A DNA stretch of 43,369 nucleotides from Treponemataceae bacterium (GTDB taxonomy: Bacteria > Spirochaetota > Spirochaetia > Treponematales > Treponemataceae), in assembly GCA_024685655.1 (NCBI GenBank), contig JAIKVO010000082.1, positions 1-43,369 on the forward strand, written 5' to 3'. Below are positions 1 to 43,369 of the stretch, piece by piece (the first letter of the stretch is position 1; every line of letters starts with the position of its first letter). The notes beneath the pieces were generated by a model. It saw nothing but the letters and a program-made list of their open reading frames with translations. It was not told the origin of the DNA and did not search any database. The position numbers and the translations under genes are program-made.

Positions 1-417
1 GCCGGTAGTGATGAAGAACTTGGTGTCGACAAAAAAGAAGCCGAGAAAAAAGAAAAGGAGTTCAAGCCTGTTGTAGAAAAAATAAAAACTGCTCTCGGCG
101 ATAACGTAAAAGAAGTTGTTCTTTCAAAACGCCTTTCTGAATCTCCATCATGTATTGTAGTTGATGAAAACGATCCGTCATTCCAAATGGAAAGAATGAT
201 GAAAGCAATGGGTCAGAATTTTGGTAGTGGAGTAAAACCAATTCTTGAAATCAACGGAGATCACCCACTCGTTCAGTCTGTCAAAAACAGTGAAGACAAA
301 CAGTACATTGAAGATGTTTCCTTTGTTTTGCTTGATCAGGCTTTACTTATCGGTGGCGGTGAACTTAAAGATCCTGCTGACTTTGTAAAACGAATGAATA
401 AGTTATTAACAAAGTAA
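1..417 (+). CDS. htpG: Molecular chaperone HtpG (Hsp90), C-terminal part only
   Basis: The reading frame is open from the first base and ends at TAA 415-417, giving the last 138 residues. The sequence matches the Hsp90/HtpG C-terminal dimerisation domain: a charged EKKEKEF helix, then KIKTALGDNVKEVVLSKRL, then SPSCIVVDE, then the QMERMMKAMGQ helix and a final helix ending in NKLLTK. HtpG is a cytosolic ATP-dependent chaperone. The ATPase and middle domains lie outside the window, so this is a truncation by the window edge and not a broken gene. A strong intrinsic terminator follows at once. The family assignment is secure because the MERMMKAMGQ and NxxHPLV-type segments are hallmarks of the HtpG C-terminus. 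Confidence 0.95.
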   Translation, partial: AGSDEELGVDKKEAEKKEKEFKPVVEKIKTALGDNVKEVVLSKRLSESPSCIVVDENDPSFQMERMMKAMGQNFGSGVKPILEINGDHPLVQSVKNSEDKQYIEDVSFVLLDQALLIGGGELKDPADFVKRMNKLLTK

Positions 418-440
418 AATCTTCCATATTTTTAACTTTA

Positions 441-484
441 AAAAAGGCTTCTGTCTGATTCATGGCAGAAGCCTTTTTCTTTTA
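441..484 (+). terminator. Intrinsic terminator after htpG
   Basis: A perfect 13-bp stem (441-453 with 466-478) closes a 12-nt loop. Its 3' arm runs into a T-rich tail. The 5' arm is A-rich, so a weaker reverse function is possible, but no minus-strand gene ends here. Confidence 0.92.
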
Positions 485-503
485 TTCCGAGATGTGCGCA
501 TTA

Positions 504-532
504 TAGACTTTAAAAATCCTCTTAGTTATACT
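504..532 (+). promoter_or_regulatory. Predicted argA promoter, leaderless type
   Basis: TAGACT (504-509) and TATACT (527-532) are separated by 17 bp. Only six bases separate the -10 from the ATG at 539, so transcription should start at or next to the A of the start codon. No Shine-Dalgarno is visible. Confidence 0.6.
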
Positions 533-538
533 TGCCGT

Positions 539-1867
539 ATGGATACACAGCTTATATATAATAAAGCAGAAAGAATCCGCGATGTTCTTCGCTATGTTTC
601 ATTATTCAAGAATTCTCTTATTGTTATTCATCTTGATGAAGATATAATTAATTCGACTCTTTTTTCCAGCCACATCCACGATATTGCTTTTTTGCATGAA
701 GCCGGTATAAAAATTGTAATTGTACCCGGTGCAAAACGCAGCATCGATTCTGTTCTTCGAAATGCTAATATTTCTTGGCATTACGAAGACAACACCAGAA
801 TTACAGAATTGTCTGCTATTCCTCTTATAAAAATGGCAGCGTTTGACGTATCCAACAAAATAATGACTTGCCTTGCAGAAGAAAATCTTTCTGCTGTTAT
901 AGGTAACTGGGTAAAAGCCCGCGGAAAAGGTGTTCTTAACGGAATAGATTTTTGCACAGCTGGGGAAATTGATAAAATCGATTCTAATGCCATCAACTCC
1001 ATTTTAAATGACGGGTTTATTCCTATCTTTCCTTGTATCGGTTGGAGCTCTACAGGGAAACCGTACAATATTTCATCCGCTTCTCTTGCCACAGAAATTG
1101 CAATAAAACTGAACGCAAAAAAGCTCTTTTTTATGAGTCCATACAACAATATTTCTAGTAAAGATTTTTCATTGCCAGAAGATGTTGTCGGAGAAGATTT
1201 TGTCCCTTCACTTAATCTTAATCAATTAGAGTCGCTATTAAAACTTAATACAAATAATGAGTCTGTAAAATCTTCTTTATTGGCACTTCTTCGGTTATCA
1301 GATATTGCATGCCAAAAAGGAGTTGACAGATGTCATATCGTTGACGGATTTATCGACGGTTCTTTGACTTGCGAAATTTTCTCTGACATCGGAACTGGCA
1401 CAATGATTTATAAAGATTCTTACGGTGGAATACGAACAATTACAAAATCTGATATTGCACCTATTTTAAATCTTATGCGACCGTTCGTTGAAAAACAAAT
1501 TCTTCTTCCAAGAACAGAACATAACATTCTTGATCGCATTGATGATTTTATTGTCTATGAACTTGACGGCGGTATAAAAGCATGCTCTGCTCTTCATGTA
1601 CTAGATGAAACTTCTGCCGAAATCGCCGCAGTTGCTGTTGATCAATCTTGTTCGCACATGGGTATTGGACCGAAAATGATTTCTTATCTGATTGACCGTG
1701 CAAAAACAATGAACATGTCTAGGGTTTTTATTTTGACAACGCAAACTGCCGATTGGTTTGAAAAACTCGGTTTTGTTCAGACAACCCTTGATGAACTGCC
1801 CAAATGTAAACAAGAAAAGTACGATAAAAAACGCCAGTCAAAAATTCTTAAATACTTGATTAAATAA
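539..1867 (+). CDS. argA: Amino-acid N-acetyltransferase (N-acetylglutamate synthase, ArgA type)
   Basis: ArgA makes N-acetylglutamate from glutamate and acetyl-CoA, the first step of arginine synthesis, in the cytosol. The 442-residue product has the two-domain ArgA layout. The N-terminal amino-acid-kinase fold (about residues 20-260) carries IHDIAFLHEAGIKIVIVPGA and GNWVKARGKGVLNGIDF. The C-terminal GNAT domain (about 300-440) carries IAAVAVDQSCSHMGIGPKMI, the acetyl-CoA loop, and WFEKLGFVQ. An in-frame GTG at 494 would add 15 residues, but it lies 10 nt after the htpG terminator with no room for a promoter. The ATG at 539 sits 6 nt after a good -10 and aligns with the usual ArgA N-terminus. 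The gene stands alone; no other arginine genes are in view. Confidence 0.9.
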   Translation: MDTQLIYNKAERIRDVLRYVSLFKNSLIVIHLDEDIINSTLFSSHIHDIAFLHEAGIKIVIVPGAKRSIDSVLRNANISWHYEDNTRITELSAIPLIKMAAFDVSNKIMTCLAEENLSAVIGNWVKARGKGVLNGIDFCTAGEIDKIDSNAINSILNDGFIPIFPCIGWSSTGKPYNISSASLATEIAIKLNAKKLFFMSPYNNISSKDFSLPEDVVGEDFVPSLNLNQLESLLKLNTNNESVKSSLLALLRLSDIACQKGVDRCHIVDGFIDGSLTCEIFSDIGTGTMIYKDSYGGIRTITKSDIAPILNLMRPFVEKQILLPRTEHNILDRIDDFIVYELDGGIKACSALHVLDETSAEIAAVAVDQSCSHMGIGPKMISYLIDRAKTMNMSRVFILTTQTADWFEKLGFVQTTLDELPKCKQEKYDKKRQSKILKYLIK

Positions 1868-1993
1868 TTTGATTTGTACTGATTGAACATATACACCGAC
1901 TCACAAAAATTCTGTAGAGAAGCTTCGAACGAGTTTCGTCCCATATCAACAGCCACGACCTTATTCGCAATATAGATTTATAGAAAATGCGTG

Positions 1994-2029
1994 CTTCGCC
2001 CTTGTTGCCAAATACAAGCGAGGGCGAAG
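1994..2029. repeat. Intergenic inverted repeat between argA and the GNAT gene
   Basis: A 9-bp perfect dyad (1994-2002 with 2021-2029, CTTCGCCCT/AGGGCGAAG) has an 18-nt loop and no T-tract. It lies in the convergent gap 1868-2081, where nothing else was recognised. It may act as a weak bidirectional stop or RNA 3'-end stabiliser. Confidence 0.5.
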
Positions 2030-2081
2030 AATTAAACCCTCTTAACGAATTACCACACGAGTTTCATAGATTATCGTAAGA

Positions 2082-2612
2082 TTATGCATTTCTCTGTTTT
2101 GACATGAATAACACTAAATCATCATCATTCACGCATGGTTCATATTGTTCTAAAGGCTTACCTTTATACCACAATCCGCTACCATCAAAATTGTAACCGC
2201 GTTTTACATATATTCTTTGTGCCTCTCCATATCCTGAATGGAGTCCAACCGCAAGATAAACCATTTCTGAAATTTTGAATGCTTCTTGCTCAACTATCTC
2301 TAAAAGCATATTTCCAATACCAAGTTTTTGAACATTTTTAAACACACTCAAATCAACTATTTCGGGATAATTCATTCCAGCCCAAGGACCCTCCGAAGGA
2401 TTTAAAACCAAAGTGCATATTCCAGAAACTTTGACATCATATTCTGCTATGAATACTTTTCTTATCCCTGATTCCTGTTCTTTGAAATAGTTTTCATAAG
2501 TTTCTATATTTGATTGCCATCCATAAGAAAGATATGTTTCATAGAAAATTTGTGCATCTTCTTCTATCATATTTCTAATAAAAATTTTATCATCGCTAAA
2601 ATACTGTATCAT
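2082..2612 (-). CDS. GNAT-family N-acetyltransferase
   Basis: The product is a single-domain GNAT acetyltransferase of 176 residues, the usual length. It should transfer acetyl from acetyl-CoA to an unknown amine. The core is visible as VDLSVFKNVQKLGIGNMLLEIVEQEA (motif A with the Q/R-x-x-G-x-G/A-type pyrophosphate loop, here QKLGIG), then YLAVGLHSGYGEAQRIYVKRGY, the typical motif B ending in a R-GY-x-F turn. Two start codons are possible. The ATG at 2618 directly abuts the GGAGG ribosome site, while the ATG at 2612 is 6 nt downstream of it, so 2612 is chosen. The gene lies downstream of gyrA on the same strand, with the parS sites between them, and faces argA. The substrate cannot be read from sequence. 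Confidence 0.85.
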   Translation of the reverse strand: MIQYFSDDKIFIRNMIEEDAQIFYETYLSYGWQSNIETYENYFKEQESGIRKVFIAEYDVKVSGICTLVLNPSEGPWAGMNYPEIVDLSVFKNVQKLGIGNMLLEIVEQEAFKISEMVYLAVGLHSGYGEAQRIYVKRGYNFDGSGLWYKGKPLEQYEPCVNDDDLVLFMSKQRNA

Positions 2613-2674
2613 TTTCATCCTCCGCCTGAAAAAAATTTTAACATGGAATTACACATATGGGAAGACAAAAAAAA

Positions 2675-2690
2675 TGTTTCACGTGAAACA
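2675..2690. other. parS site 1 (ParB/Spo0J binding site)
   Basis: TGTTTCACGTGAAACA is a perfect 16-bp palindrome identical to the widely conserved bacterial chromosomal parS consensus. It lies between the GNAT gene and gyrA, about 4.6 kb from dnaA. This fits the origin-proximal placement of parS for chromosome segregation and SMC loading. Confidence 0.95.
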
Positions 2691-2700
2691 TTCTGCAAAA

Positions 2701-2716
2701 CGTTCCACGTGAAACA
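2701..2716. other. parS site 2, one-base variant
   Basis: CGTTCCACGTGAAACA matches the parS consensus TGTTNCACGTGAAACA except for the outermost base. It starts 26 bp after parS site 1, so the two sites form a close tandem pair. The parA and parB genes are not in this window. Confidence 0.88.
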
Positions 2717-2758
2717 TCTCTAAAACTTTGTACAAAACCATTGCAATTAAAAATTGAT

Positions 2759-5248
2759 TTATTCTTCGTCTATTTCGTCTTCTGGGTTTACTCTATCCAT
2801 AGCAATAACCATGTCTGGTTCCTGAATGTCCAGGACGCGCACACCGGAAGCGTTTCTTCCTTGAACACTTATTTCAGAAATCTTTGAACGGATTGTTTTT
2901 CCCTGACTGGTGATACAGACAATTTCATCATTTTCTCCAACAGAAACAGCTCCAATAATTTCTCCGGTTTTTTCAGAAACTTTATAACAAAGCTGACCAC
3001 CTGTTGCGCGTCCGTGCTGCATAAATTCTGAGAACTTCAGCTGTTTACCACTACCGCCTGATGTTATCAAAAGCATGTTTCTTGATTCATCAACACAAAC
3101 AGCCGATGTAAGTTCATCATTTGCTTTAAGTTTAAGACCGGTTACACCACGAGCTGCTCTACCCATAACACGGATGTCGTTTTCACTGAATCGCAGTGCT
3201 TGACCTTGTTTTGATATAAAGACGAGCTCGTTGTTTCCTTCAGTAAGAATAGCCGAAACAACTTTGTCACCTTCATCAAGTTTTATAGCTATAATTCCCT
3301 TTGCTTTTGCATTGCGGAATTCGCTTATCTGAACTTTCTTTGCAATTCCCTGCGCGGTAGCAAGACATAAGCACTTGTTTTCATCGAACGATTTTAATGA
3401 AACTGTCGTCGCTATTTCTTCATCGGCTCCAATTTCGAGCAAGCTTTTTATATGAACTCCGCGTGAGTTTTTGCTTGATTCTGGAATCTCATGAATCTTA
3501 AGATAATATGCTTTACCTAGTGTAGAAATGAACAATACGAAATCATGATTCGAAGCTATGAAAAGTTGTTTTATATAATCGTCCTCAACTAGTTTCGCAC
3601 TGTTAGAACCTTTTCCACCTCTAGACTGACTTCTATAAGAAGATGTCGGAACGCATTTGATATAACCCAATCTTGAAATCAAAACAACCATGTCTTCTTC
3701 TTTAATCATATCTTCTATGTTCAGTTGTTCTATTTCATCTGCGACAATATCAGTCCGTCTGTCATCTCCGTATTTTGCAGCAAGTTCATTTGTCTCATCT
3801 TTAATTTTCTGCAAAATCTTTTCGTGGTGTGCAAGAAGATCTTCAAGATAATCTATCCATGCTTGAAGTTCTTTTATCTCTTTTTGCAAGTCTTCAATTT
3901 GTAGATGAGTAAGGCGTTTAAGCTGCATATCTACAATTGCCTGTGCTTGTTCATCATCAAAACTGAATCGTTTTTCAAGTTGAACTTTGGCATCTTCTGT
4001 ATCACGAGAATTTCTGATTATCTTTACTACTTCATCAATATTGTTGATAGCTGTTATCAAAGCTTCCAAGATATGCATCCTGTGCTTTGCAACTTTCAGT
4101 TCATATTGTGTACGTCGTGTAATAACCTCATCACGATGATTAACAAAAAGTACGATAATTTTTTTTAATGTAAGGACTTCTGGGCGCAGATACCTAGAAC
4201 CATCCTCTTTTGTAACTGGAACAAGAGCAAGATTTATAACACCAAAATTCGACTGAAGCTCTGTCTTTGTAAACAGCTGGTTCAATACGATTTTTGTTGT
4301 CGCACCTTTTTTCAAATCAACAACAAGACGCATACCCGAACGATCGGATGACTCATCGTTTGCATTTGAAACCCCGTCTATTTGTTTATCGCGAACAAGC
4401 TCTTTTATGCGCCTGATAATATTTGTTGTATTTATGCCATAAGGAACTTCTGTAAATACTATCGATTCTCGACCATTTTTATCTGTCTCGATTTTGAACT
4501 TTGAACGGATAGTTATCTTACCACGACCAGTAAGATATGCTTTTTTAATACCGGCCGTACCATAAATAACACCACCCGTCGGAAAATCAGGACCCTTTAT
4601 ATGGCGCATCAATTCATCATTTGAAATATCTTTATTATCAATATAAGCACTTATAGCAGAAGCTACTTCGCGCAAATTGTGCGGTGGCATATTTGTTGCC
4701 ATACCGACTGCAATACCTGTCGTTCCATTACAAAGCAAAAACGGGAATTTTGAAGGAAGAACTGAAGGCTCGTCACATGTATCATCAAAGTTACGAACCA
4801 TATCGACAGTTTCTTTATTTATGTCAGAAACCATCTCTTCCGTAATTTTTGTCATTTTTGCTTCTGTATACCTGTATGCTGCTGGGGGGTCACCTGCAAT
4901 TGTACCGAAGTTTCCCTGCGGGGTTACTGTTGTATATCTTTGGGCAAAGTCTTGACCAAGACGAACGAGAGCATCGTAAACAGAAGCATCTCCATGCGGA
5001 TGATAATGTCCAAGAACATCACCGACAATTGTGGCACATTTTTTTGTTTTTCCGCCACTTGCAAGATGAAGAGTGTCCATTGAATACATAATTCGCCGAT
5101 GAACTGGCTTAAGTCCATCACGAACATCAGGCAAAGCACGCTGTACAATAACGGACATAGAATAATCTATATAAGCTTGTTTAACTTCATCCTCTATCGG
5201 AATTTTTATAACTGTTCCACCTTCCGGTGTTTTAATCTCTTCCATCAT
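2759..5248 (-). CDS. gyrA: DNA gyrase subunit A
   Basis: GyrA is the DNA breakage-reunion subunit of the A2B2 gyrase that introduces negative supercoils. The 829-residue product has the winged-helix/tower domain with QRALPDVRDGLKPVHRRI, the catalytic tyrosine in AAYRYTEAKM (Tyr127 counting from 5248) and a C-terminal beta-pinwheel of repeated units. The GyrA box reads QSRGGKG (consensus QRRGGKG), which favours gyrase over ParC. In the quinolone region, HPHGDASVYDAL, the residue equivalent to E. coli Ser83 is Ala, while Asp87 is kept. It follows gyrB by 18 nt in one operon. The second of two adjacent ATGs (5245) is better spaced from the GAGG site and may be the true start. Confidence 0.97.
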   Translation of the reverse strand: MMEEIKTPEGGTVIKIPIEDEVKQAYIDYSMSVIVQRALPDVRDGLKPVHRRIMYSMDTLHLASGGKTKKCATIVGDVLGHYHPHGDASVYDALVRLGQDFAQRYTTVTPQGNFGTIAGDPPAAYRYTEAKMTKITEEMVSDINKETVDMVRNFDDTCDEPSVLPSKFPFLLCNGTTGIAVGMATNMPPHNLREVASAISAYIDNKDISNDELMRHIKGPDFPTGGVIYGTAGIKKAYLTGRGKITIRSKFKIETDKNGRESIVFTEVPYGINTTNIIRRIKELVRDKQIDGVSNANDESSDRSGMRLVVDLKKGATTKIVLNQLFTKTELQSNFGVINLALVPVTKEDGSRYLRPEVLTLKKIIVLFVNHRDEVITRRTQYELKVAKHRMHILEALITAINNIDEVVKIIRNSRDTEDAKVQLEKRFSFDDEQAQAIVDMQLKRLTHLQIEDLQKEIKELQAWIDYLEDLLAHHEKILQKIKDETNELAAKYGDDRRTDIVADEIEQLNIEDMIKEEDMVVLISRLGYIKCVPTSSYRSQSRGGKGSNSAKLVEDDYIKQLFIASNHDFVLFISTLGKAYYLKIHEIPESSKNSRGVHIKSLLEIGADEEIATTVSLKSFDENKCLCLATAQGIAKKVQISEFRNAKAKGIIAIKLDEGDKVVSAILTEGNNELVFISKQGQALRFSENDIRVMGRAARGVTGLKLKANDELTSAVCVDESRNMLLITSGGSGKQLKFSEFMQHGRATGGQLCYKVSEKTGEIIGAVSVGENDEIVCITSQGKTIRSKISEISVQGRNASGVRVLDIQEPDMVIAMDRVNPEDEIDEE

Positions 5249-5266
5249 ATCCTCATATTTTTATGA

Positions 5267-7186
5267 CTAAAAATCCAAATTCGCGTAGCTGGAGTTTTCT
5301 TCTATAAACTGGCGGCGCGGTTCTACATCTTCACCCATACATACAGTGAATATCTTATCTGCAGCGATTGCATCAGGAATTGTTACAACTCTCATCTTTC
5401 TGTGAGTCGGATCCATTGTAGTTTCCCAAAGCTGCTTTCCATCCATTTCACCAAGACCTTTATAACGCTGAACTTCAGCTTTTCCGCGCTGGTCACCCAG
5501 AGCTTCCAAAGCAGCATCTCGCTCCGCATCAGAATAGCAGTAAACAGGCTCTTTTTTTCCAAGCTGTACACGGAACAACGGTGGCATGGCGAGATATACA
5601 TATCCTTTTTCTATGACTTCCGGCATATATCTGAAAAAGAACGTAAGAAGAAGTGTTCTAATATGTGAACCATCAACATCAGCATCGGCCATGATGATAA
5701 TTTTATGGTAGCGGAGTTTTTCAATGTTGAAATCTTTTCCAAAACCAGTTCCAAGAGTAGCAATAACCGGCTCTAGTTTATCATTGTTGACAACTTTTTC
5801 CGGCCGGACTTTCTCAACATTTAGCATTTTTCCCCAAAGCGGAAGAATTGCCTGTGTTTTTGGATCGCGTCCTTTTTTTGCCGATCCGCCTGCAGAGTCT
5901 CCCTCAACGATATAAACTTCACACTGGGCTGGGTCTTTCAATGAGCAGTCAGAAAGTTTCTCCGGCAAACCGAAACTGTCAGAAAGAGACTTTTTTCTTG
6001 AAGCGTCTTTTGCTTTTTTCGCCGCAATTCGAGCAGAAGCTTCGCTTACGCATTTATCAAGAATAACTTCTATGATCTTAGGGTTTTGCTCAAAAAAGAT
6101 TGTTAATTTTTCTTTTACAAGTGAGTCTACGATTGTTCTAACTTCAGTGTTTCCAAGCTTTGTTTTTGTCTGTCCCTCGAATTGCGGCTCAGGAACTTTC
6201 ATAGAAATAACAGCTGTAAGTCCAGAACGAACATCTTCACCTGTAAGTTTCTCATCTTTATCCAAACGTTTTTGTATCTTGGGATATTTTTCCAAGAAAT
6301 CGTTCATGACTCTTGTAAGAGCTATTTTGAATCCATCAAGATGAGAACCACCTTCTTTTGTATTTATGTCATTTACAAAAGAAAGGATATTTTCTGCATA
6401 TCCGTCATTATAATGCAAAGATATTTCTGTGATTATGTCGTCTTTTTCACCTGAAATATGAATTGGCTCTTCTGGAACGACTTTCTTCTTTTCATCAAGA
6501 TATTTTACGAAATGGTTTATTCCACCCTCAAACCTGAAAACAGATTCTTTAGGAGTTTCATTTCTTTCATCACGCAGAACTATAGTTATTCCACTATTTA
6601 AAAAAGCAAGTTCCCTAAGACGATTTGAAAGAACTTCAAAACTGTATTCTGTTGTTTCGGTAAAAATTGTGGAATCTGCCTTCCATCGGATTGTTGTTCC
6701 ACGTTTCTCTGTAGTTCCGTTTTCTGTAACGGGCGTTACAGGTGTTCCTCGCTCATATTTCTGTACATATTTTTTTCCTTCACGACAGACAACTGCTTCC
6801 ATCCAATCGGAAAGAGCATTTACACAAGAAACACCTACACCGTGAAGACCGCCTGAAACTTTATATGAACCTTTATCGAATTTACCACCAGCATGGAGCC
6901 TTGTAAGTACAAGCTCTAATGCACTTATACCTTCGGTAGGATGAATATCAACAGGAATTCCGCGTCCGTTATCTTCAACACGTACAACATCATCTTTTTC
7001 AAGTGTAACAAAAATACTGTCGCACTGACCTTGCATTGCTTCATCTATAGAATTATCTACAACTTCATAAACAAGATGATGTAATCCATCAGGACCAGTT
7101 GAACCAATATACATTCCAGGACGCTTTCGAACAGCTTCCAGACCTTTTAATACTTGAATATTTGTGGCTGAATATGAGGCACTCAT
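5267..7186 (-). CDS. gyrB: DNA gyrase subunit B
   Basis: GyrB supplies the ATPase and TOPRIM functions of gyrase. The 639 residues show a GHKL ATPase domain (VLKGLEAVRKRPGMYIGS; VYEVVDNSIDEA with the Mg-binding Asn; DNGRGIPVDIHP; SGGLHGVGVSCVNALS), a transducer domain, and a TOPRIM domain with VEGDSAGGSAKKGRD and MADADVDGSHIRTLL. The C-terminus has the usual RYKGLGEMDGKQLWETTMDP. The length is that of a standard short GyrB without the proteobacterial insertion. The start has an AAGGGG ribosome site 5 nt upstream. It is transcribed divergently from dnaA and forms an operon with gyrA. Confidence 0.97.
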   Translation of the reverse strand: MSASYSATNIQVLKGLEAVRKRPGMYIGSTGPDGLHHLVYEVVDNSIDEAMQGQCDSIFVTLEKDDVVRVEDNGRGIPVDIHPTEGISALELVLTRLHAGGKFDKGSYKVSGGLHGVGVSCVNALSDWMEAVVCREGKKYVQKYERGTPVTPVTENGTTEKRGTTIRWKADSTIFTETTEYSFEVLSNRLRELAFLNSGITIVLRDERNETPKESVFRFEGGINHFVKYLDEKKKVVPEEPIHISGEKDDIITEISLHYNDGYAENILSFVNDINTKEGGSHLDGFKIALTRVMNDFLEKYPKIQKRLDKDEKLTGEDVRSGLTAVISMKVPEPQFEGQTKTKLGNTEVRTIVDSLVKEKLTIFFEQNPKIIEVILDKCVSEASARIAAKKAKDASRKKSLSDSFGLPEKLSDCSLKDPAQCEVYIVEGDSAGGSAKKGRDPKTQAILPLWGKMLNVEKVRPEKVVNNDKLEPVIATLGTGFGKDFNIEKLRYHKIIIMADADVDGSHIRTLLLTFFFRYMPEVIEKGYVYLAMPPLFRVQLGKKEPVYCYSDAERDAALEALGDQRGKAEVQRYKGLGEMDGKQLWETTMDPTHRKMRVVTIPDAIAADKIFTVCMGEDVEPRRQFIEENSSYANLDF

Positions 7187-7202
7187 TCATACCCCTTGTA
7201 AG

Positions 7203-7208
7203 ATTATA
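7203..7208 (-). promoter_or_regulatory. Probable -10 element for gyrBA
   Basis: On the minus strand the bases read TATAAT, 16 nt upstream of the gyrB start. A convincing -35 was not found, so only the -10 is called. The divergent dnaA promoter lies about 25 bp away. Confidence 0.4.
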
Positions 7209-7231
7209 AATGTTAGATGAGTATAAACTTA

Positions 7232-7261
7232 TTGAAAAAAAAAGTAAAGGCAGAGTATAAT
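7232..7261 (+). promoter_or_regulatory. Predicted dnaA promoter, leaderless type
   Basis: TTGAAA (7232-7237) and a perfect TATAAT (7256-7261) are separated by 18 bp. Six bases then lead to the dnaA ATG at 7268. The AAGGA just before the ATG has zero spacing and so should not work as a normal Shine-Dalgarno. Confidence 0.6.
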
Positions 7262-7267
7262 TAAGGA

Positions 7268-8701
7268 ATGTCAGATTTCAAAGTGTTTTGGGAAGAAGCC
7301 GTAAAAGTCCTTTATTCAGAATATGAAAACCTCAACCGTACAGAGGAGTTTAATCTCTGGATAAAAGCAATAGATTATGTAAATTCTCATGATACGACTA
7401 TAGTTATTTCTGTTCCTTCAACTTTTTTTAAAGAACAACTTATTAGGCGTGGCGATATTTCCAAATTGCAGAATTTTATCTGTGAACTTTCTGGACAGAA
7501 TATTTCTTTTGAGTTTGAAATTAAACCAAAGGAACTGAAATCTTCTGACAATACACCGAATAATACATCTTTTACAAAAAACAACAGCGTGAATGTAAAT
7601 ACAAAAACTAATGACAATTCAGATACTCCAAATTTGACATCGAAAAAAACAGATAAACAACACCCTCAACTTTCTGAACGCTATAGTTTTGAAAACTTTG
7701 TATATGGCGATAACTCTGTTTTTGCATACAATGCAACTCTTGCAGTGGCAAAAAATCCTGGAAAAGCATATAACCCAGTTTTATTGTATGGTGGAGTCGG
7801 ACTTGGAAAAACACATCTCATGCAAGCAATTGGAAATTATGCTTGGAAAGAATCGAACGCAAAAATAATATATATAACTGCGGAAAACTTTACTAACGAA
7901 TTTATAAAAGCACTTGGTCAAGGACAAGTTGCTATATCAAAGTTCAAAGATAAATATCGTTCTGTAGATATTCTTCTTATTGATGATATTCATTTTCTTC
8001 AGAAAAAAGACGGAACACAAGAAGAGCTTTTCCACACGTTTAATGCACTTTATGACTCAAACAAACAAATTGTCTTTACATGTGATCGTCCTGTTTCTGA
8101 GCTCAAGAATCTTTCTGACAGACTTCGTTCACGTTTTGAAAGAGGCCTGAATGTTGATCTTCAACCACCTGATTATGAAACCAGGCGAGCAATTATTGAA
8201 AAGAAGCTTGAAGAAAGCAATAAAACAATACCATCTGACATAATAGACTTTATAGCTCATAATATTGCCTCGAATGTTCGTGATCTTGAAGCAGCTATTA
8301 TGAAAATTGTCGCATATAATGAGCTTATCAACAAAAAAGAAATCACTATAGAAACAGCAAGTCAACTTTTACGTGATTTTATAAGTTCTCCTAAGCAATC
8401 TAATTTAGGAATTGATACTATCATCAAAGTAATTGCAGAAGAATACGGCCTTTCATCTTCAGATATAAAAGGAAAAAAACGCACAAAAAATATAATAATG
8501 CCTCGACAAATCGCTATGTACATAGCAAGAGAAATAACTGAATTCTCCACGACGGAGATAGGAGCAGAATTCGGACGCGATCATACAACAGTTGTGCATT
8601 CCTGCCAAAAAATTGAAGAATCAATACAATCCGATTCTAAATTTGACAGCAAAATCCAACTTCTTATAAGAAATATTAAAGATTATAAAAAATCTATTTA
8701 G
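7268..8701 (+). CDS. dnaA: Chromosomal replication initiator protein DnaA
   Basis: DnaA is the AAA+ initiator that binds DnaA boxes and melts oriC. The 477 residues show domain I (FWEEAVKVLYSEYENLNRTEEFNLWI), a low-complexity Asn/Thr/Lys linker (about 100-135), domain III with Walker A GGVGLGKTH near residue 175, Walker B ILLIDDIHFLQ and the box VII/sensor region LSDRLRSRFERGL, and domain IV with the DnaA signature GRDHTTVVHSCQKIE. The start at 7268 aligns with domain I of other DnaA proteins. It is divergent from gyrB and followed by a 249-bp AT-rich gap and dnaN, the classic origin layout. Confidence 0.97.
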   Translation: MSDFKVFWEEAVKVLYSEYENLNRTEEFNLWIKAIDYVNSHDTTIVISVPSTFFKEQLIRRGDISKLQNFICELSGQNISFEFEIKPKELKSSDNTPNNTSFTKNNSVNVNTKTNDNSDTPNLTSKKTDKQHPQLSERYSFENFVYGDNSVFAYNATLAVAKNPGKAYNPVLLYGGVGLGKTHLMQAIGNYAWKESNAKIIYITAENFTNEFIKALGQGQVAISKFKDKYRSVDILLIDDIHFLQKKDGTQEELFHTFNALYDSNKQIVFTCDRPVSELKNLSDRLRSRFERGLNVDLQPPDYETRRAIIEKKLEESNKTIPSDIIDFIAHNIASNVRDLEAAIMKIVAYNELINKKEITIETASQLLRDFISSPKQSNLGIDTIIKVIAEEYGLSSSDIKGKKRTKNIIMPRQIAMYIAREITEFSTTEIGAEFGRDHTTVVHSCQKIEESIQSDSKFDSKIQLLIRNIKDYKKSI

Positions 8702-8950
8702 ACATCCTGTGCAAAGTATGTTAAAATAGTGTTAAATATGTGTGCATTGTTTAATTTCTTGTGTATTTGTTAATAACCAAACCATAAAACACAAGATTTT
8801 TCATTTGCGCTATTTTTTATACATTAATAAGATACAATAGTTATTAAGATATTAACAGTTCTTATTACTATTATTATTTATTAAATTTATAGATTATAAA
8901 AAGCATATTCAAATCTTTTTCTATTGAATATGCTCTAAAAGGAGATACTC
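8702..8950. other. Putative oriC in the dnaA-dnaN intergenic region
   Basis: The 249-bp gap is very AT-rich. No strict TTATCCACA box is present. Three degenerate minus-oriented boxes with a TGTGNA core occur at 8708-8716, 8741-8749 and 8760-8768. A run of trinucleotides TTA-TTA-CTA-TTA-TTA (8862-8876, TAA/TAG on the other strand) resembles DnaA-trio elements of the basal unwinding system. Gene polarity flips across this region (gyrB and gyrA leftward, dnaA to yidC rightward). Location by gene context is strong; the individual motif calls are weaker. Confidence 0.6.
8902..8934 (+). other. Hairpin in the dnaN leader
   Basis: An 11-bp perfect stem (8902-8912 with 8924-8934) closes an 11-nt loop. 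It ends 6 nt before the GGAG ribosome site of dnaN. There is no T-tract behind it, so it looks like an mRNA leader structure and not a terminator. Confidence 0.55.
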
Positions 8951-10054
8951 ATGAAATTCACTTTTGATCGTGATGCAATGCTCAAGGAAATTGGAATTGC
9001 TCAGGAAATAATTTCCACAAAGAATACCCTTTCGATTCTTTCAAATGTTCTTTTTATTGCCGAAAGCGATACTCTTACAATAAAAGCAACAGATATAAAA
9101 GTAAATTTTGAAACAAAACTTCCTGTAGATATTGAAGAAGAAGGAACAACTACAATTTTCTGCGATAAATTCATAAGTATTCTCAACTCAATTCCTTCTG
9201 GAGATATAGAATTCAATCAAAAAGATTCGAACGTCGTAATAAAGCCAATAACAAAGAAAGTTCAGTTCAAACTGAAAAGTATGGCAAGCGACAAGTTCCC
9301 AGAGTTTGCTTCAGCAGAAAATGTTCCTTATTTTGAAATTCCTATAAAAGAATTCAAAAACATGATTACGCAGACAATTTTTGCTGTTTCTGATGATGAG
9401 ACCAGATTCTTCATGAACGGTGTTTTCTTTGAGAAAAAGGATGATAATTTGAATTTAGTTGCAACAGATGGAAGAAGACTTGCTTTCTCATCTAAACCTT
9501 TATGTCAGGGAATAAGTGATTTTTCATCTGCAATTGTTCCTCCAAAGATTCTTAATATCATTCTAAAAAGAGCTCCTTCAGAAGGATTTATTTCTATAGC
9601 AATAGTAGATAAAGTCATTTTTATCAAATTCGGAAATTATCAGTTTACATCAGTTCTTATTGATGGTCAGTTCCCTAATTACATGCGTGTTATTCCTGAA
9701 AAACAATCTTATAATTTTATTGTCGAGAAAAAAGACATTCAGGAAGCCCTTCACAGAGTTGGTCTTCTTATTGATAAAAAATCTCAGAGAATCTATTTTG
9801 AAGTTAAACCTGGTGTACTTGTTATTAGTTCGCAGGAATCAGAACTTGGTATTGCAAAAGAAGAAATTCCTTGCAGGTATGATGGAGAAGAAGTAAATAT
9901 AGCACTCAATTATGTTTATATTGATGAGCCACTTAAAGTAACAGAAAGTGACAAAGTGTGCTTTGAATTTACAGAAAAAATGAGAGCAATAACAATGAGA
10001 CCTGAACCAGCTTCTGATTATTTCCATATCATAATGCCTATGCAGATGGAGTAA
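8951..10054 (+). CDS. dnaN: DNA polymerase III beta subunit (sliding clamp)
   Basis: DnaN forms the dimeric ring clamp that tethers DNA polymerase III and other factors to DNA. The 367 residues are the normal clamp length with three repeats of the clamp fold. Recognisable parts are an N-terminal MKFTFDRDAMLKEIGIAQEIIS, LNLVATDGRRLAF in the second domain, and the C-terminal segment ending in YFHIIMPMQ, the usual clamp ending at the partner-binding pocket. The start is preceded by GGAG at 8 nt. recF begins 8 nt after its stop, so the two are probably cotranscribed. Confidence 0.97.
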   Translation: MKFTFDRDAMLKEIGIAQEIISTKNTLSILSNVLFIAESDTLTIKATDIKVNFETKLPVDIEEEGTTTIFCDKFISILNSIPSGDIEFNQKDSNVVIKPITKKVQFKLKSMASDKFPEFASAENVPYFEIPIKEFKNMITQTIFAVSDDETRFFMNGVFFEKKDDNLNLVATDGRRLAFSSKPLCQGISDFSSAIVPPKILNIILKRAPSEGFISIAIVDKVIFIKFGNYQFTSVLIDGQFPNYMRVIPEKQSYNFIVEKKDIQEALHRVGLLIDKKSQRIYFEVKPGVLVISSQESELGIAKEEIPCRYDGEEVNIALNYVYIDEPLKVTESDKVCFEFTEKMRAITMRPEPASDYFHIIMPMQME

Positions 10055-10062
10055 AAAATCGG

Positions 10063-11154
10063 TTGCCTTTTTTATCGCTATCAGTTGTAAATTTTAGGAA
10101 TCTTGATTTCGATACAATAAACCTCCTTGGTAAGGAGGTTTATTTTGTTGGAGAGAACGGGCAAGGAAAAAGTAATATCCTTGAAGCCATATACATGTCT
10201 TCCTATGCATCTTCTTTCAGGACAAGAAATGAAACCGAAATAATAAAAAATGGATTTGACTCTTATTCAGTGAAAGGATTTTTCAAAGAAAGTAATGAAA
10301 AGTCTGACATAATAAAAGTCTCTTATGCAAATTCAAAAAAAACTATTGAAAAGAACAATAAAAAAATAAAAGACAGAAAAGAACTTTTAAATACAATTCC
10401 TTGTGTTCTTTTTTGTCATGATGACTTAGATTTTGCAATTGGTGAACCAGAAAGAAGACGATTTTTTATAGATCAATCACTTTCAATGTATGATGAAAAA
10501 TATTTAGATACTTTAAGAAGGTATCGTCATATTTTGAAATGCAGAAATTCACTTATAAAAGAACAGCTTGCTAAAAAAGAAAATAATCGTGAAATGATAG
10601 AACTTTACAACCCGTCTTTGATAAGTGAAGGCTTAATAATCCAGAAAAAGCGAAAACATGCTATAAGTCAATTTAACAGAATTTTTGGTCTGCTTTATTT
10701 TGAAGTCACTGGAATAGAAAATGTTTCAATTTTATATGATCCTTCTTGGAAAAGTTCGGATGAAAATGAAATAATTGCTTTTATGAATGAAAAATATGAC
10801 ACCGACAGAGTAATGAGTACAACTTTTTATGGACCACACAGAGACAAAATAAAGTTTATCCGCAATAAACAACCGTTCATACCAACAGCATCTACAGGAC
10901 AAAGGCGTCTTTCTGCATTGATTCTGCGCATTGCACAGGCAGCGTATTACACAGAAATAACAGAGAAAAAACCTGTTCTGCTTATGGACGACGTTTTTTT
11001 GGAACTTGATCCTGACAAAAGAGAAAAAATCATCTCGCTTCTTCCAGAATATGATCAAATGTTTTGTACATTTCTTCCTGGAGAACCATACGAGCGATAC
11101 ATGAAAGACACAACAAAAATTTTCAGGATAGAAAATGGAAGATGGTATGAATAA
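10063..11154 (+). CDS. recF: DNA replication/repair protein RecF
   Basis: RecF is an SMC-like ATPase that helps load RecA at gaps via RecO and RecR. The 363-residue product has Walker A GENGQGKSN (residues 30-38), the RecF segment YGPHRDKI and the ABC-type signature STGQRRLSALILRIAQAAY with Walker B PVLLMDDVFLELD. It begins with TTG, with a GGAG box ending 11 nt upstream inside the 3' end of dnaN; no better ATG lies nearby. The following gene overlaps its 3' end by 20 nt, which indicates translational coupling in a dnaN-recF-DUF721 operon. Confidence 0.93.
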   Translation: MPFLSLSVVNFRNLDFDTINLLGKEVYFVGENGQGKSNILEAIYMSSYASSFRTRNETEIIKNGFDSYSVKGFFKESNEKSDIIKVSYANSKKTIEKNNKKIKDRKELLNTIPCVLFCHDDLDFAIGEPERRRFFIDQSLSMYDEKYLDTLRRYRHILKCRNSLIKEQLAKKENNREMIELYNPSLISEGLIIQKKRKHAISQFNRIFGLLYFEVTGIENVSILYDPSWKSSDENEIIAFMNEKYDTDRVMSTTFYGPHRDKIKFIRNKQPFIPTASTGQRRLSALILRIAQAAYYTEITEKKPVLLMDDVFLELDPDKREKIISLLPEYDQMFCTFLPGEPYERYMKDTTKIFRIENGRWYE

Positions 11155-11665
11155 TTCTTTCAATAGCGCAAAAGATTTAATTAACACATATTTTAGTACA
11201 GTTTCGGACAGCAATAAAGAGTTAGCAGAAATAGAATCTTCGTGGCGAGATATTTTGATGCAAATAAGAAATATCAACAAGCAGCAAGATACAAGGCGTG
11301 CAGATATTGGAAGCCAATTGGCTGATCACAGTAAAATAATCGATTTTAAAAATGGAACTCTTTTTATAGAAACAGATCATCCAACTCGATTACAGCTTTT
11401 TTATTTCTATAAAAACTATATTCTTGGCGTTCTTAATGAAAATTATCCAGAATTAAAAATACACAATTTATCATTTTTTATAGGAAAACAGAAAAAAGAA
11501 CATATAAATACTTTACGTGATGTTTCTTCTGAAGAAATGGAAAAGGCTATAGAAAAACGAACTCAAGGATTGGAAACTGCATTTGATGAAGAGAATAATT
11601 CAATAAATATGAAAAAAGAAATTCCAGAAGAAGTAAAAAAGCTTTTTACTGGCTTTTTTGAATAA
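11135..11665 (+). CDS. DUF721 family protein, DciA-like
   Basis: The 176-residue protein has a DUF721 core (about residues 30-120): WRDILMQI, HSKIIDFKNGTLFIETDHPTRLQLFYFYKNYILGVLNENYPELKIHNLSFFIG. This short KH-like domain is shared with DciA, the replicative helicase operator found in bacteria without DnaC/DnaI. Its place directly after recF in the origin cluster fits that role, but function is inferred from family and context. The C-terminal third is charged and probably flexible. The ATG at 11135 has AGGA 6 nt upstream; an alternative ATG at 11147 overlaps the recF stop codon. Confidence 0.8.
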   Translation: MEDGMNNSFNSAKDLINTYFSTVSDSNKELAEIESSWRDILMQIRNINKQQDTRRADIGSQLADHSKIIDFKNGTLFIETDHPTRLQLFYFYKNYILGVLNENYPELKIHNLSFFIGKQKKEHINTLRDVSSEEMEKAIEKRTQGLETAFDEENNSINMKKEIPEEVKKLFTGFFE

Positions 11666-11703
11666 TTTTTTAAGTGTTTACTATTGTTTTGTATCGATAT
11701 TAA

Positions 11704-11733
11704 TTGACTAATAAAGAATATTAGTGTTATATT
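11704..11733 (+). promoter_or_regulatory. Probable rpmH-rnpA promoter
   Basis: TTGACT (11704-11709) and TATATT (11728-11733) are 18 bp apart, about 80 nt upstream of rpmH. This is one of the better -35/-10 pairs in the window and fits a highly expressed ribosomal-protein gene. Confidence 0.55.
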
Positions 11734-11772
11734 TTACTGCCTAATATACTTTTGTTATAAAGGAAAACTTTA

Positions 11773-11793
11773 AAGAATACCATAGGTATTCTT
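11773..11793 (+). other. Hairpin in the rpmH leader
   Basis: A perfect 9-bp stem (AAGAATACC with GGTATTCTT) has a 3-nt loop and ends 8 nt before the AGGAG ribosome site of rpmH. No T-tract follows. It could affect translation or RNA stability. Confidence 0.55.
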
Positions 11794-11814
11794 AACATAA
11801 AGGAGACGTGTTCA

Positions 11815-11970
11815 ATGAAACGGACATATCAACCAAGTAAAGTAAAAAGAAACAGAAAATTTGGTTTCCGTGCTCGCATGGCAACAAGAGGTGGACGTTT
11901 AGTTCTTAAGAGAAGACGTGCAAAAGGACGCTACAAGCTTACTGTATCAGACGAGAAAAAGCCTTACTGA
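11815..11970 (+). CDS. rpmH: 50S ribosomal protein L34
   Basis: L34 is a small basic protein of the large ribosomal subunit. The 51-residue product reads [20 protein letters not shown] at its start, followed by the typical [19 protein letters not shown] segment. A strong AGGAG site lies upstream. The C-terminal extension [11 protein letters not shown] is a few residues longer than the commonest L34. The gene is followed, with or without overlap, by rnpA, the near-universal bacterial order. Confidence 0.97.
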
Positions 11971-11987
11971 TATTTAAGGAAAAAGAG

Positions 11988-12344
11988 ACGGACGTATTAA
12001 AAACCGGTCGCTTTACTCGCAATGAACGGGTAAAGCGACCAGATGAGATTAAAACTCTGTTTAGTGAGGGGCAAAAAGTAAGTATACAAGGTGCAAAACT
12101 TTTTTACTTACAGAATAATTCTATTGTAAATAGAATAGCATTTGTTTTGCCACGCGGTTACGGAAATGCGGTTCAGCGTAATCGTTCAAAAAGATTGAGT
12201 CGCGAAGCTTATCGTTATTTAAAATCACACCTGAACACCGGATATGATATGTTACTTCTTATCTATCCTGGAAATGACACGTTCCCTTCGCGGTGTGAGA
12301 AATTTCGTAGTTTATGTCGAAAAGCAGGTTTATTAAAGAAATAA
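11988..12344 (+). CDS. rnpA: Ribonuclease P protein component, start codon non-canonical or uncertain
   Basis: RnpA is the protein cofactor of the RNase P ribozyme that matures tRNA 5' ends. The frame reads [20 protein letters not shown], then the RNase P signature around [16 protein letters not shown], and ends RKAGLLKK. The conserved N-terminal block starts at codon 12009, but no ATG, GTG or TTG occurs in frame between the preceding stop (inside rpmH) and TTG 12147, which lies within the conserved core. AAGGA at 11976-11980 points to ACG at 11988 as initiator with 7-nt spacing. CTG 11967 or ATA 11970, both overlapping the rpmH stop, are alternatives, and a sequencing error cannot be excluded. 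The stop and family are certain; the start is not. Confidence 0.8.
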
Positions 12345-12562
12345 GAAATTTTTTCATTCGAATTTTATGCCTGTTTATCAGATTTTATCAGGTTTTTATA
12401 TCTCCTCTTTTTCCTCCTTGTTGTCGTTATTATCCAACATGTTCTAGTTATGCTCTTGAAGCAATAAAAAAATATGGACCTTTGAAGGGTTCATTTTTAG
12501 CTATCAGGAGAATTTTGAGATGTAATCCTTTCCATAAAGGTGGATATGATCCTGTTCCATAA
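12314..12562 (+). CDS. yidD: Membrane protein insertion efficiency factor YidD
   Basis: YidD is a small inner-membrane-associated protein that aids YidC/Sec insertion. The 82 residues contain the family core [35 protein letters not shown], with the cysteine pattern CCRYxPTCS, and end with [24 protein letters not shown]. An amphipathic N-terminal helix precedes it. The ATG overlaps the end of rnpA by 31 nt, so the rpmH-rnpA-yidD unit is coupled. Length and motif order are typical. Confidence 0.95.
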
Positions 12563-12602
12563 TTTTAGTTTCTAGATATGTTGGATTTTAATCTGTGCTG
12601 AG

Positions 12603-12726
12603 AGTTGCATGTGCATGCTGCCTGTTCCAAATTGTAAACAATATATATTAATATTGATGAATGTTTCGAATATTGGCGAAATAAACATTATGCAACTGAG
12701 AAAATACCAGAGTTTCCAAAGGAAAC
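12603..12726 (+). other. Structured leader region upstream of yidC
   Basis: The 285-bp gap 12563-12847 holds several complementary segments. AGTTGCAT (12603-12610) pairs with ATGCAACT (12690-12697). AATGTTT (12660-12666) pairs with the adjoining AAACATT (12683-12689). GTTTCC-AAA-GGAAAC forms a hairpin at 12712-12726. The first two pairings share a continuous 3' strand, which suggests a multi-branched RNA fold. No known riboswitch family was recognised. Confidence 0.45.
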
Positions 12727-12847
12727 ACGATAACAACTAACCCTTAATGCACATAATTGTATGGCTGTGTTAATCAAAGCATCTTTGTTTTCATGGTTCT
12801 ATTCTTATGTCGGGAAAGTTGATTATTTCTAGAAAAGAGGAGCTGAT

Positions 12848-14623
12848 ATGGAAAAAAATACTATATGGGCTATTGTTCTTTCAACATTAGTTATTGTAGT
12901 TTTTTCATTCATACAAATTAATTCTTTACAAAATGTTCAGACTGTAGAAACAACAACAGAAACAAGTAATGTTGAAATTGTTGAATCAACCACCGTAAAT
13001 AATGTACAAGAAATCAGTGAAATTAATCTTAGTGATTTACCAGAATTAAAGGAAGAAAACATAACAATATCAACTGATTTAATCAGTGTTACATTGACGA
13101 ATAAAGGTGGCGATGTTGTTAAGTACAATCTGTTGGAACATAAAGATGGCAATGATTATGTCAACATGGTTGATAATATATCTGAAAACAATAGAGCCTT
13201 TTCAATGTCGTTAGGAAATGAAAAAAATCCTATTATCAATGATTTGTTTTATGTTGAGAAGATAGATAAAAACACAGTCAAATTCTCCCGGCCGATAGCA
13301 ATAAAAAACGCAGATGGTTCAATTGACAATTTCACGCTTGTCAAAAAATATTCGTTTATGCCTGGTGAATATGTATTCAAGCTTGATATTTTCATTGAAG
13401 GCTCTGATACAATGAGCGGCCTGAATATCAATAACACGGCATATACATTAAGATCAGCCCCTCAAATTGGACCATATTACAATAAAAAACAAGACAGATA
13501 TGAGAATAGAACGTTCCAATCTTTCACAGGAGAAAAAAGTAAAACTCAGACTGTTGGAGATGGACAGACAAAAGAATATACCGATACTTTCACATGGACA
13601 GGTATAACCGGTAAATATTTTGCTCTTCTTATTTCTCCAGTTTCTGCCTCAAATATAATGGAGAAAGTTGTTTATTCTGCAAAAGAAGAAATCCCAGAAT
13701 ATCCAAACGCACAAAATATACTTATCCGAGTTCCTTTGCTCCAAAAATCAGTTCAGGACACATACTATATTTATGCAGGACCAAGAACAGAAAGTGCATT
13801 GAAACGGTATAACAACGCAGCAGAAAACGGTTGGAGTATCGCGAATATGAAGTTTGACTATTGTCTGCAGTCAAGCGGAATACTTTCTTGGCTCGAAATT
13901 GCGCTCAAATGGATAATGGAGATCCTTTACAAACTCATTCCGAATTATGGTGTATCTATTATTCTTATGACCTTGTTATTAAGAGTGGCTTTATTCCCTC
14001 TTACAAAGAAGAGTTCTGTATCTACAATAAAAATGCAGGAAATTCAGCCTAAGATGCAGGAAATTCAAGAAAAATACAAGGACAACAAAGAAAAATTGAA
14101 CACGGAAATGGCTAAATTCTATAAGGAAGCTGGATATAATCCATTAATGGGTTGTTTCCCGTTACTTATACAGTTCCCGATAATTATTGCCATGTTCAAT
14201 CTTTTCAATAACTACTTTGAATTCCGTGGTGCAATGTTCATTCCGGGATGGATACCAGATTTGTCAGTTGGAGATAGTATTTATGCTTTAAGCTTCAGCC
14301 TTCCTCTTTTGGGAAATCATATTCGTATTCTTCCGCTTATATATCTCGCTTCCCAGTTTGTTCAGGGTGCTATCACTAATTCGGCAAATCAAGGCGCGCA
14401 AGGTAAATCAATGAAGATTACATTCTATATAATGTATGTCGTTTTCTTCTTTATGTTCTATAATGCTCCTTCCGGACTGCTTATTTACTGGACATTCAGT
14501 AATATGCTGATGATGGTGCAGCAAGTTATTATAAACAAGATGATGAAGAAAAAGCGCGCTGAATTGGAAGCAGCAAAAGCGAACGACCGTCCGGTATTTG
14601 TTCCGAATAAAAAGAAGAAATAA
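12848..14623 (+). CDS. yidC: Membrane protein insertase YidC
   Basis: YidC (Oxa1/Alb3 family) inserts and folds proteins in the inner membrane. The 591-residue product has the Gram-negative layout: an N-terminal anchor (ILWAIVL-type helix, residues 5-24), a large periplasmic beta domain (about 60-330) and the conserved insertase core from about residue 350 (LEIALKWIMEILYKLIPNYGVSIILMTLLLR) with KMQEIQPKMQEIQEKYKDNKEKL, the cytoplasmic coiled hairpin, then NPLMGCFPLLIQFPIIIAMF and a lysine-rich tail. Met 12848 has a GAGGAG site. It follows yidD and precedes jag, as in many bacteria. Confidence 0.96.
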   Translation: MEKNTIWAIVLSTLVIVVFSFIQINSLQNVQTVETTTETSNVEIVESTTVNNVQEISEINLSDLPELKEENITISTDLISVTLTNKGGDVVKYNLLEHKDGNDYVNMVDNISENNRAFSMSLGNEKNPIINDLFYVEKIDKNTVKFSRPIAIKNADGSIDNFTLVKKYSFMPGEYVFKLDIFIEGSDTMSGLNINNTAYTLRSAPQIGPYYNKKQDRYENRTFQSFTGEKSKTQTVGDGQTKEYTDTFTWTGITGKYFALLISPVSASNIMEKVVYSAKEEIPEYPNAQNILIRVPLLQKSVQDTYYIYAGPRTESALKRYNNAAENGWSIANMKFDYCLQSSGILSWLEIALKWIMEILYKLIPNYGVSIILMTLLLRVALFPLTKKSSVSTIKMQEIQPKMQEIQEKYKDNKEKLNTEMAKFYKEAGYNPLMGCFPLLIQFPIIIAMFNLFNNYFEFRGAMFIPGWIPDLSVGDSIYALSFSLPLLGNHIRILPLIYLASQFVQGAITNSANQGAQGKSMKITFYIMYVVFFFMFYNAPSGLLIYWTFSNMLMMVQQVIINKMMKKKRAELEAAKANDRPVFVPNKKKK

Positions 14624-14680
14624 TTTTTGATTAGTTTGTAACTAATCATAAGATAGAAATTTATATTTGCGAGGTGCAAT

Positions 14681-15379
14681 ATGACATACGAATTTGAAGG
14701 AAAAACTGAAAAAGAAGCCATTGAACGTGCTGCTGCAGAATTAGGATTGGAAACAGACCAGTTTGATGTAGAGATCCTTGAAACGCAGAAAAACAGCTTA
14801 TTCAAAAAAGGTTATGTACGAATTAGAGTACAAACAGATGATGATTTAGAGAAAAGATCTGTTGAAGATGATAATTCTTTGACAAACTCTAAACGGATAT
14901 TTGCAGATCCATTACCTAAGGATGAATTTGAAAAACGGCTTGTTGATTTTATCTCAGATATGATTGAGAAAATGGGTTATGAAGTAAAAGTTGAAGTAAT
15001 GTTCAGAGAAGAACACAAAATAGGAATAAAGCTTAATTCTCCAAGTTCATCTATCCTTATTGGTAGAAAAGGAAAGAATCTTGATGCTCTTCAGCTTTTA
15101 GCCAATGTTTATGCAGGTCGTTTAGGAAGAGAAGATGTTAGAATTATTCTTGACAGCGAGAATTACAGAATAAGAAGAGAAGAATCTCTTGTAAGGCTTG
15201 CGTATACAACAGCAGATAAGGTTCGTGCAAGTCATAATTCAATTCTTCTTGAGCCGATGAATCCGTTTGAAAGACGTCTTATTCATACAACGCTCAACGA
15301 TATTGGTGATGTGGAGACAAAGAGTGAGGGAGAAGGTCTATATAAACAGGTTCGTGTAATATACAAAGGAATTCGTTAA
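14681..15379 (+). CDS. khpB: RNA-binding protein KhpB/Jag
   Basis: Jag (KhpB/EloR) is an RNA-binding protein linked to cell elongation and envelope control in other bacteria. The 232 residues have all three domains: Jag_N (about 1-50, YEFEGKTEKEAIERAAAELGLETDQFDVEIL), a KH-type domain (about 95-165, with SSILIGRKGKNLDALQLLANVYAGR) and an R3H domain (about 170-232, ending in NPFERRLIHTTLNDIGDVETKSEGEG). A GAGG site precedes the start. The next gene's ATG overlaps its stop, so the two are translationally coupled. Confidence 0.93.
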   Translation: MTYEFEGKTEKEAIERAAAELGLETDQFDVEILETQKNSLFKKGYVRIRVQTDDDLEKRSVEDDNSLTNSKRIFADPLPKDEFEKRLVDFISDMIEKMGYEVKVEVMFREEHKIGIKLNSPSSSILIGRKGKNLDALQLLANVYAGRLGREDVRIILDSENYRIRREESLVRLAYTTADKVRASHNSILLEPMNPFERRLIHTTLNDIGDVETKSEGEGLYKQVRVIYKGIR

Positions 15380-16095
15380 TGCATTTCAAGAGACTTTGTT
15401 TATCAGCTTGTTTATTTATCAGCTTTTTCTTTTTGTCAGCGCAGGAATATAATGTTGCTTATAAAGAAAAAGATGTTAAGCTCAAATTATGTCCGAATAC
15501 CACTTTTGGGAAACAGATAAAATCAGACTGGGTTTTGAAAAATGGAAAAACCCCGAATTTTGTTGCTGAAGCTTATTATAAACTTCCAAAAAAAGAGAAT
15601 ATCAATATAGATGATATCTCTGTAATGGCAAGATCTTTTTCATCTATGGAAGGAATAGAGTATTATTCGAATACCAACAACAAATATTCTGTATTATATC
15701 CTGAGTGCTACACTGTAAGTGACAAAAGTGGCAAGAAAAAAATTGCTGATATGACTTCTGGTTCAGCAGACGGCAAAAAGATTTATATTTTACAGAATGA
15801 CAACAGTTTTGGTAAATCTGTATATGAAATGAATTTTAAACAACAAGGTGAAGAACTGTTTTTTACCTCATTGAATTTAGATTCGCTTCATTATGGAATA
15901 GTTACTGCAGTAAAAGCTAAAGCATTGAAACTCACATTCCTTATCAATAATGCCGGTTCGGAATTGGAGTTTTATGTCCTTGTTGAAGGTGACATAGCTT
16001 CTTTTCCTTTCATTGACGACTTTATAAAGGATTCGTTCGTTTCAAGATTAGATGCTGTATACAATTGGTTTAGGAAAAACTATGAAGAGAAGTAA
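15379..16095 (+). CDS. Secreted protein of unknown function
   Basis: The family was not recognised. The 238-residue product begins with a clear signal peptide: basic MHFKRL, a hydrophobic core [16 protein letters not shown], and a likely cleavage before QEYN. There is no lipobox at the cleavage site, so it should be a soluble periplasmic or exported protein. The mature part is mixed polar sequence with Lys-rich stretches and no obvious repeats. The start codon overlaps the jag stop codon by one base, and the stop overlaps the next gene's start region, which places it firmly in the yidC-jag-immunophilin transcript. A role in the envelope is inferred from that context only. Confidence 0.75.
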
Positions 16096-17089
16096 AATTT
16101 TGATTTTTGGGCTATTATCATTTTTAATTTTTGGAGGATGTTCTGCAATGGATAAAAACTTGGAAGCGATAAAAGGAAAAGATGGTGTTTTTGCAATAAT
16201 GGAAACATCAAGGGGAGATATAGTGTTACAGCTTCACTATAAGGAGACTCCTCTTACAGTTATAAACTTTGTTGGTCTTTCTGAAGGAACTTTGGATGCA
16301 ACAAAAGGTAAGCCATTTTATGATGGTCTTACGTTCCATCGTGTTATAGAAAACTTTATGATTCAGGGCGGTGATCCTCAGGGTAATGGTACGGGAGGTC
16401 CAGGATACAGGTTCTATGATGAATTTGTGGATACATTAAAACATGATGGACCTGGAGTTCTGTCTATGGCTAACTCTGGTTCAAATACAAACGGAAGCCA
16501 GTTTTTTATCACACATGTAGAGACACCTTGGCTTGATGGTAAACATACTGTTTTTGGTAAAGTAGTTACTGGGCAAGATGTTGTAAATAGCATTAAGCAA
16601 GGTGATACTATCAAACATATAACAATAGTTCGTCAGGGAAAGGAAGCAGAGGCTTTTTCAGCTACACAAGCAGATTTTGATAGGGAAATGAAAGCTAACG
16701 AGGAAAAACAAAAAGAAGCTTATGAAGCAGCTGTTGCTGAAGCAAAAGCCTATTATAACGATATAGCTAAGAAAGTTGACTATAAGATTCTAAAAGAAGG
16801 ATCTGGCGATAAGGTTGGTATAGTAAAGCAAGTTTCAGTTCATTATACAGGTTATCTTCAGGATGGAACCGTATTTGATTCATCTGAAGGAAGAGGTACT
16901 CTTGATTTTGTAACTGGTACAGGTCAGATGATAACAGGCTTTGACGCAATGGTCCAAGATATGAAAGTTGGTGAAAAAAGAAAGATTATTCTTCCACCTG
17001 AAGTAGCATATGGTAGTAGAGGCGCAGGAGATGTGATTCCTCCGAACGCAACTATTTCGTTTGATGTTGAGCTTGTAAGTGCAGAATAA
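16082..17089 (+). CDS. Dual-family peptidyl-prolyl isomerase lipoprotein (cyclophilin plus FKBP)
   Basis: The 335-residue product begins with a lipoprotein signal, [20 protein letters not shown], with lipidated Cys20. A full cyclophilin domain follows (about 35-180: [22 protein letters not shown], then [24 protein letters not shown]), which keeps the catalytic Arg in FHR. After an acidic/lysine-rich helical linker (about 190-230) comes an FKBP domain (about 240-335: [56 protein letters not shown]). Both domains catalyse proline cis-trans isomerisation and fold exported proteins. Dual-family immunophilins have been described in Treponema denticola and some Bacteroidetes. ATG 16082 is chosen because AGGA lies 6 nt upstream and the signal peptide starts there; it overlaps the previous gene by 14 nt. 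Confidence 0.92.
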
Positions 17090-17107
17090 GAATGTCAGTA
17101 TAAAAGT

Positions 17108-17134
17108 AGTCTGTTTGCCTTGTTCAAACAGACT
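17108..17134 (+). terminator. Hairpin after the immunophilin gene
   Basis: A perfect 10-bp stem (17108-17117 with 17125-17134) has a 7-nt loop. Only a weak T-rich stretch follows, so it may be an RNA 3'-end structure or inefficient terminator. Its 3' arm touches the -35 of the tRNA promoter. Confidence 0.5.
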
Positions 17135-17163
17135 TGACCTGAACTGCCTATTTATGATACATT
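17134..17163 (+). promoter_or_regulatory. Predicted tRNA promoter
   Basis: TTGACC (17134-17139) and an extended -10, TGA-TACATT (hexamer 17158-17163), are 18 bp apart. Transcription would start about 5 nt before the mature tRNA. The same TGATACATT string serves the rRNA methyltransferase gene at 28.3 kb. Confidence 0.5.
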
Positions 17164-17174
17164 GAACAAGTTAA

Positions 17175-17248
17175 GGGCCTATAGCTCAGTTGGTTAGAGC
17201 TGCGGACTCATAATCCGTCGGTCCCTGGTTCAAGTCCAGGTGGGCCCA
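17175..17248 (+). tRNA. tRNA with CAU anticodon (tRNA-Ile2 or elongator tRNA-Met)
   Basis: The 74-nt sequence folds as a standard cloverleaf: acceptor GGGCCTA with TGGGCCC, D-stem GCTC/GAGC, anticodon stem GCGGA/TCCGT around loop CTCATAA, and T-arm CCTGG-TTCAAGT-CCAGG. The anticodon is CAT. The first pair is G-C and fully matched, so it is not initiator tRNA. The T-arm and acceptor resemble lysidine-modified tRNA-Ile2 more than elongator Met, but that is a judgement. The CCA end is not encoded. A terminator follows directly. Confidence 0.93.
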
Positions 17249-17251
17249 TAG

Positions 17252-17284
17252 AAAGGCTGTCCAAATAGGACAGCTTTTTTTTTG
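17252..17284 (+). terminator. Intrinsic terminator after the tRNA
   Basis: A GCTGTCC/GGACAGC stem (17256-17262 with 17268-17274), extended by A-T and G-T pairs, has a 5-nt loop and runs directly into nine T residues. Confidence 0.9.
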
Positions 17285-17337
17285 CATTTATAAAGGCAGC
17301 CGGATATTGATTATTGTCGCGATTTGATAGGGAAAAA

Positions 17338-18012
17338 ATGGACTATTTACACGAAGGCTTAGTTAAATTAAACTTTTCCACAGAAACGATACCTGCTATT
17401 GAAAATAATTTGAAAAAGTACGTCAACGAACTTATACTTTTCAACAGTGCCTATGATTTGGTTGGCGCAGAAACAACCGATGAAATCGTTATTCGTCATA
17501 TTTTGGACAGCCTTTCTGCATATCATATAATACGTAAACTGGTTGATGAAAAGAAAGCCAACGGTGCTTCTGAGCTTTGTATAGCTGATATCGGTTCTGG
17601 AGGAGGACTTCCGGGTATACCGTTGGCTATATGCATGGAAGACGTTCATTTTCGTTTAATCGAGCGGATGAGTAAAAGATGCCTTTTTTTGGAGAATTGT
17701 GTTGCAATTTTAGGTTTGACAAATGTTAAAGTCGAGAATATCGAGCTTGAACGCGTACCACAAGAAAGCATAGATATTTCGGTTTTTCGTGCTTTTCGTC
17801 CGCTTGAGTACAAAATGACTAAAAGATTGATACGTGTTCTTAAGCATGGAGGATATCTTGCTGCTTATAAAGCACGAGAAGAAAAAATCATTGAGGAAAT
17901 GAGTAAAATATCAGAATTAATACCGGAATATCAGCGAATTCCCTTGGATGTTCCATACCTTACTGATAAAGGCGAATACGAAAGAAACCTTGTTCTTGTA
18001 CAAAGACCTTAA
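17338..18012 (+). CDS. rsmG: 16S rRNA (guanine-N7) methyltransferase RsmG (GidB)
   Basis: RsmG methylates G527 of 16S rRNA using S-adenosylmethionine. The 224-residue product has the family features: LNLTA-like motif YDLVGAETTDEIVIRHILDSLSAY, the SAM-binding loop IADIGSGGGLPGIPLAI, FRLIERMSKRCLFL, and the late motif VFRAFRPL. Starts considered are TTG 17314 and ATG 17338; the latter has AGGG 5 nt upstream and gives the normal N-terminus. It is preceded by the tRNA terminator, so it needs its own promoter, not located. Loss of this enzyme gives low-level streptomycin resistance in other bacteria. Confidence 0.93.
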   Translation: MDYLHEGLVKLNFSTETIPAIENNLKKYVNELILFNSAYDLVGAETTDEIVIRHILDSLSAYHIIRKLVDEKKANGASELCIADIGSGGGLPGIPLAICMEDVHFRLIERMSKRCLFLENCVAILGLTNVKVENIELERVPQESIDISVFRAFRPLEYKMTKRLIRVLKHGGYLAAYKAREEKIIEEMSKISELIPEYQRIPLDVPYLTDKGEYERNLVLVQRP

Positions 18013-18047
18013 AATGCCTTTTACCTGTAACTCATAACAGGGGAAAA

Positions 18048-19412
18048 TCAGAAAGGATTCTTTGTATCGATCTTGTTAAGAATCTTGATAAGTCCAGTTT
18101 TATCTATTAAATCTATTGGACGACCCTCAATGAATTTACGAGCTTCTTCTGTATAGGTTCCAGCCGTGAAACAAAGACCTCGACCTGCTTTCAAATCTCT
18201 TAGACGTGCATGAAATTCGCGTACAAATAACTCACCAGTTGAGCCTGTTGTTCTGTAGAATCTGAAAATAACAGTATCTTGCCATTTTGAGGTATCTATT
18301 TCAGTTAATACTTCCGTACATTCATTTGTTGCCGTTATATCAATTATTTTTACTATGGCGGTCTTTCCAAAGTAAATCTGGACTATTTTTCGACATAAAG
18401 CAATAAAATCACTGTTGCTTGAAATAAGATAAATCTGAAGGTTTGCATTTTGAGAAAGTTCTTGATATCTGGCAATTAATGCCTGAACATCTTTGAATCC
18501 AGGAACGGTTTGTTGAATTTCTTTCAAAATATTTAATGCTCGGCTTATATCGGATAGCGCAAGATAAGAATGAGCGAGTCTGTACCGTATGTTCGTAAGT
18601 ATATCAATTGGAGCTTGTGTGTGTTTTAGGCCGATTTCAAAATCTAAAATGGCTTTATCATGTTGATTTGCATTCGCATGAATAATTCCGGCAGAAAGAC
18701 AAGATTTAGCTCCGAATTCAGGATCTGGTCGCAAATGCATAAAGATTTTAAGAGCTTTTTCTCCGCTTCCACCTTCGTTCATGGCATCAGCCATAGCGAA
18801 AAGCAATTCCTTATCATCAGGATTCAAGTCAAGTGCTCGCTTAATATAAGGAAGGGATTCACGAAAATTGTGGAATTTGTATAAAGCGAGACCTGCATAT
18901 TTATAAGTGTCTTGTACTTCTTTATTGATGGCTATTGCTTTTTTGAGAAGAGGAATAGCTTTATCATATTCTTTGTTAAGATAAAAAGCCTGACCTAAGT
19001 AAAAATTCACTTCGAAATTATCTGGCTGTAATTTACGTGCTTGAATAAGACCTTTGAAAGATTCTTCAAGTTTGTTGTTTTTGAGTGCGCTTATTCCCTG
19101 TCTAAGAGCTGTGGTAAAAATATCAACTTCTGGGTGAGCTACAGCGATGCCAAGAAGAGTATCGTAAAGCGGAAATGCTTTATCCCATAATTGTTCCTTA
19201 TAATACAAATCACTAAGAGAAAGAAGTCCTGCTACATTATGTGGATCTTGTGAAAGTTTCTTTGTTGCTTCTCGTATAATTGTCTGCCGATTTTTTTGAG
19301 AAGAAGATGAAGATAAAGCCTTTTTACGTCTTGCTCCAGAAATAATAAGAAAAAGAGCAATTATGCTGAAAACAACGATAGCTGCTATAATTATAGGTAA
19401 AAGAGATTGCAT
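18048..19412 (-). CDS. Membrane-anchored TPR protein with a C-terminal Mrr-like domain
   Basis: The 454-residue product has one N-terminal membrane helix (LLPIIIAAIVVFSIIALFLII, about 4-24) followed by a basic RRKK stop. Tandem tetratricopeptide repeats span about 50-310, for example NFEVNFYLGQAFYLNKEYDKAIPLLKKA. The C-terminal domain (about 335-450) resembles the Mrr-type endonuclease fold: KAGRGLCFTAGTYTEEARKFIEG and RPIDLIDKTGLIKIL. Where active Mrr proteins carry QxK, this one reads IFR, so catalysis is doubtful. The TPR and anchor should make a cytoplasm-facing scaffold. It is divergent from the LysM operon. A -10 sits 6 nt before the ATG with no Shine-Dalgarno. Function is unknown. Confidence 0.82.
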   Translation of the reverse strand: MQSLLPIIIAAIVVFSIIALFLIISGARRKKALSSSSSQKNRQTIIREATKKLSQDPHNVAGLLSLSDLYYKEQLWDKAFPLYDTLLGIAVAHPEVDIFTTALRQGISALKNNKLEESFKGLIQARKLQPDNFEVNFYLGQAFYLNKEYDKAIPLLKKAIAINKEVQDTYKYAGLALYKFHNFRESLPYIKRALDLNPDDKELLFAMADAMNEGGSGEKALKIFMHLRPDPEFGAKSCLSAGIIHANANQHDKAILDFEIGLKHTQAPIDILTNIRYRLAHSYLALSDISRALNILKEIQQTVPGFKDVQALIARYQELSQNANLQIYLISSNSDFIALCRKIVQIYFGKTAIVKIIDITATNECTEVLTEIDTSKWQDTVIFRFYRTTGSTGELFVREFHARLRDLKAGRGLCFTAGTYTEEARKFIEGRPIDLIDKTGLIKILNKIDTKNPF

Positions 19413-19418
19413 AATATA

Positions 19419-19447
19419 ATTATGTACTTCTATTTACTCCATGTCAA
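19419..19447 (-). promoter_or_regulatory. Predicted promoter of the TPR gene, leaderless type
   Basis: On the minus strand a perfect TTGACA (19442-19447) is 17 bp from CATAAT (19419-19424). Six bases then lead to the ATG at 19412. No ribosome site is present in that interval. Confidence 0.65.
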
Positions 19448-19499
19448 GAAAGTTCAAAATATAAAAAATATGAAAATTTGATGAAAAAAAAAGCTGTCG

Positions 19500-19528
19500 T
19501 TGACAATAACGAGTAACCATAATAACAT
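19500..19528 (+). promoter_or_regulatory. Candidate promoter of the LysM operon
   Basis: A perfect TTGACA (19500-19505) lies 17 bp from TAACAT (19523-19528). The -10 is only a 4/6 match. It would give a leader of about a dozen bases that just contains the AGAGG site. Confidence 0.4.
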
Positions 19529-19546
19529 TTAGTAGAGGTGTATCTG

Positions 19547-21424
19547 TTGAGTAAAGCAATGATAGGAATAAAAATTGCAGATGGTTCCTTTTACCCGATT
19601 CTTGAAGAGGGCGTTCCAGGTGAGAAAAAACTGGTAGTTACGACCGCTCGTGATAAACAGACGACTGTACAGATAAATCTTTACAGATCAGAATCAGGTA
19701 ATATGGATGATGCAGATTATGTAGATACGCTTCTTATTGATAATCTTAAGCCACATCAGAAGGAAGAACCTTCGTTCAATCTTATAGTTAAAATAGATGA
19801 AAATAATATGCTATCAGCAGAAATTGATGATCCAGAAACTGGGGAAAAATCTGATACAAAAGTCTCGCTGGTGAATATGGGAAATAAGTCAATTTTCGAT
19901 GATACGGATTTTACAGTATCTGCTGAAGAAGAGCCTGCGACATATACACCTGTAGAAGATACACCTGAAGCAGAAGACGATGAAATATCGGAAAATTCAG
20001 ATGAGGTAGAATTAGAATCAAATTTAGATGAAGAAGATTTTTCTTTAAGCGATACACTTAGTGATATTCCAGATTTAGACGATGAGCAAATTAAAACAGA
20101 AAAAAACGATGATTTTTCTTTTTCAGATGAAGAAGACTCAGATGAGCAATTATATGGAGGATTTCCTCCTGATATAGCATCTATTATATATGACGATTTT
20201 TCTTTTTCAGAAAAGGCAGAAAAAATTAAAGCAGAAAAGGAAGAGCCAATACCAGAACCAAGCGAATCTGCATCTGATGATTTTGCCCTTCCAGACTTCG
20301 ATAGTCTTGATGAACCAGAAGAAACCCCTATAGCTTCGGATGACTTTTCTGTACAAGATGATTTAGGTACAGAAACATTAAACGATGATTTTTCATTTAC
20401 CGAGGAGCAGACAGATCAGTCACCCTCAATTGATGATATATCAGAAAATAACGACGACTTTTCTTTTTCAGATGAAGCAGCTACAGATGAGCAATTATCT
20501 GAGGAAGTCCCGGATGATATAGCATCTATTATAGATGACGACTTTTCTTTTTCGGATCAAGCAGAAGAAATTAAGGCAGAAAAAGAAGAGGTTGTAGCAG
20601 AACCGATTGCGGAAGCTGTTTTGTCAGACGATGATTTTTCATTTTCTACAGATTTTTTGGATGATGAAAATGAAGCTGATGACGATGAAAAACCGTTCTC
20701 ATTCGATTCTTTACCAGATTTCGATGAAATACCGGAACTTGCTGATTCGTCAGAAAAATCTGAATTTGCTACTGATGATTTGGACATTGATTTCACAATA
20801 CCAGAAGAAAACGATATGAAAAGAAAAAATTACAACGACACTTACGATGATTACTCGGATCAGCAGTCAAACTATGAATATGCATCTAGTGGTGGAATGC
20901 AAAATGCTTTGTTCGGTGGCGATGATTTGTTTGAAGAGACAAAGAAACGAAAAGAGCGTAGGAATATAGTACCTGTTATAATTTGTATTTTGTGTGCGCT
21001 TATATCATTAGGTGTTTTAGGTATAATTCTTTATTTAACACCATCAATTATGAAGATAGCTGGTGGAAAACAAGCTGAAAATACAGCTGTTATAGAATCT
21101 GTGGAATCTGGTGCAGAAAAACAGATTATAGAAGCAGAAGAGGAAATAATAATCCCAGAACCAACTATACGGAAAACGGAAGAAAACAAGATAGTTGTCT
21201 TAAATGAAACAGTTCCTCCTGTTGTTCCTGAAACGAAAAAAGAGCAAAAAGAAATTTCAAATATAATAAGGCATCTTGTAAAGTGGGGAGACACTCTTTG
21301 GGATTTGGCGGGATTCTATTACAGGAATCCGTGGTTATATAAGATTATTTCAGATGCAAATAATCTAAAGAATCCAGATTTAATAATTTCAGGTACATAC
21401 CTGACGATTCCGGATCATGAGTAG
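19547..21424 (+). CDS. Acidic-repeat membrane protein with C-terminal LysM domain
   Basis: The 625-residue product has four parts. An N-terminal globular segment (1-110) starts MSKAMIGIKIADGSFYPILEEG. An extremely acidic, probably disordered region (about 125-430) contains many DDFSFSDE-like units. One transmembrane helix follows (about 472-494, NIVPVIICILCALISLGVLGIIL). A C-terminal LysM domain (about 574-622, VKWGDTLWDLAGFYYRNPWLYKIISDANNLKNPDLIISGTYLTIP) should bind peptidoglycan. The acidic part would be cytoplasmic and the LysM periplasmic. TTG 19547 is preferred because AGAGG lies 8 nt upstream; GTG 19538 and ATG 19559 are alternatives. It heads a cell-wall operon with the next two genes. 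The acidic part may bind partners, which is inference. Confidence 0.82.
   Translation: MSKAMIGIKIADGSFYPILEEGVPGEKKLVVTTARDKQTTVQINLYRSESGNMDDADYVDTLLIDNLKPHQKEEPSFNLIVKIDENNMLSAEIDDPETGEKSDTKVSLVNMGNKSIFDDTDFTVSAEEEPATYTPVEDTPEAEDDEISENSDEVELESNLDEEDFSLSDTLSDIPDLDDEQIKTEKNDDFSFSDEEDSDEQLYGGFPPDIASIIYDDFSFSEKAEKIKAEKEEPIPEPSESASDDFALPDFDSLDEPEETPIASDDFSVQDDLGTETLNDDFSFTEEQTDQSPSIDDISENNDDFSFSDEAATDEQLSEEVPDDIASIIDDDFSFSDQAEEIKAEKEEVVAEPIAEAVLSDDDFSFSTDFLDDENEADDDEKPFSFDSLPDFDEIPELADSSEKSEFATDDLDIDFTIPEENDMKRKNYNDTYDDYSDQQSNYEYASSGGMQNALFGGDDLFEETKKRKERRNIVPVIICILCALISLGVLGIILYLTPSIMKIAGGKQAENTAVIESVESGAEKQIIEAEEEIIIPEPTIRKTEENKIVVLNETVPPVVPETKKEQKEISNIIRHLVKWGDTLWDLAGFYYRNPWLYKIISDANNLKNPDLIISGTYLTIPDHE
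20103..20600 (+). repeat. Internal repeats coding DDFSFSD units
   Basis: Within the LysM gene a module of roughly 150 bp occurs twice, at about 20103-20255 and 20454-20606. Both copies code for NDDFSFSDE, then DEQL, then DIASII, then DDFSFS and KAEKEE. Shorter DDFS(F/V) units lie between and around them. The copies have drifted at third positions and by substitutions, so this is an old duplication still under coding constraint. Confidence 0.8.
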
Positions 21425-21432
21425 ACGAGTAT

Positions 21433-23526
21433 ATGAATAAACAGAAAGTTATCTTTTTACTATTCATATTATTAAGCATGTATTTGTTTATTTCATGCTC
21501 TCCTAAAGAAGAAAAAACAGACACCTATTATTTTTCTGCTTTACAAAAAATTGAGAATGGAGAAAAAGAAGAAGCTGTTACTCTTCTTGAAAAGGGAATA
21601 AGAAATTCGTCACCTGCAGTTTCTAGACTTTGTTCCCTTTATTTATCAGAAATTAACAAGAAAAAAGCAATCGAAATAATTGAAAATGCACTCAAACAAT
21701 TTCCAGATGATAATGCAGTGAATTGCCGTTACATGACAGTTCTATATGAAGCTGGAAAATATAATGAATTACTTGATTTTTCGGAAAAGAAAAGAGAGTT
21801 TCTCGGGAAAGATAATGAATATATAAAATACCGTTTGTTAGCACTCGCAAAAATAGGCGACAATCGTTTTGCCAATGAATTTGAATCATGGTTCACAGAA
21901 ACTAAATTCACTTCTTATCACAGGGAATTTCTTGATGATTGGCATAAAGACAGCTCATATATAGAGTTTAAATATTATAATGAAGATACTTTTGACCGTT
22001 TTGAAAAAGTGATAAATGCACGTCTTTATGTAAACGCTGGAAATTATTCAAAAGCATATAAGGAAATTTGCTCTGCGGAGGAAACAGAAGAAAAGCTTGT
22101 GAATTTGTTGTGTTCTTTTTCTTTGAATGTACTCTCTGATATTGGAAAAGCGTTTTTGTACGGAACCTCAAACAAAGTGGTTGATGCTTTGATTTTTTCA
22201 AAAGCAGGAGTTCAAGCAGAGCAAAATGAAAAGAAGCAAATCCTGTTTTTTTATGCTGGGCGAATGCTCGACAAAGCAGGCAGTGCATATAGAAACACAG
22301 CTCTGGAAAACTTGAGAACATCGTATTCGCTCGCAGCAGATTCTGCATCACGAGATAATGCATTATGGTATTATCTTGAAACATCGCGACATATATCGCT
22401 GGAAAAAGCAGTTTCTGCCTTGAATGAACTAGCTCCAAGTTGGACTGATCCTACATATTTTGAAGATTTTTTTGATGATTTAAGTCAGGAATTGCTTTAC
22501 GCAAAAGAAAATGATTTATTCTGCAATATTTTTGAAAAGAATAAGTTTTATTTCAGCAAAGCGAGCTATACAAAATATGCATACATAACAGCCCGACTTA
22601 TTGAAGAAGATATGGCAGAACCTCCTTCAGGGCCAAAGCAAATTTATATTGACTCGTTACTTGATTCTGCATGGGAAACATCGGAAGCAAATACATATTA
22701 TCGCATTCTTTTAGCAGATAAAATGAAAAAATCAGATTTTGATTTTTTTGCGTCTGATGCAATAAGTTTGGAAATAAAAGATTCTGATGAAGAAAAAATT
22801 GCCGCTTCATTGTTGGACAATTCCTTATATCAGCATTTTTACACATATTACAAAAACAATTGGAGAAATATTTCTGAATTATATTCAATTGAATTAATAA
22901 AGCAGATAAAAGAGGCAGAAAAAGCAAATAAAGAAAAATACGCGGATGTCCTTAGACTTTCCAGTACTGGTTTAAGTGACAGTGAATTAAAATATAGGAA
23001 AGATATTTTTAAATCTTTATATCCAAGATTCTATGAAGATAAAATTTCTGAAAAGACGGCAGAATACAAATTACCAGAGTATTTTGTTTATTCGCTAATA
23101 AGAACCGAAAGTTATTTTGATTTTGACGTATATTCATCAGCAGGAGCAATCGGTTTATGTCAATTAATGGAACAAACTGCTTCTGATATAGCAAAAAAAC
23201 TTAAGATGGAACAATACGATCTTTTGGATCCGGATACAAATATGACTTTTGGTATATATTATTTAAGCGAATTGATCAGAAGACTTGATAATAATAGCAT
23301 ACAAGCGTTTCTTGCGTATAACTGCGGAATTACACGACTACGTAATTGGAACGAGACGTTCAAAGGATTGCCTGTTGATTTATTTTTAGAAATAGTTCCA
23401 ATTGAGGAAACTCGTGAGTATGGAAAAAAGATACTGACAGCTGCTTGTTTATACGGGAATCTTTATTATAATAAACCTTTTTCAGTAATCTTGGACGAAA
23501 TGTTTTGTAGAATGAAGCAATCGTAA
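21433..23526 (+). CDS. Soluble lytic transglycosylase-type lipoprotein (Slt/MltE-like SLT domain)
   Basis: The 697-residue product begins with a lipoprotein signal, MNKQKVIFLLFILLSMYLFISC (Cys22). A long alpha-helical, TPR-like region (about 40-520) resembles the Slt70 superhelix. The C-terminal SLT catalytic domain (about 540-680) contains YSLIRTESYFDFDVYSSAGA with catalytic Glu near residue 559, then IGLCQLMEQTA and FLAYNCGITRL. The enzyme cleaves peptidoglycan glycan strands, forming 1,6-anhydro ends. AYNCG replaces the usual AYNAG. It starts 8 nt after the LysM gene, so cotranscription is very likely, and a polysaccharide deacetylase follows 15 nt later. Confidence 0.9.
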   Translation: MNKQKVIFLLFILLSMYLFISCSPKEEKTDTYYFSALQKIENGEKEEAVTLLEKGIRNSSPAVSRLCSLYLSEINKKKAIEIIENALKQFPDDNAVNCRYMTVLYEAGKYNELLDFSEKKREFLGKDNEYIKYRLLALAKIGDNRFANEFESWFTETKFTSYHREFLDDWHKDSSYIEFKYYNEDTFDRFEKVINARLYVNAGNYSKAYKEICSAEETEEKLVNLLCSFSLNVLSDIGKAFLYGTSNKVVDALIFSKAGVQAEQNEKKQILFFYAGRMLDKAGSAYRNTALENLRTSYSLAADSASRDNALWYYLETSRHISLEKAVSALNELAPSWTDPTYFEDFFDDLSQELLYAKENDLFCNIFEKNKFYFSKASYTKYAYITARLIEEDMAEPPSGPKQIYIDSLLDSAWETSEANTYYRILLADKMKKSDFDFFASDAISLEIKDSDEEKIAASLLDNSLYQHFYTYYKNNWRNISELYSIELIKQIKEAEKANKEKYADVLRLSSTGLSDSELKYRKDIFKSLYPRFYEDKISEKTAEYKLPEYFVYSLIRTESYFDFDVYSSAGAIGLCQLMEQTASDIAKKLKMEQYDLLDPDTNMTFGIYYLSELIRRLDNNSIQAFLAYNCGITRLRNWNETFKGLPVDLFLEIVPIEETREYGKKILTAACLYGNLYYNKPFSVILDEMFCRMKQS

Positions 23527-23541
23527 AAGGAGATAGATGAT

Positions 23542-24300
23542 ATGATTACAGCCTATTTAACAATCGATGACATACCAACGAAACAAACTCCGAAATTAAT
23601 TGATTTTCTTGTTTCATTGAATATTAGACCTATTATGTTTTGCTGGGGACAAAGGCTTGAAGAATGCAGAAGTGAAGCGATTTATGCACTAAAAAATGGC
23701 GCCGTTTTACAGAACCACAGTTACAGCCATCCGCATTTTAGCGATCTTTCGTTTGAAGAGGCAAAAAAAGAAATTCTGCGCAACGAAGAACTTTTGGAAA
23801 TTATTTATGCAGAAGCTGGGGTAAAACGGGAGTATAAGCTTTTCCGCTTTCCGTATGGTGACCAAGGCGGTGAGAACAAGAATAAAATTCAACAATTTTT
23901 GCGTGAACAAGGATTTGCGCATATAGATGACCAGGCTTTTGACAATATGATGTATGTACAAAAGGGTCAAAAAGAAGACACTGATGTTTATTGGACATTT
24001 GATTACGCAGAGTACAACATACGGCCAGGCAGTTCTTTCAAGTTTGAGGATGTTATAAACAGAATAAATGATTTTGTCGGGTCGTCGGCAGTTAAGTGTG
24101 CAGAAAGCAGAGATTGTAATGATATAGCCACATGGAAAGAAGGACAAAGCGGAAAAGCTCCTGACGGGGCTGTTTCAAAAAACATAATCCTTATACATGA
24201 TCACACAGAAACGGAAGAATGCTACCCCGGCTACTTTGAAAAGCAGATAAAGCTTGTTTTGGAGCGAGGAGTTCGTTTCGTGGATCCAGCTGTTATATAG
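23542..24300 (+). CDS. Polysaccharide deacetylase (NodB homology domain)
   Basis: The 252 residues show the NodB fold motifs: TIDD with the catalytic base and metal Asp (Asp9-Asp10), the metal-binding HSYSH (His59, His63), RFPYGDQGG (motif 3) and the late ILIHDHTE (motif 5). Members remove N-acetyl groups from peptidoglycan, chitin or related glycans with a metal ion. No signal peptide is present, unusual for a wall enzyme, so it may act inside the cell or be a carbohydrate esterase of another substrate. GGAG precedes the ATG. It is the last gene of the LysM-transglycosylase operon. Confidence 0.88.
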   Translation: MITAYLTIDDIPTKQTPKLIDFLVSLNIRPIMFCWGQRLEECRSEAIYALKNGAVLQNHSYSHPHFSDLSFEEAKKEILRNEELLEIIYAEAGVKREYKLFRFPYGDQGGENKNKIQQFLREQGFAHIDDQAFDNMMYVQKGQKEDTDVYWTFDYAEYNIRPGSSFKFEDVINRINDFVGSSAVKCAESRDCNDIATWKEGQSGKAPDGAVSKNIILIHDHTETEECYPGYFEKQIKLVLERGVRFVDPAVI

Positions 24301-24325
24301 GATTAGCGATGGTAGGGGCGCGTAG

Positions 24326-24390
24326 CGTTCGGCAAAACGTAGTTTTGCCGAATGAAACCCCGGACGTAGCGACGGCGCATTTATGCGCCG
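24326..24390. repeat. Double dyad element in the deacetylase-trkH convergent gap
   Basis: Two hairpins follow one another, each led by CGTAGCG (24321-24327 and 24365-24371). The first has an 11-bp stem TTCGGCAAAAC/GTTTTGCCGAA (24328-24338 with 24342-24352). The second has an 8-bp stem CGGCGCAT/ATGCGCCG (24373-24380 with 24383-24390). Flanking GGGG (24315-24318) and CCCC (24395-24398) could close both into one cloverleaf-like fold. It may serve as a bidirectional transcription end or a REP-like element. Confidence 0.6.
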
Positions 24391-24410
24391 GAATCCCCAT
24401 AAAAAATCAG

Positions 24411-25856
24411 TTATTTTTTCCAGAAAGACGGCATGAACATAACAATCATCGTGTAAAATTCTAGGCGGCCGGCAATCATTGCAAAGCTGAACCACCATTT
24501 TGCCCATGGAGCATAGAACGAGTAATTGTAGATTGGTCCAATACCGCCAAAACCAGGTCCGATGTTTCCTACAAGCGAAAGTCCCGTCGTGAACGATGTT
24601 ATTACATCCGCATTAGAAAGCGATGCGACAAGAGAAGTGATAAATACTAAAATGAAGTAAATGTAGAAAAAGCCTGCTACATTGAGAACAACATCTTTTC
24701 TGCCTGGACGTTTATTGAGCTGAATGCCAAAAACACCGTGGGGATGAAGTAGTCGTTTCATTTCGTTTTTCATCTGGCGGCCAAGGATTACCCAACGGAT
24801 TACTTTCACACTACCGCCTGTTGAACCAGAGCACCCACCCACAAACATCAGGAAAAAGATAATTGACTGTGCAAAAGCTGGCCATTGTGTGTAGTCGGCG
24901 GTAGAAAAACCTGTCGTCGTCATTATTGTGGAAGCTTGGAAGGATGCATACCGGAGCGCATTGAAAAATGAGCCATATAAGGGTTTTATAGAGAACGTTA
25001 TAAGAAGTGATGCTACAACAAGAATAACTAGATATGCTTTGAATTCTGTGTTTTCCTTAATCTCTTTGAATTTGCCCTGAAACAGCTTGTAGTAAAGACT
25101 GAAGTTCACGCCAGAAAGTATCATAAATATGGTGCAAATCCAGTCTATTGCCGCTGAATTATAGTGACCAACACTGCTGTTTCTGGACGAGAATCCACCA
25201 GTTCCGAGCGTCGAGAATGTATGAATAAGCGCGTCTATAAAATCCATACCGGCAATCATTAGAAGAACGGTTTGAACCACCGTAAAACCAAAGTAAATAA
25301 ACCATAGGATTTTCGCTGTTTCTGTAATTTTCGGGGTTATTTTGCCTTTTTCGGGCCCGGTGGTTTCGGCTTTTATAAGCTGGAAACCGCCAACACCGAA
25401 CAGCGGCAACAATGCGACAGTAAGGGCAACGATTCCCATACCGCCGAGCCAGTGCATTTGAGCGCGCCACAAGTTTATAGCGCGGGGCAAAGACTCTACA
25501 TCGGAAAGGATTGTTGCTCCGGTTGTAGTGTAGCCGGAAACGCTCTCAAAAAAGGCATCGGTGAAAGAAGGAATGCAGCCAGAAATTACGAAGGGAAGCG
25601 AACCGAGCAAACTTGCGCTTAGCCAGCTTGTCGCAACGGTTATGAAGCCGCCTCTGGAAGAAAGCCTAAAACGCTTGTTGCGTCCAATAAAGAAGAATGA
25701 AACACCCACGACAATCGCTACAATGGCTGGAATCAGGAAAGAGAGGAAAATATCTGTCTCACCATAAAACAGAGCGGTTCCGGCGGGCAGGAACATAGTG
25801 ACGGCAATAATTGCCAGAAGCATTGTATTTACACGAATAATAGAAAAGACTTTCAT
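24411..25856 (-). CDS. trkH: Potassium uptake transporter membrane subunit (TrkH/KtrB family)
   Basis: The 481-residue polytopic protein has the TrkH/KtrB fold of four M1-P-M2 units. Visible filter-loop segments include FESVSGYTTTGATIL, HTFSTLGTGGFSSRN, SFQASTIMTTTGFSTADY and LSLVGNIGPGFGGIGP, each carrying the glycine of the K+ filter. GGCSGSTGGSVKVIRW is another family hallmark. Length matches TrkH more than the shorter KtrB. The ATG overlaps the stop codon of the upstream regulatory subunit (TAATG), so both are made from one mRNA. It moves K+ (perhaps with H+ or Na+) into the cell. Confidence 0.93.
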   Translation of the reverse strand: MKVFSIIRVNTMLLAIIAVTMFLPAGTALFYGETDIFLSFLIPAIVAIVVGVSFFFIGRNKRFRLSSRGGFITVATSWLSASLLGSLPFVISGCIPSFTDAFFESVSGYTTTGATILSDVESLPRAINLWRAQMHWLGGMGIVALTVALLPLFGVGGFQLIKAETTGPEKGKITPKITETAKILWFIYFGFTVVQTVLLMIAGMDFIDALIHTFSTLGTGGFSSRNSSVGHYNSAAIDWICTIFMILSGVNFSLYYKLFQGKFKEIKENTEFKAYLVILVVASLLITFSIKPLYGSFFNALRYASFQASTIMTTTGFSTADYTQWPAFAQSIIFFLMFVGGCSGSTGGSVKVIRWVILGRQMKNEMKRLLHPHGVFGIQLNKRPGRKDVVLNVAGFFYIYFILVFITSLVASLSNADVITSFTTGLSLVGNIGPGFGGIGPIYNYSFYAPWAKWWFSFAMIAGRLEFYTMIVMFMPSFWKK

Positions 25857-27268
25857 TATTGTATCCCGAATTTACCCATAATCCGTTTATCATCTTTTGT
25901 GTTGACAATCAGGATAATTTTATCGCCTATTTCCAGTTTTGTGTTTCCATCTGGAATTACATATTTTTCAGAATCTTTAGGGCAGTAAAGTAAAATCAAA
26001 AATAAGCCAGGTTCGGAAATTTCCTTAAGCGTTTTATTGATAACACTTGCCTTTTCGGATATTTGTATTTCCTCAAGTTCAAGTCCGCTGTCGGAAATTG
26101 TGTGTATGCTGGAGACACTTTTCCCACGAAGGTGGCTTATTATACTATCTATTATTGTGTCACGGATTGGAACAGCAACGTCTATGCCGATATTACGGGC
26201 GATTGTGGCATAACTTGAGCTTGCTACGAGGCAGACAGTTCTTTGGGCACCAAGTGATTTTAGATAAGCAGAAGATATCATGTTTTTTTCATGATTATGC
26301 GAGGCAGCAATAATCAAATTATAGGAAGAAAGATTTTCTTCTTCGATAATTCCTTCATCGGCAATATCTGCGCGGAATACGTTTACAGATGGAAAACGTT
26401 CAGCAGCTTCTTTTGTAAGCTGGTCATCGGGGTCGATCATTACGATTTTCCGTGAAATTTTTTTGCGGATATCTAAAAAACGGCTAAGGATATTTGTTTT
26501 CTCTCGTACAACAAGTTTTTCTGCAACACCAGTACCAATTTTTCCGGCACCAAGAATCGCGATTTTGCGGAACTCGCGGATGGTTGTACCGCAAACAGTC
26601 AGCAAAGCGGTGACGTTGCTTTTAGCCGTAAGAAGTCCTACCCTGTCGTTCTCATGTATTACAGTGGCTCCAGAAGGCATAGCAGAAACACCGTTGTTTT
26701 CGATATATGCCACAAGAAACGGAATATCTGTAAGATGCCTGATAGACTGAACTGTTTGTTCGTTAAAAGGGCTGTGTTTTTCGATATTCAGCTGAACAAG
26801 CTCGTAATCAGTATTCTCAAGATCTACGACTTCTGTTACAGCTCCGTGCTCTATTGCGGCAGAAATGGCTTCAGCAGCCTCAACATCGGGGTGAATCATA
26901 AAATCGATGCCGTAAAGATGTTTAGATGAGTTATCGTCTTTCGCAGAGTTTAGGTAATAATCGTAATTACGCACACGCGCAATTTTAAGGACGGAAGGAT
27001 ACAATGAATTTACGAGAGAGCAAGTTATCATATTAAGCTCGTCTGTGCCAGTTACGGCAACAAGCGCATCTGCTTCTGCAATGCCTGCTTCTTGCAGTGT
27101 CGCAAGGCTGTTTCCATCGGCTTGCATAACCATACAGTCCAGTCTGTTTGAAACATGGCGAACAATATCTTCATCGCGGTCAATGAGAATAATATCGTTT
27201 TTTTCATCGATAAGGCGTTTTGCAAGTTGTGTTCCGGTAAAACCTGCACCGACAATAATGATTTTCAT
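25856..27268 (-). CDS. trkA: Trk system potassium uptake regulatory protein TrkA
   Basis: The 470-residue cytosolic regulator binds nucleotides and gates TrkH. It has two TrkA_N/TrkA_C units. The first Rossmann fold starts MKIIIVGAGFTGTQLAKRL (GxGxxG-type loop) with IDRDEDIV and VAVTGTDELN; the second starts KIAILGAGKIGTGVAEKL near residue 232. Each is followed by a TrkA_C segment (about 140-220 and 385-470). This double arrangement is typical of TrkA as opposed to single-unit KtrA. A weak promoter (TTGCAG, 17 bp, GATTAT) ends 7 nt before the ATG, with no Shine-Dalgarno. Confidence 0.93.
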   Translation of the reverse strand: MKIIIVGAGFTGTQLAKRLIDEKNDIILIDRDEDIVRHVSNRLDCMVMQADGNSLATLQEAGIAEADALVAVTGTDELNMITCSLVNSLYPSVLKIARVRNYDYYLNSAKDDNSSKHLYGIDFMIHPDVEAAEAISAAIEHGAVTEVVDLENTDYELVQLNIEKHSPFNEQTVQSIRHLTDIPFLVAYIENNGVSAMPSGATVIHENDRVGLLTAKSNVTALLTVCGTTIREFRKIAILGAGKIGTGVAEKLVVREKTNILSRFLDIRKKISRKIVMIDPDDQLTKEAAERFPSVNVFRADIADEGIIEEENLSSYNLIIAASHNHEKNMISSAYLKSLGAQRTVCLVASSSYATIARNIGIDVAVPIRDTIIDSIISHLRGKSVSSIHTISDSGLELEEIQISEKASVINKTLKEISEPGLFLILLYCPKDSEKYVIPDGNTKLEIGDKIILIVNTKDDKRIMGKFGIQ

Positions 27269-27275
27269 ATAATCA

Positions 27276-27304
27276 ATAATCGTTCATTTTTTGAATTACT
27301 GCAA
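27276..27304 (-). promoter_or_regulatory. Possible trkAH promoter
   Basis: Minus-strand TTGCAG (27299-27304) is 17 bp from GATTAT (27276-27281), and seven bases then lead to the trkA ATG. Both hexamers are imperfect matches. If real, this transcript would also be leaderless. Confidence 0.35.
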
Positions 27305-27392
27305 GAGTGAGGGCGAAAATAGGGAAATGAAAATGTAAGGTCAGCGATTATGACGAACGTTGCAAAAGTAAGTTCAAAAAATAGGGAAATAA

Positions 27393-27435
27393 AAACCCTG
27401 GCACAAGTAGAAAACACTTTAAGATACCAGGGTTT
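27393..27435 (-). terminator. Terminator after the ECF S-component gene
   Basis: Read on the minus strand, AAACCCTGG pairs with CCAGGGTTT (9 bp, 25-nt loop) and the second arm continues into TTATTT. It sits 28 nt after the stop codon. Two copies of AAATAGGGAAAT lie just beyond it (about 27315-27390). Confidence 0.7.
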
Positions 27436-27462
27436 GTCTTTGTTAGTTAAGCGTGGTTGTAA

Positions 27463-28107
27463 TTATTTTGCGGAACTGGCAGATGCCTTGTCAGACTCTG
27501 CGTTGTCGTCAAGTTTTGAAAGCTTTGATTTTTTGTTGCGGGAAGAAATTGTTGTGTCTTTTACAACCATTACAGCCACACAGATGATAACTGCCGCTGC
27601 GGCTTCAAGAAGTGTGTTCGAGAAAAGAACCGTGAACATGATTTCTGCAGAAATTGCGCCAGAAAGAACGAGTGCACCAAGAACGAAGAAAGAGTTTGTT
27701 ATTGTTCCGATGAACGCAGCGAGTGCATAGGAGAGTACCATTGGGAAGAATTTTGTTTTTGAAGAGATTTTTTTGAAACCCAAAAAAGCGAAATAAACAG
27801 CTGGCGCGATAAGAAGACGTGGCAAAACAGAAATGAGAGGGTTTACAAAATAAAGATCAATCCCTGTTCCCTGTGTAGCAGCAAGAATGAGCGAACTTAC
27901 GCCAAAAATTAGACCAACGCCAGAACCAGCCCAAATGCCGGCAATAAGCGTACAAAGAATTACAGGAACATGAAGAATTGTAATTGATGCACCGGAAAAC
28001 CACGGAATCATGCCAAGCCGTGTAAATGCGAAAAGAACAGTCAGTGCGCCAAAAGCAGCCGTAAGAGCTACTCCAAGAAGTGTTTTTTTTCTTTTAGTAT
28101 TATCCAT
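27463..28107 (-). CDS. ECF transporter S component (substrate-binding membrane subunit)
   Basis: The 214-residue integral membrane protein has about six hydrophobic helices and an ECF S-component-like opening (RKKTLLGVALTAAFGALTVLFAF) followed by GMIPWFSGASITILHVPVILCTLIAGIWAGSGVGLIFGVSSLI, which is typical of the ECF_trnsprt family. Such proteins capture a vitamin or related compound and work with a shared EcfAAT energising module that is not in this window. The C-terminus is a charged, Ser/Lys-rich cytosolic tail. Met 28107 is chosen because GAGG lies 6 nt upstream; the longer frame from 28119 would place the ribosome site inside the gene. Substrate is unknown; pantothenate-type proteins look similar. 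Confidence 0.8.
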   Translation of the reverse strand: MDNTKRKKTLLGVALTAAFGALTVLFAFTRLGMIPWFSGASITILHVPVILCTLIAGIWAGSGVGLIFGVSSLILAATQGTGIDLYFVNPLISVLPRLLIAPAVYFAFLGFKKISSKTKFFPMVLSYALAAFIGTITNSFFVLGALVLSGAISAEIMFTVLFSNTLLEAAAAVIICVAVMVVKDTTISSRNKKSKLSKLDDNAESDKASASSAK

Positions 28108-28135
28108 AAAATACCTCATAAGAACGTGATAGCAA

Positions 28136-28166
28136 GGTACATCCCGATTTCGCAGCGTACCCTGCG
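28136..28166 (-). promoter_or_regulatory. Possible pseudoknot in the leader of the ECF gene
   Basis: In the minus-strand leader, CGCAG and CTGCG form a 5-bp stem (28162-28166 with 28151-28155). Its loop GGTACG can pair with GTACC further on (28157-28161 with 28136-28140). That is an H-type pseudoknot topology, between the promoter and the GAGG site. It does not match a riboswitch consensus known to me. Confidence 0.4.
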
Positions 28167-28182
28167 GTATAAAATCTAGCGG

Positions 28183-28211
28183 ATTATATCAAAAAGACAT
28201 TTTTTCATCAA
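28183..28211 (-). promoter_or_regulatory. Predicted promoter of the ECF S-component gene
   Basis: Minus-strand TTGATG (28206-28211) is 17 bp from a perfect TATAAT (28183-28188) with an extended TGA just before it. It yields a leader of about 70 nt. Confidence 0.6.
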
Positions 28212-28253
28212 TTGTCATAATGCGCATTCTAGCGCGAAATTACATCATAACTC

Positions 28254-28282
28254 TTGAAAATATACGGATTTAATGATACATT
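28254..28282 (+). promoter_or_regulatory. Predicted promoter of the rRNA methyltransferase gene, leaderless type
   Basis: TTGAAA (28254-28259) is 17 bp from TACATT (28277-28282), which is preceded by an extended TGA. Nine bases separate the -10 from the ATG at 28292, leaving a leader of about 0-3 nt. No ribosome site is present. Confidence 0.55.
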
Positions 28283-28291
28283 CCTGTTTGT

Positions 28292-29074
28292 ATGAAAAAC
28301 AAACTAAATAAAGAACTTGCAGTTTGTGGCTTTGAGGCTGTTAAAGCGTTGGAGCGGAACAGCCCGGAAAAGATTCGCAGACTTTATTTTACCGCTGACA
28401 GAGCGGCTCAATTCGGGGATTTATGCCGTTCAATGGCACAAAGAAAGGCTCCCTACAATCAGGTTGAAAGCGGTGCGGAGTTGGAAAAACTTTGCGGAAG
28501 CGTACATCATCAGGGTGTGGTAGCGATGATTCCCCAGCCTGAGATATTGCGACTTTCTCCTGCGGATGTAGACAAGTGGGTTATGAACAAAGAGGATGTT
28601 CTTTTGCTTGACAGAGTTGGCAACGCAAACAATGTAGGCGCAATTATCCGGTCGGCAGCTTTTTTTGGCGTTAAAAATATCGTAATTCCGTTGGATGAGG
28701 CTCAGGCTGGGGTAACAACGAGTGCGTACCGTGTTGCTCAGGGTGGCATGGAAAAAGTAAGCGTGTATTCTGTTAAATCGATGGAAAGCCTTATCCGCGA
28801 CGCAAAAGGCAAATTCGCTGTTTTTGGAACAGATGTGCGCGGCTCGAAAAGCATTTCAAAAATGGGGAGCCTGCGCAAGAAAAAGCGGTCGGATGGCACA
28901 GAAAAACTGATGCCGGTAATGATTGTGCTTGGAAACGAGGAACACGGAATATCGCGCGAAATAAGCGAATTGTGCGACCATCTTGTGACGATACCGGCTC
29001 CGGCAGATAATATGGAAAGCCTTAACGTTGCGCAGGCGGCAGCGGTAATCTTATACGAGCTCAGACGCGAGTAA
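28292..29074 (+). CDS. SpoU/TrmH-family RNA 2'-O-methyltransferase (RlmB-like)
   Basis: The 260-residue product has an N-terminal substrate-binding part (about 1-95; a variable L30e-like domain, VCGFEAVKALE and SVHHQGVVAMI) and a C-terminal SPOUT knot domain. The knot motifs are LLLDRVGNANNVGAIIRSAAFFGV (motif 1), MIVLGNEEHGIS (motif 2) and IPAPADNMESLNVAQAAAVILYE (motif 3). These enzymes methylate ribose 2'-OH in rRNA or tRNA using SAM; the exact nucleotide cannot be told. A bidirectional terminator lies 60 nt downstream, between it and convergent pheT. The -10 ends 9 nt before the ATG without a Shine-Dalgarno. Confidence 0.9.
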   Translation: MKNKLNKELAVCGFEAVKALERNSPEKIRRLYFTADRAAQFGDLCRSMAQRKAPYNQVESGAELEKLCGSVHHQGVVAMIPQPEILRLSPADVDKWVMNKEDVLLLDRVGNANNVGAIIRSAAFFGVKNIVIPLDEAQAGVTTSAYRVAQGGMEKVSVYSVKSMESLIRDAKGKFAVFGTDVRGSKSISKMGSLRKKKRSDGTEKLMPVMIVLGNEEHGISREISELCDHLVTIPAPADNMESLNVAQAAAVILYELRRE

Positions 29075-29136
29075 ACTCTGCGTTTGGGCAAAACCGCCAC
29101 GCACATACGTCGCGCTCGAATAAGCACACGGGCATA

Positions 29137-29166
29137 AAAAAACCGCAGTGAAAACTGCGGTTTTTT
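29137..29166. terminator. Bidirectional terminator between the methyltransferase gene and pheT
   Basis: CCGCAGT/ACTGCGG (29143-29149 with 29154-29160) has a 4-nt loop and is flanked by six A and six T residues. It can act for both convergent genes. The rest of the 207-bp gap shows only short GC-rich dyads around 29211-29236. Confidence 0.9.
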
Positions 29167-29281
29167 CGTCTTTATAATAGTAAAATGCACAACTAGAACC
29201 CAGCTGTCGATTATCGAGCTGCGCTCAAGCTGAATCGCACCCGAACTGCACACATGTAGAATTGCGCAGCAATCGGGAATA

Positions 29282-31006
29282 CTACAGAAGTTCTTCCAGA
29301 TTCACTTCACCGGCGACGCACGGAACTGTAATCTGCCAGTTTTCAAGAACCTGTGGGTGAACTTCACCAAAAATACCGATTACTTTGCCATCTTTCATGA
29401 TGTTTGCCTGTCGGCCGGGGATAAAGCGCGGGTCATTCGCTTCTGAAACAACATACTCGTGGTTAAGAAAGTGAATAAGTGTGGCGACCTCGCTCGCTGC
29501 CGTGTTGAAGTTTGCGTCGCCGGAAGCTGTAAGAAAGCCAAGGCTCTGAATCGTTTTTGTGCCTGTGTTCTCTTCTTCGCAAAGGAAGGCAATTTTTCCG
29601 GTTTCAAAAATCTTGTGCGGGTAAACTGCGTTTGCAGAACCAGCTTCTGCAGAAAGAAGAGATGCGATTATAGACGGCCTTACGAACTGATAGTTCTCGC
29701 TCATCGGGTTTGCTATCTCAATAACGCCGGAAGCGTCAATGTTCATGTTGTCGATAAAGTCTTTCTTTGAGCCAAGGTAATTGAATATCATTTCCTGATA
29801 TCCCATACCAACCATAAGCTCTTTTGCCTTGCGGCTCAAAAGCGTTACGGGAAGCAGACGACCGATTGTAAAATCATGCGGTTTTTCTGGAGTAAAGAAC
29901 GAAAGCTCCTTTCCCATCATAATATCTTCTATAACGTCAACTTCGTGTAAAAAGTCGTTGCGGTATGGAGGTGGAGTCAGAGTAAATACTGTGTCATCGT
30001 CTTTTTTGGAAACAGTTACTGAACAGCCCATCTTTGCAAGAGACTCAACAACATCGTCAGCTGTAAGCTCAACACCAAGGCGTTTGTTTACTGCAGAAAG
30101 CTTTGCATCTGTTGTTTCCTGGAAGTAGAAAGGCGTTACAAGGTCTTTTCCAAAGCCTGTATCATATGGATGCTTAACTTGAACAGGAAGGATTGTATAG
30201 CCGGCATCCGCGAAGTCACATGCGACAATGTTCGTTGCAAGTAAAAGACCAGCCATATCCGTACCAGTCATTTCTACCATAAGATCGCTGTCACCAACTT
30301 TTACGGCACCGAGTGTAGCACTGTTGATGATAGGAGCCATGGACATCGTTTCACCATTTGCATCGCTAAGAAGCGGGAACTTTGCCTTGCCTTCAAGGAT
30401 CCAGCCATATTCTTTTCCTTTAGGGTGGTCAGTAAGAATCTGGCGGCATGTCATCGGTGCGTCGCAAGCAAGCGGAACAAACGAAGTTTTATCCGGGTCT
30501 ACCGCATGATAGTTTACAGGCCATTTGACCTGTGCTGAGCGGTATACGCCCATTGAAATTGAGCGGCGTTTGCGGCCGTAGTTCCAGCAAAGTTTTTCTT
30601 GTGTCTGGATAATATCAAGGAGCATAGGCTCATCTATGGGCTTACCAGAAATAACAAATGCCGTCATATATGGACGGATATCTTTAAGATCTGGGTCAAC
30701 AGTTACAACACGGTTCCCAAAATCTTTAAGATTATCTTTATATGAAAGGAATGAGCTGTAATCGGCAGATTTTCCTGTTCTGTGCAGACGAAGCTGGCGG
30801 GCAATTCCGCCTGTAGACCAAAGATCAGGTCTGTTTGTATCGTTGAGTTCTATTTTAATAACGCGCTCGTTTTCCGGTTTTGATGTATCCGGTTTTTCAT
30901 CGAGCTCTGCTTTACCACAAGTGAGTTTCGCTTCAAGAGTATCGTAATCGTATTTTTCGCCGAGCAAGTTGAAAAAAAGTTTTTCGTTGACTTCTATCTT
31001 AGGCAT
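29282..31006 (-). CDS. pheT: Phenylalanyl-tRNA synthetase beta subunit, archaeal/eukaryal type
   Basis: PheT pairs with PheS to charge tRNA-Phe. At 574 residues it is far shorter than the roughly 800-residue bacterial form. It starts directly with MPKIEVNEKLFFNLLGEKYD, lacking the N-terminal EMAP/OB tRNA-binding domain and the C-terminal anticodon-binding domain. B3/4 editing-domain-like (about 100-260), B5 (about 270-360, with YRNDFLHEVDVIEDIMMG) and a catalytic-like core with NPMSENYQFVRPSIIASLL follow. This is the archaeal/eukaryal architecture known from spirochaetes such as Borrelia and Treponema. pheS is not adjacent. An AGAGG site lies 7 nt before the start. Confidence 0.93.
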   Translation of the reverse strand: MPKIEVNEKLFFNLLGEKYDYDTLEAKLTCGKAELDEKPDTSKPENERVIKIELNDTNRPDLWSTGGIARQLRLHRTGKSADYSSFLSYKDNLKDFGNRVVTVDPDLKDIRPYMTAFVISGKPIDEPMLLDIIQTQEKLCWNYGRKRRSISMGVYRSAQVKWPVNYHAVDPDKTSFVPLACDAPMTCRQILTDHPKGKEYGWILEGKAKFPLLSDANGETMSMAPIINSATLGAVKVGDSDLMVEMTGTDMAGLLLATNIVACDFADAGYTILPVQVKHPYDTGFGKDLVTPFYFQETTDAKLSAVNKRLGVELTADDVVESLAKMGCSVTVSKKDDDTVFTLTPPPYRNDFLHEVDVIEDIMMGKELSFFTPEKPHDFTIGRLLPVTLLSRKAKELMVGMGYQEMIFNYLGSKKDFIDNMNIDASGVIEIANPMSENYQFVRPSIIASLLSAEAGSANAVYPHKIFETGKIAFLCEEENTGTKTIQSLGFLTASGDANFNTAASEVATLIHFLNHEYVVSEANDPRFIPGRQANIMKDGKVIGIFGEVHPQVLENWQITVPCVAGEVNLEELL

Positions 31007-31035
31007 ATTTAACCTCTTTTGTCCGTGATACCGTG

Positions 31036-31064
31036 ATTATATCAAACTCTTTTATTGAAGACAA
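31036..31064 (-). promoter_or_regulatory. Predicted pheT promoter
   Basis: Minus-strand TTGTCT (31059-31064) is 17 bp from TATAAT (31036-31041), with an extended TGA before the -10. The leader is about 25 nt and carries AGAGG. Confidence 0.65.
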
Positions 31065-31261
31065 CTGCACGAAGAATAAGCATTCATTACAAACTAAACT
31101 GAAAAAAACAAACTTATCGGAAGATATTTAACTTTTTTGGTTATGTTTTGCAAGTTTTTGTGAAGAAGTTGAACAATTTTTCAAAAAAAATACATGTACG
31201 ACATTAATATTTCACTGTAGCATGAAAATGGATTTTTAAGACATCCACAAGGGAAAACAAG

Positions 31262-31291
31262 AAAGCGGTGCTGAAAGGTGCCGCTTTTTTT
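31262..31291 (+). terminator. Orphan intrinsic terminator on the plus strand
   Basis: AAAGCGG/CCGCTTT, extended by G-T pairs and a C-G pair to about 10 bp, is followed by seven T residues. No plus-strand gene lies upstream, since pheT runs the other way. It may end a small RNA or act as a leader attenuator for the transporter operon. Confidence 0.75.
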
Positions 31292-31327
31292 ATGCAACTT
31301 GAGCAGTGCGTTGTGCGCGGATTATAG

Positions 31328-31443
31328 CAAAACGAAGGTGTCAAGGCTTTAAGCGAAGCGTGCCCAGACGAGTCGTATTGCCGGTTGAAAAATATTAAGC
31401 AACCGGCAAAACGAAGGTGTCAAGGCTTTAAGCGAAGCGTGCC
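31328..31443 (+). repeat. Two direct copies of a 37-bp unit
   Basis: Identical 37-bp sequences occupy 31328-31364 and 31407-31443, at a spacing of 79 bp. Each starts CAAAACGAAGGTGTCAAGG and ends AAGCGAAGCGTGCC. Between them a 10-bp dyad TTGCCGGTTG/CAACCGGCAA (31378-31387 with 31400-31409) borders the second copy. Confidence 0.9.
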
Positions 31444-31456
31444 TTGACACCTTCGT
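31411..31456 (+). terminator. Long perfect hairpin at the end of the 37-bp repeat
   Basis: ACGAAGGTGTCAAGGC (31411-31426) is exactly complementary to GCCTTGACACCTTCGT (31441-31456), a 16-bp stem with a 14-nt loop. It is followed by ATATTTTTTAACTTTTT, so it can act as a strong plus-strand terminator. Confidence 0.7.
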
Positions 31457-31660
31457 ATATTTTTTAACTTTTTCGGAAAAAAATAAATTTTTCACATAAA
31501 AAGTGTTGAAAAAAAAAGAAAAAATGCCATACAACCATTTTTTACGCATAAAAAAATAAACCAAATTGATAATTTATTTCATGTACTTCTATTTTATTTG
31601 GGCATAATATTTCACTATCCAAAGTTTCTATTACGGAAGAGAGGGAAGACTTTCGATAGG

Positions 31661-31680
31661 AACAATTTGGTAAAATTGTT
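31661..31680 (+). promoter_or_regulatory. Palindrome just upstream of the transporter operon
   Basis: AACAATTT-GGTA-AAATTGTT is a perfect 8-bp inverted repeat ending 25 nt before the start codon. T residues follow it. It could be a repressor operator or a weak leader hairpin/attenuator. Confidence 0.5.
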
Positions 31681-31705
31681 TTTTATTTTTCAAGAGGAGG
31701 AATTT

Positions 31706-32659
31706 ATGAAAAAATTCTTATTGGTTCTTATGGCACTTATGCTGGTTGCTCCTATTTTCGCTGGTGGAAAGAAAGAAGCAAAATCTAACCTTATTAAAGT
31801 TGGTATCGTAAACAACCCACCGTCAGAATCTGGTTACCGCGCTGCTAACGTAAAAGATTTCGAGACAGTATTCAACAAAGACAATGGTTATGAAGCAAAG
31901 ACATTCTACAGTCTTAAGAACGATGAGCAGCTCAATGCTGCAAAACAGTTCATCACAGACGGTGTTGACTATCTTCTTATTTCTGCTGCTGCTACAGACG
32001 GATGGGATGCTGTTCTTAAATCAGCAAAAGAATCTGGAATCAAAGTTTTCCTTTTTGACCGCATGATCAACACAAGCGAAGATCTCTATGAGTGCGCAGT
32101 TGTTTCCGACATGGCTAACGAAGGTGACACAGCTGTTAATTGGCTGCTCTCTCTTAACCTTCCTGAGTACAACGTAATCCATATCCAGGGTGCTATGGGT
32201 TCAGATGCTCAGATCGGACGCACAGGTGCTCTTGATGCACAGTTCGCTAACGGCAAGATGAACAAAGTTGTTCAGCAGACAGCTACATGGGACGAGGCTG
32301 AGGCAAAGAAAATCACAGAGTCTGTAATCAACTCTGGCGAGAAGTTCAATGTTATCTATGCTGAGAACGATGGTATGGCTAAGGGTGCTGTAGCAGCTCT
32401 TGACGAAGCTGGTATTACACACGGTGTAAACGGTGACGTAGTTGTAATGGGATTCGACTGCAACAAGTGGGCTCTCCGCGAGCTTCTCGCAGGTAACTGG
32501 AACTATGATGGACAGTGCTCACCATTCCAGGCAAAGCTTATTGATGGTTACATCAAGGCTGGCAAAGTTCCTTCAAAGAAAGTTATCAACGAAGAAAAAG
32601 GTTTCGATGCTAGAACTCTTACAGCAGCTGACATCGACACATACGGTCTTGGTGACTAA
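31706..32659 (+). CDS. Sugar ABC transporter substrate-binding protein
   Basis: The 317-residue periplasmic protein begins with a signal peptide, MKKFLLVLMALMLVAPIFA, cut before GGKKEA. There is no lipobox cysteine. The mature part is a Peripla_BP_4/RbsB-type fold: LIKVGIVNNPPSESGYRAANVKDFE, then ISAAATDGWDAVLKSAKESGIKVFLFDR, and YAENDGMAKGAVAALDEAGI. It should bind a monosaccharide and deliver it to the permeases encoded downstream. GAGGAGG lies 5 nt before ATG 31706. Codon choice is rich in AAC, GAC and TTC compared with neighbours, a mark of high expression. Hairpins downstream should raise its mRNA above the rest of the operon. The sugar is not readable; pentose or galactofuranose are likely given neighbours. 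Confidence 0.9.
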   Translation: MKKFLLVLMALMLVAPIFAGGKKEAKSNLIKVGIVNNPPSESGYRAANVKDFETVFNKDNGYEAKTFYSLKNDEQLNAAKQFITDGVDYLLISAAATDGWDAVLKSAKESGIKVFLFDRMINTSEDLYECAVVSDMANEGDTAVNWLLSLNLPEYNVIHIQGAMGSDAQIGRTGALDAQFANGKMNKVVQQTATWDEAEAKKITESVINSGEKFNVIYAENDGMAKGAVAALDEAGITHGVNGDVVVMGFDCNKWALRELLAGNWNYDGQCSPFQAKLIDGYIKAGKVPSKKVINEEKGFDARTLTAADIDTYGLGD

Positions 32660-32672
32660 GTTATAAAGAACT

Positions 32673-32718
32673 GATGTCGGAAATCTCCTATGCGTGAAAA
32701 ACTCAGGTTTCCGGCATC
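32673..32718 (+). other. Intercistronic hairpin 1 after the binding-protein gene
   Basis: A 13-bp stem with two G-T pairs (32673-32685 with 32706-32718) has a 20-nt loop and no long T-tract. Such hairpins protect upstream mRNA from exonucleases in binding-protein operons. Confidence 0.6.
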
Positions 32719-32730
32719 TTATTGAGGTAC

Positions 32731-32772
32731 GGCGTAAAGTGTGTAATTCCCACATATTTTACGCCAAATTTT
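32731..32772 (+). terminator. Intercistronic hairpin 2, possible partial terminator
   Basis: GGCGTAAA/TTTACGCC (32731-32738 with 32758-32765), with inner TGTG/CACA pairing, is followed by AAATTTTTATA. It would let only part of transcription enter the ATPase and permease genes. Confidence 0.55.
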
Positions 32773-32806
32773 TATACACCGTAAGTAAAATAGGTGGTAA
32801 TTATCA

Positions 32807-34318
32807 ATGAATAATAATGTTGTTTTATCCATGCGTGGAATATCCAAGACATTTCCTGGAGTCAAAGCTCTTAGCAATGTAGATTTTACCCTTTGTCAAG
32901 GTGAAATTCATGCACTGATGGGTGAAAATGGAGCAGGAAAATCAACTCTGGTAAAGGTTTTAACCGGGGTTTATACGATGGATTCCGGTGAGATACGAGT
33001 TGCAGGAAATGCGGTTTCAATTCGTTCACCGCAGGATGCCCAGAATATGGGTATAAGTACAGTTTATCAGGAAATAACTCTGTGTCCTAATTTGACTGTT
33101 GCAGAGAATATGTTTATAGGACGCGGTAAATATCATTTTATAAATTGGCGTGCACAAGAAAAAAGAGCAGATGAAATATTACAAAAACTGAAAATTCCAG
33201 TAAAGGCGGCACAGCAGTTGGGAACTTGCTCTATTGCAGTTCAGCAGATGGTTGCTATTGCACGTGCAGTTGATATGGAATGTAAAGTTCTTATATTGGA
33301 TGAACCGACATCATCCCTTGATGAAAGAGAGGTAGAACTTTTGTTCTCTCTCATGAGGGATTTGAAGTCTCACGGGGTAGGTATTATTTTTATCACCCAC
33401 TTCCTTGATCAGGTATATGAAGTATGTGACAAGATAACAGTTCTTCGTAACGGTGAGCTTGTTGGCGAATATGAAATAAAAGATCTTCCTAAAGTTGACC
33501 TTATTTCTGCCATGCTCGGTAAAGATCTTGAGGATATATCAAAGCTCAAGCAGCAGAAAAAAGCGTACACAGGCGATAAAGAAGCTGTTTATGAGGCTTA
33601 TGACCTTTCGAGCGCGGAAGGAGTTAAACCGTTCAACTTTAGGACAATGAAAGGCGAAGTCAACGGATTTACTGGTCTTCTTGGTTCCGGTCGTAGTGAA
33701 AGCGTACGTGCTATTTTTGCGGCAGACCGTGTTACAGGCGGAACTGTGAAGATGGGTGGAAAAGAAGTTAAAATTACAAAACCGCTTGATGCTATGAAAA
33801 ACGGTATTGGTTACTTACCAGAAGACAGGAAAGGGGACGGTATTATTCAGGATTTGTCTGTCCGTGAAAACATAATACTTGCACTTCAGGTTCTTAAGGG
33901 ATTCTTTAAGCCGTTCTCAAGGGCTGAGGCAGAAAAGTTCGCGGATGAGTACATAAAACTCTTGCAGATAAAGACAGCGTCAAAGGAAACGCCGATAAAA
34001 TCGCTTTCTGGTGGTAATCAGCAGAAAGTTATTCTGGCGCGCTGGCTGCTTACGAACCCGCAGTATCTTATCCTTGACGAACCGACTCGTGGTATCGATG
34101 TTGGTACTAAAGTCGAGATACAGAAACAGGTTCTTAAGCTTGCAGAAAAAGGTGTTGGTTTGACATTCATTTCCTCGGAAATTCAGGAAATGCTCAATGT
34201 TTGTTCAAGGCTTGTCGTTATGAGAGACCGCAATATTGTTGGTGAGCTTAGGGATGATGAGCTTTCACAGGATAACATAATGCGGACAATTGCAGGAGGA
34301 AATGCTCACAATGAGTAA
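32807..34318 (+). CDS. Sugar ABC transporter ATP-binding protein (RbsA/MglA/YtfR type)
   Basis: The 503-residue protein is a fused double ATPase. The first unit has Walker A GENGAGKST (39-47), Q-loop VYQEITLCPNLTVAENMF, a degenerate signature CSIAVQQMVAIARA and Walker B VLILDEPTSSLD. The second has a degenerate Walker A GLLGSGRSES, YLPEDRKGDG, a canonical signature SLSGGNQQKVILARW and Walker B YLILDEPTRGID. This is the CUT2-class sugar importer layout, which powers uptake by the two permeases downstream. It follows the binding protein after the two hairpins and overlaps the next gene. Confidence 0.95.
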   Translation: MNNNVVLSMRGISKTFPGVKALSNVDFTLCQGEIHALMGENGAGKSTLVKVLTGVYTMDSGEIRVAGNAVSIRSPQDAQNMGISTVYQEITLCPNLTVAENMFIGRGKYHFINWRAQEKRADEILQKLKIPVKAAQQLGTCSIAVQQMVAIARAVDMECKVLILDEPTSSLDEREVELLFSLMRDLKSHGVGIIFITHFLDQVYEVCDKITVLRNGELVGEYEIKDLPKVDLISAMLGKDLEDISKLKQQKKAYTGDKEAVYEAYDLSSAEGVKPFNFRTMKGEVNGFTGLLGSGRSESVRAIFAADRVTGGTVKMGGKEVKITKPLDAMKNGIGYLPEDRKGDGIIQDLSVRENIILALQVLKGFFKPFSRAEAEKFADEYIKLLQIKTASKETPIKSLSGGNQQKVILARWLLTNPQYLILDEPTRGIDVGTKVEIQKQVLKLAEKGVGLTFISSEIQEMLNVCSRLVVMRDRNIVGELRDDELSQDNIMRTIAGGNAHNE

Positions 34319-35381
34319 AAAATTCGTTTTATCCAGGGAACTGAAAAAGTTTACACAGTCCCAGCTGGCAATTCCGGTATTTGCTTTGCTTTTGCTCGTA
34401 GTTTTCAACCTTATCCGGGATCCTAGCTTTTTTTCAATTTCTATAAAAACAAATAATATGGGAAACTCCGTTCTTTCAGGAAACCTTGTTAGTATTCTGA
34501 ATGGAGCTTCGGAGCTTGTAATTCTTGCCATTGGCATGACGCTCATAACGTCAGCAACAAAAGGACAGGATATTTCTATCGGTGCTTCAGCGGCAATTGC
34601 AGGTAGTGTGTTCGTGAAGATTCTTCGCGCGAATACAATTACAGTTCCGGTAATTCTTCTTGCTTTGGTTCTGGCTTGTATCGTTGCAATTCTGTTCTGT
34701 TTGTTCAATGGTTTGCTGATCGCGAGATTTAACATTCAGCCAATGATTGCCTCATTGATTCTGTTTACTGCAGGTCGCCCGATTGCCTATTGGATAAATG
34801 GTGGTGCAACGCCTAATGTAGAAAGCCCTCTTTTAAGTGGTTTAGGTGGATTTATCCCCGGTATCCCGATTCCAAGCCCAATATTGATAGTTATAATTTT
34901 CATAATTCTGATAAAGCTTCTTCTGAAGTTTACTAACTTAGGATTGTATATTCAGGCAGTCGGTATAAATGAAAAAGCCGCAAGATTGAACGGTATAAAC
35001 CCAATGCTGATGAAAATGTCCGTTTTCCTTATCCTTGGTGTTTGTGTTTCTATTGCTGGTTCAATGAACGTCTGCCGTATTGGTCTTATAAACCATGAGA
35101 CAATCCTTATTGATATTGAGATGGATGCGATTCTAGCAGTTGCAATCGGTGGTAACTCACTTGGTGGCGGTAAGTTCAAACTTGCCGGCTCTGTAATTGG
35201 TGCATACATCATTCAGACGCTTACAACAACACTGTATGCTATGAAGGTTTCTTCGACCGCTGTTAAGGCTTACAAGGCGATTGTTATCATCTTGATAGTT
35301 GTTATCGGTTCACCGGTTGTAAAAGATGCTTTCCAAAAGCTTCGTAACAGTCTGTCTGGCAAAAAAGTAGCGAGGATATAA
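34311..35381 (+). CDS. Sugar ABC transporter permease (YtfT/RbsC type)
   Basis: The 356-residue membrane protein belongs to the BPD_transp_2 family of CUT2 sugar permeases. It has about 8-10 hydrophobic segments and the core sequence LVILAIGMTLITSATKGQDISIGASAAIAG, then CLFNGLLIARFNIQPMIASLILFTAGRPIAYWI and LYIQAVGINEKAARLNGINPMLMKM, the ATPase-contact loop. ATG 34311 overlaps the ATPase stop (ATGAGTAA). TTG 34290 and ATG 34302 are less likely because AGGAGG (34294-34299) sits inside or too near. A basic, soluble N-terminus precedes the first helix. Confidence 0.92.
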   Translation: MSKKFVLSRELKKFTQSQLAIPVFALLLLVVFNLIRDPSFFSISIKTNNMGNSVLSGNLVSILNGASELVILAIGMTLITSATKGQDISIGASAAIAGSVFVKILRANTITVPVILLALVLACIVAILFCLFNGLLIARFNIQPMIASLILFTAGRPIAYWINGGATPNVESPLLSGLGGFIPGIPIPSPILIVIIFIILIKLLLKFTNLGLYIQAVGINEKAARLNGINPMLMKMSVFLILGVCVSIAGSMNVCRIGLINHETILIDIEMDAILAVAIGGNSLGGGKFKLAGSVIGAYIIQTLTTTLYAMKVSSTAVKAYKAIVIILIVVIGSPVVKDAFQKLRNSLSGKKVARI

Positions 35382-35383
35382 TT

Positions 35384-36439
35384 ATGGCATCAGCACAGAA
35401 ATCTATAAATAACAAAGAGAAACTGCCTATATCAAACACAAAGCTTTTGTTGACTATAACAATCTGTACGTTCTTTGGTATGTACGTTTTGGCAATGCTT
35501 ATTTGGGGCGGTGGTTTTTTGAATCCACAGCAATTCCTTGATATTTTTAACAATAACGCATACCTGATTGTTGTTGCTTGTGGTTTGACAATCGTAATGA
35601 TTACGGGCGGAATCGATATTTCGGTCGGTGGTACTGTCGCGCTTATAACAATGTCTACAGTTGTGTTTATGGAAGATAAGGGCGGATCTGTTTTGGGGAC
35701 GCTTCTTATCGCGCTTGGAATTGGTCTGTTAATCGGTATCATACAGGGGTTCCTTGTTTCATACCTTAATATCCAGCCGTTTATTGTAACGCTTGCAGGT
35801 ATGTTCTTTACTCGCGGTATGACAACAATCGTAAGTAAAGTTCCTCGAACGGCTACAAATGAAGCTTTCGTTAAACTTGAAGAGTTCCGTCTTGCGATTC
35901 CTGGACTTGGTACTTATGCGCGTAATGGAAACTACATTCCTGCCCGTATAGAGCTTGGTGTTATTATCGCCCTTTTGATAGTTCTTATTTTGTGGGCAAT
36001 GCTTAAATATACGCGTTTTGGACGTAACTTGTATGCAATCGGTGGAAACAGCGAAAGTGCGCTTATGCTCGGTATTAACGTAAAGCTTACAAAGTTTATT
36101 GCGTATATACTTTGTGGACTTTTAGCCGGTATTGCTGGTTTCATATATTTGCTCCATACAGGAGCTGGAAACGCAAGCAACGCTACTCAAGCAGAAATGC
36201 AGGCGATTGCGTCATCAATTATTGGTGGAACGCTGCTTTCCGGTGGTGTCGGTAGCGTTGTTGGAACACTGTTCGGTGTTATGACGCTTAAGACAATCAA
36301 TAACGTCGTTGTTGCATCTGGTTTGCGGGAGCCTTATTGGCAGAGTATTACGACAGGTCTTATGCTTTGCTTCTTCATTCTGTTGCAGAGTGTTATCCTT
36401 TCGTACCGCAAGAAAAAACTTGGAAACATGGCAAGCTAA
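35384..36439 (+). CDS. Sugar ABC transporter permease (YjfF type)
   Basis: The second permease, 351 residues, follows the first by 2 nt, so they should form a heterodimeric channel. Features are YLIVVACGLTIVMITGGIDISVGGTVALITM, GFLVSYLNIQPFIVTLAGMFFTRGMTTIV and GRNLYAIGGNSESALMLGINVKLTKF, the EAA-like ATPase-binding loop. Two unlike permeases with one double ATPase match the E. coli ytfQRT-yjfF galactofuranose importer. An AGGA site lies within the last codons of the upstream gene. Confidence 0.92.
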   Translation: MASAQKSINNKEKLPISNTKLLLTITICTFFGMYVLAMLIWGGGFLNPQQFLDIFNNNAYLIVVACGLTIVMITGGIDISVGGTVALITMSTVVFMEDKGGSVLGTLLIALGIGLLIGIIQGFLVSYLNIQPFIVTLAGMFFTRGMTTIVSKVPRTATNEAFVKLEEFRLAIPGLGTYARNGNYIPARIELGVIIALLIVLILWAMLKYTRFGRNLYAIGGNSESALMLGINVKLTKFIAYILCGLLAGIAGFIYLLHTGAGNASNATQAEMQAIASSIIGGTLLSGGVGSVVGTLFGVMTLKTINNVVVASGLREPYWQSITTGLMLCFFILLQSVILSYRKKKLGNMAS

Positions 36440-36538
36440 GAGCCGTTTTCTCATGAAAGGTGCGTGGGTTTACTTGCGCACCTATATAATGCTGGGTGTC
36501 AAAGACAAGCCTGGCTTCTATAATCTCCTCTCTCCTGG

Positions 36539-36571
36539 CATCCGATTTGCGTCGCAAATCGGATGTTTTTT
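36539..36571 (+). terminator. Intrinsic terminator of the transporter operon
   Basis: CATCCGATTTGCG and CGCAAATCGGATG (36539-36551 with 36553-36565) are exactly complementary and are followed by six T residues. A further dyad GGTGCG/CGCACC occurs about 36460-36482. The convergent regulator gene ends at 36590. Confidence 0.9.
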
Positions 36572-36589
36572 GTGTGCTTGTACGTATGT

Positions 36590-38167
36590 TTACACGTTGC
36601 GATATTCGCGCGGAGTTATACCTGTCGTCTTTTTGAAAATGTAGCTGAAATAATGCGGGTCATTGAATCCGACTTCGTAAGCAATATCTGCGCTGCGCAT
36701 CGATGTGTTTTTTAGAAGCTTTTTTGCCTGTTCAATTCGCACGTTCGTAAGATGTTCTATGAATGTAATACCGCATTCTTGCGAAAATATTGTACTAAAA
36801 TGATTCGGACTAAAGTGGACAGCCTCCGCAACGGAATGAAGACAAATATCCTGATTAGCGTAATTCTCTTCTATAAACTTTTTGGCCTTAAGAATTACAT
36901 CGCCATATTTCCCCTGAATGTGAGAATCTCGATACCGAAGGACATTATTGAGAACAATTCTAATTTCTTTGATGAATGTCTCTTGATTTGCGACTGCCTT
37001 GTCTATAAAGCCTTTTGTCAGCAATTCCGGCATTTCTTCACGAATATTCCCGCCAAGCTCTTCCACAAGGTTGGAAACTGCCATTATAACGTCAACAAGC
37101 AGATAAGATGCGATTATTGAAAAATGATCGGAGTTTCCTCCGAGAAGATTTATATATTGAGTTATAATTTGGTCTATTTCACCATCCGAGGCAAATTTTA
37201 AGCGTTCTACAAGCGGATCGTTGTTAGATGGAAGGGAAAGTTTTTCTTTTTCTGTTTTTTGGACATCCGCCATACCGACAATGCGGTTTTTGCCAGAAAA
37301 AGGACATAATTTAAGGATGAATTCTGCATCATTGTATGAATGTGCGATATAAGCAGTTCTGTCAGCAATCGAACCAATTGCAGTAGTTACAAAAAAATCT
37401 GTGTTTTTGCTAAGCTCGTGCTGGAATGAGTCGGCAAGGCTGTAAGCATCATCTTCCAAAGTTTCTTGCGAGCTGCTTTTGAGTATGCAAACAAATCGGT
37501 ATGGCGAAATGAAAAAACCGGTACAGGCTTGTTCGGCAGCGACAAACGAAGAAAGCCTTGATTTTGCGGAAAGCAGGCTGTTCGAATCATTCTGCTCAGA
37601 GTGAATTTCACTTATAAGAACGATATAATAACGTGCAATCAAGTTGATATGAAGTTCAGTCGCTTTTTGAACGGCATCTGCGCTGTTCATTGTGCCCAGA
37701 ACAATATCCGTGAGTAATTTGTCGCGTATTAATGCCGAAGAAGACTCCAGTTCTAATTTCATGCGGGAAATATCCGTAAACTGCTGTTTCTGTTTGTCTA
37801 GCGCGATGGCAATTTTGTTCAGGCTGCTCAAAAGGTTTTCAGACGTAAACGGCTTAAGGATATAATCCTCAACTCCGATGGAAATTGCTTTTTTTGCGTA
37901 TTCAAACTCATCGTGACCAGAAAGAATAATTATACGTACCCACGGCTGGAGTTTTTTCACCATACGGGAAAGTTCCAATCCGTCCATAAAAGGCATTTTT
38001 ATGTCAGTTATAAGGATATCCGGCTTTATGTCCTGAATCATCGATAGTGCGATTTCACCGTCTGCAGCTTCGCCTGCAAACGAAAACTGCGTGTTTTCCC
38101 AATCTATTTTGCTGCGTATTCCCTCACGCACAATAACTTCATCGTCAACAATAAAAACGCTATACAC
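36590..38167 (-). CDS. AraC-family response regulator (YesN type)
   Basis: The 525-residue protein joins a receiver domain (1-120) to a C-terminal AraC-type DNA-binding domain (about 420-522). The receiver has FIVDDEVIVREGIRSKI (acidic pair), phospho-acceptor Asp55 in DILITDIKMPFMDG, IIILSGHDEFEYAKKAI and LKPF. The middle part (about 130-400) is the variable YesN linker. The C-terminus carries HFSPNHFSTIFSQECGITFIEHLTNVRIEQAKKLLKN and DIAYEVGFNDPHYFSYIFKKTTGITPREYR, the two helix-turn-helix units. Its start overlaps the kinase stop by 8 nt. It probably controls the sugar genes around it. Confidence 0.94.
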   Translation of the reverse strand: MYSVFIVDDEVIVREGIRSKIDWENTQFSFAGEAADGEIALSMIQDIKPDILITDIKMPFMDGLELSRMVKKLQPWVRIIILSGHDEFEYAKKAISIGVEDYILKPFTSENLLSSLNKIAIALDKQKQQFTDISRMKLELESSSALIRDKLLTDIVLGTMNSADAVQKATELHINLIARYYIVLISEIHSEQNDSNSLLSAKSRLSSFVAAEQACTGFFISPYRFVCILKSSSQETLEDDAYSLADSFQHELSKNTDFFVTTAIGSIADRTAYIAHSYNDAEFILKLCPFSGKNRIVGMADVQKTEKEKLSLPSNNDPLVERLKFASDGEIDQIITQYINLLGGNSDHFSIIASYLLVDVIMAVSNLVEELGGNIREEMPELLTKGFIDKAVANQETFIKEIRIVLNNVLRYRDSHIQGKYGDVILKAKKFIEENYANQDICLHSVAEAVHFSPNHFSTIFSQECGITFIEHLTNVRIEQAKKLLKNTSMRSADIAYEVGFNDPHYFSYIFKKTTGITPREYRNV

Positions 38168-39638
38168 TCTCTTCTCCAGAGAAAAATTTTGACGGTATTT
38201 TGAATGAAACAGAAGTTCCTTTACCGTATTCGCTGTCTATGAACAAGCTTACTGACATATCATAATACAATTTGAGTCTTTTGTTCACGTTATAAAGCCC
38301 ATAAATCGATTTTAAATTTTCTGGATCTGCATTATCTGAAAGTTCAAAAAGAACATCATTCAGGCGTTCCTCTGTAAAACCGATTCCATTATCCTGAACA
38401 CAGAAATAAATATAATCGTCTTCTATAAGTTTTGCTGTGACAGTAAGTTTTCCACGACCACGTTTATTTTTTATACCGTGATAAATTGCATTTTCAACGA
38501 GCGGCTGTAGAATCAATTTTAGAACTTGTCTTCCCTTGAGGTTATTATCAAAATTTATTTCATAATCGAGGATGTCACGATAGCGGATTTTTTGAATAGT
38601 AAGGTAGCTTTGAACATGGTCAAGTTCCTGCTCGATAGGAATCCATTCATGGCCTTTGCTGAGCGAGATACGGAAAAAGTTGGAAAAGGCTTTTGTAATC
38701 TCAATAACTTCATCTTTTTTCTCCGATTCTGCCAGCCAGATAATTGTGTCGAGTGTGTTATACAAAAAATGCGGTGTAATCTGGGCTTGAAGTGTTTTCA
38801 TCTCCGCTTTTTGAAGATTCTGCTGCTCTTTTATGTTCTCATCGATAAGCTCCTGAATCTTACCTGCCATGATATTCAAGTTTTCCGAAAGTTGATCTAG
38901 TTCCGGAACATGAGGAAGTTTTGTCCTGGCATCGAGCTGGCCTTCTGCAATAAGCGAAGAAAGAGTTTCCATGTCGCTAATTGGTCTTCGTATTGATTCG
39001 GATACACTTATTGATGTATAAACCGCAACTGCCAGCATGACGAAGATAATGACTATTTGGATAACAGCGAGCATACGGAATGAATGTTTGATGCTTTCGT
39101 TCGTCATTGCAGAAGTTTCAATCTCTGCGACGATGAAATTTTGCAAAATATCGTAAATGAGCGAGGCAACACCCCTGACTTCTTCAAGAATCTGTTCATT
39201 TTCAGAGACAGCTGCGTTCTGTTCAATTTGAGTGCCGAGTATGTTGACATATTTTTCAAGTGTATTTACGGCGCGGGAAGCAACTTCAAGAACATTGCGG
39301 TTGTTTTCGTTTTCGGTGGAAGCCATCATTTCTGAAATACCCGTTTTTATGCTATTGACTATTTCGTATTGATTGCCTTCCTCAAAAGTTTTTTTACCAG
39401 CGACAATATCCCATATTTCATCGGATATATCGACTTTTACAGTTTGGATAATGCGGTTGGCGCGGCTAACGTTAGTGATTATTCGATCGTATTGTGATGT
39501 ATGTATTGAAGATACAGATATCGAATACATCATCGGTATAACCATCAGAACAACAATATAGATATATGAAAGCTGGAGTCTTTTTTTGATGCTGCCTTTT
39601 TGGAAACGTAAGAGTCGGCGCGGATTATAGAACTTCAT
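38160..39638 (-). CDS. Sensor histidine kinase (YesM/LytS-like)
   Basis: The 492-residue membrane kinase has a basic N-terminus, TM1 (about 22-42), an extracytoplasmic sensor region rich in helices (about 45-180), TM2 (about 187-210, MLAVIQIVIIFVMLAVAVYTSI), a HAMP-like linker, the His_kinase domain with phosphoacceptor His in LQAQITPHFLYNTLDTIIW, and a GHKL ATPase (LILQPLVENAIYHGIKNK; VQDNGIGF; YGLYNVNKRL). The order is the YesM class that partners AraC-type regulators. The upstream gene encodes a periplasmic binding lipoprotein, which may present sugar to the sensor region. A GGGAG site lies 6-7 nt upstream. Confidence 0.93.
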   Translation of the reverse strand: MKFYNPRRLLRFQKGSIKKRLQLSYIYIVVLMVIPMMYSISVSSIHTSQYDRIITNVSRANRIIQTVKVDISDEIWDIVAGKKTFEEGNQYEIVNSIKTGISEMMASTENENNRNVLEVASRAVNTLEKYVNILGTQIEQNAAVSENEQILEEVRGVASLIYDILQNFIVAEIETSAMTNESIKHSFRMLAVIQIVIIFVMLAVAVYTSISVSESIRRPISDMETLSSLIAEGQLDARTKLPHVPELDQLSENLNIMAGKIQELIDENIKEQQNLQKAEMKTLQAQITPHFLYNTLDTIIWLAESEKKDEVIEITKAFSNFFRISLSKGHEWIPIEQELDHVQSYLTIQKIRYRDILDYEINFDNNLKGRQVLKLILQPLVENAIYHGIKNKRGRGKLTVTAKLIEDDYIYFCVQDNGIGFTEERLNDVLFELSDNADPENLKSIYGLYNVNKRLKLYYDMSVSLFIDSEYGKGTSVSFKIPSKFFSGEESV

Positions 39639-39652
39639 GAATACTCCCAGGC

Positions 39653-40744
39653 TTAATATCCTCGTGGTTCAATGTTGGAGAGGTCATCGTTTTCGGTAAA
39701 AACTGTTTCTTCAATTCTCGTGATTTTAGGGATAGGACGATTGTTTGCGAGCCTCTGGACAAATTCCATGACAAGCGGACCTGTTTTTGGATTGCATTCA
39801 ACTACACAATTAACTTGTCCGTTTTTAAGAGCATCAATTACGGCTTGTTCTGCGTCAACACTCACGATTGTGACATCTTTTCCGCCTTGAATGCCGTATT
39901 TTTCAAAAACATCCAGGAAACCAAGCGTCATACTGTCATTATGCGAGTAAATAATATCTACAGGTGTACTGTTTATCTGGAGAGTACCATTTTCGCTGAG
40001 TATTTTTTCAGCAAGCTCTTTTCCCATAGAACGCAGGAAATCTCCAGTTTCACTGTAAATGATGTTAAACCGATTATCGTTTTGTAGGATTTCCCTGAAT
40101 CCTTGGTAGCGACCGTCGGTTACCGAAGAACCATCCGTACCGCGAAGCTCCATAATGTTGAGCGTTTTGTCAGCGTCTTTATATTTTTCTTGTAAAAAGC
40201 GAGCTGCTTTACGGCCTTCTTCAACATGATCTGCCCCGATATAAGCTGCATAAAGAGATTCATCGGATGTACGGATTTTGCGGTCTATAATGATGACAGG
40301 GATATGTGCTTCTTTTGCTTCTCGAAGCACGTTATCCCAGCCATCTTGTACGATTGGCACGAACACAATTACATCAACTTGGTAGACGATGAACGAGCGT
40401 ATTGCTTTTATTTGGTTTTCCTGCTTTTGTTCCGCGTTGGAGTAAATAAGCTGTATACCGGCTTCTGCGGCAGCCGTCTGCATGGATTGAGTATTACAAG
40501 TCCGCCATGCGCTTTCAGCACCAATTTGCGAGAACCCGATGATTATATTCCGCGTGTAGGTTTGTTCCTCGGAGCTGGTGGTTGTGTCAGAGTTGGCATT
40601 GGCTGTGGCGGATTTTTTGCTGCAGCCGGCTACCGTAAGGACGAATGCTATTACGAGAGCCCACGCTACAAAACGAACCGCGCGACCTGATGTGCGCAAA
40701 AAGGTATATCCCTTTGTGAGTTGTGTTCGTGCCGAATGTTTCAT
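39653..40744 (-). CDS. YtfQ-like sugar-binding lipoprotein, probable sensory co-receptor
   Basis: The 363-residue product carries a long basic N-terminus and then a lipoprotein signal (FVAWALVIAFVLTVAGC, Cys41). A Ser/Thr-rich spacer follows, then a Peripla_BP_4 domain: IIIGFSQIGAESAWR, EQKQENQIKAIRSFIVYQVD, FVPIVQDGWDNVLREAKEAHIPVIIIDR and YSHNDSMTLGFLDVFEKYG. These resemble E. coli YtfQ (galactofuranose) more than the transporter's own binding protein at 31.7 kb. It starts with an ATGA overlap on araD and is followed 14 nt later by the histidine kinase. No permease is next to it, so a sensing role is inferred; it could also serve the transporter across the terminator. Confidence 0.9.
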   Translation of the reverse strand: MKHSARTQLTKGYTFLRTSGRAVRFVAWALVIAFVLTVAGCSKKSATANANSDTTTSSEEQTYTRNIIIGFSQIGAESAWRTCNTQSMQTAAAEAGIQLIYSNAEQKQENQIKAIRSFIVYQVDVIVFVPIVQDGWDNVLREAKEAHIPVIIIDRKIRTSDESLYAAYIGADHVEEGRKAARFLQEKYKDADKTLNIMELRGTDGSSVTDGRYQGFREILQNDNRFNIIYSETGDFLRSMGKELAEKILSENGTLQINSTPVDIIYSHNDSMTLGFLDVFEKYGIQGGKDVTIVSVDAEQAVIDALKNGQVNCVVECNPKTGPLVMEFVQRLANNRPIPKITRIEETVFTENDDLSNIEPRGY

Positions 40745-41496
40745 TTTGTTGTGCTCTGCCCATAATAGGCATTCTTTCCGTGCTTACGCTGATAGTGCTT
40801 GTTCACTACATAATCTGGAAGAGGCTTAAAAAGCGGATTCACAGACATTGTAATCCATGCCATGCGTGCAATTTCTTCAAGTACAGCGGCATTATAAACA
40901 GATTTAGCAGCGTTCGCTCCCCAAGTAAATGGTCCGTGGCCAGCGACAAGAACCATCGGGTTTTCGGAAGGAACAAGCGGCTTTCGTGGGATTCCGTTGT
41001 TGTCGCATGCGTTCACTTTATCTGGGTGAAGGAATGTATTCACAATAAGAATACCGGTTTCATCCTCGTAGGCGCGTTCAACAGCTTCTTTAGAAATCAT
41101 CGGGGTGCAAGGAACTTCGTTCGCGCTGTGGTCAGCATGTGTCGTTCCAAGCAGCGGAATACTGCGGCATGCCTGCGCCCAAGCGGTTGCATGCGGTGAA
41201 TGCGTGTGTGTTACACCACCGATGTCCGCAAAATTTTTGTAAAGCTGGGCATGGGTCGGTGTATCCGATGACGGATTAAGCTTTCCTTCAACTTTATTAA
41301 GCTCCAAGTCTACAACAACGATGTCTTCGACTGTCATTGTGTCGTAAGGAACACCTGATGGCTTTATGGCAAAAACACCTTTTGCCTTGTCGAAAGCAGA
41401 GACGTTGCCCCATGTGTAAATAGCAAGTCCGCGCTTTGGAATTTCGAGGTTTGCCTCGAATGCTTCTTCTTTAAGAGATTGATATGCTGAGCTCAT
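40741..41496 (-). CDS. araD: L-ribulose-5-phosphate 4-epimerase (AraD family)
   Basis: This class-II aldolase-fold enzyme interconverts L-ribulose-5-P and D-xylulose-5-P, joining arabinose breakdown to the pentose-phosphate route. The 251 residues include GNVSAFDKAKGVFAIKPSGVPYD (phosphate-binding), PTHAQLYKNF, VTHTHSPHATAWAQA with the zinc-ligand pair HTH, TTHADHS and the third-His region LVAGHGPFTWG. It is about 20 residues longer than E. coli AraD. A GGAAG site lies near the start. It lies 96 bp after the kinase gene and is translationally coupled to the binding lipoprotein by an ATGA overlap. Confidence 0.94.
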   Translation of the reverse strand: MSSAYQSLKEEAFEANLEIPKRGLAIYTWGNVSAFDKAKGVFAIKPSGVPYDTMTVEDIVVVDLELNKVEGKLNPSSDTPTHAQLYKNFADIGGVTHTHSPHATAWAQACRSIPLLGTTHADHSANEVPCTPMISKEAVERAYEDETGILIVNTFLHPDKVNACDNNGIPRKPLVPSENPMVLVAGHGPFTWGANAAKSVYNAAVLEEIARMAWITMSVNPLFKPLPDYVVNKHYQRKHGKNAYYGQSTTK

Positions 41497-41532
41497 TTTT
41501 GCTTCCTTTTTTGTTTTAGCTGTTCGTTAGTC

Positions 41533-41574
41533 GCTCGGCGAATTTGCTGCTATAGTGCGGCGGTTTCGCCGAGC
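41533..41574. repeat. Hairpin between the kinase and araD genes
   Basis: GCTCGGCGAA (41533-41542) is exactly complementary to TTCGCCGAGC (41565-41574), with a 22-nt loop. No T-tract follows on the minus strand. It probably affects mRNA stability within the operon. Confidence 0.65.
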
Positions 41575-41592
41575 AATCAGTTTTAGTCAACT

Positions 41593-43200
41593 TTAGTCAA
41601 CGGCTTCGATGGCGGCGCGTTCAACAGCCAAGCCTTTCGTGTAGTTACGGAAGAATGCGTTGAATCCAGCTATATCCTCATCGCTTGCCATAACAGTAAC
41701 AGCCTTGCTGTCGCCAAACACTTCTTTATCCAAGAAATCTTCAAGCTTTTTCCCGTTACCATTAACAAGGAATGATGCAAGAAGAGCCATTCCCCACGGG
41801 CCGCCCTCACCGGCTGTTGAAAGCGCGGAAATAGGCGTGTGCATTGCGGCAGACATTACTGTAAGACCGACTTTCTGTGTCTTAAAGAAGCCGCCGTGAC
41901 CGTTGAGCTTGTCAATGACGACTTTTTCTGTGTCAAAAAGAATGTCCATACCGGTGCGGAGTGCCCCAAGAGCCGTGAAAAGCTGTGCGCGCATAAAGTT
42001 TGCAAGCGTAAAGTTGTTTTCCTGTGTACGAACAAAGAGCGGGCGGCCTTCGCTTAAGCCCGTCATTGACTCACCGGAAATGTAGTTATACGGAATAAGT
42101 CCGCCGCAGTCTTTGTCGCCTTCAAGAGCAAGACCAAGGAGGTTTTCGTAGAGGTCTCCTTTCTTAACGTCGAAACCGCAGGCTTTAATTGCCTGTCCGA
42201 AAAGTGAAATCCACTTGTCATACTCGCCAGTGCAGTTGTTTGCATGTGCCATTGCTGTAAGTGAGCCATCCGGTGTCGTAACAAGGTCGATTTTGCCGTT
42301 GTAAGACGCTGAAAGATCTTTTTCAAGAACAACCATAGCGAATACAGAAGTTCCGGCGGAAACGTTACCGGTGCGGACTTTTACGCTGTTTGTGGCTGCC
42401 ATGCCCGTTCCGGCATCGCCTTCAGGCGGTGCAAGCGGGATACCCGCTTCCAGGTCGCCTTCTTTATCCAAAAGTTTAACGCCTGCAGCTGTAAGAGTTC
42501 CTGCGTTTTCTCCGGCAACAAGAATCTTCGGGAACAAATCTTCAAGTTTCCAGCTGAAACCCTTGCCTTTTACAAGCTCGTCAAACTGAGAAATCATCTT
42601 TGCGTTGTAGTTTTTTGTCGCAATGTCAATTGGGAACATACCGGAAGCGTCACCAATACCGAGTACCTTGTTGCCGGTAAGCTGCCAATGAACGTAGCCT
42701 GCGAGCGTCGTGAAAAACGCGACATTCGGAACGTGCGGCTCATTGTTGAGAATTGCCTGGTAAAGGTGAGAAATGCTCCAACGTTCAGGAATCGGGTAGT
42801 TGAAAAGCTTTGAAAGCTCTTCTGAAGCCTTGCCGGTTATAGTGTTGCGCCATGTGCGGAAAGGCACGAGCAATGTACCGTTTTTGTCGAACGCAAGGTA
42901 ACCGTGCATCATCGCACTTATACCCAAAGCTTTAAGTTTTTTAAGCGTAACGCCGTATTTTTCTTTTACATCTTGTTTCATGTTGGCGTAACATGTAGCC
43001 AATCCGTTGTGAATTTCTTCGAGTGAATATGTCCATATTCCGTCTTTAAGGGAGTTTTCCCAATCGAATGCACCGGAAGCTATGGGGATATTCTTAGAGT
43101 TAATCAACACCGCCTTAATTCTGGTCGAGCCGAATTCAATACCAAGGACAGCATTGCCACTTTCAATTTCTTTTGCAGTTTCTTTAGTTTCGTTTGCCAT
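41593..43200 (-). CDS. FGGY-family carbohydrate kinase, probable L-ribulokinase
   Basis: The 535-residue cytosolic kinase transfers phosphate from ATP to a sugar. The N-terminal FGGY domain starts VLGIEFGSTRIKAVLI (phosphate-1 loop) and contains ISAMMHGYLAFDKNGTLLVPFRTWRN and RWSISHLYQAIL. The C-terminal half has PPEGDAGTGMAATNSVKVRTGNVSAGTS and NGHGGFF followed by TAGEGGPWGMALLAS (adenosine motif). The type resembles the roughly 530-residue kinase of Bacteroides arabinose operons more than E. coli AraB. With araD next to it, ribulokinase is the best guess; xylulokinase is the alternative. GGGAG lies before the start. Its stop codon lies within a tandem 10-bp duplication. Confidence 0.88.
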   Translation of the reverse strand: MANETKETAKEIESGNAVLGIEFGSTRIKAVLINSKNIPIASGAFDWENSLKDGIWTYSLEEIHNGLATCYANMKQDVKEKYGVTLKKLKALGISAMMHGYLAFDKNGTLLVPFRTWRNTITGKASEELSKLFNYPIPERWSISHLYQAILNNEPHVPNVAFFTTLAGYVHWQLTGNKVLGIGDASGMFPIDIATKNYNAKMISQFDELVKGKGFSWKLEDLFPKILVAGENAGTLTAAGVKLLDKEGDLEAGIPLAPPEGDAGTGMAATNSVKVRTGNVSAGTSVFAMVVLEKDLSASYNGKIDLVTTPDGSLTAMAHANNCTGEYDKWISLFGQAIKACGFDVKKGDLYENLLGLALEGDKDCGGLIPYNYISGESMTGLSEGRPLFVRTQENNFTLANFMRAQLFTALGALRTGMDILFDTEKVVIDKLNGHGGFFKTQKVGLTVMSAAMHTPISALSTAGEGGPWGMALLASFLVNGNGKKLEDFLDKEVFGDSKAVTVMASDEDIAGFNAFFRNYTKGLAVERAAIEAVD

Positions 43201-43220
43201 TTTTTCTCCCTTTTATACAA

Positions 43221-43249
43221 GTAATACAAGTTGAACTTCAAGTTTTCAA
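43221..43249 (-). promoter_or_regulatory. Candidate promoter and operator of the kinase-araD operon
   Basis: Minus-strand TTGAAA (43244-43249) is 17 bp from TATTAC (43221-43226). The spacer holds two overlapping 11-bp palindromes, AAGTT-G-AACTT (43228-43238) and AACTT-C-AAGTT (43234-43244). This is the usual place for a repressor operator. The rest of the window to 43369 shows no gene that can be called. Confidence 0.45.
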
Positions 43250-43369
43250 CAAAAGCGTAAAGCATTTTCAATTTTACTACACGGTATTTACATTAGCAAG
43301 GAAAACAATGCAAAAATAGGAAGAAAAAAATACGAAAATCGGTAAAATATGGACAAAGCAAGAATTATG

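Follow-up and report, generated by a model that had tools for sequence, protein, structure and literature searches.

Background

Periplasmic flagella are the basis of spirochaete motility, and an enzyme implicated in them is the lytic transglycosylase BB0259 (LTase-Bb) of Borrelia burgdorferi, which interacts with FlgJ and whose loss impairs motility (PMC8517470); a term search of that Borrelia study returned no mention of BB0260 or of LysM. Here we describe a spirochaete gene family that combines features of this system with those of two others, the substrate-binding domain (SBD) of Hsp70 and DnaK and the bitopic LysM proteins of the inner membrane. The member analysed lies in a Treponemataceae contig of 43,369 nucleotides, referred to throughout as the window. 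With the BB0259/LTase-Bb system (NF047373; PMC8517470) it shares the enzyme, which most loci encode immediately after the protein and of which the window copy lies far above the model's cut-off, whereas Borreliaceae themselves carry a diverged, LysM-less version of the protein at the BB0260 position. Like the SBD of Hsp70 and DnaK, the N-terminal domain is an eight-strand beta-sandwich, but the family has neither a nucleotide-binding domain nor a linker, its lid is at most a short helix, and the protein is predicted to be fixed to the membrane. Like bitopic LysM proteins, it has one membrane helix and a LysM domain in the predicted periplasm, but here the predicted cytoplasmic part is an Hsp70 SBD followed by an acidic, motif-bearing tail. 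We know of no precedent for an Hsp70 SBD that is free of its ATPase and joined to a membrane helix and a wall-binding domain, and a search of the open literature found no paper on a protein of this architecture. We tentatively favour reading the protein as a peptide receptor that is anchored to the wall where flagella are assembled, a role that we hold to be quite possible though short of probable.

The gene and its product

The gene is a single intact open reading frame, and its features are as follows.

19534-19539, plus strand: ribosome-binding site AGAGGT, read directly, 7 nt 5' of the TTG at 19547
19547-21424, plus strand: whole gene (SBD-beta, acidic tail, membrane helix and LysM), TTG start, 625 amino acids
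19547-19882, plus strand: stand-alone Hsp70 SBD-beta, residues 1-112 (PF00012, PDB profile, AlphaFold with Foldseek, VIA-align)
19883-20968, plus strand: acidic low-complexity tail, predicted cytoplasmic (composition, repeat analysis)
19892-19918, plus strand: conserved motif after the SBD, FDDTDFTVS (family consensus P-D-[FY]-x-[LIVF])
20104-20652, plus strand: DDFS(F)S unit, seven in-register copies as a 27-nt DNA repeat
20969-21037, plus strand: single transmembrane helix, VPVIICILCALISLGVLGIILYL (hydropathy), with KKRKERR just before it
21272-21412, plus strand: LysM domain, predicted periplasmic (PF01476, E 1.2e-5)

The frame 19547-21424 contains no internal stop, and a pseudogene or frameshift reading was discarded, the frames being open and under purifying selection. 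A sigma-70-like site at 19500-19528 was considered as a promoter and is unconvincing, the start codon being too near. The acidic tail, membrane helix and LysM domain that a first-pass annotation had described here are real; the same annotation took the cytoplasmic side to consist of repeats alone, and so overlooked the folded SBD-beta of residues 1-112.

An Hsp70 substrate-binding domain with an altered cleft

Residues 1-112 are an Hsp70 substrate-binding beta-sandwich, an identity reached by four routes. The Hsp70 family model (PF00012) matches the window protein above its cut-off, over profile positions 395-548 only, and is also matched by 49 of 53 family members. A profile built from 34 members, compared with the PDB, retrieves the SBDs of BiP, Hsp70 and DnaK (best E 1.6e-11, many below 1e-9). 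AlphaFold models of the window domain (pLDDT 70) and of the homologue L120 (53 alignment rows, pLDDT ~95 over the domain) both have Hsp70 SBDs as their top Foldseek matches, and the L120 model superposes on DnaK (4r5l) with a VIA-align Z of 16.2, 1.6 A over 107 residues at 22% identity. The consensus of the N-terminal domain is, in addition, 26% identical (E 1e-7) to the DnaK of the same treponeme genomes. The window's genome also holds further Hsp70-like matches apart from DnaK, at G000:C143:248-3234, in at least two frames.

The ATPase domain and the interdomain linker are absent: the open reading frame begins at the first strand of the SBD, and the linker columns have no counterpart in the alignment. 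The family thus belongs to the SBD fold and, lacking the ATPase domain, falls outside the Hsp70 chaperones. Nor is a full helical lid (SBD-alpha) present, the window sequence 3' of the SBD being acidic and of low complexity; the L120 model shows only one helix (residues 108-114) beyond the last strand, followed by a low-confidence tail, and this short helix is possibly what is left of lid helix A. Chaperone cycling is not expected, because the ATPase, the linker and most of the lid have been lost.

In the cleft itself, the equivalents of DnaK I401, T428 and Q433 are invariant, and that of V436 nearly so, among the 34 aligned members; unlike DnaK, the family has Ala at the M404 position (33 of 34), Lys at the E402 position (34 of 34) and mostly Leu at that of F426. 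With its core kept and the M404 and E402 positions changed, the cleft is likely to be usable for peptides but altered. The fold and the hydrophobic cleft core would also suit a membrane-tethered holdase, which would keep flagellar subunits bound for export, or envelope proteins, close to the export machinery as unfolded precursors, with folding left to DnaK or another chaperone. We consider this improbable, as the lid is gone but for what may be left of its first helix and the arch residue M404 has become Ala, changes that would be expected to weaken client holding, and the gene neighbourhood has no pointers to secretion.

The acidic tail and its motifs

The tail of ~355 residues lies on the predicted cytoplasmic side and is ~35% Asp plus Glu and 5% Lys plus Arg. 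An extra EDFSLSD unit near position 20036 brings the DDFS-type units to seven to eight, to which looser copies can be added. A segment of 168 nt occurs twice (20092-20259 and 20437-20604, 81% identical, 345 nt apart); this doubling, together with the repeated 27-nt unit, indicates that the tail grows by local duplication.

The window tail has 11 instances of a more general pattern, D-[FY]-x-hydrophobic, where 1.4 are expected when the same residues are shuffled. Across the tails of the family there are 161 occurrences, 5.5-fold above the 29 expected by shuffling (the reversed pattern gives 39), figures to be read with the pattern having been set after inspection and related tails not being independent. 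Most members keep one such motif 10-20 residues past the SBD, as P-D-[F/Y]-x-[L/I/V/F] or something close to it; examples are EIPDFSFSEE in L120, DLPDFELE in L104 and IPDFDLSP in L054. Enriched, and with one copy at a conserved position, the motif looks as a short linear motif would, and the likeness to multivalent linear motifs drawn in the first-pass annotation is supported; the DDFSFSDE units of the window are best read, from the sequences compared, as amplified versions of this older family motif.

The FSFSD repeat, earlier taken as the core feature, was dropped as the defining conserved part, and the most conserved cytoplasmic element is the SBD. DFSFS occurs in five copies in the window's genome, once each in two sister genomes and nowhere else among the members examined, and the tail ranges from ~30 to 620 residues across members. 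A repeat region variable or frameshifted in relatives had been named as grounds for abandoning the earlier reading: variable it is, but frameshifted it is not, since the tail is in frame in the sister genomes with dN/dS of ~0.15-0.2 against 0.04-0.05 for the SBD (dS being near saturation). The end of the tail is also conserved in the sisters (EKPFSFDSLP, FDEIPEL). The DNA pattern GAYGAYTTYWSNTTYWSN, which encodes DDFSFS, matches the window's genome eight times, six of them inside the LysM gene, and a reversed control pattern matches twice; other proteins sharing DDFSFS were therefore rejected as a set of partners, their two matches being the same number as the control gives.

The enrichment and fixed place of the motif raise the idea that it is a built-in ligand of the SBD, acting as a pseudo-substrate in cis or by clustering in trans, with repeat number setting the valency; the Lys that all 34 aligned members carry at the E402 position might suit acidic-flanked ligands. 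Canonical Hsp70 clefts, however, disfavour acidic flanks, and the motif region reaches a pLDDT of only 55-69 in the L120 model and below 50 in that of the window. Built-in ligands, which could coexist with the receptor that we favour, seem to us doubtful.

Membrane helix, LysM domain and topology

No N-terminal signal precedes the SBD, and it is chiefly on this ground that the N-terminus is predicted to be cytoplasmic and the LysM domain periplasmic; Lys and Arg counts on the two flanks of the membrane helix favour N-in for 33 of 56 members, too few to settle the topology across the family. On the predicted periplasmic side, a stretch rich in proline and glutamate runs up to the LysM domain, which scores 25.6 bits in the window (gathering threshold 20.9) and 45.4 bits in the Treponema pallidum member, and which probably holds peptidoglycan glycan. 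The earlier picture of a bitopic anchor, with LysM on one side of the membrane and an acidic tail with aromatic motifs on the other, is thus supported.

Gene neighbourhood

Two neighbours of the gene recur in other spirochaetes.

18048-19412, minus strand: divergent TPR membrane protein with a C-terminal Mrr_cat-like match, adjoining the pair in several families
21433-23526, plus strand: next gene, BB0259-family flagellar assembly lytic transglycosylase (NF047373, 509.5 bits against a cut-off of 234; SLT domain)

The transglycosylase gene follows that of the SBD protein after 8 nt in the window. Among 80 named loci, all of them spirochaete records, an SLT relative of the window enzyme lies directly 3' in 70 of the 72 with room for one, at a median gap of 21 nt. 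This pairing recurs in several other families of the order and the class, in T. pallidum and in Borreliaceae, and NF047373 confirms the transglycosylase in the examples scanned, with 719 bits in T. pallidum. A wall-related partner, as the first reading had suggested, is supported by gene order, which points to this flagellar enzyme in particular.

Relatives of the TPR protein adjoin one or other gene of the pair in Borrelia and in families f13, f18, f35 and others, and GidB is encoded near the LysM gene in the window as well. The TPR gene and gidB are frequent, not constant, neighbours; as obligate partners they were set aside, being found at only 12 of the 80 named loci. Directly 3' of the transglycosylase in the window is a polysaccharide deacetylase gene (23542-24300), which is nearby in 3 of the 80 named loci. 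Upstream in the window are the RNA-binding elongation regulator Jag/EloR (14681-15376) and an adjoining gene for a 238-residue protein (15379-16095) without an NCBIfam match. In family f9 the gene next to that of the SBD protein is FtsK, and in Borrelia the gene order continues towards genes that, from their position, we take to be UppP-like and FtsK-like.

The FtsK gene in f9 and the order in Borrelia make a role in division or wall growth compatible with the data too. The protein and enzyme would then organise peptidoglycan turnover as a general anchor, the flagellar link being secondary and the SBD binding an elongation or division protein. The combination of LysM with a lytic transglycosylase fits such a role, as do the deacetylase downstream and EloR/Jag and GidB nearby in the window. 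We nevertheless rate it as rather unlikely, and what tells against it comes from genomes in which enzyme and flagella are parted.

Co-occurrence with flagella

The FliF model (TIGR00206) and the SBD profile were scored on the same sampled genomes of the class, at an SBD threshold of ~1e-14 that left two or three genomes borderline. The SBD protein was found in ~125 of 139 FliF-positive genomes (~90%; class outside Borreliaceae) and in none of 37 FliF-negative ones (35 of family f12 plus G569 and G573 of f4), counts that are not independent events, the independent losses being few (at least two). Three genomes (the window's own, G104 and G333) had appeared as counter-examples, with the SBD protein and no FliF match, and were dismissed, since FlhA is present in all three. 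In family f12 wall functions may have gone along with the flagella, perhaps in a single loss.

G569 and G573 have neither FliF nor FlhA: both keep the transglycosylase, and no SBD gene was found at its locus, a pattern that argues against a general role in wall growth or division. Conversely, three f9 genomes encode FliF and the SBD protein but no full-length member of the BB0259 transglycosylase family. From these two patterns, the SBD protein tracks flagella somewhat more closely than it tracks the enzyme. Flagella in general can do without it: f15, f18, some of f10 and f13 and a few genomes of the same order are flagellated without a recognisable member.

Proposed role

The receptor that we favour would be a bitopic anchor of the inner membrane in which the cytoplasmic SBD-beta is probably a passive peptide receptor, joined to the membrane helix by a flexible acidic tail with its D-[F/Y]-x-hydrophobic motifs. 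The SBD would bind a protein of the flagellum or of wall synthesis by a segment in extended form; on the periplasmic side, the anchor would hold the wall, and perhaps the enzyme too, at that spot. Most likely, anchor and BB0259-type transglycosylase would together mark or license the sites where periplasmic flagella cross the wall. What has been observed is the identity of the domains, their arrangement, the gene pairing, the conservation and, in the class as sampled, the joint absence with FliF; topology, the binding of peptide and wall, contact with the enzyme and the flagellar role are inferred from these.

A bolder form of this proposal is that spirochaetes split the Hsp70 SBD from its ATPase and made of it a peptide receptor tethered to membrane and wall, through which an event in the cytoplasm (probably the export or assembly of flagella) is coupled to the co-encoded transglycosylase opening the wall locally, the protein's own acidic DFx-hydrophobic motifs serving as tunable ligands. 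Taken as a whole this is speculative, and we think it somewhat unlikely.

Conservation of the family extends from treponemes of the rumen to T. pallidum, with a diverged form in Borreliaceae, and its gene lies beside that of an enzyme implicated in building periplasmic flagella. If the proposed role is true, it would help to explain how cutting of the wall by this enzyme is confined to flagellar sites, and the peptide cleft of Hsp70 would be put to a rare use, as a static receptor. Genes with no curated family name beyond LysM or DnaK fragment also gain a function that can be tested.

Distribution and divergent members

The SBD-LysM protein was matched in 265 of 274 Treponemataceae genomes, and the SBD protein is also found in other families of the order, class and phylum. 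A long acidic tail is typical of Treponemataceae, and the named loci span 344-1038 codons from the start of the match, some being cut by contig ends. Many forms outside this family are short (~270-400 amino acids, with tails of ~30-150 residues). Short forms such as the T. pallidum member (310 amino acids, L052:8512-9444) keep the SBD, the transmembrane helix and LysM and have almost no tail. The T. pallidum gene is probably TP0042: the reverse primer that PMC7864442 gives for tp0041-42 matches the complementary strand of L052 a little upstream of it.

In Borreliaceae the diverged SBD homologue lies directly upstream of the transglycosylase. It was recognised by the profile (E 2e-5) and by its likeness to the L111 member (69 residues aligned at 40% identity, E 2e-13); its tail is of Ser, Asn and acidic residues, and a membrane helix lies at the C-terminus. 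The genes at the BB0260 position in L124 (5823-6977) and L123 (6456-7751) matched no Pfam family. LysM is also absent from some members of other families. One f5 genome, G320, has two SBD copies (L131:6105-6716 and L110:6932-7960), of which the LysM-less one adjoins the transglycosylase and the one with LysM lies elsewhere, suggesting a split of roles.
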